Shown here piece after piece: positions 1-64,000 of a DNA stretch of 64,000 nt (within the stretch, counting starts at the first letter, position 1; the number at the start of each line of letters is the position of its first letter). Position numbers and translations under genes: made by a program. The notes under the pieces are model-generated. The model was not told the origin of the DNA and did not search any database. It saw only the letters and a program-made list of their open reading frames with translations. This stretch comes from Bradyrhizobium sp. 1 (GTDB taxonomy: Bacteria > Pseudomonadota > Alphaproteobacteria > Rhizobiales > Xanthobacteraceae): assembly GCF_023073315.1 (NCBI RefSeq), contig NZ_JADPJH010000018.1, positions 115,146-179,145 on the forward strand, read 5' to 3'.

Positions 1-622
1 CCCCCCAAGTCCGCGCCAGCGTCGCCAGCCAGCAGCCCTCGCAATAACGCGAATCCTTGTAGTCGATCCAGTTGTGCGCATAGACGTGGTCGAGCGGAAT
101 GTCGTAGCGCGCACGCAGCACTTTTACGAGGATCTTCCACGTCGCGACCTGCGCGTCGGTGGGGCCAGCCGTGACATCGGGATAATTGCCGGCGAACTCG
201 ACGCCGATCGAATTGTCGCGCACCACCTGACGATAGGTCGAGCGATTGTCGATATACTTGTTATCGTTGCGGTTGGCGCCGTCGCCATGGGTCGGCACCA
301 GGTTTTCGGCGACCGCCCAGTACACCGTGCCGTCGGTCTCGACCCACAGGGTGACGCCGCGTCGCGTCGGGTTCTTCGATTGCTCCGCCGCGCCGCCGCG
401 CGCCGAACCTGCCGGCCCCTCGGTCTGGTGCACGATGATGTTGCGCCAGGCATGAGCCTTGGCCACGTCGCCCCACGGCGCGAGCCAGATGATCTTCAGG
501 CCGGGAATATCGGGCGTACCGGGGCTGCGCGCGAGCTTTGCAAGCTCGGCGTCCGTTGCAGCTGCGGGTGCGATCAGAAAGAGAGCGGCGAGAACAGCCG
601 CAAACAGGCGGGGCATCATCAT
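1..622 (-). CDS. N-acetylmuramoyl-L-alanine amidase (Amidase_2), 3' end cut by window edge
   Basis: A peptidoglycan amidase of the T7-lysozyme-like Amidase_2 fold, expected to cleave the bond between MurNAc and the stem peptide. The first 23 residues (MMMPRLFAAVLAALFLIAPA...) form a signal peptide, so the enzyme is exported. Visible motifs are NIIVHQTEG near residue 65, which holds the first zinc-ligand His, SIGVEFAGNYP, and VYAHNWIDYKDSRYCEGC near the end, which holds the second His. At least 207 residues are present and the C-terminus lies outside the window. Three in-frame ATG codons begin the gene; the most upstream was taken. Family assignment is good; the substrate (wall recycling or division) is not shown. 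Confidence 0.85.
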   Translation of the reverse strand, partial: MMMPRLFAAVLAALFLIAPAAATDAELAKLARSPGTPDIPGLKIIWLAPWGDVAKAHAWRNIIVHQTEGPAGSARGGAAEQSKNPTRRGVTLWVETDGTVYWAVAENLVPTHGDGANRNDNKYIDNRSTYRQVVRDNSIGVEFAGNYPDVTAGPTDAQVATWKILVKVLRARYDIPLDHVYAHNWIDYKDSRYCEGCWLATLARTWG

Positions 623-711
623 CAGGATCCAACAGCGGACCCCAGCGTACAGCATGATCCGGAAAAGTGCGCGGCGGTTTTCCGAATAGATCATGCTCAA
701 GCAACAAGGCT

Positions 712-1923
712 TTACGCGAATTTGCGCGTGGCCTCATTGAGCCCGGCCGGCTCGGGCGAGAGCGGCGGCGCCGGATCGTAGACGGCAAGATCGTTCTTGC
801 CGTTCTTCTTGGCGGCATAGAGGGCGTGATCGGCATGCGCGATCAGGCGGTCCGGGAATTGGCCAATGCCGCGGTCCCACTCGGCGACGCCAATCGAGAT
901 CGCGATCGGGATGTCCTTAGGCGTGCAGGCGGCGGCGTCCTGGCGGCAGACCTCGAGCACGCGGCGGGCGATTGCAGCGGCCTCGCGCAGCGACGACGAC
1001 GGCAGCACCACGCAGAACTCGTCGCCGCCGGTGCGGGCGAGCATGTCGCCGGGCCTGAGCCGCGTCTGCGCCATCAGGGTGAAGTGGCGCAGGCACTCGT
1101 CGCCCGCGGCGTGGCCATGAGTGTCGTTGATGGTCTTGAAGCCGTCGAGGTCGATCACCAGCAGCGAGAACGGCTCGCCGCTGCGCTCCGAGCGGGCGCA
1201 TTCCTCGTACAGGCGCTGCAACAGATGCCGCCGGTTGGCGACGCCGGTGAGATCGTCGAGCAGCGCGAGGTCGGCGACCTCGTTGCGCAGCCGGTCCATC
1301 GCCATCAGCAGGAAGCCGAAATTGAGCGTCATCGACAGGAACAGCAGCCCGAGCACCATCACGGCATGGGCCTGACCGCCCGCCACCGACGAGAAATCGC
1401 CGCCGAGCAGATTGCCCACCGAACGAACCATGAAGATCGCGATGATGGTGAGGATCACGATGCCGGACAGCCGGGCGCCCGGACTGACGCGTCCTTCCGG
1501 CGGCGCCAGCAGCAGACGCAGCGACAGCACCAGCGGCAGCGCCTGGCCGAGCGTGTAGCTCGCCATGCGCAGCTGCATATGGTCGACCACGACCATGAAG
1601 AAGACCACACCGCCGAGGCTCAGGGCGCCCGTGACGACCATGATGCGCCACGAGACTGGCCGACCATAGAAGCGCTGGATGCCCATGGCGGCGAAGCAGC
1701 TCGCCGCGATGACACCGGCGGCGCCGAACAAAAGCGGCAGCGGAGAATCGACGAAGAGACGGACCAGCGCCGTCATCGCGCCCGTGGCGCCGACGAAGGA
1801 TGATGCCATCCAGAACCGCGCGGCCGCGAATTTCGGATAGGAGCGCGTCACATAGGCCCAGATCAGGCCGAGCGCCAGGAAGTTGACGACGAAGACCGTC
1901 CAGAGTGTCGGCACGTTCAGCAT
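712..1923 (-). CDS. Membrane-bound GGDEF diguanylate cyclase
   Basis: Makes cyclic di-GMP from two GTP at the inner membrane. About seven hydrophobic segments fill residues 1-220, followed by a GGDEF domain. The signature GGDEF is intact at residues 299-303, and an RPGD inhibitory-site motif (RxxD) lies exactly five residues before it, so product feedback inhibition is expected. DLDGFKTINDTHGHAAGD is the usual metal and substrate region. No EAL domain is present. The ATG at 1923 is preferred over an in-frame TTG 33 bases upstream, because the ATG leads directly into the first membrane segment. The membrane part resembles no named sensor domain that I recognise. It is monocistronic as far as can be seen. 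Confidence 0.93.
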   Translation of the reverse strand: MLNVPTLWTVFVVNFLALGLIWAYVTRSYPKFAAARFWMASSFVGATGAMTALVRLFVDSPLPLLFGAAGVIAASCFAAMGIQRFYGRPVSWRIMVVTGALSLGGVVFFMVVVDHMQLRMASYTLGQALPLVLSLRLLLAPPEGRVSPGARLSGIVILTIIAIFMVRSVGNLLGGDFSSVAGGQAHAVMVLGLLFLSMTLNFGFLLMAMDRLRNEVADLALLDDLTGVANRRHLLQRLYEECARSERSGEPFSLLVIDLDGFKTINDTHGHAAGDECLRHFTLMAQTRLRPGDMLARTGGDEFCVVLPSSSLREAAAIARRVLEVCRQDAAACTPKDIPIAISIGVAEWDRGIGQFPDRLIAHADHALYAAKKNGKNDLAVYDPAPPLSPEPAGLNEATRKFA

Positions 1924-2326
1924 GGCGATCGCAACGCGCGCAGCGTCGCGCCCCAAATCTCTGGCAGCCGTTCGTCCATGACCCGTCCCCGTCTTCTTGC
2001 GGAGAACAATGCGCGGGTTGCACTTAACGGAATCTCACTGCGATCCGTCAAAGCGCGCCGTTGGTTTTGGATTCATGAACGCCGCGGCGATTGTCGGATC
2101 GTTAGGCATATCGTCGGCGACGCAATGCGGGCGCTGTGATGCGGATTCGCGGGCAAAAATCACTCGAAAATGCATCTGAGCTGTGGATAACGCGATGACG
2201 CGGATGTGACAGCAGGGGGCAGAGACCTGCGAATCTGCTGAATTTGTCGTCGAGGATGTTGCGAGGCTGGCCCTCCGCCGAGCATCCCTCGTGTCGCGTT
2301 TAACCATGAACCCCTAAGAGGATACT
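1924..2326. other. Gene-free stretch
   Basis: No convincing gene is seen on either strand. An antisense ORF across the middle has no recognisable protein character. The stretch should hold the promoters of the diguanylate cyclase (leftward) and of the small Lys/Ala-rich peptide (rightward), but no clear -35/-10 pair could be assigned. Confidence 0.6.
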
Positions 2327-2398
2327 ATGGCTAAGAAAGCGAAGAAGGCGAAGAAGGCGACGAAGAAAAAGGCCAAGAAGGCAGCGAAGAAGAAGTAG
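2327..2398 (+). CDS. 23-residue Lys/Ala-rich peptide, histone H1-tail-like
   Basis: A tiny ORF starting MAKKAKKAKKATKKKAKK, composed only of Met, Ala, Lys and one Thr. A strong Shine-Dalgarno sequence (AAGAGG) lies 5-6 bases before the ATG, and a GC-rich hairpin and a T-tailed terminator follow within 100 bases. These surroundings argue that it is really expressed. The composition matches the tails of bacterial histone H1-like proteins, so nucleic-acid binding is the natural guess. Function is not known. Codon choice (AAG, GCG, GCC) fits the surrounding genome. Confidence 0.6.
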   Translation: MAKKAKKAKKATKKKAKKAAKKK

Positions 2399-2413
2399 CC
2401 AGCCTGTTCTTTT

Positions 2414-2442
2414 GCCCGGGTGGAGTCTCGCTCCGCCCGGGC
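2414..2442 (+). terminator. Stable hairpin after the Lys/Ala peptide
   Basis: Arms GCCCGGGTGGAG and CTCCGCCCGGGC (one G-U pair) enclose a 5-base loop. No T-run follows, so it may be an RNA 3' stabiliser rather than a terminator. Confidence 0.4.
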
Positions 2443-2471
2443 TTCGGGTAGCGTTGAGAGAGTTTGAAGGC

Positions 2472-2496
2472 AGCGGGCACAGGGCCCGCTTTTTTA
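2472..2496 (+). terminator. Rho-independent terminator
   Basis: Arms AGCGGGC and GCCCGCT with a 5-base loop are followed directly by six T. It ends rightward transcription of the Lys/Ala peptide gene before the convergent LysE gene. Confidence 0.75.
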
Positions 2497-2509
2497 TTGC
2501 TTGAAGAAC

Positions 2510-3121
2510 CTACCGCTCCGCGAACGCGAGCTTGGCACCGAGCGCGGCAAACCCGGCCGCAAAACTGCGGCGCAGCCAGGCCATCACGCCGGGACGGGAA
2601 ATGACGCGCTCGCGCACCGACGCCGCACAGAGGCCGTAGAGCACGAACACGGCAAAGGTCATCGCCATGAAGGCGCCGCTCAACTCCAGCATCCGCGCCA
2701 GAACATAGGTTTCGTCCACGGCGATGAACTGCGGCAGGAAGGCGAGAAAGAAGATCGACAGTTTCGGATTGAGGATGTTGATCAGGAAGCCGGTGACGAT
2801 GACCCGGCCGCTGGAGCGTTCCTTGATCTCGCCCTCGACCGCCAGCGCGCCTGTTTCGCGCAGCGCTTGCCAGGACATGTAGAGCAGATAGAGCACCCCG
2901 CCCCATTTCAGTGCGGCGAAGGCGAGCGCGCTGGTGTGGAGCACGGCGGCAAGGCCCAGCATCGCCGCCACCATGTGTGGCACGATCCCGAGCGTGCAGC
3001 CGAACGCCGCCGCGACACTGGCGCGCGAGCCGCGGGTCAGCGCCGCGGCCAGCGTGTAGAGCACGCCGGTGCCGGGTGAGGCGACGACGATGAGCGAGGT
3101 GAGCAGGAAGGACCAGGACAT
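2510..3121 (-). CDS. LysE/RhtB family amino-acid exporter
   Basis: A 203-residue inner-membrane exporter with about six hydrophobic segments. The N-terminal SPGTGVLYTLAAAL corresponds to the conserved SPGP region of the family, and GFLINILNPKLSIFFLAFLPQF is the second family signature (NPK). These proteins export amino acids or related small metabolites using proton exchange; the substrate cannot be read from sequence. A second member of the family lies at 20.4-21.0 kb and is clearly divergent, so this is not a recent duplication. No regulator is adjacent. Confidence 0.88.
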   Translation of the reverse strand: MSWSFLLTSLIVVASPGTGVLYTLAAALTRGSRASVAAAFGCTLGIVPHMVAAMLGLAAVLHTSALAFAALKWGGVLYLLYMSWQALRETGALAVEGEIKERSSGRVIVTGFLINILNPKLSIFFLAFLPQFIAVDETYVLARMLELSGAFMAMTFAVFVLYGLCAASVRERVISRPGVMAWLRRSFAAGFAALGAKLAFAER

Positions 3122-3175
3122 GACCGGACCCTATCACCCCGCCGCGCGGCGAGAAAGCCAGCGCGGGTCGGTCGT

Positions 3176-3550
3176 TCAGGACAATTGCGCGATCTCGGCT
3201 TCGCGCAGGACATCCAGCGGTGCCCAGGGCTTGGCCCAGAATTTTGCACCGTCAGGCAAGGGCTGCATCAACGGGCGTCCGGAGGTCACGACGACATCGA
3301 GCTTCGGATTGCGGTCCTTGGCGACATGGGCAAGCTCGACCCCGTTCATGCGGCCTGCGAGTTGCACGTCGGTCAGCATCAGGCTGAGAGCTCCGGCGTT
3401 CTTCTCCAGCACCCGCTCTGCGGCTTCCGCACTCTCGCACTGGATGACCTGGTAGCCGCTCTCTTCCAGCAGGAGACTGAGCATCTCCCGCTGCATGGCG
3501 TCGTCTTCAACGATGAGGGCTGTTGCGCGAAGTGGCTTTGATTGTCCCAT
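3176..3550 (-). CDS. Single-domain response regulator (receiver only)
   Basis: A 124-residue protein consisting of one REC domain and no output domain. The acidic pair is in LIVEDDAMQ (residues 13-17), the phospho-acceptor Asp is in LMLTDVQLAG near residue 61, the switch Thr/Ser is in VVVTSGRP, and the conserved Lys is in WAKPW. GGGAG lies 6 bases before the ATG. Such stand-alone receivers act as phosphate sinks or bind partner proteins. No kinase is adjacent, so its partner is unknown. It is divergently arranged with the SDR gene. Confidence 0.9.
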   Translation of the reverse strand: MGQSKPLRATALIVEDDAMQREMLSLLLEESGYQVIQCESAEAAERVLEKNAGALSLMLTDVQLAGRMNGVELAHVAKDRNPKLDVVVTSGRPLMQPLPDGAKFWAKPWAPLDVLREAEIAQLS

Positions 3551-3678
3551 TGATGGCTCCCAATGCTGCTGCCTCCGTCCAGGTCACTCACGTTAAAGAC
3601 GCAACTCGGATACAGTTCGGTTCCATTCTGAAAAAATGTAAATCCTCGTTCGCTATCCGGAACTTGACGGGAGGCATC

Positions 3679-4509
3679 ATGACGGTGATTCGCGGCGCCG
3701 CCGCTATCACGGGAGCGGCGAGCGGCATCGGCCGTGCGCTCGCCATCGAATTGGCAAGCCGCGGCTGTGATCTCGCGCTCGGCGATCGCGACGAGGCCGG
3801 GCTGAAGGCGCTCGCCGGCGAAATCGGCAAGCAACGCAAGGTGACCGTTCATCGCGTCGATGTCAGCGAAGCCGGCGACATCGCACAATTCGCGACCGAT
3901 GCCGTCGCGGTGCATCCACAGCTCGGCATCGTCATCAACAATGCCGGCGTGGCGCTGATGGGGACGTTCGAGGAGATCGACCAGGCGCAGATGCAGTGGC
4001 TGTTCGACATCAATTTCTGGGGCGTGGTGCACGGCACGCGCGCCTTCCTGCCGCATCTGAAGACGAGGGGCGAGGCGCATATCGTCAACGTCTCCTCGAT
4101 CTTCGGCATCATCGCGCCGCCGGGACAATCAGCCTATGCGGCGGCCAAATTCGCGGTGCGCGGGTTTTCCGAGAGCGTGCGCCATGAGCTCGCGGTGGCG
4201 GGCAGTCCCGTCAAACTGTCGGTCGTGCATCCCGGCGGCATCGCCACCGCGATCGCCCGCAATTCGCGCACCGGTGTCGGCGTCACCGACAATGCCCGCC
4301 GCTCGCAAATGATCGAGCGGTTCGAGACTGCGGCAAAAACCACGCCGAAGGATGCCGCGCTGCGCATCATCAAGGGCATCGAGAAGAACGAGCCGCGTAT
4401 CCTGATCGGCAACGACGCTCGCTTCATGGACCTGTTGCAGCGTTTTCGCCCGGGGACCTATTGGGCGCCGTTGCAAAGGAAGCTGGAGAAGATGGCGAAG
4501 GGGAAGTGA
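3679..4509 (+). CDS. Short-chain dehydrogenase/reductase
   Basis: A 276-residue classical SDR oxidoreductase using NAD(P). The cofactor loop TGAASGIG lies near residue 11, the NNAG motif is in VINNAGVALMG, and the catalytic Ser and YxxxK are in IVNVSSIFG and SAYAAAKFA. The start is placed at an ATG preceded by GGGAGG at 6-bp spacing; an upstream in-frame extension has no family similarity. After the catalytic core a C-terminal extension of about 80 residues (RRSQMIERF...RFRPGTYW) is typical of lipid- or alcohol-acting SDRs. Substrate unknown. Confidence 0.9.
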   Translation: MTVIRGAAAITGAASGIGRALAIELASRGCDLALGDRDEAGLKALAGEIGKQRKVTVHRVDVSEAGDIAQFATDAVAVHPQLGIVINNAGVALMGTFEEIDQAQMQWLFDINFWGVVHGTRAFLPHLKTRGEAHIVNVSSIFGIIAPPGQSAYAAAKFAVRGFSESVRHELAVAGSPVKLSVVHPGGIATAIARNSRTGVGVTDNARRSQMIERFETAAKTTPKDAALRIIKGIEKNEPRILIGNDARFMDLLQRFRPGTYWAPLQRKLEKMAKGK

Positions 4510-4547
4510 GGTCAGGGGCGCGATGGCGTGACCCCACGCTCCGCTGT

Positions 4548-4627
4548 CGTAAGGTGGGCAAAGCGAAGCGTGCCCACCACTTCCGGAATGGTGGGCACGG
4601 CGCAAGTGCGCCTTTGCCCACCCTACG
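4548..4627. repeat. Inverted-repeat element, GGTGGGC family
   Basis: The outer arms CGTAAGGTGGGCAAAG and CTTTGCCCACCCTACG pair with one mismatch, with further inner pairing (GTGCCCACC with GGTGGGCAC). It sits between convergent genes. A relative with GGTGGGTTAGCG arms lies at 35.85 kb. Dispersed palindromes of this kind are common in Bradyrhizobium. Confidence 0.7.
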
Positions 4628-4639
4628 AGTTCAGTGCTC

Positions 4640-5446
4640 TCACTGCCCCGCCAGCCGATCGGCAAAATACCCGATCGTCTTGCGATAGATCACCGCCCTG
4701 TTCCACTCCCGCATCGCATCGAAATTGGGGGTGCCTTCGCCGTAGGGCTGGCCCATCTTGAAGCCGTTGGTGTGGAGCAGGTTCGCGGTCGAGGCGAGCA
4801 CGTCGGGAACGCTGTGGCGGAGGTCGACATGGCCGTCGCCGTCGAAATCAACGCCGTATTTGATGTAGGACGACGGCAGGAACTGGGTCTGGCCGATCTC
4901 GCCGGCATAGGCGCCGATGAGGTCACGCAGCGGCAGGTCGCCGCGCTGCACGATCTTGAGGGCGGCGAGCAGCTCGCCCTGAAACAGATCAGTGCGGCGG
5001 CAGTCATGCGCGAGCGTGGCGAGCGTGCGGATTACCGGCAGCTTACCGATGTCGCCCTTGCCGAAATCGCTCTCCAGCCCCCAGATCGCGACCAGGATAT
5101 AGCGTGGCACGCCGAACTGCTGCTCGATCCGCGCCAGCAGCGCGGCGTGACGCTGGAGCAGCGCCTTGCCGCCATTGATACGGCCGGGGCCGACGCGGGT
5201 CGAGACATACTGCTCAAAGCTCTTGTTGAAGGTGTAGCGCTGGCGCCGGTCGAAGGTGAGCACGGCGCCGTCAGGGGTCACGCCGCTGAGCGCCGCGTTG
5301 GTCGTGCTCGCCGAAACGCCGGCCGCCTGCGCCTCCGAGGCCATGGTGGCGACGAAGCTGTTGAAGTCGCCGCCGCAGCGCGCGGCCTGCGCCGAGCCGC
5401 CGGCCAGACCGACGAAGCAAACAGCGGCGAGAGCGTATCTCAGCAT
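4640..5446 (-). CDS. Lytic murein transglycosylase (MltB/SLT_2 type)
   Basis: A 268-residue exported enzyme that cleaves peptidoglycan glycan strands to 1,6-anhydro-MurNAc ends. A signal peptide ends near AQA (residue 21). The catalytic Glu is E125 in WGLESDFGK, the MltB-type signature. The motifs GAYAGEIGQTQFLPSSY and DGDGHVDL are also typical of the family. GAGGAA precedes the ATG. The C-terminal peptidoglycan-binding domain found in longer homologues is absent. It is divergent from the large KAP NTPase gene, which is also envelope-located. Confidence 0.92.
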   Translation of the reverse strand: MLRYALAAVCFVGLAGGSAQAARCGGDFNSFVATMASEAQAAGVSASTTNAALSGVTPDGAVLTFDRRQRYTFNKSFEQYVSTRVGPGRINGGKALLQRHAALLARIEQQFGVPRYILVAIWGLESDFGKGDIGKLPVIRTLATLAHDCRRTDLFQGELLAALKIVQRGDLPLRDLIGAYAGEIGQTQFLPSSYIKYGVDFDGDGHVDLRHSVPDVLASTANLLHTNGFKMGQPYGEGTPNFDAMREWNRAVIYRKTIGYFADRLAGQ

Positions 5447-5683
5447 AGCAAAAATTCCTCATATCCCTTTACGCGAAGCAGCGCGCGATCATGCCCGGGA
5501 ACACCAGACCGGTCAAAGCGCTGTGGTGGCGACGCTGCGCGCCCGCACCTCGCGCCATCCTGACGCAGGTTGCAAGACGGATGAACCTGAAGCGTCTCGT
5601 CCAGACAAATCATCAAGCGCAGGACGTGTATCGCATGGATGCGCCCACGGGTTGAGTTGCCGTTTCGTTCCGGAAGGCGCGCC

Positions 5684-8600
5684 ATGGATGCTTCAGCGCC
5701 GACGTCAACGTCCACCAGCGGTCTGTCCCAGGGCACGTCCCGGATCGACCGACGCATCATGCTGCGCCGACTGTACCTGAAGGCGACCATCACTTTCGCT
5801 GTCGGTATCCTCTGCGTCGTCGGCTTCACCGATCGCTCGATCCGCACCGATCCGTTCACGCCCAATCCGGGCTGGGCTGAATGGTTCTTCAAGCCACAAC
5901 CCGATCCACGTCTGGCCGTCATGCCGGTCGTGCCGATGGGAGCAGCCGGCGTGCTGTCATGGCGGCCGAAATCGACGGCCTGGCTCACCGAGCGTCCGGT
6001 CGGGCTGCCGGACCTGGCACCGCAAAAGGCTGCGTCTCATTGGTTGGGGCTCGCGCCCGCCTATGCCGGCGATATCCCCGATCTGAAAGTCGCGCCGAAG
6101 CCAAAACCGGGGCCGCCCCCTCAAGCCGAACCGTCGAAGATCCCAAACCAGGCCCAGCAGTCACGGCCGCCGATACCGCCCATCCAACAGCAGCAATTGC
6201 TTGATCTGGAGGATTCAAAACAGCCTTCCCGGCCCACGGCTCCAACGGGGCCCATCAGGCTGGTCCCCGACCCGAGCGCCGATCCTAACTTTGCGAACCT
6301 CCCTGCCCGCCAGCCTCGATCGGAGGCTGCCTATTGGGCCGGCTGCGATACGGACGGCGTCTTGTGCCTGCGGCTGGAAGGCATCGACGGCTCCTTCAGC
6401 CGGGATGGCGGACAAAGCTGGAAAGGGTTTCCGACCGACGGCAATCCCGCGCCATTCGTCGCGACTGGTGGAGAGAAGCTCTTGCTGGTCCCGGCCGGTG
6501 ATGCGTTGGATGGCGCAGGACCGACCGACATACGCAATCAGGCGCAGCAGTCGGTCATCAACACGCAGGTGCCGTTCGCGTTGTCGGGGTATGCCGTCGA
6601 TGACGAAATTCGCGGATATCGCGCGTCGCGCGTCAACGCGAAGCTGCAAAGCGGCGTCAGGGAATTCCTGCGCGCAACGTCACCGCGAATGAACTTCTTC
6701 GGCCTGCTGCCCCCGGACGACCAAGTCGACCTGCCCAATCGCACCACCAGGATGTTCACGCTGTTCGCGCAGGGCCGTCTCGCCACTACGACATTCAAGC
6801 TGTTCACGCCAGCCGGCCAGGTCGAGCACAACACGCAGTTCGTCACCCTTCCGACACAAGCGAACCTCCGCTCGCTTCACTTCCAGCCTGACCAGCGCTT
6901 CGGCTGGATCTCGTCGGGCTGGGAGGACGGCAACGAGGAAAGCGCGCTTCCGGCGATTTTCCAGACCTCTGACGGCGGCAAGACCTGGGACCGTCTGTGG
7001 TATCGATCGCAATTTGCGCCCTGGATGCTGTTCGGCGCGCTTCCGGGATTGGCACTTGCTTTCTTCTTCACCGGCCTCGCCTGGAAGGATCTCCCCAGCA
7101 GCAAAGTCGACGAGGGTATCTCGGCGACCGGCACGTCCGACACGCCGATCGGGTGGAACGACTTCGACGTGCTCGGGATGAAGCCGCTGGCGCTCGCGCT
7201 GTCGCGGTTCGTGCGCAACACCAGCACCTCGCCGCCCCTGACGATCGCGATCACCGGTCCGTGGGGCACGGGCAAGAGCTCGCTGATGAATTTGGTGGCG
7301 GAAGATTTGCGCCAGCGCGGCTCGAACCCGGTCTGGTTCAACGCATGGCATCACCAGAAGGAAGAGAACATCCTCGCGGCGCTGCTCGAGAACATCCGCG
7401 GCCAAGCCATTCCGCCTGTCTGGCGCTGGTCGGGCCTGTGGTTCCGGGCGCGCCTTCTCTACGTGCGTGCGGGACGGGACTTCGTTCCGCTCCTGCTCGT
7501 TGCTGCGTTGGTCGTCAGCGTCGCCTGGGCGTTCAAGTGGGCAGCCATCGGCAACTCGGTCGCGGCCTGGATCAAACCCGACGCCGATTGGCCGAAGCTG
7601 GCGCAATTGACGGATTCTGCCAGCAACTGGCTCGATCACGCCGCCTTCGTCGGCGCCGGGACGATCTTGCTCGTGATCGTCAAGATCTACGCAACCATGA
7701 ATCTGAAACCATCGGAGCTGATGGCGACATTGCGTGGCAATTCCAAGCTGGCCGATTTCAGCGCCCAGCTCGGCTTCCGCTACAAATTTGCCAAGGAGTT
7801 CGATGTCGCGGGCCGAGCCTTGCGGACCTCGACCAATCCGGGGCTCGTCATCTTCATTGACGATCTCGATCGCTGCTCGCCCGAGAATCTCATGGAGGTG
7901 CTGGAATCCATCAACTTCCTGACCACAGCGGGGCCCTGCTTCATTTTTCTCGGCATGGACGAACCCAAGGTGGTCGAGATCATTGCCAAGAAATATGGCG
8001 ACGATCAGCAGCGCGCCCGGCAATATCTGAAGAAGCTGCTCAACCTCACCATTCCCGTGCCCGACGCGGACGTTCGCAACAGCATCGAGCTGTCCTCGGG
8101 ACACGATGTGCCGACCGAGGGCAGCTCACCATGGCCGGACCGGATTCGAAAGACGCTTCGTTACGTGCCCGATGTGGGCATCCCCGCGATGGTGCTGCTC
8201 TTGATGATCTGGCTTCTGGCTACATGGGCGAACAATTTGCAGAGTGTCGTTTCGCCGCCCGCGGCGAAGCCGCCCCAAGTCGCGGCAACGTCCACGTCCA
8301 CCGCTGTCGAGACCGCCGCCGCGGTCGCGCCGAACCCAGCGCCCATCCCCGGCGATGCCGCACAGAAGAAAGTGCCGACAGCGACCGCCGATCAGCTCAT
8401 TCTGCCCCGCGGCGTGCCGCCTTATCTCGGTCTCGCCGTCGCACTGCTGCTGATCGCGATGCTGGGAGCCCGGCGCATCACGATGGTGCGCGAGGACAAG
8501 GTGGAGGACTCCAAGAATTTCCGTGCCGCACTGGCGATCTGGCATCCGGCCGTGTTTGAGGCCGATCCCACGCCGCGCGGTGTCAAACGTCATCAGAACC

Positions 8601-8926
8601 GGCTGCGCCTCCAGGCGATGCGGCTGCGGCCGGCCCACGAGACACCCGATGTTCTGGATCGATGGTTCGCGGTCAAGCCCACGAGCCCTAGCAGCGCCAA
8701 TATCAGCGAGCCCACGCTGGTTGCGCTCGGCGGCATCGTCGCGCTGTGTGATGATATTCCGGATTGGTCGGTGCAGCCGAACGCGACCGCCACAACCGGA
8801 GCGCCCGCGCCCAAGCAATCCATCATCGGGCCATGCGTCAGCGCCTTCGCGATGAGGTTCCCGCAGGATTGGCCACCGACGCCAGAGGCGATTGCGGCCT
8901 TCAGGGCGTTACGGCGCTCGCTTTAG
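5684..8926 (+). CDS. Transmembrane KAP-family P-loop NTPase with Asp-box (BNR-like) extracytoplasmic region
   Basis: A 1080-residue membrane protein. A membrane segment lies at about 31-48, followed by a Pro-rich linker and a region of about 400 residues carrying two Asp-box motifs, SRDGGQSW (about 237) and TSDGGKTW (about 428). A second membrane segment (447-467) returns the chain to the cytoplasm. The KAP NTPase follows, with Walker A GPWGTGKS at 525-532 and Walker B VIFIDDLDRC with D726/D727. Between them sit the two membrane helices typical of KAP proteins (about 600-617 and 650-672). Two more helices lie near 831 and 914, then a soluble tail. KAP proteins include Kidins220 and the phage-exclusion protein PifA. 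GGAAGG 6 bases upstream supports this start over an ATG 45 bases earlier. The role is unknown. Confidence 0.88.
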   Translation: MDASAPTSTSTSGLSQGTSRIDRRIMLRRLYLKATITFAVGILCVVGFTDRSIRTDPFTPNPGWAEWFFKPQPDPRLAVMPVVPMGAAGVLSWRPKSTAWLTERPVGLPDLAPQKAASHWLGLAPAYAGDIPDLKVAPKPKPGPPPQAEPSKIPNQAQQSRPPIPPIQQQQLLDLEDSKQPSRPTAPTGPIRLVPDPSADPNFANLPARQPRSEAAYWAGCDTDGVLCLRLEGIDGSFSRDGGQSWKGFPTDGNPAPFVATGGEKLLLVPAGDALDGAGPTDIRNQAQQSVINTQVPFALSGYAVDDEIRGYRASRVNAKLQSGVREFLRATSPRMNFFGLLPPDDQVDLPNRTTRMFTLFAQGRLATTTFKLFTPAGQVEHNTQFVTLPTQANLRSLHFQPDQRFGWISSGWEDGNEESALPAIFQTSDGGKTWDRLWYRSQFAPWMLFGALPGLALAFFFTGLAWKDLPSSKVDEGISATGTSDTPIGWNDFDVLGMKPLALALSRFVRNTSTSPPLTIAITGPWGTGKSSLMNLVAEDLRQRGSNPVWFNAWHHQKEENILAALLENIRGQAIPPVWRWSGLWFRARLLYVRAGRDFVPLLLVAALVVSVAWAFKWAAIGNSVAAWIKPDADWPKLAQLTDSASNWLDHAAFVGAGTILLVIVKIYATMNLKPSELMATLRGNSKLADFSAQLGFRYKFAKEFDVAGRALRTSTNPGLVIFIDDLDRCSPENLMEVLESINFLTTAGPCFIFLGMDEPKVVEIIAKKYGDDQQRARQYLKKLLNLTIPVPDADVRNSIELSSGHDVPTEGSSPWPDRIRKTLRYVPDVGIPAMVLLLMIWLLATWANNLQSVVSPPAAKPPQVAATSTSTAVETAAAVAPNPAPIPGDAAQKKVPTATADQLILPRGVPPYLGLAVALLLIAMLGARRITMVREDKVEDSKNFRAALAIWHPAVFEADPTPRGVKRHQNRLRLQAMRLRPAHETPDVLDRWFAVKPTSPSSANISEPTLVALGGIVALCDDIPDWSVQPNATATTGAPAPKQSIIGPCVSAFAMRFPQDWPPTPEAIAAFRALRRSL

Positions 8927-8998
8927 GCTTTCTTGGAACCAGCGGCGGCGAGCGCGCGACCAACAGCGGCGCCTCCTTTTCTCCCCCAACCAACAGAG

Positions 8999-9946
8999 AT
9001 GCCTATGCCCTTGCGAAACATTTTCGGACTGTCCGTCCTCGCCATCCTGGTTGCAGCTCACGCCATCGCCCCGGCCTCCGCGCAAACGCGCGATGTCGCG
9101 GGCGCGCGCGACTATCCCGGCATCGGCCGCTTCAGCGGCAGCGTCATCACCGGCTATGTCATGAAGGATTTTGATGCAACGCGGATGCAGGCCGCCGCCT
9201 TCAAGGACGGCCAGCCAACCGATGCGCGGCGGCTCGAGGGTCGCGTCTTCCGCATCGCCTACCGCACCAATCCCGGCCCTTCGATCCTGGAGGTGTCGCG
9301 CAATTTCGAGACGCAGCTTGCGAAGGCCGGCTTCGAGACCCTGCTGGCCTGCGACACCGATGCCTGCGGCGCCATCCCCTTTACCGAGGCGATCGACACG
9401 CTGCCGGTGCCGCAGATGTGGGTCGACGGCTTCAACTACCGCTATTTCGCCGGCCGCAAGACCGAGGGCGGGCGCGAGACTTTTGCCAGCGTCATCGTCA
9501 GCCAGAACAACCAGGACATCACCGCGCAGGTCACCGTCGCCGAGCTCGGCGCCATCGCGAACAAGATGGTCGATGCCGCAGCGATGGCGAAGGGTCTTGG
9601 CGAGACCGGCCACATCGCGCTCTACGGCATCTATTTCGACACCGACAAGGCCGTGCTCAAATCCGAGAGCCGCCCGACGCTGGAGCAGATCGCAAAGCTG
9701 CTTGCGAGCCAGCCGCAGCTCAACGTCTTCATCGTCGGCCACACCGACAGCCAGGGCGCCTATGAGTACAATCTCGACCTCTCGAAGCGCCGCGCCGATG
9801 CGGTCGCAGCCGAGCTGGTGAAGAGTTTTCGCGTCGCGCAGACGCGGCTGCGCAGCGCCGGTGTCGGATTGCTGGCACCTGTCGGCTCCAATGCCACGGA
9901 TGCCGGGCGAGCGCTGAACCGGCGCGTGGAGCTGGTGGCGCCGTAG
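8999..9946 (+). CDS. OmpA-family protein with DUF4892-like N-terminal region
   Basis: A secreted protein of 315 residues. The signal peptide ends at about ASAQ (residue 29). The middle region, with FETQLAKAGFE, ACDTDACG and a long basic-aromatic stretch, resembles the DUF4892/OmpA-like lipoprotein family, though no lipobox Cys is present here. The C-terminal OmpA domain binds peptidoglycan and has GIYFDTDKAVLK, VGHTDSQGAYEYNLDLSKRR and the terminal LNRRVEL. It starts 73 bases after the KAP NTPase on the same strand, so the two may be co-transcribed, linking that NTPase to the envelope. A second in-frame ATG is two codons downstream. Confidence 0.85.
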   Translation: MPMPLRNIFGLSVLAILVAAHAIAPASAQTRDVAGARDYPGIGRFSGSVITGYVMKDFDATRMQAAAFKDGQPTDARRLEGRVFRIAYRTNPGPSILEVSRNFETQLAKAGFETLLACDTDACGAIPFTEAIDTLPVPQMWVDGFNYRYFAGRKTEGGRETFASVIVSQNNQDITAQVTVAELGAIANKMVDAAAMAKGLGETGHIALYGIYFDTDKAVLKSESRPTLEQIAKLLASQPQLNVFIVGHTDSQGAYEYNLDLSKRRADAVAAELVKSFRVAQTRLRSAGVGLLAPVGSNATDAGRALNRRVELVAP

Positions 9947-10511
9947 GAACTCACTCACGCAGCGCCCGCGCACGCATTGAGATCTGCAACACGAAGTGGA
10001 ACTCATTTGCGTGCAGCGAATGAGAGTCCATGCAAGCATTTGGAATAGATGCAGCTCTGCGCGCTTCGACACGCCACGCGCGAACTCTCGCTGCATTGCA
10101 AGGCGGCCAAAATGAATAAATTGCTTCGACCGTCAAATCATCTGCGGTGAAAGCGCGTTGAAGCAGCATGCACGATCGACGCATGTCTGATGCGCTCGCT
10201 GCGACATCAACGCCGCCACGATTTGCCTTGCCATCCCAGGGCGAAGGTATTAACCTTCTATTTTAGGTTGTTGCCCTGCCAGCCCCGGGCGACGCTGAAG
10301 ACCAAAAATAAACGGCGGGCTTTGCGGCCCGCTGTTTATTGAGGCAAGGCCATTCGAAGGGTCGCGGCAGGCGCTTGGCGCCGCCCCCGACAGACGACCG
10401 CGATCAAAACAGCCCTACTGCCGGCCAAAAAGAGCGCTCCGGCCCACCACTGATGTCGACAAGCCGCTGAAGTCATTTGACTGCGGCCCCCTGATCGACG
10501 ACAAGCCGCCC
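9947..10511. other. Gene-free stretch with one terminator
   Basis: No supported gene is seen. A 77-residue leftward ORF at the start has no family character. The strong hairpin near 10.3 kb is listed separately. AACCT/AGGTT inverted sequence lies just before that hairpin. Confidence 0.5.
10307..10340 (+). terminator. Bidirectional-looking hairpin terminator
   Basis: The 14-base arms AATAAACGGCGGGC and GCCCGCTGTTTATT (one G-U pair) enclose a 6-base loop, with A/T-rich arm ends on both sides. It is 360 bases after the OmpA-family gene, which would imply a long 3' UTR or an unannotated transcript ending here. Confidence 0.6.
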
Positions 10512-10748
10512 ATGGCCAAAAAACCCGGAACCAATCCCAAGGGCGAATTCGCCTTTTTCAACGTCTTCTATGAAGACGATACCCAGCGCTCCAACCGCCG
10601 CGTGCCCGCCGAGCTGCTCGGCGGCCTCGACGGCGACGAGCCCGCGCGCAGTTTCATCATGGAGCAGGACCGCGAGATCGCCGAAAAGGGTGGCCGCCCG
10701 GCGCCCGAGATCAAGCGGATCGAGCGGGTCGGGGCGAAGAAGAAGTAA
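10512..10748 (+). CDS. Small conserved-looking protein of unknown function
   Basis: A 78-residue soluble, charged protein starting [18 protein letters not shown] and ending in a Lys-rich tail (VGAKKK). Composition, codon use and a precise terminator 35 bases after its stop argue that it is a real gene. No domain is recognised. The central part ([20 protein letters not shown]) looks folded and not low-complexity. It is convergent with rpoD. Confidence 0.7.
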
Positions 10749-10782
10749 GCGCAGCGACATACGCGCCGCAACGACACGAACA

Positions 10783-10810
10783 AAAACGGCGGGCCTCGGC
10801 CCGCCGTTTT
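10783..10810. terminator. Bidirectional terminator between the small gene and rpoD
   Basis: A perfect inverted repeat, AAAACGGCGGGCC / GGCCCGCCGTTTT, with a 2-base centre. It is A-rich on one side and T-rich on the other, so it can serve both the rightward small gene and the leftward rpoD. Confidence 0.8.
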
Positions 10811-10822
10811 CGTTTGGATGGA

Positions 10823-10843
10823 TGCCCGGATCAAATCCGGGCA
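10823..10843. terminator. Hairpin just after rpoD
   Basis: A perfect stem TGCCCGGAT / ATCCGGGCA with a 3-base loop lies 9 bases past the rpoD stop. No T-run follows on the rpoD strand, so it may cooperate with the neighbouring terminator. Confidence 0.45.
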
Positions 10844-10851
10844 CATCTGAA

Positions 10852-13014
10852 TCAATTATCCAAAAAGCTCCGCAGCTTCCTGCTCCTCGACGGATGCTTC
10901 AGCTTCCGCAGCGCCTTCGCCTCGATCTGGCGAATACGCTCGCGCGTCACGCTGAACTGCTGGCCGACTTCTTCCAGCGTGTGGTCGGTGTTCATGCCGA
11001 TGCCGAAGCGCATGCGCAGCACGCGCTCTTCGCGCGGGGTGAGCGAGGCGAGGACGCGGGTGGTGGTCTCGCGCAGGTTCGACTGGATCGCGGCGTCGAT
11101 GGGCAGGATCGCGTTCTTGTCCTCGATGAAATCGCCGAGGTGTGAATCCTCTTCGTCACCGACGGGTGTTTCGAGCGAGAGCGGCTCTTTCGCGATCTTG
11201 AGGACCTTGCGGACCTTTTCCAAGGGCATGCCGAGCTTTTCGGCGAGCTCTTCCGGGGTCGGCTCGCGGCCGATCTCGTTGAGCATCTGGCGGGAAGTGC
11301 GCACGATCTTGTTGATCGTCTCGATCATGTGCACGGGGATGCGGATGGTGCGGGCCTGGTCCGCAATGCTGCGGGTGATCGCCTGCCGGATCCACCACGT
11401 GGCGTAGGTCGAGAACTTGTAGCCGCGGCGATACTCGAACTTGTCGACCGCCTTCATCAGGCCGATGTTGCCTTCCTGGATCAGGTCGAGGAATTGCAGG
11501 CCGCGGTTGGTGTACTTCTTCGCAATCGAGATCACGAGACGGAGGTTGGCTTCCACCATCTCCTTCTTGGCCTGGCGTGCTTCGCGCTCGCCCTTCTGCA
11601 CGGAGTGCACGATCTTGCGGAACTCGACGATCTCGAGGCCGGTCAGCGCTGCAAGCTGATGCACCTCGTGGCGGAGGTCCTTGATGCGGTCCTTCTCGAC
11701 ATGGACGAAATTCTTCCAGCCCTTGGCCGAGAGTTTCGAGACCCGGTTGAGCCAGCGCGGATCGAGCTCGGAACCCTGGTAGTTGCGCAGGAAATCCTCA
11801 CGCGCGACGCCATGGCTGTCGGCAAGGCGCATCAGGCGGCCCTCGTGCGAGACGAGGCGCTTGTTGATGTCGTAGAGCTGCTCGACGAGTGAGTCGATAC
11901 GCGCCTGGTTGAGGCGCAGCGACTTCACCTCGACGATGATCTCGTCCTTGAGCTTGCGGTACTTGCGCTCCTGGTGCGGCGACAGCGAGGGCCCATGCGA
12001 GGTGCTCTCGAGCTGGTTCTGGATGTCCTGCTCCTGAAGCTTGCGCAGCTTCTTGTAGCTGTCGGCGATCTTGTCGAAGATCTCGACGACCTTCGGCTTG
12101 AGCTCGGCCTCGATGGCCGCGAGCGACATCTGGTTCTCGAACTCGTCGTCGTCGTCCATGTCGGATTCGGCGGCGGCTTCGCCCGGATCCTTTTGCTCAC
12201 CGGCCTGGCTGCCGCCGGGGGCGGGCTGACCAGCGCGGAACGGGGTCGGCGACGGCGGAGCTGCGGGCGGCGCGACATGCGCGGGCGCGCCACCGGCCAC
12301 TGCGGCCTGGCCGCCTTCGGCCGACGCTTCACCGTTCTCGCCGGTGGGCCCGGCGATCATCGCGTTGTTCATGCCGGCCTTGGCGTCGGGGCCGGCATAG
12401 GTTGCTTCGAGATCGATGATGTCGCGAAGGAAGATCTTGCCTTCGTTGAGCTCGTCGCGCCAGATGATGATGGCCTGGAAGGTCAGCGGGCTTTCGCAGA
12501 GACCTGCGATCATCGCCTCGCGGCCGGCCTCGATGCGCTTCGCAATCGCGATTTCGCCTTCGCGGGACAGCAGCTCGACGGTGCCCATCTCGCGCAGATA
12601 CATGCGCACGGGGTCGTCGGTGCGCTCGCCCGGCTCGCTCTTCTTGACCTCGGTGACGGCCTTTTGCGTGACCTCGACGAGCTCGTTGTCGGTCTCGTCC
12701 TCGCCGCCCTCGTCCTTTTCCTCTTCGCCTTCGCTATCGTCGGCTTCGGTGACGTTGATGCCCATGTCCGAGAGCATGGACATGATGTCCTCGATCTGCT
12801 CGGGCGAGGTCTGGTCGGACGGCAAAACTTCGTTGAGCTGATCGAAGGTCACGAAGCCGCGCTTCTTGGCCTGCTTGATCATCTTCTTCACTGCCGCGTC
12901 GGACAGATCGAGCAACGGCGACGGCGCGTCCTGGGAGTCCTTCTCCGGCGCGTCCGCTGCCTTGTCGTCTTTTTCCTTGTCCTTCGCCTGCAGCGTCTTT
13001 GCCTTGGTGGCCAT
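10852..13014 (-). CDS. rpoD: RNA polymerase primary sigma factor RpoD
   Basis: The housekeeping sigma-70, 720 residues. Region 1.1 is at the N-terminus, followed by a strongly acidic stretch. Region 1.2 is at [18 protein letters not shown] long non-conserved Ala/Pro/Gly insert occupies about residues 210-290. Regions 2.2-2.4 include [19 protein letters not shown] and [17 protein letters not shown], region 3 follows, and the region 4.2 helix-turn-helix is at [25 protein letters not shown] lies 7 bases before the ATG. dnaG lies upstream on the same strand, preserving the rpoD-dnaG neighbourhood common in proteobacteria, but with a 375-bp gap that allows an independent rpoD promoter. Confidence 0.98.
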
Positions 13015-13389
13015 CCATTGCTCCTAAACGCGCTTCATGCAGACGGCTCGCTCCGCCCGCGTGAAATCACTTGAACCTGTTGTTCGACGCTCTCGCTTCG
13101 TCAGATCTCGACACGGAAAGGGCGGCGCGCACATCTCTCGCCACCCCCAACCTTCTCTGGCCGGAATTGCCTAACGCTTCGTGAGCCTCTTTGTCGCGGC
13201 GGATGCAGGTGTAGTGCCAACAGCGATTGCGCGGATTCATTCCTGACGCGTCTGTTCTGCCTGCGGCCGCCTGGTGGCCAAAGTGCTCCAAGACCGTTAA
13301 GTCTCGATTAACCCTGTTTTTGCCGCCAAATCATGGATTTGGCGAGTCTTTTAGCGGTGCCTAGCCCGGCCGTCCGCATGATTCTTTCA
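13015..13389. other. rpoD upstream region, gene-free
   Basis: No gene is seen between dnaG and rpoD. It should contain the rpoD promoter, although no convincing consensus could be fixed. It also holds a perfect 9-bp hairpin, CGCCAAATC / GATTTGGCG with a 3-base loop, at 13324-13344, about 45 bases beyond the dnaG stop; no T-run follows it on the dnaG strand. Confidence 0.5.
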
Positions 13390-15408
13390 TCACACGCTCT
13401 TCTGGAACCGACCCGACAGCTCGCCAAAACCCTCGATCAGGGCCTCGGTGCCGTCGACTTCGCCTATCCGAGCCTTGACGTCACGCAGCCACGCCAAATT
13501 GGCCTCGCTGGGGTCCTCCCCCAAGGCCAGCTCGGCGTCCTTCAACTCCCTAAGTAGTGAATGGTATTGCCGATGCAAGGCAACGAGCTGGTGCCAGGTG
13601 GAGAGAACGTCGTCCCTCGCCGCGCCCTCGCGGGCACCCCACACCGCCGCGGTGGTGATGCCGTTCTCAACCCTTTGAAGGAGCTGCGAAAATCCGCCCT
13701 TCTCGATGTCGGATCGCATTTTCTCGGCCAGCTCGCCTGGGTCCGGCGAGTGGTGATGGTCGTTGGCGAAAGCGGCGATGATGCCGGCCCGGAGCTTATG
13801 GGCCTCGGGATGGGCCAGCTCCAGGGCGGCGACCTCCTCGAGATGGTCGTGCAGCAGCCAGGGGTGGTTGATCAGAATTTGCAGGATCAGGGCTTCGCGC
13901 CTGGAGATGGCGCTGCGCTGGCCGCGCATGATCGGGCTCGCCGCGAGCTGGGGGCTCGCCGCCTGGTAAGGGCCCGAGGGCAGCGGGGCCGGACCGGACG
14001 GGCCACGGCGTCCCTGGTTGCCAAAGCCCTGGCCACCGAATCGATTCGGCTGTCCCCCGCCCCTCGGCTGGAACTGGCGGCCGGCCTGACCGGGACGGAA
14101 ATTGCCCCGGCCGGCAAAGCCGCCGCGTCCGCCTTCCGGTGCAAAGGTGCGCTGAAGCCGCTCGGCGAGATCCTGGCGATAATAACGCCGCACCACCTCG
14201 TCGCGGATGCCGTTGGACAATTCCTTGATGCGCGCTTCCAGTGCGGCGCGGCGCTCGGGGGTGGCAAAATTGCCGCCTTCGAGCTCGCGCGCCCAGATCA
14301 TGTCGGCGAGCGGACGCGCCGCGGCGATCACCTCCTCGATCGCGCCGCGACCGCCGGAGCGCGCGAGATCGTCGGGGTCCTGCCCTTCCGGCAACAGTGC
14401 AAAGCGCAGGCTTTTGCCCGGCGCGAGCAAGGGCAACGCAAGATCCGCAGCACGATACGCCGCTTTCTGCCCGGCCTTGTCGCCGTCGAAACAGAGGATC
14501 GGCTCGTCCGCCATCTTCCAGATCAGCGCAAGCTGGTTTTCGGTCAACGCAGTTCCGAGCGGCGCGACGCTACCTGCAAAGCCTGATGTGACCATCGCAA
14601 TGACGTCGACATAGCCTTCGACCACGATCAGGGGGCTGCCGTCATACGTGGCTTTGCGCGCGGTCTGGTGATTGTAGAGATTGTCGCCCTTGTGGAAGAG
14701 CGGCGTCTCCGGCGAGTTCAGATATTTGGCCGGAACGTCCTTCTCCAGCGCGCGCCCGCCGAAGGCGATGACGCGGCCGCGCATGTCTGCGATCGGGAAC
14801 ATCACGCGATCGCGGAAGCGGTCGTAGGGCACGGGGATGTCGTCGCCTGCGACGAGCAGCCCGGTCTCGACCATGTCGGCGACGGAAACGCCGAGCTTGC
14901 CGAGATGCTCCTTCAGCGCGAAGCGATCGGGCGAGGCATAGCCGAGGCCGAACTGCAATTGCGTCGCCGGCGAGATGGCGCGGTCGGCGAGATAGCCGCG
15001 CGCCTTGGCACCGACGCGGGAGGCCAGGGTCTCCGCAAAATACTTCGCGGCGAGATCCATCACGTCATGCAGCGAGCGGCGCCGCTGCTCCTGCCGCGCC
15101 GCATCCGGCGTCACCGCTGGCAGCGGCAGGCCGGCCATGCTGGCCAGCCGCTCCACGGCCTCCGCGAACGGCAGGCCGTCGGTCTCCATCACGAAGGTGA
15201 TGATGTCGCCGTGCTTGCCGGAGGAGAAGTCGTGGTAAAATCCCTTCTGGTCATTGACGTAGAAGGACGGCGTCTTCTCCTGCTGGAACGGCGACAGCCC
15301 CTTCCACTCCCGCCCCGCCTTCTTCAGCTTGACGCGCTTGCCCACGACTTCGGAAACCGAAAGCCGGGCACGCAGCTCGTCGAGGAATTGGGGCGTGAAG
15401 CGGATCAT
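13390..15408 (-). CDS. dnaG: DNA primase DnaG with degenerate zinc-binding domain
   Basis: Synthesises RNA primers at the replication fork, 672 residues. The N-terminal zinc-binding domain keeps its frame (GLSPFQQEKTPSF...YHDFSSGKHGD), but the four usual ligands Cys-His-Cys-Cys are Ser39, Gln42, Asp60 and Ser63, so zinc cannot bind as in the standard enzyme. The TOPRIM catalytic core is intact: VVEGYVDVIA with the catalytic Glu, and LCFDGDKAGQKAA with the DxD-type acidic residues. A Gly/Arg/Gln/Pro-rich linker (about 440-500) precedes the helicase-interacting C-terminal domain. From memory, other alphaproteobacterial primases share the altered finger, so it is unlikely to be an error. Confidence 0.96.
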   Translation of the reverse strand: MIRFTPQFLDELRARLSVSEVVGKRVKLKKAGREWKGLSPFQQEKTPSFYVNDQKGFYHDFSSGKHGDIITFVMETDGLPFAEAVERLASMAGLPLPAVTPDAARQEQRRRSLHDVMDLAAKYFAETLASRVGAKARGYLADRAISPATQLQFGLGYASPDRFALKEHLGKLGVSVADMVETGLLVAGDDIPVPYDRFRDRVMFPIADMRGRVIAFGGRALEKDVPAKYLNSPETPLFHKGDNLYNHQTARKATYDGSPLIVVEGYVDVIAMVTSGFAGSVAPLGTALTENQLALIWKMADEPILCFDGDKAGQKAAYRAADLALPLLAPGKSLRFALLPEGQDPDDLARSGGRGAIEEVIAAARPLADMIWARELEGGNFATPERRAALEARIKELSNGIRDEVVRRYYRQDLAERLQRTFAPEGGRGGFAGRGNFRPGQAGRQFQPRGGGQPNRFGGQGFGNQGRRGPSGPAPLPSGPYQAASPQLAASPIMRGQRSAISRREALILQILINHPWLLHDHLEEVAALELAHPEAHKLRAGIIAAFANDHHHSPDPGELAEKMRSDIEKGGFSQLLQRVENGITTAAVWGAREGAARDDVLSTWHQLVALHRQYHSLLRELKDAELALGEDPSEANLAWLRDVKARIGEVDGTEALIEGFGELSGRFQKSV

Positions 15409-15566
15409 GCTGATTTCTGGGGTGAGTCGGGCGTTAAGCCAATCGGATAGGCATATAAGGATGGCCTTGGGAAATACGAAGCACGTGGGGCTTCTCCCGG
15501 CTATTCACAGGCCAAAAGATTCGACGGCAGGCTTGAACCCCGCCCGGTTCCACGCTTCCATGGGCC

Positions 15567-16130
15567 ATGTTCAGGACCTTTCGGGGTGGCCAGAGCGGGG
15601 GCTGGCGCATCATCTCGGTGTCGCCCGTGACGGGCGAGCCCCTCGCCTTCATGCCGGCGCTGTCGGTCACCGACAGCGAGGCGATCTCATTGCCGCTGGT
15701 GCCCTCGCGCAATGCGTGGCGGCTGGTCGGCGTGCCCAGCAGCTTGCGCTACACCGAGCGGCCTGAGAAGCAGCAGCTCACAGCCGTGCAGGCCGGGCTC
15801 GGCCGGCTGGAAGCAACGAGCGCAGCGCTGATCCCGATCCGCAAGTCACAGGCCTGGTGGGATCTGACGCAGGAAGAGCGGCGCAGGATTTTCGAGGACA
15901 AGTCGCACCACATCGCGAGCAGTCTTCGTTTCCTGCCCGCCATCGCGCGGCAGCTCTATCACTGCCGCGACCTCGGCGGCCCCTTCGACTTCCTGACCTG
16001 GTTCGAATTCGCCCCCGCGCACGCCTCGCTGTTCGAGGAGCTGGTGGCAATGCTCAGGCGGACCGAGGAATGGACCTACGTCGAGCGCGAGGTGGACGTG
16101 CGCGTGGTGAAGGAAGTGCTGTCGGCTTAG
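15567..16130 (+). CDS. Chlorite dismutase-family haem protein (short, clade-2-like)
   Basis: A 187-residue protein of the chlorite dismutase/HemQ superfamily. The length matches the short dimeric form known from Nitrobacter. Motifs are AWWDLTQEERR (Trp pair 97-98), DKSHHIA with the candidate proximal haem ligand His115, and a distal Arg128 in AIARQLYH. The His-to-Arg spacing of 13 is the same as in characterised chlorite-degrading enzymes, so O2-producing chlorite decomposition is plausible. Activity in this organism, and where chlorite would come from, are unknown. No perchlorate or chlorate reductase genes are nearby. It lies divergently next to dnaG with no signal peptide. Confidence 0.82.
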   Translation: MFRTFRGGQSGGWRIISVSPVTGEPLAFMPALSVTDSEAISLPLVPSRNAWRLVGVPSSLRYTERPEKQQLTAVQAGLGRLEATSAALIPIRKSQAWWDLTQEERRRIFEDKSHHIASSLRFLPAIARQLYHCRDLGGPFDFLTWFEFAPAHASLFEELVAMLRRTEEWTYVEREVDVRVVKEVLSA

Positions 16131-16182
16131 AGCCGCGATGACGGTACGCTCCCTCGCCCCGTTCTTACGGGGCGAGGTGAAG

Positions 16183-16581
16183 TCAGTGCTCCAGGAAGCG
16201 GCCGGACTCGATACGCGGCAGATCGGCGACGGGCCAGTTGTAGATGTAGGTCCAGGCCTTCTCAGCGGAGCCATCAGGCAGCGTGACGTCGATCAGCCGG
16301 CGCAGATATTCGGTCGGCTCGGGAAAGCCTTCCCCGCAGGCCTCGTACATGTCGAGCTCGCCCAAGAGTTCGTCGGGCACGCGCAGGTGAAAGAGCTCAC
16401 CGTGCACGATATCGGAGGCCGCATCCGACAACAACAGGCCCGGATAGTGCTTCACAAGAACGAGCCGGCCGCGACAGGTCGCTTCACCGACGAAGTCGGC
16501 GTGGCCAGCAAGCAGCCGCGCCATCGGATGGTCGAAGCCGCGCATCAGGGTGCCATAGACGAACAAACGATCGGGGGTCAT
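16183..16581 (-). CDS. Gamma-glutamylcyclotransferase-like (AIG2/GGCT fold) protein
   Basis: A 132-residue cytoplasmic protein starting MTPDRLFVYGTLMRG, the substrate-binding YGTLMRG loop of the AIG2-like cyclotransferase fold. LDMYEACGEGFPEPTEYLRR carries the family Glu that acts as general acid/base. Members cyclise gamma-glutamyl-amines to 5-oxoproline, but many have unproven substrates. The ATG chosen opens the conserved fold; an in-frame upstream start would add ten unlikely residues. Confidence 0.8.
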   Translation of the reverse strand: MTPDRLFVYGTLMRGFDHPMARLLAGHADFVGEATCRGRLVLVKHYPGLLLSDAASDIVHGELFHLRVPDELLGELDMYEACGEGFPEPTEYLRRLIDVTLPDGSAEKAWTYIYNWPVADLPRIESGRFLEH

Positions 16582-16607
16582 GGGCGCTCTATAGACTCTC
16601 AACGCGG

Positions 16608-16678
16608 TCATTGCGAGGAGCTCTTGCGACGAGGCAATCCAGACAGCCGCCGCGGAAATAGTCTGGATTGCTTCGCTA
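16608..16678. repeat. Palindromic dispersed repeat (TCATTGCGAG...GGATTGCTTCGCT type)
   Basis: Inverted arms GCAATCCAGAC and GTCTGGATTGC surround a short GC-rich centre, and the outer left part reads TCATTGCGAGGAGC. The form is that of a repeat found many times in Bradyrhizobium genomes. It separates two convergent-to-tandem leftward genes. Confidence 0.65.
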
Positions 16679-17497
16679 AGCCGCCTTGTCGCTTGCGACC
16701 TCGTCGCTCACCACCACGAATTTTTTCAGCTCCATCCGACCAAAGCTCGTCGAGAGCGCGACGTCGGCGGCGTCGCGTCCCGTCCCCATCAGGATGCGGC
16801 CCCTGCGGGGGATGTTATGCCTGGCGTCGAAGGTGAACCATTTGCCCGACAGCCAGACCTGAAACCAGCCGGAAAAGTCCATCGGCGCCGGGTCCGGCGG
16901 AATGCCGATGTCGCCCATATAGCCGGTGCAGTAGCGCGCGGGAATGCCCATGCAGCGGCAGAAGGTCAACGCCAGATGCGCGAAGTCGCGACAGACGCCG
17001 GTCTTCTGCTCGTAGACGTCGTGCGCCGACTTCATGTAATGGGCGTGCTCGTAGCCGAAGGTGACGTGGCCGTGCACGAACTTGGTGATGGCTGCGACGC
17101 GCTTCCAACCGGGCTTGGTCTTGCCGAACAGCGACCAGGCGATGTCGGTGAGCTTGTCGGTCTCGCAATAGCGGCTCGGCATCAGATAGAGCATCAGCTC
17201 GTTCGGCAGCTGCTCGATCGGGAGTTGTTGCGCGGTCGGCATCACCTCGTCGGGCAGGCCGGTATCGCGCACCAGCGCGCGGCCCCTCAGCGTCACGCCG
17301 CCGGCGGGCGTAACGAGACGGCCGCACACATTGCCAAAACTGTCGTGATAGAAACGGATGGGAACGTCGGGCTCAGCGACCACCGTCTCCTTGCCGATGA
17401 TGTCGGCTTGTCGCGAGGGGTGGATGTTGAGCATGATCACCATCGGTGTCGGCTGCGCTGCCGCGTAGGTGATCTCGAAGCCGACCTTGATCTGCAT
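16676..17497 (-). CDS. Transglutaminase-like protein, candidate catalytic His replaced
   Basis: A 273-residue cytoplasmic protein with a transglutaminase-like cysteine-protease fold in its C-terminal half. The catalytic Cys is C169 in KTGVCRDFAHLAL, and an Asp lies at FTFDARHN (D224). Where most relatives read DFHAW, this one reads DFSGW, so Ser209 takes the place of the catalytic His. Either the enzyme is inactive or another residue (H227 in DARHN) substitutes. The gene begins immediately after the stop of the neighbouring transglutaminase gene (TAG then ATG, no gap), so the pair is translationally coupled. Confidence 0.85.
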   Translation of the reverse strand: MQIKVGFEITYAAAQPTPMVIMLNIHPSRQADIIGKETVVAEPDVPIRFYHDSFGNVCGRLVTPAGGVTLRGRALVRDTGLPDEVMPTAQQLPIEQLPNELMLYLMPSRYCETDKLTDIAWSLFGKTKPGWKRVAAITKFVHGHVTFGYEHAHYMKSAHDVYEQKTGVCRDFAHLALTFCRCMGIPARYCTGYMGDIGIPPDPAPMDFSGWFQVWLSGKWFTFDARHNIPRRGRILMGTGRDAADVALSTSFGRMELKKFVVVSDEVASDKAA

Positions 17498-18409
17498 CTA
17501 TGAAACTTCCGCCTCCAACTCTTCGTCGCTGTTTTGGTCGTCCGAGACCACCCTGATGTTCACGTCCATGGCCTCGAAAGCGTCGTCGGAGCCGATATAG
17601 ACCCCGTGGAGCGGGATCGCCTGACGCGGATCGCGGGCGACCGCGACACGAATGAGGTCGCGGGTGCCGATGATGCCGTTGGTCGGATCGAACTCGATCC
17701 AGCCTGCGCTCGGCAGATAGACCTGCACCCAGGCGTGCGTCGAACCACCGCCCTCATGCCGCTGCTCGATATCCTCCGGCACGAAGATGTAGCCGGAGAC
17801 AAATCGTGCAGCGAAGCCGAGATGGCGCAGCGCCTCGATCATAAACAGCGCATAGTCCCGACAAGTTCCCGTCCCCGAATGTAAAGTGTCGAGCGGATGC
17901 TGCGTGCCGGGCTCATGGCGCTTGCGGTATTTGAACTGCTCGCGGATGCCGTGCGTCATGCCGCTCAGGATCTTGAAGGTCGGCGACGGCGAATCCTCGT
18001 CGAGGAAGCCGCGCGCCCATTCCGAAATCTCGCCATCGGGATCGGCATATTGCGGCGTGGTGTATTGCACGAGGTCGGCAAACTCCTCGTCGTCATAGAC
18101 GAAGGGATAGAAATAGGCGGCATCGTCCGGCGTCAGCGCGAACTCGTCCACCGGATTGTGCTCGACGGTGACGTGCCAGTCGAAGGTCAGTGTTTCCGCG
18201 CGTTCGTCGAAACTCGCGATCGCAACCGAATTGCCGAACACGTCGTGAATCCAGCGTAGCGACATCGGTGTGGGCGAGATATCGAGCTGACTGTCGAGCA
18301 CACGCAAATCGTGCCCGTCACGCGGACGGAGCATGATCCTGTGTTCGCCGAACGCCACGGGGCGGTTGTAGCGATATTCGGTCTTGTGATGAATCGTCAG
18401 CAGCGGCAT
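17498..18409 (-). CDS. Transglutaminase-like protein with N-terminal beta domain
   Basis: A 303-residue protein. Residues 1-90 (LLTIHHKTEYRYNRPVAFGEHR...) form the usual N-terminal bacterial transglutaminase beta domain. The core has a full triad: C183 in GTGTCRDYALFM, H225 in STHAWVQVYLP and D241 in WIEFDPTNG. Such proteins act as cysteine peptidases or amide-forming enzymes; in some bacteria they occur with peptide-synthesis or proteasome-like clusters, which are not seen here. It is the first gene of a two-gene unit with the variant copy downstream, suggesting a paired active/modified arrangement. Confidence 0.9.
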   Translation of the reverse strand: MPLLTIHHKTEYRYNRPVAFGEHRIMLRPRDGHDLRVLDSQLDISPTPMSLRWIHDVFGNSVAIASFDERAETLTFDWHVTVEHNPVDEFALTPDDAAYFYPFVYDDEEFADLVQYTTPQYADPDGEISEWARGFLDEDSPSPTFKILSGMTHGIREQFKYRKRHEPGTQHPLDTLHSGTGTCRDYALFMIEALRHLGFAARFVSGYIFVPEDIEQRHEGGGSTHAWVQVYLPSAGWIEFDPTNGIIGTRDLIRVAVARDPRQAIPLHGVYIGSDDAFEAMDVNIRVVSDDQNSDEELEAEVS

Positions 18410-18501
18410 CGTGAGGCAATCATGGTGATTTTGGGCCGATCATTCTATAGCGATTCCTGCCCAATTCTTGGGGTCGACTGCTTTTTCCATAGGCAATCAG
18501 G

Positions 18502-19308
18502 ATGGCTTTAGACACAGCCCGCGCGACCGATCAACTCCTCGGCGAGGGTGATATACCGCCAGTGCATGAGGTGAATGCGCAGGCGACATCGCCGTTTCTG
18601 CTCACCTCGGATCATTACGGACGGGTTTTGCCGCATGCGCTCGGCGATCTCGGCGTCGCGGAAAGCGAGCTAACGCGGCACATCGCCTGGGACATCGGCA
18701 TTGCCGGCGTGGCCGACCGGCTGGCGGAGATGCTGGATGCGCATCTGATCGCGCAGCGCTATTCGCGGCTGGTGATCGACTGCAACCGCCCGGCGGCCGC
18801 CGTGAGCTCGATCCCCGTGATGTCAGAGGCGACGGCAATCCCCGGCAATGAGGCAATCTCCGACAGCGAGCGCTTGGCGCGGCGGCGCGAGATTTTCGAG
18901 CCCTATCATCATCGCATCGATGCCGCGATCGACCGCCGCCTCCATACGAAGCAACCGACCGTGCTGGTGTCGCTGCACAGCTTCACGCCGGTTTATGCCG
19001 GCGTCGCACGGCCCTGGCACATCGGTGCGCTCTACAATCGCGACGCCGTGCTGCCGAAGTTGCTGCTGAAACATTTGCGCGCCGAGGGCGATCTGGTCGT
19101 CGGCGACAACGAGCCCTATGCGGTGAACGACCTCACCGACTACACCATTCCCGTGCACGGCGAAGCCCGCGGCCTCGTCAACACCGGCATCGAGATCCGT
19201 CAGGATTTGATCGCGGACCAGTTCGGCCAGCAGCAATGGGCCGAACGGCTGGCGAGGGTCTTTGCGGAGATCGAGGTGGAGTTGAGGGCGGAGAGGCTGG
19301 TCGACTAG
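18502..19308 (+). CDS. N-formylglutamate amidohydrolase family protein
   Basis: A 268-residue zinc-dependent amidohydrolase-like protein. HIAWDIGIAG, RLVIDCNRP, VSLHSFTPV and ETRH-like IPVHGEARGLVNTGIEIRQD match the family order. The classical enzyme releases formate from N-formylglutamate in histidine breakdown, but no hut genes are present, so the substrate may differ. It is divergent from the transglutaminase pair, and its stop overlaps the convergent DUF3592 gene by 4 bases. Confidence 0.88.
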   Translation: MALDTARATDQLLGEGDIPPVHEVNAQATSPFLLTSDHYGRVLPHALGDLGVAESELTRHIAWDIGIAGVADRLAEMLDAHLIAQRYSRLVIDCNRPAAAVSSIPVMSEATAIPGNEAISDSERLARRREIFEPYHHRIDAAIDRRLHTKQPTVLVSLHSFTPVYAGVARPWHIGALYNRDAVLPKLLLKHLRAEGDLVVGDNEPYAVNDLTDYTIPVHGEARGLVNTGIEIRQDLIADQFGQQQWAERLARVFAEIEVELRAERLVD

Positions 19309-20294
19309 CCGCCGCGCGTCGCGACGAATATCGCGAGCGCGGCAAAGATTGCGGCGATCCCCCACAGCACATAGGCGATGCGGACGGGGCCGTTTGTATC
19401 GAGCGTTGCCTCGGCCGGGTTGTCGGGATTGACGCGCACCTCGACGTTCGCGCCATCTCGATAGCGCGACATCAGTTTCTCCAGCATCTTGCCGGAGGCC
19501 TCGGGCGTGCCGGCCGCGACCCGCGCGCATTCATTGGTGTAGCTGACGTTCTGATAGCGATAGGTGTAGGTCACGCGCTTGCCGAACATCTCGGTGCCAC
19601 GGCGCTCGCCCGGCTCGCTGGCCTCGTAATATTGCTCGGTTCCCGACAGCTTGATCGTGCCCCGCACGACAGGCCAGCGCGTCGCCATCGACGCCTGCCG
19701 CCGCACCGCATACCCCATCAGCGCGATGACGAGGCCGAACGCGCCTAAGCCGACGACGAGGCCCGCGAGATCAGGCCGCGCGATGTGATGGGTGAGGTAG
19801 GCGTAACTCTGGTTGAGCCCGAACGCCGAGCCGAAGATGATCGCGAGGACGATCACCGTGCCGATGCCGAGGCAGCCCCACAGGCCCTTGGGCAGGTCGC
19901 GCTCCAGCACGGCCTGATCGGGATGGCGCGGATTGTAATAGACGGTGACGATGCTGCCGGCGGGATACTTTGCGAGCTGCTCGGCGACCTCGAAATTGCC
20001 GAGGTCCTCGCCGATCGAGATGCGGTTACAGCGCAGCTTGCGGCTGCCGACCGCATATTCGTAGGTCACGTTCGCGAAATTGCGTTTCTCGAGGCGATAA
20101 CCTTCCTCGCGGTCGCTGTCGGAGACCCTGACCTCGCGCACCTCTGCAACCGAGGTGACGACCTTGCCCGGCGCCCGCGGCCAGTTGCGCGCCTCGCGCA
20201 CCTGCCAGGTCTTGACGATTGCGGCGATCAGGAGGAGTCCGAGCGGTGCGAGCAGCATCGCGTAGACGAACCAGGGCAGATCGGGCACGGCCAA
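19305..20294 (-). CDS. DUF3592 membrane protein with two tandem DUF3592 units
   Basis: A 329-residue inner-membrane protein of unknown function. The first unit has a membrane segment at 12-28 then VTYEYAVGSRKLRCNRI and VTVYYNPRHPDQAVLERD. Two membrane segments follow (about 143-160 and 175-195). A second unit repeats the pattern (VTYTYRYQNVSYTNE, EVRVNPDNPAEATLD), and a last helix ends the protein. The Y(N/D)P-x-x-P-x-x-(A/S)-x-L strand is the DUF3592 hallmark and occurs twice, so the protein arose by internal duplication. Neighbours give no functional clue. Confidence 0.85.
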   Translation of the reverse strand: MAVPDLPWFVYAMLLAPLGLLLIAAIVKTWQVREARNWPRAPGKVVTSVAEVREVRVSDSDREEGYRLEKRNFANVTYEYAVGSRKLRCNRISIGEDLGNFEVAEQLAKYPAGSIVTVYYNPRHPDQAVLERDLPKGLWGCLGIGTVIVLAIIFGSAFGLNQSYAYLTHHIARPDLAGLVVGLGAFGLVIALMGYAVRRQASMATRWPVVRGTIKLSGTEQYYEASEPGERRGTEMFGKRVTYTYRYQNVSYTNECARVAAGTPEASGKMLEKLMSRYRDGANVEVRVNPDNPAEATLDTNGPVRIAYVLWGIAAIFAALAIFVATRGG

Positions 20295-20367
20295 ATTCCT
20301 TCGTCAGCGGCAATGCCTCCTTGGACGCACTGCCGCGGACGAAGGTTCAACCGGCAGGCTCGCTTAC

Positions 20368-20988
20368 TTATTTGGCCCGGATCAACGCCAGCCAGATGCC
20401 GCCGCCGATCATGAAGCCGCCGGACACGCGCGACACCATGCGGGTGCGGCGCGCCGAGAAAAAGCCGCGGACCTGACCGGCAAGCAGCGCGTAGATTCCG
20501 TCCGTCAAGCCGGCAAGCACCATGAAGGTGATTCCGAGCACCAGGACCTGCGACAGGTGATCCTTGCTCATGTCCATGAATTGCGGAATGAACGCGCCGA
20601 AGAACACCAGCAGCTTCGGGTTCGACAACGCCACGACAAAGCCCTGTAAAAGAAAGCCACCGCGAGGGGGAGGTGGTGGCGCGTCGGCGTCGACGCCCTC
20701 GACCGGGGAACGGATCAGCTTGATGCCGAGCCAGACCAGATAGGCCGCGCCCGCAAAGCGCACCCAGTTGAACCAATAGCCCATCGTCGCCATCAGCGTG
20801 GTGAGGCCGACCGCAAGAATCCCAATCACGATCAACAGCCCCACCTGCACGCCGAGAATGTTGGTCAGCGCGGCGCGGGTGCCGTGACGCAGGCCGTTGG
20901 CGATGACGAGGGTGACGATCGGCCCCGGCAGCAGCGCCAGCGCAATGCAGGCGGCGACGAAGGCGAGATAGGCTTGCATGGACATCAT
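20368..20988 (-). CDS. LysE/RhtB family exporter
   Basis: A 206-residue exporter with about six membrane segments. ALLPGPIVTLVIANGLRHGTR carries the family LxPGP motif, and VALSNPKLLVFFGAFIPQF the NPK motif. A short poly-Pro stretch (DAPPPPPRGG) lies in the central cytoplasmic loop. The substrate is probably an amino acid or analogue; nothing in the context narrows it. Three in-frame Met codons near the N-terminus leave the exact start uncertain by up to four residues. Confidence 0.9.
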   Translation of the reverse strand: MMSMQAYLAFVAACIALALLPGPIVTLVIANGLRHGTRAALTNILGVQVGLLIVIGILAVGLTTLMATMGYWFNWVRFAGAAYLVWLGIKLIRSPVEGVDADAPPPPPRGGFLLQGFVVALSNPKLLVFFGAFIPQFMDMSKDHLSQVLVLGITFMVLAGLTDGIYALLAGQVRGFFSARRTRMVSRVSGGFMIGGGIWLALIRAK

Positions 20989-21035
20989 GGGAGGGACTCG
21001 GCTGAGGTCGGGTTTGGGGTATTAATGCATGGCAG

Positions 21036-21578
21036 TCACTGTCCGTCCAGCGTAGCGAGTACCCAGCCCCTCATCTCCTGAGTCTCCAGGAATGCCAACA
21101 TTGCGCGTTGCATCCCGCTCGCTTCGCCGCGCCCCTGCGCCGCCGCAACGAAGAGATCGCAGCGACGTGAGACCGCAACGCCGATCGCGGCGTGACCGAC
21201 ACCGTCGGACATATCGAGATCATACCGCCTCGCCCGTCCGCGTAACTCGTTAAAGCTCACCTCCTCGCCCGGCGCGACGGCCGCAAACCGCGGACTGATC
21301 AGATCGATATCGGCGACGCGATCGACCTCATCGTCATCGGCGACACCGCTGTCGCAATTGCAGAAGCCGCGTTTTGCGCGCACGTAAAGCTCGGCGCCCG
21401 CGCAGGTGCCATCGCAACGAAACGCGCGCCCCGCAGGCCAGCCATCGCGCGGGAACGGCCAGGCGATCTCGCGCCAATGCACGACCTCCTCCACCGGCGA
21501 CGGCACACGCTGATAGGCCCAGACGCCGGACACACCGAGCGCGATCACCGCCACAGCTATCATCGTCCCGCGCCGCAT
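21036..21578 (-). CDS. Exported protein of unknown function, partner of LVIVD gene
   Basis: A 180-residue protein starting MRRGTMIAVAVIALGVSG, a membrane anchor or signal sequence. The body contains four Cys in FRCDGTC and FCNCD, suggesting disulfides in the periplasm. The remainder (YDLDMSDGVGHAAIGVAVSRRCDLFV) looks like a mixed alpha/beta fold. No family is recognised. It starts 2 bases after the stop of the LVIVD gene on the same strand and is certainly co-transcribed with it, so the two probably act together outside the cytoplasm. Confidence 0.75.
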   Translation of the reverse strand: MRRGTMIAVAVIALGVSGVWAYQRVPSPVEEVVHWREIAWPFPRDGWPAGRAFRCDGTCAGAELYVRAKRGFCNCDSGVADDDEVDRVADIDLISPRFAAVAPGEEVSFNELRGRARRYDLDMSDGVGHAAIGVAVSRRCDLFVAAAQGRGEASGMQRAMLAFLETQEMRGWVLATLDGQ

Positions 21579-21580
21579 CG

Positions 21581-23026
21581 TCAGTTCCTCGGCAGGCCGG
21601 CGGCGGCGCGCGCGGGGCCGGTCAGTTCGAGGATGTGCAAACCGGTATTGGCGCGGTCGACGATGTAGATGTAGCCGCGATCGTCGGTCTCGACATTGTT
21701 GGTCTGGATCGCGACCTTGCAGCGCGCGCCGCCCTCGATCGGGATGCAGCGCTTGTCGGTCGCGCTCGTGATCGACGGAATGAAATAGCCGACCTCCCGG
21801 GGGTGATAGGGATCTCGGATGTCGAGCGCACGGACGCCGGCATTGAAGAAGGCAATGAAGGCCATCTTCTTGTAATAGACCGGCGCCATGCTCTCGTTGG
21901 ACGAATGCGAGCCGAAACGGCCGCCGCGCTGGCAGAACTGCCCGCTCGCCTCCGGCACTGTGTAGCTCGAGATCATCATCGGCCGCGTCTCGGTGGTGAC
22001 GTCGGCGAACCACACCATCTGCCGCGCCTCGCCGCATTCGTTCAAGATCGCCTCGTCCACGATCATGACGATGTCGCGCGTCTTGCCGTCCTTGTCCTCG
22101 GCAAATTCCGCAACGGGCATATCGAGCATCGGGAACGTCGTGTGCGCGCCGTTGAAGGCGGACATCGGCATGCGCGATATCTCGGGATAGCGCAGATTGT
22201 CCGGCGTCGGCTCCTTCGGCCCGTTCAGCAGCTTGTCGCGATCGACGATCTGCAAAATGCCGCCCTTGTTGGTGCCGTAGCCGAAAAAGACGCGGTTGCC
22301 ATTCGGCCCGGTCGAGATCGGCCCGTGCAGCTCGGTCGGCACCGCGCCGGTCGCGCCCGGCTCCTGGCCGGGCAGGCCGAAGTCGCGGATCTTTTGCGGA
22401 TGCGCGGGATCGCTGAAATCATAGATTTGCGTCATCCGCCGCGTGCGCCAGTCCGGCGCGCCCGAGACGAGGAAGGCGATGCCGGTGTCGCATTCCCACC
22501 AGCTCTTGTGCGTGTCCTTCAGGCCGGCAATGCGCGTGATCAGCACGGGATTTGCGGGATCGGCGACATTCCAGATCTCATGTGCCTCGCTGCCGAAGGT
22601 GCGGAGCATGTAGACCGCATTGGGATCGCCCTTCGGCAACGACTTGCCGTCACAGACCCGCACCATCTGCGCGCCGCCGGATTCATACTTGCCTTCCTGC
22701 CCCGGCAGATGCCGCAGATATTTGGGATGCGCGGGATCGGTGACGTCGACGATCGAGGTGCCGTTCGGCTCCTCTTTTCCCGTCATCGGATTGACGGGAA
22801 CGGGCACGTCGTCGGTGCCGCCGTGATGGCCGATATAGGCGATCCAGCGATCGCCCTGGTGGTGGATGGTCGGCTGATAGGCGCTGCGGGCCTGAAGGTC
22901 GTTGGTGCCGACCAGCTTCATGTTGGAAGCCTCGGGCGGCGCGCCGATGGTCTGCTTCTGTGCGTGAACGAAGGTGCTGCTGGCGAAAAGGACGAGGCCG
23001 GCAGCAGTCAAGACGCAACGGAACAT
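21581..23026 (-). CDS. Secreted LVIVD-repeat beta-propeller protein
   Basis: A 481-residue exported protein. The signal peptide ends near VHAQ (residue 23). The mature part has repeated blades of the form xxVDVTDPAHPK, WNVADPANPV, YDFSDPAHPQ and LDIRDPYHPRE, which is the LVIVD repeat pattern, arranged as a beta-propeller. The last blade ends in a hydrophobic strand (YIYIVDRANTGLHILEL). No catalytic motif is recognised. The downstream gene encodes a small Cys-rich exported protein, suggesting a two-component periplasmic or surface unit. Confidence 0.85.
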   Translation of the reverse strand: MFRCVLTAAGLVLFASSTFVHAQKQTIGAPPEASNMKLVGTNDLQARSAYQPTIHHQGDRWIAYIGHHGGTDDVPVPVNPMTGKEEPNGTSIVDVTDPAHPKYLRHLPGQEGKYESGGAQMVRVCDGKSLPKGDPNAVYMLRTFGSEAHEIWNVADPANPVLITRIAGLKDTHKSWWECDTGIAFLVSGAPDWRTRRMTQIYDFSDPAHPQKIRDFGLPGQEPGATGAVPTELHGPISTGPNGNRVFFGYGTNKGGILQIVDRDKLLNGPKEPTPDNLRYPEISRMPMSAFNGAHTTFPMLDMPVAEFAEDKDGKTRDIVMIVDEAILNECGEARQMVWFADVTTETRPMMISSYTVPEASGQFCQRGGRFGSHSSNESMAPVYYKKMAFIAFFNAGVRALDIRDPYHPREVGYFIPSITSATDKRCIPIEGGARCKVAIQTNNVETDDRGYIYIVDRANTGLHILELTGPARAAAGLPRN

Positions 23027-23105
23027 CGAAGTCCTCCCGGAACCAATCTACGTTGGCTGAGCTTCAACGCTATCACGACCGAATGCGCCCGCCCAAGACA
23101 CCATC

Positions 23106-23135
23106 TTGACATGCAACCATTTGGTTGCCTAATAT
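23106..23135 (+). promoter_or_regulatory. ArsR-type promoter with operator in the spacer
   Basis: TTGACA at 23106-23111 and TAATAT at 23130-23135 are 18 bases apart. The spacer contains a perfect inverted repeat, GCAACCA-TT-TGGTTGC (23113-23128). Transcription should start about 7 bases past the -10, that is, at or beside the ATG of the ArsR gene, so the message would be almost leaderless. A repressor on this site would block polymerase directly, giving autorepression. Confidence 0.75.
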
Positions 23136-23142
23136 GCCTGCC

Positions 23143-23457
23143 ATGGATGAGGTCTTCAAAGCGCTCGCCGACGCGTCACGGCGCTCGCTGCTGGACAGGC
23201 TTCACGCCAACAACGGCCAGACGCTGAACGAGCTCTGCGACGGCCTTGCGATGACGCGCCAGGCCGTCACAAAACACCTTGTCATTCTCGAAGAGGCCAA
23301 TCTGGTCACGACGATCCGGCATGGCCGCGAGAAGCTGCATTACCTCAACCCGGTGCCGATCCATCAAATCGGCGAACGCTGGATCAAAAAATTCGAGCGC
23401 GGCAAGCTGGTCGCACTCAGCGAGTTGAAACGTCAGTTGGAGAAGCGCGATGAGTAA
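23143..23457 (+). CDS. ArsR-family repressor of the SRPBCC operon
   Basis: A 104-residue winged-helix repressor: MDEVFKALADASRRSLLDRL, then the recognition region LCDGLAMTRQAVTKHLVILEEANLV and wing. It lacks the metal-binding Cys pair of true ArsR, and is of the type that is regularly followed by AHSA1/SRPBCC genes. An in-frame ATG nine bases upstream is possible, but the -10 hexamer overlaps it. Its last codons overlap the next gene (ATGAGTAA), so translation is coupled. It probably represses its own promoter, which has a perfect operator. Confidence 0.92.
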   Translation: MDEVFKALADASRRSLLDRLHANNGQTLNELCDGLAMTRQAVTKHLVILEEANLVTTIRHGREKLHYLNPVPIHQIGERWIKKFERGKLVALSELKRQLEKRDE

Positions 23458-23920
23458 GCCGCAATTCGTCTATGTGAGCTATATCGAGACCACTCCGGAG
23501 AAGCTGTGGGAGGCGCTGACGTCGAGCGCATTCACCAGGCAATATTGGTTTGGCGCCGAGGTCCAGTCGGACTGGAAGGTCGGCTCTCCCTTCGCGCTCA
23601 CGCTGGACGGCGAGGTCACTGATTCCGGCGAGATTTTGGAGGCCGATGCGCCGCGACGCCTGTCCTACAGCTTCAAGCACCAGAAGTTCGAAGAGCTGCG
23701 CGGCGAGCCGATCTCACGCGTCGTCTTCACCATTGAACCATTCGGCTCGCTCGTGCGTTTGACCGTGCTGCACGACGGCTTCGTCGAGGGCGGCAAATAT
23801 CTCGGCGCCGTCTCCAATGGCTGGCCGGCGATCCTGTCCCAGCTCAAGAGCCTGCTCGAGACCGGCAAGCTGCTCGGCATCCCGCGCGCGGCCCTCAACA
23901 AGGGATTCGACGCAAAATGA
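23450..23920 (+). CDS. SRPBCC/AHSA1-domain protein
   Basis: A 156-residue single-domain START/Bet v1-like fold protein. FVYVSYIETTPEKLWEALTS is the N-terminal AHSA1 strand-helix, TRQYWFGAEVQSDWKVG the second motif, and a C-terminal long helix contains NGWPAILSQLKSLLETG. Such proteins bind hydrophobic ligands in a cavity; the ligand is unknown. It overlaps the ArsR gene and the next SRPBCC gene by short ATGA-type overlaps, so the three form one operon. Confidence 0.9.
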   Translation: MSKPQFVYVSYIETTPEKLWEALTSSAFTRQYWFGAEVQSDWKVGSPFALTLDGEVTDSGEILEADAPRRLSYSFKHQKFEELRGEPISRVVFTIEPFGSLVRLTVLHDGFVEGGKYLGAVSNGWPAILSQLKSLLETGKLLGIPRAALNKGFDAK

Positions 23921-24429
23921 ACCTCGATCAGTTCAAGCCACTCACGGTCTACACCATCTACATCGCCTCGACGCCTGAGAAGGTGTGGGAGGCGCTGACC
24001 TCGGCCGAGTTCAGCCGCAAATATTTCTCCGGCTTCGCGGTGGAGATGCAGCCGAAGCTTGGCGGCAGCTTCATCGTGCGCGCGCCCGACGATTCGGAGC
24101 ACATCTCCGGCGAGGTGTTCGAATACGATCCGGCGAAGAAGCTGACGGTGAGTTGGAACGTCAACTGGCCCGACCTCGTCGCAAAGCTCGGCACCACGCT
24201 CGTCACCTACGAGATCGAGCCCGCCGGCGAAGCCGTTCGCCTCACCATGAGCGAACGCCACGACCGCGATCTCAGCGACGACATCCTCTCCGGCGGCCGC
24301 ACCGGCTGGCCCGCGATCCTGTCGGGGCTGAAGAGTTTGCTGGAAACGGGCACGGCGCCACAGATCAAGATGGCACCGCCCGCGCAGATGCTGGCGGCGT
24401 TAAAGGCGATGGGGATCAAGGTGCCGTAG
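23917..24429 (+). CDS. SRPBCC/AHSA1-domain protein (second copy)
   Basis: A 170-residue AHSA1-fold protein similar to its upstream neighbour (YTIYIASTPEKVWEALTS, FSRKYFSGF, TGWPAILSGLKSLLETG), so the pair arose by tandem duplication and diverged. It starts in a 4-base overlap with the previous stop. Paired SRPBCC proteins under one ArsR regulator suggest binding of two related ligands or a heterodimer. Confidence 0.9.
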   Translation: MNLDQFKPLTVYTIYIASTPEKVWEALTSAEFSRKYFSGFAVEMQPKLGGSFIVRAPDDSEHISGEVFEYDPAKKLTVSWNVNWPDLVAKLGTTLVTYEIEPAGEAVRLTMSERHDRDLSDDILSGGRTGWPAILSGLKSLLETGTAPQIKMAPPAQMLAALKAMGIKVP

Positions 24430-24447
24430 TGGCCGCAATCTGCGCCC

Positions 24448-24657
24448 TCATCGCTTCTTCTTCACCAGCGGCGGATGAATCTCGTCGATCTTGCGACGGC
24501 AATCCCCTTCTGAGTCGTGCGGGCCCGAGACAAAGGTCCCGCTGACCTTGATCGCGTACCAGCCTGACTCCACGCCGAGCCGGAGCGCTTCGTCTGTCTT
24601 GACGTGCCGTGGGGAGAGAGCTTGCATTAGCTGCTTTCGGTTGGCGTTCGATCTCAT
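24448..24657 (-). CDS. Small protein of unknown function
   Basis: A 69-residue ORF. The region SPRHVKTDEALRLGVESGWYAIKVSGTFVSGPHDSEGDC reads like a folded protein with one central beta hairpin, and the tail is Lys-rich (PPLVKKKR). The start may be the internal Met at residue 11. It is convergent with the SRPBCC operon. No family is recognised; codon use is normal for the replicon, which supports it being real. Confidence 0.45.
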   Translation of the reverse strand: MRSNANRKQLMQALSPRHVKTDEALRLGVESGWYAIKVSGTFVSGPHDSEGDCRRKIDEIHPPLVKKKR

Positions 24658-24997
24658 ATCGAACCGCGCTGGAATCTTTCAAGCATCCGCAGCACGAGTT
24701 TGCCGCATCCGACTCAACCGCCGGAACGGGCAACATGCGCAACGATCGCCGTTGCGACGTCGTGATGATTCGGCTCCGCGGGCGCGAGGAATGAGCAGTT
24801 TCGGGTCGCGCGTGCCACCGTGTGCGCAGAGACGACCGCTCTTTCCGACATTGGCGGACCGTGCGCGCAATCACTGCAATTAGCTACCGTTTTCTCGCCC
24901 GCACCATGCTTTTGAAGCGCGAAATCGCTTTCGATCGAATAAGACCGTCGAAGCCTTGTGTTCGACCGCTTCGTAGCCGTTGCGTCCGGCTCCCCTC
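24658..24997. other. Gene-free stretch
   Basis: No supported gene or strong hairpin is seen. Base composition is less GC-rich than the flanking genes. Confidence 0.4.
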
Positions 24998-25771
24998 TTA
25001 CGCCACCGGCACCACCAGCCGCCGATACAGATGCCACGTCGCGTGCCCGAGCACCGGCAGCGTCACGACCAGCCCGAGAAAGTAAGGCAGCGCCGAAACG
25101 ATCAGCAGCATCACGATGACGGTCGCCCAGCCGATCATCGGCAGCGGGCTGGTCACCACCGCGCGCACGCTCGTCACCATGGCGGTGACGAAATCGACAT
25201 CGCGGTCGAGCAGCAGCGGAAACGACACCACGGTCAGCGAAAACAGAATCAGCGACAGCGCCGCGCCGACCGCGTTGCCGATGGCGAGGAACAGCAGACC
25301 CTCATTAGTCGTCAGCACCACTGTCATGAATTCCTGGAGGCTCGAGAACGAGGCATGCAGGCCGAGCAGCAGCGCGATCGAGAGCCGCACCTGGTACATC
25401 CAGATCACGAACACGAACAGCGTGACAAACGCCATCCAGCCGATCTCGCTGCGCGAGCGTATCGCCGACCAGATCGCGCTAGAGGAAACCGGCTCGCCGC
25501 GCTCGCGGCGGCGGCTGACCTCGTAAAGACCGATCGCCACGAACGGGCCGATCAGCGCGAAGCCCGCGGCCAGCGGATAGACCAGATAGAGCATGCCGAA
25601 GGCGGTGAGGCAGAGCATGATGGCGATGCCGCCGGCCGCATAGAGCGCGCCGAAGGCGAGCCCGTAGAGCGGCAGCGCCTGGAAATCGCGCAGGCCCTCG
25701 ACCAGCGCCTCGGCGATGTCAGTCGCCGCCACCGGACGCACCACCGGATCGACCTTGCCCGAGATGGACAT
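24998..25771 (-). CDS. DUF2189 integral membrane protein
   Basis: A 257-residue inner-membrane protein with about six hydrophobic helices. The N-terminal soluble part (IAEALVEGLRDFQALPLYGLAFG) leads into the first helices, LYEVSRRRERGEPVS forms a charged loop, and VLGHATWHLYRRLV closes the protein; these features match the DUF2189 family, often annotated as cytochrome c oxidase subunit I-like without evidence. AGGAGG a few bases before the ATG fixes the start. Function unknown. Confidence 0.85.
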   Translation of the reverse strand: MSISGKVDPVVRPVAATDIAEALVEGLRDFQALPLYGLAFGALYAAGGIAIMLCLTAFGMLYLVYPLAAGFALIGPFVAIGLYEVSRRRERGEPVSSSAIWSAIRSRSEIGWMAFVTLFVFVIWMYQVRLSIALLLGLHASFSSLQEFMTVVLTTNEGLLFLAIGNAVGAALSLILFSLTVVSFPLLLDRDVDFVTAMVTSVRAVVTSPLPMIGWATVIVMLLIVSALPYFLGLVVTLPVLGHATWHLYRRLVVPVA

Positions 25772-26063
25772 CAGCTTCCTCCTGATCTGCCGGCACGATC
25801 TTCGCCGCACGCGGCCTCGATATTAGCGCCCGGTGCTGCCGCGTGCACGCGCAAGTTGATCACCCGATGACGGTATCGCAGGACGCCCGGCCCCGAGCTT
25901 CGCCAGCGCCCCCTTTCGGGGCTCGTCCGCGATGCGTGCCACCTCAGAATCTTTCCCCATCGGGAGCTTTTCGGCACGATGCCTATGGACTGAGCGGAGG
26001 CAGGTGCCGCAAATTGTACCTTCGAACCAGCACACGCAGCGACCACAGCGGACCACCCGACCG

Positions 26064-28292
26064 ATGAGCTTGCGTACCCGGCTACTGATACTTGTCATCG
26101 CGGCCATGCTGGTGCCGGCGAGCCTCGTCGGCCTGCGTTTCGTGCAAAACCGCAGCAGCGAGATCAACGCAGCGCTGGCCAATCTGGCGGCGACGGCCGA
26201 CGACATTGCAAGCGATCTCGACGAAAAGATCCAGGGCACCGCCCAGCTTCACTATGGTCTGTCCCGTGCACGCGACCTCGACACGCGCGACAAGGCGGCG
26301 TGCTCGGCGTTTCTATCTGATGTCCGCGAGGAATACCCGCAGTTCACCGGGATATTGACCATCGATCCGGACGGCAGCCTGTTCTGCGATTCGCTGCGGA
26401 CCAACCGCACCCTCGATCTCCGGGACCGCGCCTATTTCAAGCAGGCCCTGGTCTCGCGCGGCGTCGTGATCGAGCCGGTGTTCGGCCGTCTGACTGGGCT
26501 ATCCGTGCTCCAGATCGCCTATCCGGTGCGATCGGAGACGGGCGCGCTGAAGCTGATTTTGCTTGCGTCGTTCAACTTGCCCAAATTCGCGGAGTTTCAC
26601 GACAAGCGGCTGCTTGCCGAGAAGGAGATCCTGCTCATCGACAGCAAGGGAACGGTTCTGGTCGCCCCCTCCGGCGGAGGCTGGACCGAGCCGGTCGGCA
26701 CGTCGATCGCAGGGTCCGAACTCCTGCGCTTCGCTGCAGCTCCAGATCGGAAGGCGTTTCAGGAGGTGACCGATCGCGACGGCCGCACGCATGTCTGGGC
26801 TGTCGCCGCCCACTCGCCCTCGACCCGTGATGCCGGCCTCTACATCCTGGTCGGACGGTCCAAGGACGGACTGGTCGCGGCGGCGAACCGCCGGCTTTAC
26901 GAGGACATGGCGATCCTCGCGGTGGCCTCGCTGCTGCTGCTGGCGGGTGTCTGGATTCTTGCGACTGTAAGTGTGGGGCGCCAGGTCGGACGGCTCGCCG
27001 CAATGGCGAAGAAGCTCGGGCTCGGCGACCTCAGCGCGCGAATTCCGCCGCCCCATCCGGGCGGCGAGCTCGGCGGGTTGATGAGGTTGCTCAACGACAC
27101 CGCCGAGTCACTCCAGCAACAACGCGCCGCCATCGCCGACCTCGACCAGAAGCTCAGCCAATCCCAGAAGATGGAGGCCATGGGCCAGCTCACCGGCGGC
27201 GTGGCGCATGATTTCAACAATCTCCTGACCGTCATTCTCGGCAATTCGGAACATCTTGCCGACAGGCTGGCGGGAAACCGGGAATTGCACCGGATCGCCG
27301 GTGATATCGCGATTGCAGCCGAGCGCGGCTCCGACCTGACGCGGAGCCTGCTCGCCTTCGCGCGCAAGCAGCCGCTGCGGCCGCGCGACATCGACATCGC
27401 CGGGAAGATTCACGACATGGAGCCGTTGCTGCGTCGGTCCCTGGGCGAGCACATCGAGTCCGCCTTCGTGCTCGAACCGGATCTGTGGTTGACCAGTGTC
27501 GATCCCGGCCAGCTGGCTACGGCGCTGCTCAATCTCGTGCTCAACGCGCGCGACGTCATGCCCGATGGCGGCAAGTTGACCGTCGAGGCGCGCAACACCT
27601 CGCTCGGCGAATCCGACCTGGACGTCAATGGCGAGCCGCGGCCCGGCGACTATGTCATGGTCGCCGTGACCGACACCGGCAGCGGCATGACCGCCGAGGT
27701 GGCGAGCCGGGCGTTCGAGCCGTTCTTCACCACCAAGGAGGTCGGCCAGGGGACCGGGCTCGGGCTGAGCATGGTCTACGGGTTTGTTCGGCAGTCCGGC
27801 GGGCTGGTGCAGATGCAGTCCCAACCGGGACAGGGCAGCGTCGTCAGGCTGTTCTTTCCCCGCCTTGCAACGCCACCGATCGAGGATCAGGTACCAGCGG
27901 AGCGGATCACCACACCCAATGGCAGCGAGACTATTCTCGTCGTCGAAGACGACGACATGGTGCGCGCCTATATCGAGAACGAGCTGAAGGCGCTCGGCTA
28001 CAACGTCATCACGCGGTCGAATGGACCTGCGGCGCTGGAATTGCTGCGCCAGCCCGGGAACATCGACCTGCTGCTCACTGACGTCGTGATGCCCGGCGGC
28101 ATGTTCGGGCCGGAGCTTGCGCGGCAGGCAACCGGCTTTCGGCCCGGGCTCAAGGTGCTCTTCACCTCCGGCTACACCCAAGATCCCGTCAAGACGCCCG
28201 ATGGGGTCGATGCCCGTATCCTGACCAAACCGTTCAAGCGGCAGGATCTTGCCGCGATGCTGCGGTCCGCGCTGTCGGCAACAACACGCTAA
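26064..28292 (+). CDS. Hybrid sensor histidine kinase with extracytoplasmic Cache-like domain and receiver
   Basis: A 742-residue membrane kinase. Membrane segments at about 7-27 and 280-300 flank a periplasmic ligand-binding region whose sequence (FTGILTIDPDGSLFCDS, LDLRDRAYFKQAL, VLLASFN-like strands) fits a double-Cache domain. A HAMP-like linker follows. The HisKA motif is QLTGGVAHDFNNLL with phospho-accepting H382. The ATPase has LNLVLNARDVMPDGG, TDTGSGM and GTGLGLSMVYG. The C-terminal REC domain has acidic VVEDDDMV, acceptor D673 in LLLTDVVMPGG and Lys in LTKPF. No separate response regulator is adjacent. A longer frame upstream is unsupported. Confidence 0.93.
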   Translation: MSLRTRLLILVIAAMLVPASLVGLRFVQNRSSEINAALANLAATADDIASDLDEKIQGTAQLHYGLSRARDLDTRDKAACSAFLSDVREEYPQFTGILTIDPDGSLFCDSLRTNRTLDLRDRAYFKQALVSRGVVIEPVFGRLTGLSVLQIAYPVRSETGALKLILLASFNLPKFAEFHDKRLLAEKEILLIDSKGTVLVAPSGGGWTEPVGTSIAGSELLRFAAAPDRKAFQEVTDRDGRTHVWAVAAHSPSTRDAGLYILVGRSKDGLVAAANRRLYEDMAILAVASLLLLAGVWILATVSVGRQVGRLAAMAKKLGLGDLSARIPPPHPGGELGGLMRLLNDTAESLQQQRAAIADLDQKLSQSQKMEAMGQLTGGVAHDFNNLLTVILGNSEHLADRLAGNRELHRIAGDIAIAAERGSDLTRSLLAFARKQPLRPRDIDIAGKIHDMEPLLRRSLGEHIESAFVLEPDLWLTSVDPGQLATALLNLVLNARDVMPDGGKLTVEARNTSLGESDLDVNGEPRPGDYVMVAVTDTGSGMTAEVASRAFEPFFTTKEVGQGTGLGLSMVYGFVRQSGGLVQMQSQPGQGSVVRLFFPRLATPPIEDQVPAERITTPNGSETILVVEDDDMVRAYIENELKALGYNVITRSNGPAALELLRQPGNIDLLLTDVVMPGGMFGPELARQATGFRPGLKVLFTSGYTQDPVKTPDGVDARILTKPFKRQDLAAMLRSALSATTR

Positions 28293-28742
28293 TCAAGGAC
28301 GCGACACGAGCAGGAGCGCGACCCCGAGATTAGCCGCGAACAGGGCCGCGTCGATGACGAAGATCCTGAGCATCGGACCTTTCAACACGGGCCAATAGGC
28401 AACACCGACGCGTCCGCCGCGCATCAAGACCGGAACGTTGTAGATAAACTGGCTGAAATGGCAGGCGGCAAAGAACAGGAACAACGCAAGCTGCGCCTCA
28501 ACCGGCTGGAAGAACAGCGGACGCGCGGCCAGAAGATAGAACGACAACAGCCCAATCGGAAGATTCATCCCGCCCAGGAACGCCACGCTGGCCGCAAGCG
28601 TCGGCGCGATCGGATTGCCGCGCTCTTCCCGCGGCAAAAGTATCTTCAGCGTATTGGCTTGCGCAACGCTGAACTGGATGAAGGCGCCGCCGAACCAGAG
28701 CGCATTGAGAAGCAGGACGAAATCCGAAAGGTGCATGGTCAT
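28293..28742 (-). CDS. Four-helix membrane protein of unknown function
   Basis: A 149-residue integral membrane protein with four hydrophobic segments (LSDFVLLLNALWFGGAF, VAFLGGMNLPIGLLSFYLL, ALFLFFAACHFSQFIYNV, IFVIDAALFAANLGVALLL). It begins in a 4-base ATGA overlap with the NTF2-like gene, so the two are translationally coupled. The family is not recognised. Position downstream of an acyl-CoA synthetase, MarR regulator and NTF2-like protein suggests a role with the same inducer or substrate. Confidence 0.75.
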   Translation of the reverse strand: MTMHLSDFVLLLNALWFGGAFIQFSVAQANTLKILLPREERGNPIAPTLAASVAFLGGMNLPIGLLSFYLLAARPLFFQPVEAQLALFLFFAACHFSQFIYNVPVLMRGGRVGVAYWPVLKGPMLRIFVIDAALFAANLGVALLLVSRP

Positions 28743-29122
28743 TTTCCGTAAAAGGCTTCGCTGCGCGCTACGCGGCCCGCATCGTCGAAATCCATGAACT
28801 CGCTGGCGCGGGTGTCGCCGAGTTGCCACCACACCGTCAGGCGCGCGATCACCTCGTCCCAGCTCCAGCTCAGGATCTGCAGATCGGCGCTTTCGATGTG
28901 GCCATAGGCTTTCCGCCAATAGGCGCGGATGTTCTCGGCGCCGGTGACAACAGGTGAACCGGTCAGTGTCAGTGCCAGAGGGCTGCGCATCTGCGCATTG
29001 TCGGCAAAATGCGCGACCACAGCGTCGATATCGACCCGGCACCAGCTCGCGCACCATGCCGCGACAAAGTGTTCGGCAGCTGCGCGATTCATCTTCTCTA
29101 CGCTCACGGCTTCTGCCCGCAC
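28739..29122 (-). CDS. NTF2-like (SnoaL-type) protein
   Basis: A 127-residue single-domain NTF2-like fold: AAAEHFVAAWCASWCRVDID, VVAHFADNAQMRSP, a central TGAENIRAYWRKAYG and terminal strands LQILSWSWDEVIARLTVWW. Members are small enzymes or ligand-binding proteins. GGGAGGG lies 9 bases before the GTG taken as start; an internal ATG at residue 11 is the alternative. It is the first gene after a MarR-type operator and overlaps the membrane protein gene by 4 bases. Confidence 0.78.
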   Translation of the reverse strand: MRAEAVSVEKMNRAAAEHFVAAWCASWCRVDIDAVVAHFADNAQMRSPLALTLTGSPVVTGAENIRAYWRKAYGHIESADLQILSWSWDEVIARLTVWWQLGDTRASEFMDFDDAGRVARSEAFYGK

Positions 29123-29177
29123 ATGACGCGGCCCTCCCTGGCTCGTTGCCAGGAAAGTGGCAAAGCTCGCGCTTCAT

Positions 29178-29192
29178 GTCAACTATGTTGAC
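29178..29192 (-). promoter_or_regulatory. MarR-type operator overlapping a -35 element
   Basis: Perfect inverted repeat GTCAAC-TAT-GTTGAC. On the leftward strand the right arm provides TTGACA, 17 bases before a weak -10 (CACTTT), so a bound repressor would cover the -35 of the NTF2-like/membrane protein pair. It lies just past the marR stop. Confidence 0.6.
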
Positions 29193-29203
29193 TTGAGATG
29201 CCG

Positions 29204-29671
29204 TCAGTTGCTGTCGGCGATCGCCCCCATGACGGCCATCCACGCCGCCGCGCCTGACGCTCCGGCGCGATCAAACGCCGCGCGCATGACTTTGCGCTCG
29301 TGGTCCGATGCCTTTTGCTCGATGCGCTGCCCCGCAACCGTCAGGCGCAACAGTTTGGAGCGATGCTGCTCGGGCGAACGCTTCGATGTCAGGAGCTTGC
29401 GCTCCAGCAGCAGGCCGAGCGGCCGGTTCAGGGCCTGCTTGGAAATGCCGAGGATTTCGATCAGCGCTCCGATCGCGATATCGGGCCGGCGCGCCACCAC
29501 GTAGAGGATGCGGTGGTGCGGACGCGACAGGCCTTGCCTCGCAAGATAATCGTCGGCCTCCAGCGTCATCCCGCGCCAGCCGTAATACATCAGCTCCAGC
29601 GCTGCATCGAGATCGTGCAGCTTGTCGAGCGAGGCGCGGTGGAGCCCCGCGGCTTGAGAGGTCTTTGGCAT
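29204..29671 (-). CDS. MarR-family transcriptional regulator
   Basis: A 155-residue winged-helix regulator: LTLEADDYLARQGLSRPHHRILYVVA precedes the helix-turn-helix IGALIEILGISKQALNRPLGLLLERKLL, and RSPEQHRSKLLRLT forms the wing. It starts 10 bases after the acyl-CoA synthetase stop on the same strand, so it is probably co-transcribed with it. A perfect operator follows its stop and precedes the next two genes. The likely role is control of that pair, and perhaps of the synthetase operon, in response to an acyl or aromatic ligand. Confidence 0.9.
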   Translation of the reverse strand: MPKTSQAAGLHRASLDKLHDLDAALELMYYGWRGMTLEADDYLARQGLSRPHHRILYVVARRPDIAIGALIEILGISKQALNRPLGLLLERKLLTSKRSPEQHRSKLLRLTVAGQRIEQKASDHERKVMRAAFDRAGASGAAAWMAVMGAIADSN

Positions 29672-29680
29672 TGTCGGATG

Positions 29681-31291
29681 CTAACCTCTCGCCCGGAGCT
29701 CGCGCCGCAACACCTTGCCCGTGGCGGTCATCGGCAACGTCTCGGCGAACTCCACGAAGCGCGGATATTCGTGCGCGGCGAGCTGCACCTTCACGAATTC
29801 CTGGATCTCGCGGGCAAGCCCATCGCCTGGTGAAAAACCGGGGCGCAACACGATCCACGCCTTGATCGATTCCGTGCGGATCGGGTCGGGAATGCCGACC
29901 ACCGCCGCCATCGCGACCGACGGATGCTTCATCAGCGTATGCTCGATCTCGGACGGGCCGACGCGATAGCCGGCAGTGGTGATGACGTCGTCCTCGCGGC
30001 TGACATACCAGAAATAACCGTCCTCATCCTGCACGCCGAGATCACCGGTGAGCAGGAATTCGCCGGCATATTTTTTGGCCGTCGCGTCTGGATTGCGCCA
30101 GTACTCGATCATCGTGCACGGACACGGCTGGCGCACACCGATGATGCCGCGCTGTCCGCGCGGTTGCTCCTCGCCCTTGTCGTTGACGATCCGGACGTCG
30201 AAGCCGGGCGTCGCCTTGCCCATCGAACCTGGGCGGATCGGAAACAGGTTGGAGTTGCTGCCAATCACGAGATTGCATTCGGTCTGGCCGAACACCTCAT
30301 GCGCGTCGATGCCGAAAGTTTCGCGCACCCAGCCCAGGAGTTCGCCGCCGAGGGATTCGCCGCCGGTAAAGATGCTGCGGAGCTCGACGCCGGAATGTTT
30401 TGCGCCGGCCTGCCGCATCAGCTTCAGCGCGGTCGGCGGCAGGAAGACGTTGCGCACGCCGAGATCGGCCATCATCTGCATCGCCGCCTGCGGCTCGAAT
30501 TTTCGCGCACGGTGGCCGACCAGGGGAATGCCGTGATACCAGAACGCGAACAGGCCGTTGACGAGCCCGCCGATCCACGCCCAGTCCGCCGGCGTCCACA
30601 TGAGATCGCCGGGGCGCGGCAGGAAGTTGTGGCACATCTCGACATTGGGCAGATGCCCGAGCACGACGCGGTGCGCATGCAGGGCGCCTTTTGGATTGCC
30701 TGTCGTACCCGACGTGTAGATGATCAGCGCGGGATCATCGACGGAGGTATCAACGCGGGTGAAATCGGGCGATGCAGCCTTCACCGCATCCCAGAATGAT
30801 TTCGCGCCTGATGGCACGCGCTCGCCGACGACATAGACGTTCTTCAAGTCCGGCAGCCTGTCGCGAATTTTTGCGAGCTTCTCCCAGCCGCCTTCGTCGG
30901 TGACGATCGCCTTGGCCTGCGAATTCGACAGACGGAATTCCAGCGCGTCCTCGCCGAACAGCGCGAACAGCGGGATCGAGATCATCGCCGAGCGGAACGC
31001 CGCCATATGCACGATCGGCAATTCCAGCGACTGCGACAAAAACACCGCGACACGGTCGCCGCGGCCGAGTCCATCCGCCTTCAGCACATTGGCGAAGCGG
31101 CGCGACGCCTCGGCGACCTCGTCGAAGGAGGTGCGCGTGGTGGCGCCGTTCTCGTCGACATAGACCAGGGCGAGGCGGCCGGTCCCGTCGGCATGGCGGT
31201 CGCAGCACGCCTCCGCCATGTTGAAGCGCGCCGGAACGTCCCAGCGGAAGTTGCGAGTGAGCTCGTCGTAGGTTGCGGCTTCGGTCAGCAT
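29681..31291 (-). CDS. Acyl-CoA synthetase (AMP-binding)
   Basis: A 536-residue ANL-superfamily ligase that activates a carboxylic acid to acyl-AMP and then acyl-CoA. Motifs in order are YTSGTTGNPKGA (A3), FGQTECN (A5), TGDLGVQDEDGYFWYVSREDD (A7-A8) and the C-terminal LPMTATGKVLRREL with catalytic Lys (A10). Similarity is greatest to medium-chain and acetyl-type synthetases. The downstream MarR gene suggests induction by the acid or its CoA ester. Confidence 0.9.
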   Translation of the reverse strand: MLTEAATYDELTRNFRWDVPARFNMAEACCDRHADGTGRLALVYVDENGATTRTSFDEVAEASRRFANVLKADGLGRGDRVAVFLSQSLELPIVHMAAFRSAMISIPLFALFGEDALEFRLSNSQAKAIVTDEGGWEKLAKIRDRLPDLKNVYVVGERVPSGAKSFWDAVKAASPDFTRVDTSVDDPALIIYTSGTTGNPKGALHAHRVVLGHLPNVEMCHNFLPRPGDLMWTPADWAWIGGLVNGLFAFWYHGIPLVGHRARKFEPQAAMQMMADLGVRNVFLPPTALKLMRQAGAKHSGVELRSIFTGGESLGGELLGWVRETFGIDAHEVFGQTECNLVIGSNSNLFPIRPGSMGKATPGFDVRIVNDKGEEQPRGQRGIIGVRQPCPCTMIEYWRNPDATAKKYAGEFLLTGDLGVQDEDGYFWYVSREDDVITTAGYRVGPSEIEHTLMKHPSVAMAAVVGIPDPIRTESIKAWIVLRPGFSPGDGLAREIQEFVKVQLAAHEYPRFVEFAETLPMTATGKVLRRELRARG

Positions 31292-31308
31292 GGTCGTTTC
31301 CCAGCAGC

Positions 31309-31395
31309 GTCATGGCCGGGCTGTCCCGGCTATCCACGTTCTTGTTTGGCCCTGAGTTTAAGGGCGTGGATGTCCGGGACAAGCCCGGCATGACG
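31309..31395. repeat. Palindromic dispersed repeat (CGTCATGGCCGGGC...ATCCACG type)
   Basis: The left arm CGTCATGGCCGGGCTGTCCC with CTATCCACG pairs with the right arm CGTGGATG and GGGACAAGCCCGGCATGACG across a short centre. It fills the gap between two leftward genes. A degenerate relative is near 49.96 kb. Confidence 0.7.
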
Positions 31396-31406
31396 GAGAG
31401 TGCAGC

Positions 31407-32543
31407 TTACCGCACCGTCGCGAAGAACTTGCGGACATCCCGCACGAACAGCTCCGGCTGCTCGAATGCGGCGAAATGGCCGCCCTTCTCCATCTCGCTC
31501 CAATGCGTGATGCGGGAAAAATTCGGCTCCATCCAGCGCCGCACCGGCGTGATGATCTCCTTGGGGAACACCGCGACTCCGGCCGGCACGGTGACCTTAG
31601 GCGTGGTCCGGCGCTTGCCAAAGCTTTCCCAATAGAGCCGCGCCGACGAGGTCGCTGTCTCCGTCGCCCAATAGAGCATGACGTTGTCGAGCAACTCGTC
31701 CCTGGTGAAGATATTCTCGGGATGGCCGTTGCAATCGGTCCAGGCCCAGAACTTTTCCAAAATCCACGCCGCCTGCCCGCTCGGCGAATCCGTCAGGCCG
31801 TAGCCGAGCGTCTGCGGCCGTGTCGATTGCTGTTTTGAGTAGCCGGAGTCGAGATCGACATAATGCTTGAGGCCGGCGAGTGCGCGCTTCTCCTCGGCCG
31901 TCGGCTCGCCCTCGACCTTCGGCGCCGAATTGAAGGCGAGCGTGATGTGGATGCCAGCGCAATGCTGCGGATCTTGCCCGCCGAGCGATGTCGTCACCGC
32001 CGAGCCCCAGTCGCCGCCTTGCGCGCCGTAACGCGCGTAGCCAAGCCGGTCCATCAGCTTCGCCCAGGTCGCGGCGATGCGGTCGACGCCCCAACCGGTG
32101 GTCTTTGGCTTGGCGGAGAAGCCGAAGCCCGGCAGCGAGGGACAGATCACGTGAAACGCATCCGCGGGATCGCCGCCATGCGCGGCGGGATCGACCAGTG
32201 GCGCGATCACCTTCTGGAATTCCACGATCGAGCCGGGCCAGCCATGCGTGATGATCAGCGGCAGCGCGTTTGGCTCTTTCGAGCGCGCATGGATGAAGTG
32301 AATGTCGAGCCCGTCGATCTCGGTGGTGAACTGCTCGAAGCGATTGAGCTTGGCCTCACGGGCGCGCCAGTCGTAGCCATCAGCCCAGTAGGCGCAGACC
32401 TCCCGGATCCATTTCAGCGGCGCGCCCTGGCTCCAGTCGTCGACCAGCTCCGCCTCCGGCCAGCGCGTGCGCGCCAGCCGCGATTTGAGGTCGGTGAGGA
32501 TGTCGTCGCTGATGGCGATGCGAAACGGTTTGATCGCGGTCAT
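31407..32543 (-). CDS. Epoxide hydrolase (EHN-domain alpha/beta hydrolase)
   Basis: A 378-residue cytoplasmic epoxide hydrolase. The N-terminal EHN domain (PFRIAISDDILTDLKSRLARTRWP) is followed by the hydrolase core with oxyanion motif HGWPGS, nucleophile Asp in YGAQGGDWGSA and catalytic His in EKGGHFAAFEQPE. An acidic partner and the lid tyrosines (CAYWADGYDW) are where expected. It converts epoxides to diols; juvenile-hormone-like or aromatic epoxides are typical of the family but not shown here. Confidence 0.93.
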   Translation of the reverse strand: MTAIKPFRIAISDDILTDLKSRLARTRWPEAELVDDWSQGAPLKWIREVCAYWADGYDWRAREAKLNRFEQFTTEIDGLDIHFIHARSKEPNALPLIITHGWPGSIVEFQKVIAPLVDPAAHGGDPADAFHVICPSLPGFGFSAKPKTTGWGVDRIAATWAKLMDRLGYARYGAQGGDWGSAVTTSLGGQDPQHCAGIHITLAFNSAPKVEGEPTAEEKRALAGLKHYVDLDSGYSKQQSTRPQTLGYGLTDSPSGQAAWILEKFWAWTDCNGHPENIFTRDELLDNVMLYWATETATSSARLYWESFGKRRTTPKVTVPAGVAVFPKEIITPVRRWMEPNFSRITHWSEMEKGGHFAAFEQPELFVRDVRKFFATVR

Positions 32544-32631
32544 CGGTTGCCTCCCGATTGTTTTTGCTGGGAGAGAGTAGACCGGATTGCAGCAGCAACA
32601 AAGGTGCCACCCTCCCTTGGAGGGTAAGAAG

Positions 32632-33087
32632 CTAGCCCGACAGCGCCGCTTTCACCAAACCGCTGGCCTTGCCGAAATCCATCTGTCCCGCGTACTTCGC
32701 GCGCAACACCGCGATCACCTTGCCCATGTCCTTCATGCCGGCGGCGCCGGTCTCGGCGACGGCGTCTGCGATCGCCTTCTTGACCTCGTCGTCCGCCATC
32801 TGCTTCGGCAGATAGGCCGAGATGATCGCGATCTCCTCACGCTCCTGCGCTGCGAGCTCGGCGCGGCCGCCCTTGTCGTAGAGCTCGACCGATTCCTGAC
32901 GCTGCTTGATCATCTTCTGAAACACGCCGAGCAGATCGGCATCGCTCAGCGGCGGCTTGCCACTGCCGCGCGCCTCGATGTCGGCGTTCTTGATGGTCGA
33001 GTTGACCATACGCAGCGTGGAGAGCTTGCGCTCCTCCTTGGCCTTCATGGCCTCCTTGACCGCATTGTTGATGTCGTCGCGCAACAT
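32632..33087 (-). CDS. GatB/YqeY-domain protein
   Basis: A 151-residue YqeY protein: MLRDDINNAVKEAMKAKEERKLSTLRM opens the fold, LYDKGGRAELAAQEREEIAIISAYLP is the linker, and MKDMGKVIAVLRAKYAGQMD matches the GatB tail that contacts tRNA. It is a free-standing homologue of the amidotransferase tail; the exact role is uncertain. It lies near carA, as in many alphaproteobacteria. Confidence 0.92.
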   Translation of the reverse strand: MLRDDINNAVKEAMKAKEERKLSTLRMVNSTIKNADIEARGSGKPPLSDADLLGVFQKMIKQRQESVELYDKGGRAELAAQEREEIAIISAYLPKQMADDEVKKAIADAVAETGAAGMKDMGKVIAVLRAKYAGQMDFGKASGLVKAALSG

Positions 33088-33120
33088 GATCGCAATCCCT
33101 TCGAATATCCGACGCCTGAT

Positions 33121-33849
33121 CTAGGCCGTTCGCGGCCCTGAGACAACCGGGGTTGCCAGCCATTCGACCAGTGCCCGCACTGTCGCCTCAGGCTGCTCCG
33201 GCTGCGGCAAATGTCCACAACGCTCCAGAATCACCAGCTTCGCGCCGGCGATGCCCTCCGCCATTTCCTTGGAGAACGCATTGGGAATCGTGTTGTCCTG
33301 ATCGCCGGTCAGCACCAGCGTCGGGCATTTGATCGTGGCCAGCGTCGGCCGCGAATCCACTCGCGCGATGATCGCGGTCTGCTGCCGAAGATAGCCTTCG
33401 ACACCGACGTCCTCGCCCTGCTCATGCACGAGTTGGCGGATCGACGCGTCATCGCGGCGCGAGGGATGCACCAGCTCGGGAAACATCTCCTCGCGCGCTA
33501 CGCAAAGCTCGCCGCGTTTCGCCCGTTCCATCAGGCCGCGGCGGCGCGCGGTCGCCTCCGGCGTATCGGGCCGGGCCTGGGTGTTGATCAGCGCGAGCTT
33601 CAAAACCCGCTTGGGCGCCTGACGCATGATCTCGAGCGCGATGTAGCCGCCCATGGAATGGCCGGCGAGCGCCAACCGCGGCGGCGCCTCGCTCAGCACC
33701 CGCCGGGCGATCGCCGCCATACTGTCATCGCGGATATGGTTGGCGACCATGACCGGGCCGAACCGCCACAGCGCCGGGATGACAGGGGCATAGATCCGGG
33801 CCGAGGAGGCCAGCCCCGGAACCAGCAGAATCGGGGTGGTCTGGTCCAT
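33121..33849 (-). CDS. Alpha/beta hydrolase
   Basis: A 242-residue serine hydrolase. The oxyanion region is LLVPGLASSARIYAP, the nucleophile elbow GHSMGG (about residue 80), the acid lies around LVLTGDQDN, and the His is in ERCGHLPQPEQPE. The start ATG is the one that opens directly into the first beta strand. The substrate is unknown; similarity to MenH- and esterase-like members is general. It is divergent from carA. Confidence 0.88.
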   Translation of the reverse strand: MDQTTPILLVPGLASSARIYAPVIPALWRFGPVMVANHIRDDSMAAIARRVLSEAPPRLALAGHSMGGYIALEIMRQAPKRVLKLALINTQARPDTPEATARRRGLMERAKRGELCVAREEMFPELVHPSRRDDASIRQLVHEQGEDVGVEGYLRQQTAIIARVDSRPTLATIKCPTLVLTGDQDNTIPNAFSKEMAEGIAGAKLVILERCGHLPQPEQPEATVRALVEWLATPVVSGPRTA

Positions 33850-33995
33850 TATTGCCTCGCAAGTCCAGGAAATTGCCGGAAATTGTGCCGCCAAGCTGAA
33901 GTGCCCGAGGCGACCTGTCAAATATGCAAAAACGCATGTGAATCCGCGCTTCTCCGCTTTGACGGCAGCGCCCGCGGGGACTATGAACCGGGCTT

Positions 33996-35186
33996 ATGAC
34001 ACAATCCGAAAACGATACCGCCTGGCCGGACCATAAACCGACCGCGCTCCTCGTGCTCGCCGATGGCACGGTGCTCGAAGGCTTTGGTCTCGGCGCCGAA
34101 GGCCACGCCGTCGGTGAGGTCTGCTTCAACACCGCGATGACCGGCTATGAAGAGATCCTCACCGATCCCTCCTATGCCGGCCAGCTCATCACCTTCACCT
34201 TCCCGCATATCGGCAATGTCGGTACCAACGAGGAAGACATCGAGACGGTGAACATGGCCGCGACACCCGGCGCACGCGGCGTGATCCTGCGCACCGCGAT
34301 CACCGATCCCTCGAACTACCGCGCCACCAAGCATCTCGACGCCTGGCTGAAGGCCCGCGGCATCATCGGCCTGTCCGGCATCGATACCCGCGCACTGACC
34401 GCGCTGATCCGCAGCAAGGGCATGCCCAATGCGGTGATCGTGCATTCCAAGACCGGCGAGTTCGATCTGCATGGCCTCAAGGAAGAGGCACGCGAATGGC
34501 CGGGCCTCGAGGGCATGGACCTCGTGCCGATGGTCACCTCCGGCCAGCGCTTCACCTGGGACGAGACGCCCTGGCTCTGGGAAAAGGGTTTCGGCCGGCA
34601 GGAGAATCCTGAATTCAACGTCGTCGCCATCGACTACGGCATCAAGCGCAACATTTTGCGCCTGCTCGCCGGCGTCGGCTGCAAGGTGACGGTGGTGCCG
34701 GCGACGACCTCATCCGAAGACATTCTGGCGATGAAGCCCGACGGCGTGTTCCTGTCGAACGGCCCCGGCGATCCGGCCGCGACCGGCAAATACGCGGTGC
34801 CTGTGATCCAGGACGTCATCAAGTCGGGCACGCCGACCTTCGGGATTTGTCTGGGCCACCAGATGCTCGGCCTCGCTGTCGGCGCCAAGACCAAGAAGAT
34901 GCATCAGGGCCATCACGGCGCCAATCATCCCGTCAAGGACGAGACCACCGGCAAGGTCGAGATCACCTCGATGAACCACGGCTTTGCGGTGGACGAGAAC
35001 ACGCTGCCGAAGGGCGCAACGCAGACCCACATCTCGCTGTTCGACGGCTCCAATTGCGGCATTCGGCTCGACGGCAAGCCGGTGTTCTCGGTGCAGTATC
35101 ATCCCGAGGCCTCGCCGGGCCCGCGCGACTCGCACTATCTGTTCCAGCGCTTTGCCGATTTGATGCGGCAGAAGAAGAGGGCGTAA
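33996..35186 (+). CDS. carA: Carbamoyl-phosphate synthase small subunit
   Basis: Glutamine amidotransferase subunit that supplies ammonia to CarB for arginine and pyrimidine synthesis. It is 396 residues. The N-terminal CPSase domain ([35 protein letters not shown]) is followed by the class-I glutaminase with nucleophile Cys in [13 protein letters not shown] and the His-Glu pair in [11 protein letters not shown]. carB lies 4 kb downstream on the same strand, with seven unrelated loci between them, so they are not a tight operon. Confidence 0.98.
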
Positions 35187-35309
35187 GGGCTACCGCTCTT
35201 GCCACTGCTGTCATGACAAAAGCCCGGGCCTGGTCTCGGGCTTATTCGTCAAAGGAACGCTGCCTGACGCCCTTCCTTGAACCCTGCTACGCTCACGCAG
35301 GAGCCCACC

Positions 35310-35831
35310 ATGTCTGTCGTCCGCGACAATGCCGAGCCGCTCGCCATCGTGTTTGAGGATGACGGGCTTGTGCCCAATAACATCCTCCCTTTCCTGGTCT
35401 ACCAGGGCGCGATGCAGCTCGATCCGAAGCGCCCCGAGGAAACCATCGAAAATCTGTTCGAGGAGAATAGCTGGGGCGGCACGTGGCGGAACGGCGTCTA
35501 TGACTATCTGCATTATCACGCGACGGTGCATGAGGTGCTCGGCGTTGCGCGTGGCGGTGCGCGCGTCCGCTTCGGCGGCGATCACGGCCAGGAGCTGGAG
35601 ATCAAAGCCGGCGACGTCGCGATTCTCCCGGCCGGCACCGGACACCAATGCATCATGGCCAGCGCCGATTTCTGCGTGATCGGCGCCTATCCGCCCGGCG
35701 CGAAGATGGAGGTCACCCGCGCCACGCCGGAGAACCACGCGAAGGCGCTGAAGACGATTCCAAAGGTCGCGCTGCCGCCGTCCGATCCCGTGACCGGCAA
35801 AAGCGGTGCGTTGATGCGGCTGTGGCGGTAG
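35310..35831 (+). CDS. Cupin-domain protein
   Basis: A 173-residue single cupin. Motif 1 is HYHATVHEVLGVARGGARVRFGG with His/Glu metal ligands, and motif 2 is AGDVAILPAGTGHQCI with a His. The N-terminus (FEDDGLVPNNILPFLVY) is characteristic of a Bradyrhizobium-type subgroup. CAGGAG lies 7 bases before the ATG; an upstream TTG-led extension is rejected. It is likely a metal-binding enzyme or sugar-binding protein, with function unassigned. Confidence 0.85.
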   Translation: MSVVRDNAEPLAIVFEDDGLVPNNILPFLVYQGAMQLDPKRPEETIENLFEENSWGGTWRNGVYDYLHYHATVHEVLGVARGGARVRFGGDHGQELEIKAGDVAILPAGTGHQCIMASADFCVIGAYPPGAKMEVTRATPENHAKALKTIPKVALPPSDPVTGKSGALMRLWR

Positions 35832-35846
35832 CCAAGACACGAACGT

Positions 35847-35934
35847 CGTAGGGTGGGTTAGCGAAGCGTAACCACCACTGTCTATCTCCGCGGAAGCAGA
35901 AGAGGTGGGTTACGCTACGCTAACCCACCCTACG
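35847..35934. repeat. Inverted-repeat element, GGTGGGTTAGCG family
   Basis: The arms CGTAGGGTGGGTTAGCG and CGCTAACCCACCCTACG are a perfect inverted repeat with inner partial pairing. Related in outline to the element at 4.55 kb. It lies between convergent cupin and Dps genes. Confidence 0.75.
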
Positions 35935-35941
35935 CGATAGC

Positions 35942-36466
35942 CTACGCCTCGTTGCCGCCTTCCTGGCGGGTGGCTTCGAACAGGAACCACGTCCGGCGCT
36001 CGGTCTCATCGATGAAGTTTTCCAGGATACTGGCGCTGGCGACGTCGCCGGCCTTGTCGCAGACCTCGTGCGCTTTGCGCATCGCGGCCGTGACGTGCTT
36101 GTTGTCCTGCATCAGCTCGCGCAGCATCTCGCGCGGCGGGACGTAATCCTCGTTGTTGTCCTTGATGGTCTGGAGCTTTGCGACCTGGCCGATCGACTTC
36201 AGCGTCGTGCCGCCGATCTTGCGGACGCGCTCGGCGAGCTGGTCGGTGGTGGCGAAGATCTGGTCCGACTGCTCGTCGAGCAGCAGGTGGTAGTCGCGGA
36301 AATGCCGGCCGCTGATGTGCCAGTGGAAATTCTTGGTCTTCAGATACAGCGCAAATGCATCGGCCAGAAGCACGTTGAGCGCCTCGGAGACCTTCTTGAC
36401 CCCATCTGGCTGCAGATCGGTGGGGGTGTCGAGATCGGGCGAGACCTTATTGTTGGTTTTGCTCAC
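35942..36466 (-). CDS. Dps-family ferritin-like DNA-protection protein
   Basis: A 174-residue four-helix protein. The ferroxidase-centre signature HWHISGRHFRDYHLLLDEQ carries the His/Asp/Glu ligands shared across the dodecamer interface, and DQLAERVRKIGG follows as in Dps. It is expected to oxidise Fe(II) with peroxide, store iron and coat DNA in starvation. A GTG with AGGAAGG 7 bases upstream is the preferred start. The N-terminal extension (about 20 residues, with few Lys) is short. Confidence 0.92.
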   Translation of the reverse strand: MSKTNNKVSPDLDTPTDLQPDGVKKVSEALNVLLADAFALYLKTKNFHWHISGRHFRDYHLLLDEQSDQIFATTDQLAERVRKIGGTTLKSIGQVAKLQTIKDNNEDYVPPREMLRELMQDNKHVTAAMRKAHEVCDKAGDVASASILENFIDETERRTWFLFEATRQEGGNEA

Positions 36467-36570
36467 GGGAGACCTTCCTGTTAGGACGCGGACATTGACG
36501 GCGCGCCGTCGCACCCTTAACGCAAGGCGGGCAGCGCGGTTCCTAGATAGGAACCGCTGGGCGGGATACC

Positions 36571-37272
36571 ATGGACGATTGGATCGATTATTACGACTCC
36601 ACGCATACGATCTATGTCAGCAAGCTGCATCGCGATTTGCACTTCCAGATCATCGCGCGGGACATCATCGGCTACATCTCCTCGCCCGAGGCGACGGTGC
36701 TGGACTATGCCTGCGGCGAGGCGCTGTCGGCGAGCCAGGTGGCATCGGCCTGCGGCAAGCTGATCCTCGCCGAGCCCGCCCCCGGCGTGCGCGGCCGGCT
36801 GATCGCGCGGTTCGCGCCGAACACGAAAATCCGCGTCCGCTCACTCGACGACGTCCGCAAGATGCAGGACCAGTCGATCGACCTCGTCGTCATGAACTCG
36901 GTGGCGCAATACATGACGCCGGCGGAACTCGATGCCGCCCTGCTCAACATCCGCCGCCTCCTGACGCCGTCCGGCAAGCTGGTGCTCGGAGATATTCTGC
37001 AGCCTGATGTCGGCATGGGCCGCGACGTGATGGCGCTGCTCAGCTTCGGCCTGCGTCACGGCTTCCTGAAAGATGCACTGATCGGGCTGATCAGCACTGC
37101 GTTGTCGGACTACCGTCATCTGCGCACGCGGATCGGACTGCAGCGCTACAGCGAGGACGAGATCGTCGCAAAACTCACCGCGGCCGGCTTCGCGGCCCAG
37201 CGCGCCCACACCAATATCGGCCATAATCGGTGGCGCATGACCTTTATCGCGCGGCCCCCGCTGGTGCGTTAA
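36571..37272 (+). CDS. Class I SAM-dependent methyltransferase
   Basis: A 233-residue enzyme with Rossmann-like fold. SAM motif I is VLDYACGEALSASQVA, the acidic strand-2 end is LILAEPAPG, motif IV is IDLVVMNSVAQYM and motif VI is LLTPSGKLVLGDIL. The C-terminal part (GLQRYSEDEIVAKLTAAGF) is typical of small-molecule methyltransferases. Substrate unknown. It is divergent from the dps gene and precedes the tRNA-like gene. Confidence 0.88.
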   Translation: MDDWIDYYDSTHTIYVSKLHRDLHFQIIARDIIGYISSPEATVLDYACGEALSASQVASACGKLILAEPAPGVRGRLIARFAPNTKIRVRSLDDVRKMQDQSIDLVVMNSVAQYMTPAELDAALLNIRRLLTPSGKLVLGDILQPDVGMGRDVMALLSFGLRHGFLKDALIGLISTALSDYRHLRTRIGLQRYSEDEIVAKLTAAGFAAQRAHTNIGHNRWRMTFIARPPLVR

Positions 37273-37326
37273 GCATAACAATTAGCTGAGGTGGCTTGTC
37301 GCACCTCGATCGGCAATGATCGGCGC

Positions 37327-37402
37327 GGCCCGGTGGCGGAAGCGTCTACGCGAGAGCAGTGCATCGCTCTTCATCCTGGTTCAAATCCAGGCCGGGTCTC
37401 CA
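37327..37402 (+). tRNA. Unusual tRNA-like gene with encoded CCA and 8-nt anticodon loop
   Basis: A 76-nt cloverleaf. The acceptor GGCCCGG/CCGGGTC (one G-U) is followed by T and encoded CCA. The T arm is perfect, with CCTGG/CCAGG and loop TTCAAAT. The D arm has three pairs (GCG/CGC) but its loop lacks the G18G19 pair that normally docks with the T loop. The anticodon stem GAGAGC/GCTCTT closes an 8-base loop, AGTGCATC, instead of 7, so the anticodon cannot be read with certainty (GCA if T is U33, or TGC). It is either a degenerate tRNA or a tRNA-like RNA with another role. A GC-rich imperfect repeat follows to 37.5 kb. Confidence 0.55.
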
Positions 37403-37515
37403 CGCTTCGCCCTGTCGGGCTACGCGTGGCGCAGCCACGCTAGACCGGCAGAGCGAAGCGTGTCCGGCGTAGCTGGAGCGAAGCGCAAGCGAAGACGGAC
37501 TGCCCGCCCCACGCC

Positions 37516-37887
37516 TCAATCCGCTTCGACCACTTCACATTCAGATAGCAGCTGAAGCCGGTCGGCATCCTTTGCCGCTGAGCTGAGGACTGCGTCGAGC
37601 AGGCCCGGAAAGCGCGTGTCCAGATCCTCGCGGCGTAGCCGCATGAAGCGATTGGTGCCGGCCACGCGCGTCTGCATGACGCCGCATTCGCGCAGTTTTG
37701 CGAAGTGATAGGTCAGGTTGGACTTGCCGCTGAGGCCATTGAAGTCGCCGCAGCAGAGTTCGCTGCTGACACGTTCCTGCTGGGCCAGCTGGTACACGAT
37801 CGCCAACCGGATCGGATCGCTCAGACAATCTAGAACCAGCGGCAGCTCGATCTGCTCGCGGGTGGGGTGGGGAGGTGTGCGGCTCAT
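37516..37887 (-). CDS. ArsR-family regulator divergent from an MFS exporter
   Basis: A winged-helix repressor of about 123 residues. LDCLSDPIRLAIVYQLAQQERVSSELCCGDFNGLSGKSNLTYHF holds the helix-turn-helix, and the adjacent Cys pair (LCCGDF) lies in the helix used for thiol or metal sensing in some ArsR proteins. An in-frame ATG 15 bases upstream is an alternative start; neither has a clear Shine-Dalgarno sequence. Two identical operators lie between this gene and the divergent MFS gene, so it probably represses both. Confidence 0.88.
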   Translation of the reverse strand: MSRTPPHPTREQIELPLVLDCLSDPIRLAIVYQLAQQERVSSELCCGDFNGLSGKSNLTYHFAKLRECGVMQTRVAGTNRFMRLRREDLDTRFPGLLDAVLSSAAKDADRLQLLSECEVVEAD

Positions 37888-37919
37888 GACGGCTGGAATC
37901 ATAGCGAAGCGGCCGTAAT

Positions 37920-37937
37920 GTTCAATAGTTCTTGAAC
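37920..37937. promoter_or_regulatory. ArsR operator, copy 1
   Basis: Perfect inverted repeat GTTCAA-N6-TTGAAC, with spacer TAGTTC. It is on the arsR side of the divergent intergenic region. The same arms and spacer length recur 48 bases away. Confidence 0.7.
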
Positions 37938-37967
37938 CAATTGACTCCTTTGTCTGCGCATTCAATA

Positions 37968-37985
37968 GTTCAATAAACGTTGAAC
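37968..37985. promoter_or_regulatory. ArsR operator, copy 2
   Basis: Perfect inverted repeat GTTCAA-N6-TTGAAC, with spacer TAAACG, ending 16 bases before the MFS start codon. A plausible -35 (TTGACT at 37941-37946) lies between the two operators. Confidence 0.7.
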
Positions 37986-38001
37986 ATAGGGATTTTGTCT
38001 G

Positions 38002-39171
38002 ATGAGCGTGTTCTGGCTGGCCCTGGCGGCCTTCGCGATCGGCACGGAAAGCTTTGTCATTGCAGGGCTTTTGCCCTCGATCGCCGCTGACCTTTCGATT
38101 TCCGTCCCGGCCGCCGGGCAACTCGTCACCGCCTACGCCCTCACCTATGCCGTGGGCTCGCCAATCCTGGCGGTGACGCTGAACAACATCGATCGCCGCA
38201 CTGTGTTGGCGCTGGCGCTGACCACCTTCATCGCCGGCAACCTCGCGGCCATGGTGGCCTCCAACTATGCACTGCTGCTGGCCTCGCGCATGCTGATGGC
38301 GCTGGGCTCCGGGCTTTGCATGCCGACCGCGCTCGCGGTGTCCGTGGCGGTCGCCTCGCCCGAGCGGCGCGGCCGCGCGGTGGCGCTGGTCACCTCGGGC
38401 CTCACGGTTGCGACCGTCATCGGTGTTCCCCTCGGCAATCTCATCGGCAGCCTGTTCGGCTGGCGCGCGACCTTCGCTATGGTCGCCCTGATCGGCGCCG
38501 TCGCGCTGGCCGGCCTACTATTGGGCCTGCCCCGCGGCCTGCCACGGAATACGGCCTCGCTCAGCGAAAGGCTGGCGGTGGCCCGTCACAGCAATGTCTT
38601 GATCGCGCTCGTCATCACCGTCCTGTGGGCGCTCGGCGGCTTCACCGTGTTCACCTATTTCGCGGTCCCGCTGCACGGCCTGGGCTTCGATGCCTCGCAG
38701 ATCAGCCTGGCGCTGCTGGTGTTCGGCGGCGCGGCCGCGATCGGGAACATGCTCGGCGGCGTCCTCGCCGACCGGCTTGGCACGCTCGCAACAGCAGCCC
38801 TCGGGCTCGCCGGCATGGCCAGCGCCTTGATCCTGCATTCGCTCGTCCTGAAGCTGATGCCCGGACAAGCCCATTACGCGCTGCTGGGCACGATCTTCCT
38901 CTGGGGCATCTCGGGCTGGGCGTTCTATCCGGCGCAGATCGCCAGCATCATCCGGATCGAACCGCAGGCCTCGATGATTGCGCTGTCGCTCAATGCCTCC
39001 TCGATGTATCTCGGCTTCGCCATCGGCGGTGCCTTAGGGGGTGCCGTGCTGGCCACCATGTCGCCAAACGACCTCGGCTGGATCGGCGGAACGAGCGTTG
39101 CGGCCTCGCTTCTGGTGCACCTCGCGCGTGGCTGGCAGGCGCGGCCAAAACCCGTCAAAATTGCCGGTTGA
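38002..39171 (+). CDS. MFS exporter (DHA1 type)
   Basis: A 389-residue, twelve-helix major facilitator. The motif A-like loop is NNIDRRTVLALAL, motif C-like TSGLTVATVIGVPLG lies in helix 5 (antiporter motif), and VLADRLGTLATA repeats the loop between helices 8 and 9. Close in outline to sugar/drug exporters such as AraJ. Divergent ArsR with a thiol-type helix and shared operators suggests efflux of a toxic compound sensed by that repressor. Confidence 0.92.
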   Translation: MSVFWLALAAFAIGTESFVIAGLLPSIAADLSISVPAAGQLVTAYALTYAVGSPILAVTLNNIDRRTVLALALTTFIAGNLAAMVASNYALLLASRMLMALGSGLCMPTALAVSVAVASPERRGRAVALVTSGLTVATVIGVPLGNLIGSLFGWRATFAMVALIGAVALAGLLLGLPRGLPRNTASLSERLAVARHSNVLIALVITVLWALGGFTVFTYFAVPLHGLGFDASQISLALLVFGGAAAIGNMLGGVLADRLGTLATAALGLAGMASALILHSLVLKLMPGQAHYALLGTIFLWGISGWAFYPAQIASIIRIEPQASMIALSLNASSMYLGFAIGGALGGAVLATMSPNDLGWIGGTSVAASLLVHLARGWQARPKPVKIAG

Positions 39172-39258
39172 TGGGCGTTTTTCGGGGTTTCGCCGCCCCG
39201 GTATCTGGTCTATGACCCACCCGCGCGCGAGAGGGAGACCACCGCGCTCTCGGCTCAA

Positions 39259-39288
39259 GGGGACGCGCGGCAAGCGCGCCCTTTTTTT
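39259..39288 (+). terminator. Rho-independent terminator before carB
   Basis: GC-rich stem GGG(A)CGCGC / GCGCGCCC with a bulged A and a short loop is followed by seven T. It separates the MFS transcript from carB. Confidence 0.6.
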
Positions 39289-39317
39289 GTGCCCAAATTC
39301 CACTTCGGCGAGAGTTG

Positions 39318-42782
<3,465 letters not shown>

Positions 42783-42831
42783 TCGCTAGCGGCGGCGAAG
42801 CTTCCGCTAAGTGACTGGCAATGAAGCCACA

Positions 42832-42856
42832 ATGGCCGGAGGAACTGTCCGGCCAT
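42832..42856 (+). terminator. Perfect hairpin downstream of carB
   Basis: ATGGCCGGA / TCCGGCCAT, nine perfect pairs with a 7-base loop, about 50 bases past the carB stop. The following sequence is only partly T-rich, so termination is probable but not certain. Confidence 0.5.
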
Positions 42857-42994
42857 GCGGTTGTTCTGTTCCGGCGCCAGACCCACATAACGCTCCGGCG
42901 GCGGCGTGTTCAGCCCTCGGAACAGACTGACGAATCAAGGCTGCCGCGCCCTGTGTTTTCGTAGGGCGCGCGCAATCGAAGAACGAGAGAAGAG

Positions 42995-43468
42995 ATGGAA
43001 AAGGTTCCGATGACTGCGAGCGGCTTTGCCGCGCTCGGGGAAGAATTGAAGAAGCGCCAGTCCGAGGACCGCCCGCGCATCATCGAGCATATTGCAGAAG
43101 CGCGCTCGCACGGCGATCTGTCGGAGAACGCGGAATATCACGCCGCGAAGGAAGAGCAGTCCCACAATGAAGGCCGCATCGCCGAGCTCGAGGACAAGCT
43201 CGCGCGCGCCGACATCATCGACATCTCGAAGCTCTCCGGCGATACCATCAAGTTCGGCGCTACCGTGACGCTGGTCGACGAGGACACCGAGAAGAAGACG
43301 GTGTGGCAGCTCGTCGGCGAGGTCGAGGCCGACGCCAAGAAGGGCCGCATCTCCATCACCTCGCCGCTCGCCCGCGCGCTGATCGGCAAGAAGAAGGGCT
43401 CGACCGTCGAGGTCGTCGCCCCCGGCGGCGCCAAGGCGTATGAGATCACCAAGGTGGAGTGGCGGTAA
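42995..43468 (+). CDS. greA: Transcription elongation factor GreA
   Basis: A 157-residue factor that rescues backtracked RNA polymerase by stimulating transcript cleavage. The N-terminal coiled coil ends in the functional acidic tip [16 protein letters not shown], and the C-terminal FKBP-like domain includes [22 protein letters not shown]. It begins with METKVPM-like [14 protein letters not shown] as in alphaproteobacteria. A strong terminator follows. Confidence 0.97.
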
Positions 43469-43500
43469 GGATTTGCCGCTGCGTGTGAGGTTTTGAAAAG

Positions 43501-43524
43501 GCCGCGCTGAGCGCGGCTTTTTTG
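43501..43524 (+). terminator. Rho-independent terminator of greA
   Basis: Perfect stem GCCGCGC / GCGCGGC with a 3-base loop, preceded by AAAAG and followed by seven T. Confidence 0.85.
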
Positions 43525-43565
43525 TTTCGGCGTGTTGCTGTGAGGTGAACACTCGCTCCCCACTC

Positions 43566-43706
43566 GTGTCCCGGACAAGCTGCAACGCCTCAGCGTTGCG
43601 GCGCAGAGCCGGGACCCAGAAAGCAACCCGGGTACACGCGGTGAGATGGGCCCCGGCTCTGCAGCGCACCGCTGAAGGAGCGCTGCGCTGCGTCCGGGGC
43701 ACGAGA
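43566..43706. repeat. Dispersed inverted-repeat element (CCGGGACC/GTCCGGGG type)
   Basis: A GC-rich 140-base element. The left half TCCCGGACAAGC...GAGCCGGGACCC pairs imperfectly with the right half GGGCCCCGGCTC...CTGCGTCCGGGGCA. It lies between convergent greA and the Lrp gene. Its form matches a repeat typical of Bradyrhizobium genomes. Confidence 0.6.
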
Positions 43707-43713
43707 TCAGGTC

Positions 43714-44193
43714 TTACCTTCGCCCCTTCACGTCCAGCGGCACCGCCGCTTCATACTTCGAGTTATGCAGCACCAGTGACGTCCGCACATTCCGCACATG
43801 CGGCGCGGCGGTCAGATGCGTCACGAAATCCTGGAAGGTCGCCATGTCCGGGGCGACGCATTTGAGGATGAAGTCCACCTCGCCCGACAGCATCCAGCAT
43901 TCCCGCACCAGGGGCTCGGCGCGGACGAACTCCTCGAAGGCGCGCAGATCGGCCTCGGCCTGGCTCGACAGGTGCACAGCCGCAAACACGGTGACGTCGA
44001 AACCGAGCTTGCGGGCGTCCAGGAGCCCGCGGTAGCCGTGGATGTAGCCCTCCTCCTCCAGCGCCCGGACCCGGCGCAGGCAGGGGGGCGGTGAGATTCC
44101 GACGCGCTTGGCCAGCTCGACATTGGTGATTCGACCATCGGCCTGGATCTCGGTGAGAATCTTCAGGTCGATCTCGTCTAGGTTCCGCGACAC
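43714..44193 (-). CDS. Lrp/AsnC-family regulator
   Basis: A 159-residue regulator. The helix-turn-helix is LTEIQADGRITNVELAKRVGISPPPCLRRVRALEEEGYI, and the C-terminal RAM ligand-binding domain includes VRECWMLSGEVDFILKCVAPDM. The start is GTG with AGGAG upstream. It is close to true Lrp of alphaproteobacteria. A triple GCGCAAT/ATTGCGC site lies 80 bases upstream in the region shared with trxB, consistent with autoregulation and possible control of trxB. Confidence 0.93.
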   Translation of the reverse strand: MSRNLDEIDLKILTEIQADGRITNVELAKRVGISPPPCLRRVRALEEEGYIHGYRGLLDARKLGFDVTVFAAVHLSSQAEADLRAFEEFVRAEPLVRECWMLSGEVDFILKCVAPDMATFQDFVTHLTAAPHVRNVRTSLVLHNSKYEAAVPLDVKGRR

Positions 44194-44268
44194 GTGAATG
44201 GAACTCCTGGCCTTGCAACGGTATTGGGCGGGTTTTTCGCAATCCTCATAACCCAGTCCGCACCGTTA

Positions 44269-44297
44269 GCGCAATTTTATTGCGCGTGCAGCGCAAT
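44269..44297. promoter_or_regulatory. Candidate Lrp binding site
   Basis: GCGCAAT-TTT-ATTGCGC is immediately followed by GTGCA and another GCGCAAT, so three alternating half-sites form two overlapping palindromes. It lies between the divergent Lrp-family and trxB genes; a weaker TCGCAAT is 30 bases away. Confidence 0.6.
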
Positions 44298-44459
44298 CGA
44301 CTTTTGTTCCCTGTTGGAAAAATCCGCCGACAGGGAATGCAATTCTTGCATAGCTCATCAGAAGGCTTAGATTAGCTCTGATATTTCAGCGCCTCCGCGA
44401 GGCCTCCCGGCACGTTCCGCGCCCGCGCTGCAAATCCCCCGTGAAAGGCGTCCATCGAA

Positions 44460-45425
44460 ATGTCCGCTCCTGTTCATGCAAAGGTCGTGATTATTGGCTC
44501 CGGCCCCGCGGGCTACACGGCGGCGATCTACGCCGCGCGCGCGATGCTCGAGCCGATCCTGATCCAGGGCATCCAGGCCGGCGGCCAGCTCACCATCACC
44601 ACCGACGTCGAGAACTATCCGGGGTTCGCCGACGTGATCCAGGGCCCCTGGCTGATGGAGCAGATGGAGAAGCAGGCGGTCCATGTCGGCACCAAAATCG
44701 TCTCCGACCTGGTCATCAAGCTCGACACCTCGCAGCGGCCGTTCCGCCTCACCTGCGACAGCGGTGATGTCTATCTCGCCGAAACCGTGATCCTCGCCAC
44801 CGGCGCCCAAGCGCGCTGGCTCGGGCTGCCGTCCGAGGCGAAATTCCAGGGCGGCGGCGTGTCGGCCTGCGCCACCTGCGACGGCTTCTTCTACCGCAAC
44901 AAGGACGTCGTGGTGGTCGGCGGCGGCAATACCGCGGTCGAGGAAGCGCTGTACCTCACCAACCATGCCTCGCAGGTCACCATCGTGCATCGTCGCGATC
45001 ACTTCCGCGCCGAACGCATCCTGCAAGAGCGTCTGTTCAAGCACCCGAAGATCAAGGTGGTCTGGGACTCAGCCATCGACGAGATCTGCGGCACCGAGAA
45101 TCCGAACAAGGTCACCCATGTGCGCCTGAAGAACGTCAAGACCGGCACGCTCACGGATGTGAAGACCGACGGCGTGTTCGTCGCCATCGGTCACGCGCCA
45201 GCGACCGAGCTCGTGAAGGATCAGATCAAGCTGAAACCATCCGGCTATGTCGAGGTCGCCCCGAATTCGACCGCGACCTCCGTGCCCGGCCTGTTCGCCG
45301 CCGGCGATGTCGCCGACGAAACCTATCGCCAGGCCGTGACGGCCGCCGGCCTCGGCTGCATGGCAGCGCTAGAGGCCGAACGTTTCTTGGCCCTGCGCGC
45401 CAGCGAGCGCGCGGCAGCGGAATAA
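44460..45425 (+). CDS. trxB: Thioredoxin reductase
   Basis: A 321-residue flavoprotein that reduces thioredoxin with NADPH. The FAD motif is VVIIGSGPAGYTAAIYAARA, the redox-active CxxC is CATC in SACATCDGFF, the NADPH motif is VVVVGGGNTAVEEALYL with HRRDHFRAE, and the second FAD motif is VPGLFAAGDV. A LysR regulator gene follows after 5 bases, a pairing seen in related rhizobia, so the two are co-transcribed. Confidence 0.97.
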   Translation: MSAPVHAKVVIIGSGPAGYTAAIYAARAMLEPILIQGIQAGGQLTITTDVENYPGFADVIQGPWLMEQMEKQAVHVGTKIVSDLVIKLDTSQRPFRLTCDSGDVYLAETVILATGAQARWLGLPSEAKFQGGGVSACATCDGFFYRNKDVVVVGGGNTAVEEALYLTNHASQVTIVHRRDHFRAERILQERLFKHPKIKVVWDSAIDEICGTENPNKVTHVRLKNVKTGTLTDVKTDGVFVAIGHAPATELVKDQIKLKPSGYVEVAPNSTATSVPGLFAAGDVADETYRQAVTAAGLGCMAALEAERFLALRASERAAAE

Positions 45426-45430
45426 AGATC

Positions 45431-46354
45431 ATGGCTCGAACACGCGACGGATTTACGGATATGGACTGGGACAAGCTGAAGGTGTTTCACGCGGCGGCGG
45501 AAGCGGGCAGCTTCACGCATGCAGGCGAGCAGCTCGGCCTGTCGCAATCGGCGGTGTCACGCCAGGTCTCGGCGCTGGAGCAGGAGCTCTCGGTCTCGCT
45601 GTTTCACCGCCATGCCCGCGGCCTGATCCTCACCGAACAGGGCGACCTCTTGTTCCGCACAGCGCATGACGTGTTCATGCAGCTCCAGGCGGCGCGCGCG
45701 AAACTGACCGACAGCCGCGAGCGGCCGAGCGGCGACCTCAAGATCACCACCACGCCCGGCGTCGGCATCAACTGGCTGATCCCGCGGCTCGGCGAATTCA
45801 CCGCGCTCTATCCGGAGATCCGGATCTCGCTGATCGTCACCGACGAGGAGCTGGATCTGTCCATGCGCGAAGCGGACGTTGCGATCCGTACCCGCAAACC
45901 GACGCAGCCGGATCTCATCCAGCGCAAGCTTTTCGCGATGGGCTTCCACGCCTATTGCTCGCCGGAATACATCAAGCGCTTCGGCACGCCGCGCACACTG
46001 GAAGAGCTCGACGCCCACCGCATCATCACGCTCTCCGACGGCAACTTCGCGCCGCATCTTCAGAACCGCAACTGGCTGGTCGAAGCCGGCCGCAACGGCT
46101 CGGGTCCGCGCGAAGCCTATTTCAGGGTCAACAACATCCTCGGCCTCGTGCGCGCCTGTCAGCAGGGCCTCGGTATCGCGGCGCTTCCCGACTACCTCGT
46201 CGAGGAGCAGAGCAAGCTCGTGCAGCTGTTCGGCGAATCGGATTCGATCCAGCTCGACACGTATTTCGTCTATCCCGAGGAGTTGAAGACGGTCGCGCGC
46301 GTGCAGGTGTTCCGCGACTTCGTGGTGAGCAAGGCGCAGCGCTGGCCGTCCTGA
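45431..46354 (+). CDS. LysR-family regulator co-transcribed with trxB
   Basis: A 307-residue regulator. The N-terminal helix-turn-helix is LKVFHAAAEAGSFTHAGEQLGLSQSAVSRQVSALEQELSVSLFHR, and the substrate-binding domain follows (TTTPGVGINWLIPRLGEF...). It begins 5 bases after the trxB stop. An internal Met at position 11 (MDWDKLKVF) opens directly into the HTH and is a possible alternative start. Targets cannot be read from sequence; redox-related control is suggested by its neighbour. Confidence 0.92.
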   Translation: MARTRDGFTDMDWDKLKVFHAAAEAGSFTHAGEQLGLSQSAVSRQVSALEQELSVSLFHRHARGLILTEQGDLLFRTAHDVFMQLQAARAKLTDSRERPSGDLKITTTPGVGINWLIPRLGEFTALYPEIRISLIVTDEELDLSMREADVAIRTRKPTQPDLIQRKLFAMGFHAYCSPEYIKRFGTPRTLEELDAHRIITLSDGNFAPHLQNRNWLVEAGRNGSGPREAYFRVNNILGLVRACQQGLGIAALPDYLVEEQSKLVQLFGESDSIQLDTYFVYPEELKTVARVQVFRDFVVSKAQRWPS

Positions 46355-46421
46355 TTTCCGCATGTCTGACATGCGACCTGAACGGTTGCTGCATGGCGCT
46401 TGGCAAGCCCATAATGTTTTC

Positions 46422-46557
46422 ACGCTGAGCCTTCGCGTTGCGCATTTGTCCCCCTCCTCCAGTGGCGCGGGAGTTCAGTAATCCCTCTTGGAAGGTGATT
46501 GTGTCGGCCTCACGTGGCCAATACCTTAAGCCGGGCCCTCTGGGTCCGGCTTTTTTT
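46422..46557 (+). ncRNA. Candidate small RNA with anti-Shine-Dalgarno segment
   Basis: Promoter-like TTGCTG (46386) and CATAAT (46410-46415), 18 bases apart, precede a region without coding potential. It contains CCCCCTCCTCC, then a long hairpin (AAGGT...GGCC-TCACGT-GGCC-AAT-ACCTT), and ends in a perfect terminator (GCCGGGCCC/GGGTCCGGC plus seven T, 46530-46557). Pyrimidine-rich loops complementary to ribosome-binding sites are typical of rhizobial regulatory RNAs. Boundaries are predicted, not observed. Confidence 0.45.
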
Positions 46558-46624
46558 CTGTCCCATTCGGCTTTCACCTTCCGCGTGTATTGACAGTTCC
46601 ACGTATCGCCCGCATCATTTGCAA

Positions 46625-46759
46625 ATGATCACGAAGTCGTGCGCAATCGTCTCGAAAAAAGGCCACCATCCCGGGGCCTCGGATTTTTGCGCGCGCTAAT
46701 ACTCATTTCGTCATCGCGAGCCAAATCCCGAAAACCCCGCCACCTGGACGGGGTTTTTT
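46625..46759 (+). ncRNA. Second candidate small RNA
   Basis: TTGACA at 46590-46595 lies 17 bases before CATCAT, near a perfect 16-base palindrome ATCATTTGCAAATGAT (46614-46629). The following 130 bases have no protein character, contain a GGCC hairpin, and end at the terminator AAAACCCCG/CGGGGTTTT (46731-46757). This could alternatively be the 5' leader of the DapA-family gene, with the hairpin acting as an attenuator. Confidence 0.35.
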
Positions 46760-46805
46760 CATGTGCCCTCCGTCTCAGGTTTTTTTCCCGAGAAGGAGAT
46801 GGAAC

Positions 46806-47714
46806 ATGACTGACCTGCGAACACATCTGCACGGACTCTGGCTGCCGCTGGTGACACCGTTTCGCGACGGCAAGCTCGACGAGACCTCGCTACGGCGGCT
46901 GACGCGGCACTACAGCGCACACGCCGTCGACGGTTTTGTCCTCGGGGCGACTTCGGGCGAAGGCATGACGCTGCGCGATGCCGAACTCGAGCGCCTGGTC
47001 GCCATCGTGCGCGACGAGATGGCGGCCGGGTGCCGCAGCGTCCCGATCTGCCTCGGCCTGTCGGGCGCGGACACCTCGCGGCTGAGGGATCGCCTCGATG
47101 AAACCGCGGACTGGCCGATCGACGGCTATCTGATCGCGAGCCCCTATTATTTGCGGCCGTCGCAGCGCGGGCTGCTGGCGCATTTCGAAGCACTCGCCGA
47201 TCACGCCGCCTGGCCGCTGGCGCTCTACAACATCCCCTATCGCACCTCGGTCAACATCACGAACCAGACCATGCTGCGGCTCGCCGAGCATCAAAACATC
47301 GTCGGCCTGAAAGATTGCGGCGCGAGCCGCGAGCAGTCGATCGCGCTGCTGCGCGACAGGCCGGAGGGCTTTCGCGTGCTGACCGGAGAGGACGCCAACT
47401 ATCTCGAGGCGCTCACCGACGGCGCCGACGGCGGCATCGTGCTCTCGGCCCATGTCGAGACCGCGACGTTCGCGGCCGTGTACGCCGAGATGAAGCGCGG
47501 CAACCATGATGCTGCGCAGGCGCGCTGGCACGAGGTCGCCGAGCTGACGCGCCTGCTGTTCGCTGAGCCCAGTCCTGCGCCGGCAAAATACTGGCTGTGG
47601 CGCAGCGGCCTGATCGACAGCCCCGAAGTGCGCCTGCCGATGGTGGAAGTGAGCAGCGAGCTTGCCGCGACGATCGATCGCGAGATCGAGCGGCGGATGA
47701 AAGTCGCGGCGTAG
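46806..47714 (+). CDS. Dihydrodipicolinate synthase (DapA)-family aldolase
   Basis: A 302-residue class-I aldolase-type lyase. PLVTPFRDGKLD and GATSGEGMTL carry the pyruvate carboxylate-binding GxTGE-like loop, LALYNIPYRTSVNI holds the conserved Tyr, and the Schiff-base Lys is in IVGLKDCGAS. AAGGAG lies 7 bases before the ATG. It may be DapA of lysine synthesis or a paralogous N-acetylneuraminate/oxo-acid lyase; no other lysine genes are nearby, and the GATSGE loop deviates slightly from the textbook GTTGE. Confidence 0.85.
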   Translation: MTDLRTHLHGLWLPLVTPFRDGKLDETSLRRLTRHYSAHAVDGFVLGATSGEGMTLRDAELERLVAIVRDEMAAGCRSVPICLGLSGADTSRLRDRLDETADWPIDGYLIASPYYLRPSQRGLLAHFEALADHAAWPLALYNIPYRTSVNITNQTMLRLAEHQNIVGLKDCGASREQSIALLRDRPEGFRVLTGEDANYLEALTDGADGGIVLSAHVETATFAAVYAEMKRGNHDAAQARWHEVAELTRLLFAEPSPAPAKYWLWRSGLIDSPEVRLPMVEVSSELAATIDREIERRMKVAA

Positions 47715-47720
47715 GTCATC

Positions 47721-47759
47721 TTACCCTCCCCTGGAGGGTCCCTCCAGGGGAGGGTAAGC
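47721..47759. repeat. Perfect 39-base palindrome
   Basis: The 19-base arms CTTACCCTCCCCTGGAGGG and CCCTCCAGGGGAGGGTAAG match perfectly around one central base. It is directly after the DapA-family stop. A shorter half copy (CCCTCCCTTGGAGGGTAAG) lies near 32.61 kb after the epoxide hydrolase gene, indicating a dispersed element; here it may also terminate transcription. Confidence 0.75.
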
Positions 47760-47877
47760 GGAGTCCGTGGTTAACCGCACCCCAACGGCCTTCGCAGTCG
47801 CCGCATGGCGCATCCACGTCTCGTTTACGCATCCGCCCCTATCGTTTTCTCAAAGCCTGACCAAAGGGGAAATAACC

Positions 47878-48024
47878 ATGGGGCATCGCACCCGGCCTAC
47901 GGCCGCGAGCCAATTCGCGCCCGCCGATCTCTTGCAGGGAATTTTGGTCGTATCGTCATTCGGGTTCTGGGCGGTGATGCTCGGCCTGATGCCGGTGCTG
48001 CTGTTTCGGGTCTGGCTCGCCTGA
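47878..48024 (+). CDS. 48-residue single-helix membrane protein
   Basis: Starts MGHRTRPTAASQFAPADLL and has one hydrophobic helix (GILVVSSFGFWAVMLGLMPVLLF), ending RVWLA. A strong AAGGGGA lies 7 bases before the ATG, and the upstream in-frame extension has no protein character. Function unknown. A second small membrane protein follows 100 bases later, similar in design but not in sequence. Confidence 0.6.
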   Translation: MGHRTRPTAASQFAPADLLQGILVVSSFGFWAVMLGLMPVLLFRVWLA

Positions 48025-48123
48025 GGCGGATCCTCGCGCGGGATGGTTAAACCGAGGTCACAAATGCGCTCGAAATGCGAGCGGGATTGCGAGCCGGAAT
48101 TTTAAAACATCCCGTGTAGCGTG

Positions 48124-48321
48124 ATGCCCATAAGCGAAGAAATCGCGGGGGCGTTTGTGAATAGTCAGAACGAAGTGGCGTCGCATTACGACGCCGGACA
48201 ACAAGGCTTGTCCACCGAGCAGAACTTCACCACCGAAGACATTCTCTGGGCCGCCGGCATCTGGTCGGTGATCCTGACGCTGTCGCCGGTGATCGTGTTC
48301 TACATGCTGATGGTGGCCTGA
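48124..48321 (+). CDS. 65-residue single-helix membrane protein
   Basis: An acidic, Gln/Asn-rich N-terminal half (ISEEIAGAFVNSQNEVASHYDAG) is followed by one C-terminal helix (LWAAGIWSVILTLSPVIVFYMLMVA). An in-frame GTG directly before the ATG is possible. A strong terminator 24 bases after the stop supports it as an expressed gene. Function unknown. Confidence 0.6.
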   Translation: MPISEEIAGAFVNSQNEVASHYDAGQQGLSTEQNFTTEDILWAAGIWSVILTLSPVIVFYMLMVA

Positions 48322-48344
48322 CGTCATCAGCATCCCAGAAACGC

Positions 48345-48370
48345 AAAACGCGCGGACAGCCGCGCGTTTT
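48345..48370. terminator. Bidirectional terminator
   Basis: Perfect AAAACGCGCGG / CCGCGCGTTTT with a 4-base loop, between the small membrane protein gene and the convergent ParA gene. Confidence 0.85.
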
Positions 48371-48392
48371 CGTCCGGGGAATGATTTTTGAA

Positions 48393-49070
48393 TTATGCTG
48401 CTTGCTTGTGCATTGCGCCGGATGCCGACGCCGTGCCGCGAATGGCCTTCACTGAACGCTCGATCGCCGCCCACAGCCTTGCAATTTCCTGAGCTGCACG
48501 GCTCTCGGCCTGATACTCACGCGCGCCTTCGCCGTGGCTGAGTGCCATCAACAAATCCGAACGATTGGTGATCTGACCGCCCCACACCGGAGCGCGGAAT
48601 TTGGCCAGCGCCTCGCGGGCGATGGTGACGATCGGGCTTTCGGATTCGTCACGACGGGCCGGCGCACCGTTGAGCACGACCGCGTAGGGCTTGCGCGCCG
48701 CGCGGCACATCTGAATCGTTTCCTGCACCGCGTTGACGTCGAACACGCCGGGACGGGCGGGAATGACAACCATCGTGGCGTTCTTGATCGCGTCGTCGAC
48801 GACGGCCGACAAGTTCGGCGGCGTGTCGATCAACACCCATTCATAACCGTCGCGCTTGGCAGCGGAGACGATGCCGCTGACGGAATTCACCGCAGACTTG
48901 ATCGGCGGCTCGTTGGTGCCACGCAGCTTGTGCCACAGCGTGAGAGATCCTTGCGGATCGGCATCGACGAGCAGGATAGGCTTCGTCGCCTTGATCTGCG
49001 CGGCGAGATGCGCGGCAAGGGTACTCTTGCCCGACCCGCCTTTACGCGATGCGAAAACAATAACGTTCAT
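48393..49070 (-). CDS. Orphan ParA-family ATPase
   Basis: A 225-residue P-loop ATPase. The deviant Walker A is FASRKGGSGKSTLAAHLAA, with signature Lys; Walker B region LLVDADPQGSLTLWH and LIDTPPNLSAVV follow, and IPARPGVFDVNA completes the fold. It has no ParB or parS-like neighbour, so it probably positions a protein cargo or regulates a process and does not segregate DNA. GGAGG lies upstream of the ATG. A different ParA-type gene occurs in the accessory region at 55.9 kb. Confidence 0.9.
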   Translation of the reverse strand: MNVIVFASRKGGSGKSTLAAHLAAQIKATKPILLVDADPQGSLTLWHKLRGTNEPPIKSAVNSVSGIVSAAKRDGYEWVLIDTPPNLSAVVDDAIKNATMVVIPARPGVFDVNAVQETIQMCRAARKPYAVVLNGAPARRDESESPIVTIAREALAKFRAPVWGGQITNRSDLLMALSHGEGAREYQAESRAAQEIARLWAAIERSVKAIRGTASASGAMHKQAA

Positions 49071-49482
49071 GCCCTTGGCCTCCAGATTGACCCCGTGGCA
49101 TGAAAATGAATCAGCGCGCTGATTCGTGAAAGAAAAATTATCACAAGTTACTCGGCAGCCATGAAATAACGAGACGCGATGGCTTTTGAGTCACACTGTT
49201 TCGCGCGACGACGGATGCGAACCGCGCCCCAACGCCTTTCACGCCCGCATTCGTGCGTTTTTTGAGCAGCCGTGCGGGAAAAATCGGAACGCAACCTCGC
49301 CGCGCAAACTCTGCGCGATGATCAGCCCATCAGCCGATGCCCGAATTGTCGCAGGCGTCCGCGCACGCAGGCGAACAAAAGGAGTCCGGTGGCTTTCGCG
49401 TGGCTGGTGAGTCCTCAGGCCGGAAACGCGAATGCCCGGGACGGGCCCCGGCATGACGCAGTTTCAAAAAAGGAACGCGCGC
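49071..49482. other. Gene-free stretch
   Basis: No supported gene is seen. It is the upstream region of the ParA gene, with an A/T-rich patch near 49.12 kb. A partial copy of the CCCGGGAC...CCCGGCATGACG repeat lies near 49.43-49.46 kb. Confidence 0.45.
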
Positions 49483-49836
49483 TCAGCCTTCGCTGGACTT
49501 CTTTTTCTTGGTGGCAGGCTTGGTGCTCTTCTTCGCGCTCCTGGGCGCGATGTTGACCGGCTTGCCGGCACGCGGCACGGCCGCCTCGCCGGGCTCGGGT
49601 CCCCGACGGAAGAACACCTTGCACTGCGGCGACAGCTGCGCCTTCTTCTGGATCATGCAGGCGGTGATGGCGTCGACGTTCGGCACGAAATCGCCGCACA
49701 GCCGCATCGCGTCGGGCGTGCAGGCCTGCTGCTCCTCCTGGCTGTAGGCCAGGGCAGCGCCGGGCTGGATCAGCACGGCCAAGGCAATCCCGGCCATGGC
49801 AGCAAGAACGGACTTCCGAAGGTGAAACGCCGGCAT
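49483..49836 (-). CDS. Exported Cys-repeat protein with Lys-rich tail
   Basis: A 117-residue protein. The signal peptide ends near ALAYS (residue 31). The mature part has CTPDAMRLCGDFVPNVDAITACM and LSPQCKVFF, a spacing that resembles Cys-rich repeat proteins of rhizobia (four Cys, probably two disulfides). The tail APRSAKKSTKPATKKKK is highly basic and of low complexity. It is likely periplasmic; function unknown. Confidence 0.75.
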   Translation of the reverse strand: MPAFHLRKSVLAAMAGIALAVLIQPGAALAYSQEEQQACTPDAMRLCGDFVPNVDAITACMIQKKAQLSPQCKVFFRRGPEPGEAAVPRAGKPVNIAPRSAKKSTKPATKKKKSSEG

Positions 49837-49959
49837 CGATACCCCCAAATTTCGAGTCGGCGCGGAGTGTGGGTGAACGGCGGTTCGTTGGCAACGAGGG
49901 CGAAGGCGAAACCCTGCAGCTGTGCGGTCTCGGCAACAGGCGGGCCGCTCGCTTCTCCC

Positions 49960-50054
49960 TGTCGTCGCCCGGCTTGACCGGGCAACCCGGTATTCCAGTG
50001 ACCTTCCCCGAGGGGCCGGGGCGTACTGGATCCCCCGCTTGCGCGGAGGATGAC
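49960..50054. repeat. Degenerate dispersed repeat
   Basis: GTCGCCCGGCTTGACCGGGCAACCCGGTATTCCAG pairs loosely with CTGGATCCCCCGCTTGCGCGGAGGATGACAG. It resembles in form the repeat at 31.3 kb. The rest of the region from 49.84 to 50.26 kb has no gene that I can support. Confidence 0.5.
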
Positions 50055-50258
50055 AGCTGTGTGTGGAGGCGCCGCGGCAACAAAACCGCGAAAACAACCC
50101 CATGCACAGTAGCCATGTGCAAGCGAACGCTGTGGATTTCCAAACGCCTCTTACGGATTTTACGAAATCGATTTGACACGTCGGGCAAAACAGGAGCATG
50201 ATGGCATCGTCGAGAGTGCGTGGGGTGGTCGGCCGCTCCCCGGGAGGTTGAGGGGCGC

Positions 50259-51203
50259 ATGGCCACCGTGTTGATCGTCGCGCCGGTATTCGCCCTGATC
50301 GCGGCCGGCTATGCCGCGGTGCTGTTTCGCTTCGTCTCGGAGGGCGCACACAAGGGCATCTCCGAATTCGCCTTCAGCATCGCAATTCCCGCGTTGCTGT
50401 TCCGCACCATCGTCGTCTCGGAATTCCCCGACGTCAGCCCCTACCGGATGTGGGGCGCCTATTACGGCGCGCTCGCGATCATTTGGATCGCGGCGCTGGC
50501 GATCTCGGCATGCTTGCGCGAACGGCGCGAGGATCGCGAGGACGGCGTCGTGTTCGCGATCGGCTCGGTCTACGGCAACATCGTGATGCTCGGCATTCCC
50601 CTCGTGCTCTCGGCGCTCGGCAACGAGGCCGCGGGCCCGATGTCGCTGATCCTGTCGGTGAACACGCCGCTGCTCTGGCTCTGCGGCATTTTGCAGATGG
50701 AGCTTGTCAGCCGCAAGCGGACGGGCTCGGTGCTGTCGGTGATCCGGCCCGTGCTCGCGGATCTCGCGCGCAATCCGCTGATGCTCGGCATCGGCTTCGG
50801 CGTGGTCTGGCGCTTCACCGGTCTCGGCCTCAATCCCGTCGTCGACCGGACGATCGAGCTGCTCGCGCAAGCGGGATCGCCGGCCGCGCTGATCGCGCTC
50901 GGCATCACTCTTTTTCGTTTCGAGGTGAAGGGCGAAATGCTGAGCGTCGTCGTGATGAGCGCGCTCAAATTGCTGGCGATGCCGGCGGTGGCGTTCATGC
51001 TGGCCAGGCTGTTGAACCTGCCGCCGGTCGTGACAGGCGTCGTCGTGCTGTTCGCGGCCATGCCCACCGGCGCGAACGCCTACATCTTCGCGGTTCAGTA
51101 TCAGCGGCTGGTGAACCCGGTATCGGGCGCGGTGGCGCTGGGGACGCTGCTGGCTGCGGTGACGTTGCCGGTGGTGGTGATGGTGGTGGCGGGGGCGAGG
51201 TAG
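50259..51203 (+). CDS. AEC-family transporter
   Basis: A 314-residue auxin-efflux-carrier-type permease with about ten hydrophobic helices. VYGNIVMLGIPLVLSALG carries the family YGN-G-P element, and the C-terminal FAAMPTGANAYIFAVQYQ is the second signature, at the helix break. AEC carriers export small organic anions; the substrate is unknown. GAGGGG precedes the ATG. The last 168 bases are duplicated 1.4 kb downstream, on the far side of an outer-membrane protein gene. Confidence 0.9.
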   Translation: MATVLIVAPVFALIAAGYAAVLFRFVSEGAHKGISEFAFSIAIPALLFRTIVVSEFPDVSPYRMWGAYYGALAIIWIAALAISACLRERREDREDGVVFAIGSVYGNIVMLGIPLVLSALGNEAAGPMSLILSVNTPLLWLCGILQMELVSRKRTGSVLSVIRPVLADLARNPLMLGIGFGVVWRFTGLGLNPVVDRTIELLAQAGSPAALIALGITLFRFEVKGEMLSVVVMSALKLLAMPAVAFMLARLLNLPPVVTGVVVLFAAMPTGANAYIFAVQYQRLVNPVSGAVALGTLLAAVTLPVVVMVVAGAR

Positions 51204-51245
51204 TTCGGCTCGCCCCCGTCCGAATAAATCGGCCGATAGCGGCGA

Positions 51246-52013
51246 CTACTGGAACTTGTAGCTGAACCTGACGCGCGCAACGTCGGTCGTGAGTTGGTTG
51301 CGGATGGCGCAAGCGTCAACGGGTCTGCCCGAGCAGACCCCGCTGCCGTCAGCACGGCGAATGGTCGCATCGCTATCCTGATACATCGTATGCAGGAATT
51401 CGCCGCCGACAATCCAGTTCGAGTCCAGCGCATACTCGACGCCTATGCCGACCACGCCACCCCAGAGAACGCCGCTGCCATTGGCCGTAATTCCGGTGGG
51501 GCTTCCAAAGGTCGGGCTTCCGAAGAAATTGTCGAACTCTACCCCGGTCTGCCTGACATTGGCCCAGGCTGCACCAGCCGTCACATAAGCCAGGACGTTG
51601 TCGACGACGAGGCCTGCGCGCGCCCGGATCGTGCCGCTGGTATCCGCCTTGACACCAACCTTCATGGCTCTGGAGTCATCACCGCCAATCTGGGAGCCCT
51701 TGAAGCCGCTGTTGCCGTTGACGTCGGCCTCGATGCCGACCAGGCCGTGACCGAACTGGTAGTTGTAACCGACCTGTGCGCCGCCGGTGAAAAAGCCTCC
51801 CGCGGGGGTCGCGGAGGAGCAATAGAAGCAGGGATCGTCGAAACGGGATGAAGCCATGCCGCCACCGACATTGCCGCCGATGTAGAAGCCCGTCCAGCTA
51901 TACACGGTGGCCGCAGGCGCAGCCTTGAACCTGATAGCGCCGATATCGGCCGCAGAGCTCGCGGCCGTGGCAGCCAGCAACAGCGCGACTGCAGCTACGA
52001 AAGTGTTTCTCAT
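51246..52013 (-). CDS. Omp25/RopB-type outer-membrane beta-barrel protein
   Basis: A 255-residue porin-like protein. The signal peptide ends near SSAAD (residue 23). The barrel has the alphaproteobacterial pattern SWTGFYIGGNVGGG..., GGAQVGYNYQFGHGLVGIEADV, RARAGLVVDNVLAYVTAGAAWA and a C-terminal VRFSYKF, ending in aromatic Phe as needed for barrel assembly. A Cys pair (CFYC) and two further Cys occur in loops. The gene sits between a full AEC gene and a duplicated AEC tail, suggesting insertion. Confidence 0.92.
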   Translation of the reverse strand: MRNTFVAAVALLLAATAASSAADIGAIRFKAAPAATVYSWTGFYIGGNVGGGMASSRFDDPCFYCSSATPAGGFFTGGAQVGYNYQFGHGLVGIEADVNGNSGFKGSQIGGDDSRAMKVGVKADTSGTIRARAGLVVDNVLAYVTAGAAWANVRQTGVEFDNFFGSPTFGSPTGITANGSGVLWGGVVGIGVEYALDSNWIVGGEFLHTMYQDSDATIRRADGSGVCSGRPVDACAIRNQLTTDVARVRFSYKFQ

Positions 52014-52465
52014 CGCAAGTCTCCAAATGGATATGTGTTTGGCTCTGGCAGCCGACGCCTGGACTTCGACCGCGCGTCCGATGCATCGGGAGGAAGCCGA
52101 AAAATCGCGCCACGCGCGTCATGCGAACACAGGAGGCCGCAGCAATCTTCGGTGGCGTTGCAGAATTGACACGGCGCCTCTTGCCGCCCGCAGACCGCGC
52201 CCGGGCTCCAGCTTTCTGGACTGCTCCGATCATTCGTTCAGATGACGCGTGCGCGATCGTCGGGGATTACGGCGAGAGTGCACTCATTGATCTTGCCGGG
52301 GTCGCTGAGTGCCTCGCCTCAAGAGCAGGGCCGGCAGCTTGACGACGAGCGCGTCCTCGCTTGACCAAGCAATGGTTCGCGCTGGGCAAACGAGAAATCT
52401 CGAAACGGCCAGCCCAGCCGGCGGCACGCGACTTTCGTGCACTGTCGCAGCAATTCCGCGCAGCC

Positions 52466-52633
52466 GGCGTGATCGTGCTGTTCGCGGCGATGCCGACCGG
52501 CGCGAATGCGTACATCTTCGCGGTCCAGTATCGGCGGCTGGTGAACCCGGTGTCGGGCGTGGTGGCGCTGGGGACGCTGCTGGCGGCGTTGACGCTGCCG
52601 GTGGTGGTGACGATCGTGGCGGGGCTCAAATAG
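52466..52633 (+). pseudogene. Duplicated 3' end of the AEC transporter gene
   Basis: The predicted peptide is GVIVLFAAMPTGANAYIFAVQ and onward, ending VAGLK. It matches the last 55 residues of the full AEC protein (47 identical by eye), and also shares its stop codon. No start or membrane domain precedes it, so it cannot make a transporter. A longer in-frame ORF extends upstream but has unrelated sequence. A third, much shorter echo may lie at 55.11 kb. Confidence 0.8.
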
Positions 52634-52763
52634 TCGGGCGGCGACGGTGCCGCGTAATCGGGCAATCCGAGTGGTTATGTTCCTATCGGAGGTGTCTGGG
52701 GTGTGATAGGTCCTGCAACTCTCCCAGTTCGGCGACGAACGCGCGTCCAGGTAAGGGTCGATC

Positions 52764-53747
52764 ATGCAGCAGTTGACGGACGAAGGTCGGCGGATCGTCG
52801 ATGATGTGGCGCGTCGGCACGGATTTTCGAGTGACGCTGTGCTGTGCATGCTTCTGGCGGTTTCGGCCGGATACGGCAACCAGGCCCAATTCAATCATCC
52901 AGAATTCGGCGGCATGGGCCAATGGTCGATGGGCGGGATGATCATGATCGGCGACATGTTCAACAACTACCTCAAGGGCCGCGTTGATTCACTGTGCCAG
53001 GAGTTGTCCAGCCTGATCCAGGGACAACCGCTGTTCCAGATGCCCGCCCAAAGCCAGAGCCAATCCCAGGGCGGTGGCGGCGGCTGGCAAGGCCAGAGCG
53101 GAGGCAGCCACCAGCAGCAGAGCAACGGCTACGGCAACACTGGCTACGGCGGCAGCGGCTCGAGCCTTTTCGTGCCCGCTGCATCGAGCAATTGGTGGCC
53201 CGCCGATCTCGGCATGCCCGGTTCGACCGGCGGTCAAAACAATCTGCGCTATGCCTACTTTCCCGCGGCGCGACGGCTGGCCGTCGACATCAATGGTCAG
53301 GTATCGGTTTACGATACCGGCCAGCACCAGATCGGCGGCTTTTCGCAACAGCAAAGTGGCGATCAGTCGATTACCTTCACCAGTCAGTTCGGGCTGGTGC
53401 GGGTGGCCGACCTGCCACGGATCAACCCTGTGAACACGGGCGCCGCGCCGCAGCAGCAGCCCTATGCCAGCCAACCCGAGCCTTCGGTTCAGCCTTCGGT
53501 TCAGCCTTGGGTGCAACCCGAGCCTTCAGTGCAGCCGGCGCCTTGGCTGCAGCCCGCGCAGAGTGCGCCGGCGCCGATGCCGCCGCCGCCAATGGCGAGT
53601 TCGCCACCGAACCAGTTCGGCGCGCCGCAGGCTCAGCATGACGAGATCGTTGCGCTGCTCGAAAAGCTCGCCGACCTGCACAAGAAATGCATCCTGACGG
53701 ACAGCGAATTCGAGTCGAAGAAGGCCGAATTGCTCAGCCGGCTCTAG
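52764..53747 (+). CDS. SHOCT-domain protein with low-complexity linker
   Basis: A 327-residue protein of unknown function. An N-terminal helical domain (LTDEGRRIVDDVARRHGFSSDAVL) is followed by a Gly/Gln/Ser-rich linker (QSQSQGGGGGWQGQSGG), a central beta-rich domain (YAYFPAARRLAVDINGQVSVYD), a Pro/Gln-rich linker, and a C-terminal SHOCT-type segment (HDEIVALLEKLADLHKKCI...) of about 35 residues. SHOCT segments usually mediate oligomerisation. It probably self-associates; no enzymatic motif is seen. Confidence 0.8.
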   Translation: MQQLTDEGRRIVDDVARRHGFSSDAVLCMLLAVSAGYGNQAQFNHPEFGGMGQWSMGGMIMIGDMFNNYLKGRVDSLCQELSSLIQGQPLFQMPAQSQSQSQGGGGGWQGQSGGSHQQQSNGYGNTGYGGSGSSLFVPAASSNWWPADLGMPGSTGGQNNLRYAYFPAARRLAVDINGQVSVYDTGQHQIGGFSQQQSGDQSITFTSQFGLVRVADLPRINPVNTGAAPQQQPYASQPEPSVQPSVQPWVQPEPSVQPAPWLQPAQSAPAPMPPPPMASSPPNQFGAPQAQHDEIVALLEKLADLHKKCILTDSEFESKKAELLSRL

Positions 53748-53848
53748 CCGCTTTTGCGCCGACCTCAGAGTTTTGTGCGCCGTCGTCATCCGGGATACGG
53801 ACCAGGGCGATGACCTTCAGGTCATCAGCCTGACGATTGCCGTAAGGA

Positions 53849-54523
53849 TCATTCAACAGGCTGGCCCGCACGCCAGGCCATCTCCCAGAAGTCTGCCTCG
53901 AGCCGGGTGGCTTCCTTGAAGATCGCAATCAGTTCTGCCTCGCGGGCCGGCGTGGCATAGAGATCGGCGAGATGCTCCATGTGCGCCCGCGCCTTGGCAG
54001 CGACCTCCTGGTACGGCGCGCCGGCATACTCGGCGATCCAGACGCGATAGGGGTTCGTCGCAGCGTCCGCGAGCGGGAGCGAGGCGAGCCGCGTTGCGAT
54101 CTCGGCGTAGCCGATCACGCAGGGGGCAAGCGCCACCTTGAGAGCCAGCAGATCGCCGCGCATTCCCGCGTCGAGCACGTAGCGCGTATAGGCCAGCATC
54201 TCGGCCGCCGGAGGGGCCTGTTCAAGGTCGGCCGGGGATAGACCCCAATCGGCACAGAGCCTCACATGCAGGTCCATCTCGACATCGAGGATGGCCGAAA
54301 GGCCGACTGCTGCTTCACGCATGTCGGCAAGTCTGGGCGACTTGTAGACCGCGAGCGCGTAGGCGCGCGCAAACTCGATGAGGAACAAATAGTCCTGAAC
54401 GAGGTAGTGACGAAACGCCGCTTCGGGGAGCGAGCCGTCTGCCAATCCGTTCGTGAAGGGATGCTCGGTGTAGGCCCGCCACTCAACGGATGCTTTTGTC
54501 TTGAGACGCTCGAAGAAACTCAC
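53849..54523 (-). CDS. tenA: TenA-family thiaminase II/aminopyrimidine hydrolase
   Basis: A 224-residue helical enzyme. C135 in VALAPCVIGYAEI is the catalytic Cys at the canonical position, YLVQDYLFLIEFARAYALA carries the conserved Asp/Tyr, and the terminal FKEATRLEADFWEMAW has the conserved Glu. TenA salvages base-degraded thiamine by hydrolysing aminopyrimidines. The start is GTG. No other thiamine genes are near. It marks the end of the conserved chromosome before the lower-GC accessory region. Confidence 0.93.
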   Translation of the reverse strand: MSFFERLKTKASVEWRAYTEHPFTNGLADGSLPEAAFRHYLVQDYLFLIEFARAYALAVYKSPRLADMREAAVGLSAILDVEMDLHVRLCADWGLSPADLEQAPPAAEMLAYTRYVLDAGMRGDLLALKVALAPCVIGYAEIATRLASLPLADAATNPYRVWIAEYAGAPYQEVAAKARAHMEHLADLYATPAREAELIAIFKEATRLEADFWEMAWRAGQPVE

Positions 54524-54623
54524 GATCTTTTTCGCCCGGCTTGGTTTTCCATGAACGCCTTTTGGCTCGCTACCGATAGCGCATTGCGAACCGGGGAGCT
54601 ACGGGGACAGTGTCACCGCAATC

Positions 54624-54947
54624 CTAGTTGAGCGAATTCGCGTCATAAAGGTAGCCTTCAATGCACATCTTGATAGATCCGCCACGAACAAAAATATAGG
54701 CATCCGGTCTATAGGCATATTCGTAATTGTACTCTGCACAACGTACGCCGGTGTTGTCATCGAACACTAAGATGCGCCCATAGGTGCAACCTGAAAATCC
54801 ATCTTCGCGCTTGCCGTCATCGATGTGGGCGACGACCGTTTTAGCGGCTACCAAGGTATACCCGATCACCCGCTCCAATTTGCATTGTGCAGCGACAGAC
54901 TCTGTAATGGTCAGAAGGAAGTACGCAGAAATAATCAGATAACGCAC
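54624..54947 (-). CDS. Small exported protein of unknown function
   Basis: A 107-residue protein. A signal peptide (VRYLIISAYFLLTITESVAA) is followed by CKLERVIGYTLVAAKTVVAHID and further Cys in SGCTYG, VRCAEY and IKMCIEG, suggesting disulfides. The start is GTG with GGAGG upstream. GC content is visibly lower than in the preceding genes, a sign of transfer. An imperfect 20-base direct repeat lies on either side of this gene. Confidence 0.6.
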   Translation of the reverse strand: MRYLIISAYFLLTITESVAAQCKLERVIGYTLVAAKTVVAHIDDGKREDGFSGCTYGRILVFDDNTGVRCAEYNYEYAYRPDAYIFVRGGSIKMCIEGYLYDANSLN

Positions 54948-55156
54948 AGCCCCTCCATATCTCCAGTGGGCATCTTGCACGATCGGTAAGCTGTGAGAAA
55001 CAGGCAGGCCTTGAACACACCTGTAAGCTGCCTATGTTCTGCACCCGATGTAGAGACCCAAGTAAGAAATTTTAAAACGCGTCGCGGATTGTCACCGTAA
55101 TTCTGTTGGTAGCGATGCCGACCGGCGCAACAACGGGGAAACTCATTCCATTGAGC

Positions 55157-55876
55157 TTATTGCTTCGCTTTCGTATCTTCGATGTCTGCAACAGTAGCGA
55201 AGATTGCATCGACGAGACGCGTTGCGCTAGAGGTTTGGCGAGCCAACGCCCTGATCTGCTCACGGCATGGCACGCTTTCACTTTTGTGCGGATAATTGAT
55301 GGTGTGATCAACCTCGCCCCAAACCTCCTCCATCAACGTTCTCACCTGGATTTCGCAGGTCACTGTCGTGCGTGACTGCGAGGCAACTACATAATGAACG
55401 CTGGTGTACATATTTTCGCTACTCTGGGTCTCGATACCAACCGACTTAAAGTAAGATCGGTATTCGTCGTCCCATGTTCGCGCGGACGGGCCCTCTTTCA
55501 TCTCAATGCCCTGCTCATCAATCAAGGCTTTGAGCGCTTTGTTGATCTGATCGATCTGCGTAGTGTGAAGATGTAAAATTCGAATTCCTGCGAGATCATT
55601 CACGCGAAGAAAAAGATTCTCCTTGGAAATGTCGAACTGCATGCCTTTCAGTTTCGCATCTCTGATTTTCCTTTGCAGCTTATCACGAAGATGGCCAGGA
55701 TCCTTCATCCTAGAGCGTATCGAATGCGCAAATCTTCGAAGCTCGCTAGATTCGTCCATGTAACCCAGCATTGACTTCATAAACATGGCCACCAGACTGC
55801 GATGCGCTGCATAGTGCGCAACCAGCTCTTCAACGAGGGCGCTCTCTGCTTCAGACAGATCGTCAGCCGCGTCCAT
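55157..55876 (-). CDS. RelA/SpoT-domain small alarmone synthetase-like protein
   Basis: A 239-residue single-domain RelA/SpoT-type nucleotidyltransferase. Synthetase motifs are R56-M-K58-xxx-H62-L-x-x-K66 (basic substrate loop), catalytic Asp94 in NDLAGIRI, MYTSVHYVV, and EIQVRT with E175, then WGEVDH. There is no hydrolase HD domain and no TGS/ACT regulation. Expected activity is (p)ppGpp, pppApp or another alarmone or tRNA-pyrophosphorylation reaction, as in toxic small alarmone synthetases. It begins 2 bases after the ParA-type gene's stop and is the last gene of a tight three-gene unit, which has no obvious antitoxin gene beyond its two partners. Confidence 0.88.
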   Translation of the reverse strand: MDAADDLSEAESALVEELVAHYAAHRSLVAMFMKSMLGYMDESSELRRFAHSIRSRMKDPGHLRDKLQRKIRDAKLKGMQFDISKENLFLRVNDLAGIRILHLHTTQIDQINKALKALIDEQGIEMKEGPSARTWDDEYRSYFKSVGIETQSSENMYTSVHYVVASQSRTTVTCEIQVRTLMEEVWGEVDHTINYPHKSESVPCREQIRALARQTSSATRLVDAIFATVADIEDTKAKQ

Positions 55877-55878
55877 GG

Positions 55879-56883
55879 TTATCCGGCCTGCTTGATAATT
55901 CTCTTGGCAATATCGCGAAATGCTGCCTTTGCGACAGCACGCTGCTCGGGATTTCCCGCCGATTTAACGGAATAGATGGGGACGCCTTCTGTCTGCGATG
56001 CAGCGACCAGAGCTCCGAAGTCCTTCACATCGCCTAGCTTGGCAGGAGCACCGGCGATCCCAATATCGAAATCTTTCAATAGCGCGAGGATGTTCGATTG
56101 AATGTTGGTTTCTAGCAGTGAGAGATATCGGCTTTGATTTTTAACGACCCGCTCTCGATACACGCTGAAGCCTTGCGGGAGATATCCCATGAATTTTGGC
56201 CGGCCTGGCAAGGTGTACATTCCGGCTGGCGCAAGCTCACTGATTATTTGCCACTGCGACATCCATGAATGCAGCGAGCGACCGAGTGTTTTAAGGGCGC
56301 GTACAGAAAACAGATCACAAGCGGCGGGGACTATAAAATAATCGCAGTCGAGTAGGATGATGCGATTGAGCGGGCCGATATTTGGCCCGCTGTCGTAAAA
56401 AACAAAATCGATGCTATGCTCTAAGCAAACGGTGTTGACTAATTCGCTAAGAGCCACAGTGCCCACAAAGCCTCGGCGCTTTCGCTGCAAGCACTCGCGC
56501 CAGAAATCGTTCAGATCCTCTTCAAAATCTGAAACGCGGATATCTCCGGGCAAGAGATATAACTCAGACGATAATTCGATCGGCTCGATAGGTCGGAACG
56601 AACCAGATGCGTCCACGAGCGGCTTTAGTGCAGTCCAAACCGTTCTCCCGTCCAGATCATCGGAATGATCCAAGAGAAAGTCGAGATACTCGCCATCGAT
56701 AACGTATGCGGAAAGATTGCACTGAGGATCAGAGTCTACGAGAAGCACCTTCTTACCAAGCTCGGCAAGTTGCGCTGCAATGTTGTAAGTAAGGGTAGTT
56801 TTCCCAACGCCGCCTTTATGATTAAAGACAGTGATGCGCTTAGCCGGCGCACGCTTCATTGCGGCAGCAGCGCTGTCACTCAT
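55879..56883 (-). CDS. ParA/CobQ-type deviant Walker A ATPase
   Basis: A 334-residue ATPase. Deviant Walker A FNHKGGVGKTTLTYN (residues 20-35) has the signature Lys; LLVDSDPQCNLSAYV is the A' motif and FVFYDSGPNIGPLNR the Walker B region. The C-terminal half (SRYLSLLETNIQSNILALLK...) is helical. No ParB or centromere-like site is nearby. It overlaps the upstream gene by 4 bases and the alarmone synthetase gene starts 2 bases later, so the three are translationally coupled. It may localise, inhibit or activate the synthetase; that is an inference from context. Confidence 0.88.
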   Translation of the reverse strand: MSDSAAAAMKRAPAKRITVFNHKGGVGKTTLTYNIAAQLAELGKKVLLVDSDPQCNLSAYVIDGEYLDFLLDHSDDLDGRTVWTALKPLVDASGSFRPIEPIELSSELYLLPGDIRVSDFEEDLNDFWRECLQRKRRGFVGTVALSELVNTVCLEHSIDFVFYDSGPNIGPLNRIILLDCDYFIVPAACDLFSVRALKTLGRSLHSWMSQWQIISELAPAGMYTLPGRPKFMGYLPQGFSVYRERVVKNQSRYLSLLETNIQSNILALLKDFDIGIAGAPAKLGDVKDFGALVAASQTEGVPIYSVKSAGNPEQRAVAKAAFRDIAKRIIKQAG

Positions 56884-57458
56884 TCGGCTTTCTTTCGTCG
56901 CGCCGACTTACGCCGCGCAGAAGTCATAGCGTTTCTAGCAGCTTCGCGATCAGGAAGCGCCATTACGAAAAGTTCTCCCGGCGCGCTTAGCTGTCGAGTG
57001 TTCTTGGTTGCGGCCACCAAATATCCGGCGTTCAAGGCATTGTTGGCCGCGTAGGATGTATTCGAGAATTTCGGCTGGGCCGCTTCGGTGTTGAGTTGCG
57101 CGAGGTCAAGCGTAGTGAAATGCGGTGTATCCCGAAAATGAGTGAGGTAGTACGCCAAGCACGCTACCCTCTCGACGTCTGTTTGAGGCCGCTTCTCAAA
57201 AAGAAACTGTTTGGGCGAAGGGTCCAATTTTTGAGAGAAGGACGGACGCTGTGGCGTGTGACTTGGGACCGGATTTTGCGTGGCTTCCGGCCTGCTCGAA
57301 TAATGATGGGATCTGTCCTCTTCCACGGCATTCGAGCCGAAGAATGTGGAAACAGATTTCAGCACTCGGGCGCGCGAGGCCTCGTCCAATCGGCTCAACA
57401 CTTCGATTATCTTGCCGAGAGCTTGCGCGGCAGATGTGCCGTTATCATCATCATCCAT
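56880..57458 (-). CDS. Unknown protein, first gene of the ParA/alarmone-synthetase cassette
   Basis: A 192-residue protein: a helical N-terminal segment (AAQALGKIIEVLSRLDEASRAR), a Ser/Pro-rich linker (residues 55-85), and a compact C-terminal domain starting TDVERVACLAYYLTHFRDT and ending in a Lys/Arg-rich tail (ARRKSARRKKAE). The C-terminal domain has a winged-helix-like order of helices and strands and may bind nucleic acid. I do not recognise a named family. It is the first gene of the operon, with a palindromic site upstream. Confidence 0.75.
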   Translation of the reverse strand: MDDDDNGTSAAQALGKIIEVLSRLDEASRARVLKSVSTFFGSNAVEEDRSHHYSSRPEATQNPVPSHTPQRPSFSQKLDPSPKQFLFEKRPQTDVERVACLAYYLTHFRDTPHFTTLDLAQLNTEAAQPKFSNTSYAANNALNAGYLVAATKNTRQLSAPGELFVMALPDREAARNAMTSARRKSARRKKAE

Positions 57459-57515
57459 AAGTCAATACCTTGGGGAACCGCGTCAACCTTGCAAAACTAC
57501 AAGTGGTTGGCAAGT

Positions 57516-57546
57516 CGTGCGCACTTTCGCGCTGAAGTTGCGCACG
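57516..57546. promoter_or_regulatory. Inverted repeat upstream of the cassette
   Basis: CGTGCGCA and TGCGCACG, perfect 8-base arms separated by 15 bases. It lies 58 bases before the first gene and could be an operator for a DNA-binding cassette product. The promoter itself is not clear. Confidence 0.5.
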
Positions 57547-57623
57547 CAAATCGTCGGTGGCTAACCAGGGCGGGTACCAAACGCGATCGCACAAGTAGAG
57601 CAGCACTAAATGCTTGAAATCAC

Positions 57624-57668
57624 TGGTACAGTTGGGTGGGCTCGAACCACCGACCTCCTGTTCCACAG
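57624..57668 (-). other. 3' fragment of a tRNA-His-like gene (probable attachment site)
   Basis: 45 bases match the 3' half of a tRNA: anticodon loop CTGTGGA (anticodon GTG), stem half ACAGG, variable AGGTC, perfect T arm GGTGG/CCACC with loop TTCGAGC, acceptor half CAACTGT, A73 and CCA. The 5' half is missing; the adjoining right-hand sequence does not pair. A73 agrees with alphaproteobacterial tRNA-His. Such fragments form when an element integrates in a tRNA 3' end. The tyrosine integrase gene starts 190 bases to the right. Confidence 0.7.
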
Positions 57669-57861
57669 TCGTACCCCCGATGACGTCAATGGAATTCACT
57701 GAGAACCATTGGGAACGTCAATACCAAATATAACAACCTTTTCAGATAGTTAGTTAGAGTTTCTGGGCTCCACTTGATATCTTTTAGGTCCATTGGGGAA
57801 GCGATCGCGAATGTTCGATCGCCACCTAAACGGTACCTAAACCGATCTCAGGGGACGCGTT

Positions 57862-59175
57862 GTGAGTGAGCAGTCAGGACAGAAGAAACGACAGAAGGAA
57901 AACAGGAAACACCGTCTGAGCGACACCTGGATCGCGCGTCATAAGCTCACCCTGCCACAGGAAGATTGGTTCGATATCGTGCGGCCGGAGCTCATCCTGC
58001 GCATGTCGTACGGGGGCGCGAAAACCTTCCGCGTCCGACACAAGGTCGGCAGCAAGACTCGGACGTTCAAGCTGGGCCGTTGGCATCCTGAGACGTTCAA
58101 CGTTGATGCTGCGAGGAAGGCGGCCAAGACGTTCAAGCCAGCGCCATCCATCTCGACGGACGGAATGACCGAGGATCAGGCTTGGTGGCTGTCCGCGACA
58201 TTCGCCGACGTCATCGAGAAATACATATCAGAGGTTGTCTCGACCTTCCGGACGGCCTCGGAGACGGAACGCTGCTACCGACGCTACGTCATCCCCAAGC
58301 TGGGCAAGACCACCTTCGTCGACCTCAAGAAGACCGACGCGGGCCTGCTGCGACGCACAATGCGGACAGAGAACGGGCCGCGGCAAGCCGACATCATTTT
58401 CGCATTGATCCGATCGATCTGTTTTTGGGTCGAGGACGAAGAGGTCATCGACGGATACGAAAGCCCGCTCCGCTACCGTCCAAAGCGCAGGGGCAAGAAT
58501 AAGCGTCGCGGCGGAGGCCGCGAGCGCGTCCTCGACGACAATGAACTGCGGATGGTCTGGCGTGCCGCGGAACAGATGGGAGGTCTCTATGGGGGTCTCG
58601 TTCGCCTGCTCCTCCTCACTGGACAGCGTCGCCAATGTCTCGCGACAGCCAAATGGTCCGAGATAGTCGACGGAACTTGGTTCATCCGGGATGAGGGCGA
58701 CGATGCGAAGGGGACGGGCCAAATCCTGCGGCTGCCTCCCCTCGCCCTCCAAATCCTCAACGCGCTGCCGCGGATCAAGGGCAACCCTTACGTCTTCGGT
58801 GTTGAGGACAAGGGCGAGCACAAGCCGTTCAACAGCTTCTCCCAGCGGAAGGACGAGATTTTAGAATTGCTGCCCCGACCAATCCCACGATGGACCTTGC
58901 ATGATCTGCGACGGACCGCCCGCACGCGATTGGAGGACATCGGCATTGAGATGCAGACGGGCGAAGTCGTGATCGGGCACGCGCTGCCGGGCGTGAAGCG
59001 CATCTATATCCGCTCCAAGTTTGAGGAGAAGCGCGCGGACGCCCTCGTACGCCTCGCGACGCACATTGCCGACGTTGTCGGATTGTCCCCAGATCAGGGC
59101 GGGACGCCTCCCGCAGTGTCCCACACCACGACATCCGGAAACGTTGTCCCGATCCGGCGCACGCGGCGCGCATGA
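57862..59175 (+). CDS. Tyrosine-type site-specific integrase
   Basis: A 437-residue recombinase. The N-terminal arm-binding domain is followed by a core-binding SAM-like domain (about 110-210) and the catalytic domain. Catalytic residues are Arg in LLLLTGQRRQC, HxLR in TLHDLRRTAR, a His in IGHALPGV and the nucleophile Tyr in VKRIYIRSKF. The start is GTG. Adjacency to a truncated tRNA fragment marks it as the integrase of a genomic island or prophage entering at a tRNA-His 3' end. It is more distant from phage P4-type integrases in its C-terminal tail. Confidence 0.92.
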   Translation: MSEQSGQKKRQKENRKHRLSDTWIARHKLTLPQEDWFDIVRPELILRMSYGGAKTFRVRHKVGSKTRTFKLGRWHPETFNVDAARKAAKTFKPAPSISTDGMTEDQAWWLSATFADVIEKYISEVVSTFRTASETERCYRRYVIPKLGKTTFVDLKKTDAGLLRRTMRTENGPRQADIIFALIRSICFWVEDEEVIDGYESPLRYRPKRRGKNKRRGGGRERVLDDNELRMVWRAAEQMGGLYGGLVRLLLLTGQRRQCLATAKWSEIVDGTWFIRDEGDDAKGTGQILRLPPLALQILNALPRIKGNPYVFGVEDKGEHKPFNSFSQRKDEILELLPRPIPRWTLHDLRRTARTRLEDIGIEMQTGEVVIGHALPGVKRIYIRSKFEEKRADALVRLATHIADVVGLSPDQGGTPPAVSHTTTSGNVVPIRRTRRA

Positions 59176-59520
59176 GCACGGACGCGCTCAGGGCGCGCCA
59201 CAGCCGTCCATCAGGGGTCCCAGGGGGAATGACGGGACGCTCCGGCATGACGGCTCCAGACCGCTCCTAGCGGGGCGATCACTGGGCGTCTTTGGGCATT
59301 GACGACAATCCGCCGTTTTGTCATCGTCCGTCTGCGGCGTCCTCCAAGACCGTGCTCTTGTTGGTTAGAGTACCGCGACGTAACCGAGGCGAGATGTACA
59401 CTCGGGGAATGAGTTAGAGGCCTCGTCGTGGGCGCTCTACCGTCCGATTAGGCAAGCTTGGTCCTGATCCACATTGCAGCGAGCGCGCTTTTGAGCGGGC
59501 TCATAGCGATTGGACCAGCT
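59176..59520. other. Island intergenic region, gene-free
   Basis: No supported gene is seen. It contains the 15-base sequence GCTCCAGACCGCTCC (59253-59267), which recurs at 62964-62978 in the same orientation. A candidate region for promoters of the excisionase-like gene. Confidence 0.4.
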
Positions 59521-59775
59521 ATGTCAGAAGTTATCCCTCTAATTCATGACGCATCGATCCCGGATCACGGCCCCCTACTCGTCTCGCGCGATCAAGCTCG
59601 CGAGATGCTGGGCGACATCTCGGTTACCCAGTTGCGGAGATTGTTGAAGGCAGGCGAAATCAAGCCCGTTTTCTTGAACGCAAGTCCGCGACCACAACGA
59701 AGTGGCGGCAAGCTCTATTTCCGCGTCAGCGATCTTAACAAGCTCGTAGAAAAATTCGCGAGGCGTCGCCGATAG
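59521..59775 (+). CDS. Small helix-turn-helix protein, excisionase-like
   Basis: An 84-residue basic protein. LVSRDQAREMLGDISVTQLRRLLKAGEIKPV has the order of an AlpA/MerR-type helix-turn-helix, and LYFRVSDLNKLVEKFARRRR is the C-terminal wing and helix. Such small proteins next to an integrase normally act as recombination directionality factors or repressors. An in-frame upstream extension starts in non-conserved sequence and is rejected. Confidence 0.65.
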   Translation: MSEVIPLIHDASIPDHGPLLVSRDQAREMLGDISVTQLRRLLKAGEIKPVFLNASPRPQRSGGKLYFRVSDLNKLVEKFARRRR

Positions 59776-59863
59776 CACAAACGAAACCCACACCTGTTGG
59801 CGCAGGCGTGGGCAATTCGTCGTTCTGTAATGAGCAACAACCACCCCATGAGGAAGATCGTCA

Positions 59864-60796
59864 ATGTTGATCCTACGGGACCTGCTGCGGGGCGACAAGC
59901 CACCGCTTCTCGCACACGAAGCCTATCCGAGACCTGTTCTGAGGTTCGATTGCTACGCGGACACCGGTGTCTGGTTTCTGCCTGTGCCGAGGATTGATCT
60001 CGACGAATTCAACAGGCTGCGCGAACTGTATGACGGCGAGAGCCCAATCGAGCGCCTCCCGAAGCTGAGAGCACTGCGCATCATCGTCCAATGCCCGCAA
60101 CCCGAGATGCTGACCGAACTTGCATACCTTGAGGAAAAGTACGGCGGCAATATCACCCGCCTCGACATTTCCGCCGACGCAAGATCAGACCCCAACATGT
60201 CGGCCGAACATCAGCTGCAGTATATCAAGGCACATTTGCTGATGCCTCGCAGACCGGCAGGCCCGATCAAAGAATATGACAACGACCACGGGATCGGAGC
60301 ACTCTACGTGCCAAGGCCTGATGTTGAGAGCAAGCTGCGGGACCTCGCCATCTATTGCGACAGAACATCAAAGCTCAGGCCGAACGGACCGCGCGTCGCG
60401 CACATAGACCCGAGACTTCATCGGCGGGCACTCCGAACTCCCGCAAGAAATCGGGACCAAGGAAGGGAAAGGCTGGGCGTGATCGAGCACACCCATGAAA
60501 TCCATGACCTCGACCCATCAGATCTGTTTCGTCGTCATTTCCGTTTCGTCAAATTCGATACGCAGCAAGCCCAACGCGATCTATTCCGCAAAATCGCACA
60601 ACAGGCAGGCTCGATAGAGGAGGCAAGGAGGATGATCGAACATGAAAAGCGATATGGACAGCTGGATTACGTGCAGCGATGGCACGACCGGATGCCAACA
60701 CTGCGATTGCAGACGGCACCTGGTCTCGTCCAAATGCCAAGCAGCCTGACGTGGGGTGCTGTTAGACGGAGAAGAATGGAAAAACGGATAGATTGA
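59864..60796 (+). CDS. Possible replication-initiation-like protein of the island
   Basis: A 310-residue protein. The central part ITRLDISADARSD, GALYVPRPDVESKLRDLAIYCDR and VAHIDPRLHRR resembles plasmid and phage replication proteins in which an RxDxxxD strand is followed by a Tyr-bearing strand and an E/D-x-R-x-x-R strand. The C-terminal 100 residues are helical and basic. GAGGAAG lies 7 bases before the ATG. I cannot confirm a catalytic Tyr, so the role remains tentative. The gene is on the same strand as the integrase and excisionase-like gene. Confidence 0.45.
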   Translation: MLILRDLLRGDKPPLLAHEAYPRPVLRFDCYADTGVWFLPVPRIDLDEFNRLRELYDGESPIERLPKLRALRIIVQCPQPEMLTELAYLEEKYGGNITRLDISADARSDPNMSAEHQLQYIKAHLLMPRRPAGPIKEYDNDHGIGALYVPRPDVESKLRDLAIYCDRTSKLRPNGPRVAHIDPRLHRRALRTPARNRDQGRERLGVIEHTHEIHDLDPSDLFRRHFRFVKFDTQQAQRDLFRKIAQQAGSIEEARRMIEHEKRYGQLDYVQRWHDRMPTLRLQTAPGLVQMPSSLTWGAVRRRRMEKRID

Positions 60797-60919
60797 CGTC
60801 AATTCTACCCAGTGTGGGCTTGGATGATCGATATCAATGGTCTCAATGCGTTAGATCGTGTGAATGCAGGATTGTGTCGTCTTGTCATGGCCCGACATCT
60901 CGCTAAGGAGATACAGGGA

Positions 60920-61969
60920 TCAAGCGCCCTTTTTTGCGGGGCGCTTCCTCGCAGATTTCTTGACCGCCTTCTTCGCCGTCTTCTTTTTCGGCCTCGGCCG
61001 GGGCAGCGCCAATTGTCCTTGCTGAGGGGCCGGCGTGAAATCGATCACCTGAACGATCTTGTGGTGTGGTTCGGCGCCCGGCTTGTCGGGCGGCGTGACT
61101 TCCATTCGCACGCGGTACCGGTCATTTGTGAATGCCCCTCCGCGCTTTAATGCGTCGGTCGCGATCGACGTTTCCGAGATATCGACATAGATGTGTTGCT
61201 GCTTCTTTTTGCTGCGACCGTATGCGAAGCGCCAGCGCTTAGCCTTTTCGTCGTACACCGGAGAGTAAACATATAGCGTGGCAACAACCGTCTCGGGCGC
61301 TGCATGCTCCAGCTGCTGTTCGACTGTCTCAGTGTCGGGAGCGTCGCACGCAAGCTCGATATCTCGGATTTCTTCTTTCTCCAGCGAAACCACCGGCTGA
61401 TCCGCGTCCTTAAATTCGATCCGCTTTGCTTCATTCATATCGACTGGCGTGAGCGTTTCCTTGATGGCCTCCAAAACGCGTCGATTTTCGGCGAGCTTCA
61501 GCACCTCGGGGGAAATGTTGATTGTGTTGTCGTTACCGATGATCTGGATCGTTAGGAGACCCGGCGTCTCGGGCTTTTCGACCTTGGCAACTGGCCTATC
61601 TTTTTTCCATTTGAGATAGTCGAGGAGCGTTGCGAAGCCAGCACTCCTGATTACCCCAATGAATTGGAGCAATTCCTTGGCAGTTTTGACACGGTCATCC
61701 TGCAAGAGAGTCTTGGCTTTTTCAAAGATGTTCTGAAAGAGCTCGAAGTTGATATGGAAGCACTTGTGCTCAAAATCGGACGAGACGACCAGCTTGATCT
61801 TGGCACTATCACCGTTGAGCGATGCGTTTGCTTCCCGGACAAGACGTCCAAATCCTAGCAGTGCTGGGGCGAGCGCTTCCACATCGAGGGAGTGGTCGTC
61901 TGGATCGTCACTGTAGTAAGCCACTTGAAACGCTTCGCGACGATGATCGTCGCCAGCCCCATCCGACAT
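60920..61969 (-). CDS. Unknown island protein with H1-like basic tail
   Basis: A 349-residue protein. The N-terminal signature SLDVEALAPALLGFGRLVREAN resembles an uncharacterised family found in phage and accessory DNA (pattern D-V-x-x-LAP-x-LL). A helical region includes FELFQNIFEKAKTLLQ, a beta-rich middle domain carries RYRVRMEVTPP, and the last 30 residues are a Lys/Ala/Arg tail (KKKTAKKAVKKSARKR) like histone H1. GGGGAG lies 8 bases before the ATG. It may bind DNA or RNA through the tail. Function unknown. Confidence 0.7.
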   Translation of the reverse strand: MSDGAGDDHRREAFQVAYYSDDPDDHSLDVEALAPALLGFGRLVREANASLNGDSAKIKLVVSSDFEHKCFHINFELFQNIFEKAKTLLQDDRVKTAKELLQFIGVIRSAGFATLLDYLKWKKDRPVAKVEKPETPGLLTIQIIGNDNTINISPEVLKLAENRRVLEAIKETLTPVDMNEAKRIEFKDADQPVVSLEKEEIRDIELACDAPDTETVEQQLEHAAPETVVATLYVYSPVYDEKAKRWRFAYGRSKKKQQHIYVDISETSIATDALKRGGAFTNDRYRVRMEVTPPDKPGAEPHHKIVQVIDFTPAPQQGQLALPRPRPKKKTAKKAVKKSARKRPAKKGA

Positions 61970-62049
61970 GCCCGAAGCTCCCCAAATCTGCGGCGTCCAC
62001 ACTAACTCGTTTCGAGGGTCTCTACCTCATGTTGCGTTGCAAGCAGCGG

Positions 62050-62832
62050 CTATTTCTCACCGCTGTGGTCTGGCCCGCCGAATGGCCCTGTGAACCAGCC
62101 GGTGGCTTGATCATACCGCAAGCACACTCGTGTTTCGTGCTGATCCGTGAATGGACCACGATAGGCAATGATTGCCCAAAACCACAGTTCGTCGGTGCCC
62201 AGATCAGGAATGAGGTTTTGGTATTCATCGTTGCCGACTGGGCCATTCCACTGGAGCCTCTCCTCGATGCCCTCGCGGACTTCGCCTGGTGCAATTATTG
62301 GCGCTGAGATCAAGGAATGATGGACTTCCAGTCTGGCCGGCGGAAGGGGTTCGGAAAACACGCTCAGACTAACTTGCGCACACTTGATGATCGCTGGGAT
62401 TTTTCCGTGGTTCGCAACTGAGTACTTGACGTTCAGCCAAGTGTAATGTCCATCGACATCCTCGAATTCTTCTACGGTCAGCGAGCTTACCTTGAACACG
62501 AATAGGTATGGTCGTTCGATCTTGGCGAACGTCTCCTCCGCAATGTAAGCCTGTCGGGATGATGCCTTCGCCGCATCCGCTGCCGCAGCCGCACTTATCT
62601 TTGCTTCGTCCAAACTGACGCGGATCAGACGCAGCTGGTACCAGAACAATACAATCTGCCCCGCCCCCACGATCAGAAGAAGAAAAGTGAAAAAGCCTGA
62701 CGCGTCTCTGCTCAACCATCCCCACAGGCCCGTAGTCGCGGCGGGCGCATAGATCAGAGGCAGGCCAAAGAAGAGCCAGATGGCAAGAATAGAGAGTGCT
62801 GTAAGACTCATTCTGCATTGCCCAGCCGCCAT
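62050..62832 (-). CDS. Unknown island membrane protein
   Basis: A protein of about 260 residues. Two N-terminal hydrophobic helices (LTALSILAIWLFFGLPLIYAP and FFTFLLLIVGAGQIVLFWYQL) are followed by a helix rich in Ala (ISAAAAADAAKASSRQAY) and a soluble beta-rich domain of 160 residues. This layout is common in uncharacterised proteins of accessory DNA. The start is uncertain between two Met codons 21 bases apart. Its neighbour upstream on the opposite strand is another unknown. Confidence 0.65.
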   Translation of the reverse strand: MAAGQCRMSLTALSILAIWLFFGLPLIYAPAATTGLWGWLSRDASGFFTFLLLIVGAGQIVLFWYQLRLIRVSLDEAKISAAAAADAAKASSRQAYIAEETFAKIERPYLFVFKVSSLTVEEFEDVDGHYTWLNVKYSVANHGKIPAIIKCAQVSLSVFSEPLPPARLEVHHSLISAPIIAPGEVREGIEERLQWNGPVGNDEYQNLIPDLGTDELWFWAIIAYRGPFTDQHETRVCLRYDQATGWFTGPFGGPDHSGEK

Positions 62833-63115
62833 CGCATCGCCCCCGCGTTCTTCCGAGACTCTAGACCTGTCCGAAGGCAACCTCCAATTGTCGCTGTGGA
62901 TATCCACGGCCAGCCGCTAGACCCGGCGGAAGGGGGGAAGACACGTCCCGCACCAGCAATCCCGCTCCAGACCGCTCCGCCGCCTAGCAATCGATATCCT
63001 AGCACCGCAGAGAACAAGGAAGGATCGGGACATCCTCCCAGACTGCAGACGTGACGCTGGACGGGGGAGGCGTTAGGATACCGGGCCCTCGACAATCAAA
63101 CCGAGGGAAATCCCC

Positions 63116-63538
63116 ATGCTGGACCAGAACAACGACTACTCATCCGCAGGCCCTGGCTTCAAGCGCAGGCGTCAGCGAGAACGGCTCACGCCCGAAGATG
63201 TCCCGCACAAGATGAAGCACCGACCGAAGCCCTATCTAGGCAAACCCAAATCCGCAGAACACGAAAGGACAAAAGGGGACAAGATCGATATCTCGCCCAG
63301 AGGACTGCGAGCGCGCGTCCAACGCCTCACGCTCCAACATGAGAGCTTCCATGACGTGTACGACGAATTGAAACGTGCGAACTTCCCGTCGTCTGCGGTG
63401 CTGTGCAGCTCCCTCCGGAACGAGACCATGCAAATCGTCAAGCTCATGATTGAGGAAGGGCTCATCGATCGGGATCGGCTTGATCGATATCGAGAGGAGC
63501 ACCGCAAAGACCTGCGCAAGATCAGGCAAGGCATCTAG
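63116..63538 (+). CDS. Unknown basic island protein
   Basis: A 140-residue basic protein. A disordered N-terminal third with RRRQRERLTPEDVPHKMKHRPK precedes a helical part (LRARVQRLTLQHESFHDVYDELKRANFP, IVKLMIEEGLIDRDRLDRYREEHRKDLRK). GAGGGAAA precedes the ATG. It could be a small DNA- or RNA-binding protein; no family is recognised. Confidence 0.6.
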   Translation: MLDQNNDYSSAGPGFKRRRQRERLTPEDVPHKMKHRPKPYLGKPKSAEHERTKGDKIDISPRGLRARVQRLTLQHESFHDVYDELKRANFPSSAVLCSSLRNETMQIVKLMIEEGLIDRDRLDRYREEHRKDLRKIRQGI

Positions 63539-64000
63539 TCAGTCTCGGGGCTAAATTCTGGGCCGCGAGAGGATCGGATACATCCCAAAAGTGGCCACAG
63601 CCCCGCACTGATCTCGCGCTCTATTTTGTCGCTCGCGTATTTGATCGACGCTGATTTGAGACCACCTGATTATGAAACAGGTGGTCAGTACTCGAAAATA
63701 CCGGGATTTTCCGCAGGAAATTCAACGCCACACACAAGTGGCTAGTCTTGGGTAGCCGCATGGGTATCATCCGAACAAGAAACAGAGCGATGTATTCGCA
63801 GACGAGATGCAAGTCCGATGCACGGGACCCTAAGACAAAGCGGGAAGCCAAAACGCAAACGCAATCTATCGGCCGTCACATCCGGCCGTCGATTGTTCGC
63901 GGAACGCATCTCGACGACGGACTCCCCCAGAGGGCGCCGCTTCTCTGATCTCGTCCTCCGATACACGGAAGACTGCGGGGGCGACGACAAGATATCGGAG
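63539..64000. other. Right-edge stretch with one hairpin
   Basis: No supported gene is seen; leftward ORFs here lack family character. A perfect hairpin GACCACCTG / CAGGTGGTC with a 9-base loop lies at 63660-63686. The island probably continues past the edge. Confidence 0.4.

Follow-up and report, generated by a model that had tools for sequence, protein, structure and literature searches.

What does a ParA-type ATPase do when it is encoded directly ahead of an enzyme predicted to make alarmones? The question is raised by a small cassette in a 64,000-nt stretch of DNA, which is called the window below. The cassette consists of a gene of no recognizable family (gene A), the gene for the ATPase (ParA) and the gene for a small alarmone synthetase (SAS). 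A preliminary description had proposed that ParA is a switch controlling an alarmone toxin, possibly in phage defence.

Structure and location of the cassette

The three ORFs lie on the minus strand in one operon-like unit, in the order gene A, ParA and SAS (Table 1). The tight packing reported for them was confirmed: gene A and ParA overlap by 4 nt, and ParA and SAS are separated by 2 nt. The assignment of the second and third products to the deviant Walker A ATPases and the RelA/SpoT synthetases also held in Pfam, by which the SAS is free of a hydrolase domain. The cassette indeed resides in DNA of lower GC content, 0.505-0.527 at 55-58 kb versus 0.60-0.68 left of 54 kb (1-kb windows; two exceptions there, 0.596 and 0.598).

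Table 1. Positions of the cassette genes and surrounding features in the window
Feature	Position	Strand	Description
SAS (small alarmone synthetase, predicted effector)	55157..55876	-	239 aa; RelA_SpoT synthetase domain alone, Pfam PF04607 E 9.3e-18
ParA-type deviant Walker A ATPase (predicted switch)	55879..56883	-	334 aa; HKGGVGKTT; Pfam AAA_31 E 1.3e-26
Gene A	56880..57458	-	192 aa; N-terminal helical hairpin, predicted winged-helix domain, basic C-terminal tail; no Pfam family
13-nt imperfect inverted repeat, candidate operator	57516..57546		57 nt upstream of gene A
tRNA-His 3′ end (attachment-site repeat), adjoining the cassette	57621..57668	-	exact repeat and relatives' tRNA-His region
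Tyrosine-type integrase of neighbouring 12.6-kb element, outside the cassette	57862..59175	+	weak Pfam match to Phage_integrase (E 1.1e-5), slightly short of the curated cut-off
Variable segment with the cassette	54610..57668		homology with five same-genus genomes ends at 54595-54610

Two neighbours had been named for the cassette, a tRNA fragment and an integrase. The fragment is the 3′ end of a tRNA-His gene. Its positions 57624-57664 form a 41-nt exact repeat of the intact tRNA-His of the same genome (contig C15:185334-185374), which is located 12.6 kb further right on the contig, and two relatives have 46-48 identical nt in their tRNA-His region. Because the integrase is encoded on the far side of the fragment, it was assigned to the neighbouring 12.6-kb element and is not considered part of the cassette. 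The possibility that the cassette is cargo of this element was rejected because of its position outside the element's distal repeat. No third attachment repeat was found left of the cassette in the window (18 nt, at most 3 mismatches). Homology with the five same-genus genomes ends just past a TENA/THI-4 gene. In two of the five (L335 and L336) this gene has an intact tRNA-His at a distance of approximately 1.0-1.8 kb, and none was found in the 10.7 kb covered of the remaining three. The homology break and the tRNA-His positions together indicate that the cassette is situated outside the integrase element, in a variable slot of a tRNA-His integration locus. Promoter and terminator scans gave only background-level signals, and an Rfam scan of 54-64 kb returned nothing informative.

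ParA and SAS as the conserved unit

The SAS family was searched in one genome per species using an alignment of four SAS as query, without the use of ParA, and 68 loci were kept. ParA is present upstream of SAS on the same strand in 55 of these 68 loci, which span 15 phyla according to the record labels (many are metagenome-assembled and single phylum labels may be wrong). Chance adjacency of ParA and SAS is ruled out by this result, and the conserved association anticipated in the preliminary description was recovered. Of the 13 loci without ParA, 9 encode longer SAS that belong to another subfamily. The other 4 are fragments (83-114 aa); two lie at contig ends, and L067 retains a ParA remnant. 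At SAS position 135, all 62 ParA-linked proteins have W and all 11 others have R, the 9 longer ParA-less SAS included. In the set examined there is no full-length SAS of the ParA-linked subfamily without ParA. Measured on mechanically called ORFs, ParA and SAS are spaced by -50 to +60 nt in 52 of 62 pairs and by -212 to 740 nt in the remainder. ParA and SAS co-diverge: their pairwise identities are correlated (r 0.752, n=58), the maximum of 2000 permutations being 0.142. Within the host order, SAS was detected in 2 of 397 genomes, one of them that of the window; therefore, it is rare and patchy.

The ATPase shares with the partition (ParABS) systems a ParA with the deviant Walker A motif. KGGVGKTT or KGGVGKST is found in 61 of 65 ParA-SAS rows, and the other 4 end before the motif. 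The nearest PDB sequence to ParA is 3pg5 (E 2.6e-33), deposited as 'Uncharacterized protein'.

Absence of the partner genes had been named as a finding that would count against the proposal. For the ATPase such absence was not observed among the full-length SAS of this subfamily in the set examined, but for the first gene it was: gene A is present in 23 of the 55 genome loci and none was seen in the other 32, five of which (L020, L035, L043, L057 and L060) have a contig end no more than 650 nt upstream of ParA. Given this distribution, the three-gene form was discarded as the unit; the unit is the ParA-SAS pair. The rows with gene A make up one clade of the ParA tree, the sole other member being L020, which is cut by the contig end.

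Gene A itself belongs to no family in Pfam, PADLOC v2 or NCBIfam, and its match in PHROG is only weak (E 0.03). Pfam likewise gave no family for gene A together with 21 relatives, and the sequence search of the PDB gave short matches only, several to designed proteins. Beyond the window genome and one relative, gene A was not found among 398 genomes of the phylum, for each of which at most 8 candidates were scored. Its predicted structure has a mean pLDDT of 82.2, with residues 81-180 above 95. Foldseek returned no match to this model at E <0.001. A second structural aligner, over residues ~87-173, placed an unnamed structure at the top (Z 9.4), followed by TOP3B (8.9) and then by MntR, MarR-type, IdeR and PadR regulators tied near Z 8. 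Judging from this model, a winged helix is the likely fold of gene A.

Relationship of the synthetase to known alarmone synthetases

In the alignment of 62 ParA-linked SAS, D94, R99, Y157, H161, E175 and Q177 are invariant, and R56 and K58 are kept in 61, the remaining row being gapped there. Five loci with SAS ORFs shorter than 170 aa (L028, L062, L063, L065 and L067) and five duplicates (L001, L002, L007, L008 and L082) were left out of this alignment. Loss of catalytic residues across the family, which had been considered a potential argument against the proposal, is thus not seen. A decayed synthetase is ruled out by the invariant active site. The catalytic residues of toxSAS-type synthetases are conserved in the window SAS family; in our own reading of PMC11782079 (available part), the conserved positions probably correspond to FaRel2 D90, R95, Y128, E145 and Q147.

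Which synthetases are the closest kin? A profile of 38 SAS matches RelP and RelQ chains in the PDB with E-values of 7e-11 to 8e-9, and no match to a CapRel chain appeared up to E 10. CapRel is present in the library searched, as a CapRel-like control protein matches it at 2.6e-34. The AlphaFold model of the window SAS, built from a 37-row alignment, has a pLDDT of 95.4. The nearest fold is that of RelQ (Z 18.5, 2.2 Å over 180 residues), RelP being second (Z 16.7); the exported SaEAS (13.0), CapRel (11.9), Tas1 (9.7) and FaRel2 (7.1) are lower. By sequence and predicted fold, the SAS resembles the (p)ppGpp makers RelQ and RelP more than the tRNA-tagging toxSAS, and its predicted product is (p)ppGpp. 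Neither the PDB profile search nor the fold Z-scores placed its closest kin among the toxic, adenine-specific SAS, and the tRNA-tagging option entertained in the preliminary description was not borne out. As a rule, RelQ/RelP-type synthetases act in the stress response, not as toxins, and stand alone. Growth inhibition by (p)ppGpp-only synthetases has been reported for exported SAS placed in the cytoplasm (available part of PMC12691689).

Alternative partners of ParA in viruses, prophages and plasmids

Viral contigs were scanned with three ParA alignments (the first two lists being the best 80 of 118 and the best 80 of 177 matches) and the set was reduced to 120 unique proteins, one of which (L084) is a genome locus. 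ParA cores below 230 aa or 150 bits were left out of the partner count. Among the matches listed, 57 of 120 ParA have a downstream gene at -80 to +60 nt, and in 55 of the 120 this tightly coupled partner is of an effector class: SIR2-like in 19, RiboL-PSP HEPN in 18, SAS in 11, cyclase-like in 5 and other in 2; the remaining 2 of the 57 are ordinary phage genes. The other 63 ParA in these matches lack a close downstream partner, 7 of them at contig ends, which suggests that the family may have other roles as well.

The HEPN and SIR2 assignments were confirmed in all proteins tested with Pfam: HEPN_RiboL-PSP in 5 of 5 and SIR2_2 in 6 of 6. Each count includes one plasmid protein, the others being four of the 18 and five of the 19 viral-scan partners, respectively. 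For the tested HEPN partners RiboL-PSP is the best Pfam match, and two of them also weakly match MAE_28990/MAE_18760-like families. The motif RR[NH]xIxH is kept in all 18 HEPN partners among the matches listed; in L152 it was read by eye, as RRHKIVH. Five partners are presumably cyclase-like, a label that we take from the motif pair F-[LVI]-D-[IL]-L-G-F and FSDS, seen in 4 of the 5 proteins listed; Pfam gave no match for the four tested and PADLOC none for the two tested. The two partners counted as other among the matches listed are unnamed proteins, in one of which inspection by eye showed a C-terminal RNxxxH.

A tree of 125 ParA that predates the last two viral scans shows partner type following clade, with 11 changes; shuffling of the partners gave a mean of 68.6 changes, with 0 of 200 shuffles as low as 11 (the program warned of long branches, and deep joins are unsure). 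The clustering of partner types by clade indicates that partner changes are rare. The HEPN partners occur with ParA clades other than the SAS-linked ones.

Several named elements illustrate these combinations. In the Pf1 phage an unannotated HEPN-type ORF overlaps ParA by 8 nt; a Burkholderia glumae plasmid carries a ParA-HEPN pair and a Salmonella Infantis plasmid a ParA-SIR2 pair, and ParA is without a close partner in Salmonella phage ST160 and in a Pantoea plasmid. The two-gene form, annotated as a ParA family protein followed by a RelA/SpoT protein, is present in 7 of 5426 E. coli genomes. Two of these 7 carriers were viewed, and in both the pair is inserted in a P2-like prophage between the replication endonuclease and portal genes.

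The genomic loci were also examined for known defence genes. PADLOC v2 has no close model for the ParA-SAS pair; the best matches are weak or partial (SAS to PDC-S33 at 1.1e-4, and ParA to PDC-M28B at 3.4e-9 over 44 residues). The neighbour scan covered 138 of 266 neighbouring ORFs, at most 2 upstream and 1 downstream per locus, from 54 of the 55 loci (L061 was dropped); ORFs of at least 1100 aa and upstream ORFs cut by the locus edge were omitted. Among these 138 proteins, 155 PADLOC models were matched at 1e-10, a raw count for these loci alone. The 25 models listed of the 155 are restriction-modification, mads and candidate models, with one or two proteins each, and the common Pfam families among the neighbours are metabolic.

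Discussion

That HEPN, SIR2-like and cyclase-like proteins take the place of the SAS beside the same ParA family suggests a growth-arrest switch that is interchangeable and possibly directed against phages, and such pairing of the ATPase with other toxin-type enzymes agrees with the expectation that ParA is a controller. We give an even chance to the reading that the cassette represents a variant of an exchangeable growth-arrest module, with ParA as sensor and switch and the gene translated next as effector, here a RelQ/RelP-like (p)ppGpp synthetase. ParA would be the common controller, and translation coupling would hold ParA and the effector in ratio. ParA, probably DNA-bound and alternating between its ATP and ADP forms, would keep the synthetase silent. 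Disturbance of this state by a trigger, for which phage infection and loss of the element are the likeliest candidates, would free the synthetase, and the (p)ppGpp then made would stop growth. In the one branch that has it, gene A would serve for autoregulation or for anchoring ParA to DNA. A similar logic is found in the 2013 ParA-HEPN proposal (PMC3710099, in its available part). There are also points that speak against the switch model: many ParA are without partners, the SAS is kin to RelQ/RelP, and the neighbours scanned in the genome loci give no clear defence-island signal.

A defence role of ParA-SAS is plausible, its basis being the prophage location. A broader scenario, which we regard as doubtful, is an immune family of modular design in which one ParA subfamily is combined with four or more exchangeable effector chemistries. 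ParA would then be a nucleoid guard: loaded with ATP on host DNA it would keep the effector silent, and a phage that strips or degrades the nucleoid would let the effector fire. The four chemistries would be alarmone synthesis, RNA cutting, NAD consumption and perhaps nucleotide cyclization. To our knowledge, the alarmone branch, if real, would be the first immune system in which growth is stopped by (p)ppGpp itself as the signal, under the control of an ATPase switch.

Other explanations have to be weighed against the growth-arrest module. The SAS could be a dedicated stress enzyme that ParA spreads or localizes on the nucleoid, giving local control of (p)ppGpp instead of toxicity. Its closest structures, RelQ and RelP, fit this explanation, and other ParA-family ATPases position cargo. 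However, we find it quite unlikely in view of the patchy presence within the host order, the mobile location, and the occurrence of HEPN and SIR2 proteins as partners within this ParA family. Theoretically, the pair may also be a brake of a mobile element, slowing host division during excision or transfer, as ICEclc does with ParA and Shi. The occurrence of the cassette at a tRNA integration locus and of ParA-SAS pairs in prophages is consistent with such a brake, which nevertheless appears unlikely, given that the window cassette is outside the integrase element, that the E. coli copies viewed occupy a defence hotspot, and that the SIR2 and HEPN pairings of the same ParA family look more like defence.

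A third explanation is partition combined with addiction, in which ParA, with gene A as a ParB-like adaptor, would retain the element and SAS would punish or slow cells that lose it. Membership in the ParA family and the winged-helix domain predicted in gene A are compatible with this explanation, and a putative plasmid partitioning system was reported from the same locus in around a fourth of P2-like phages (available part of PMC9122126). Against it, no ParB was detected by Pfam among the ten window proteins scanned, and no shared gene upstream of ParA was apparent by eye in the 30 loci listed, nearly all of the two-gene form; we consider it improbable.

The unit brings together two well-studied families, partition ATPases and alarmone synthetases, and the ATPase family is coupled to toxin-type enzymes of several kinds. 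Should ParA prove to be the switch, ATPases of this type would have a general role in controlling growth arrest, beyond that of moving DNA or cargo. The two-gene form in the P2-like prophages makes this question directly testable in E. coli.

Comparison with known systems

The preliminary description had considered a ParA switch controlling an alarmone toxin to be possibly new. This holds as far as the literature searched is concerned: no description of ParA-SAS or ParA-SIR2 as a system was found in searches of one open-access library, and in the available text of a survey of the RSH superfamily (PMC3153485) a word search did not return ParA. A ParA/Soj-like ATPase with an MAE_18760 HEPN protein had already been proposed as a toxin-antitoxin dyad, ParA being the postulated antitoxin (Anantharaman et al. 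2013, PMC3710099, in its available part). Both cases are predictions and share a ParA-type ATPase beside a toxin-type enzyme, which in the window is evident from adjacency and strand. The effector in the 2013 dyad is a HEPN RNase, whereas in the window it is a RelA_SpoT alarmone synthetase, and one branch carries an extra gene.

With the toxSAS FaRel2, CapRel and PhRel, the cassette has in common that a RelA/SpoT synthetase of a single domain is encoded beside a putative controller in a small operon. However, the toxSAS antitoxins known from the available part of PMC11782079 are structured neutralizing domains and not ATPases, in contrast to the ParA found here. RelQ and RelP (YjbM/YwaC) are the nearest kin of the SAS by sequence and predicted fold, but the window SAS is only about 20% identical to them and is encoded with ParA in an operon-like unit. 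As far as descriptions can be compared, ParA-Shi of ICEclc, a growth-arrest pair on a mobile element (available part of PMC6812849), is similar in having a mobile-element ParA that controls host growth; the partner there is Shi. Finally, Rousset et al. (2022, PMC9122126) described a hotspot for anti-phage systems in the interval between the replication and portal genes of P2-like prophages. The main text of that article does not contain the word ParA, and the pair may figure in its supplementary tables; the same interval holds both E. coli ParA-SAS pairs viewed.

A decayed ParA-SAS cassette, upstream neighbours of the pair, and SAS proteins without ParA

One locus, L067, carries a decayed ParA-SAS cassette, in which a ParA remnant matching ParA residues 1-46 abuts the C-terminal third of the lone alarmone synthetase (SAS) in a different frame. 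Elsewhere, the ParA-SAS pair is preceded on its 5′ side by another gene pair: candidate AAA ATPase and DUF4435-like genes at L079, and candidate AAA and HNH-like genes at L055, all of these identities being read by eye. Seven spirochaete SAS proteins (L068-L072, L074 and L075; 370-469 aa) occur without ParA. They retain the H-L following the ATP-site R-x-K, as in ParA-linked SAS, and carry R where the latter have W135.

Coordinates of the features discussed
Feature	Location	Source or strand	Remark
Decayed ParA-SAS cassette	L067:5882-6264		
CapRel-like synthetase, ParA, Panacea-like gene	L112:4867-7772		all adjacent
HEPN-type ORF, unannotated	L167:6052-6579	Pseudomonas phage Pf1, AY324828	8-nt overlap with Soj/ParA-like gene
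Pair of ParA- and SIR2-family proteins	L171:3998-5916	Salmonella Infantis plasmid NZ_CP148876	4-nt overlap
PADLOC PDC-S42 match, 1.4e-43	window 60920-62002	-	within neighbouring tRNA-His element
tRNA with four-base anticodon (tgca)	window 37327-37402	+	ARAGORN prediction

The window gene matching PDC-S42 also hits LAPAL of NCBIfam at 2.6e-39, a model for a putative phage structural protein.

ParA relatives beside other effector-type genes

A DNA methyltransferase adjoins the plasmid-borne ParA/SIR2 pair. At L112, the ParA belongs to the family of the cassette ParA and is divergent from the CapRel-like synthetase; the third gene was assigned as Panacea-like by eye. The synthetase itself matches the PDB structure of CapRel at 2.6e-34.
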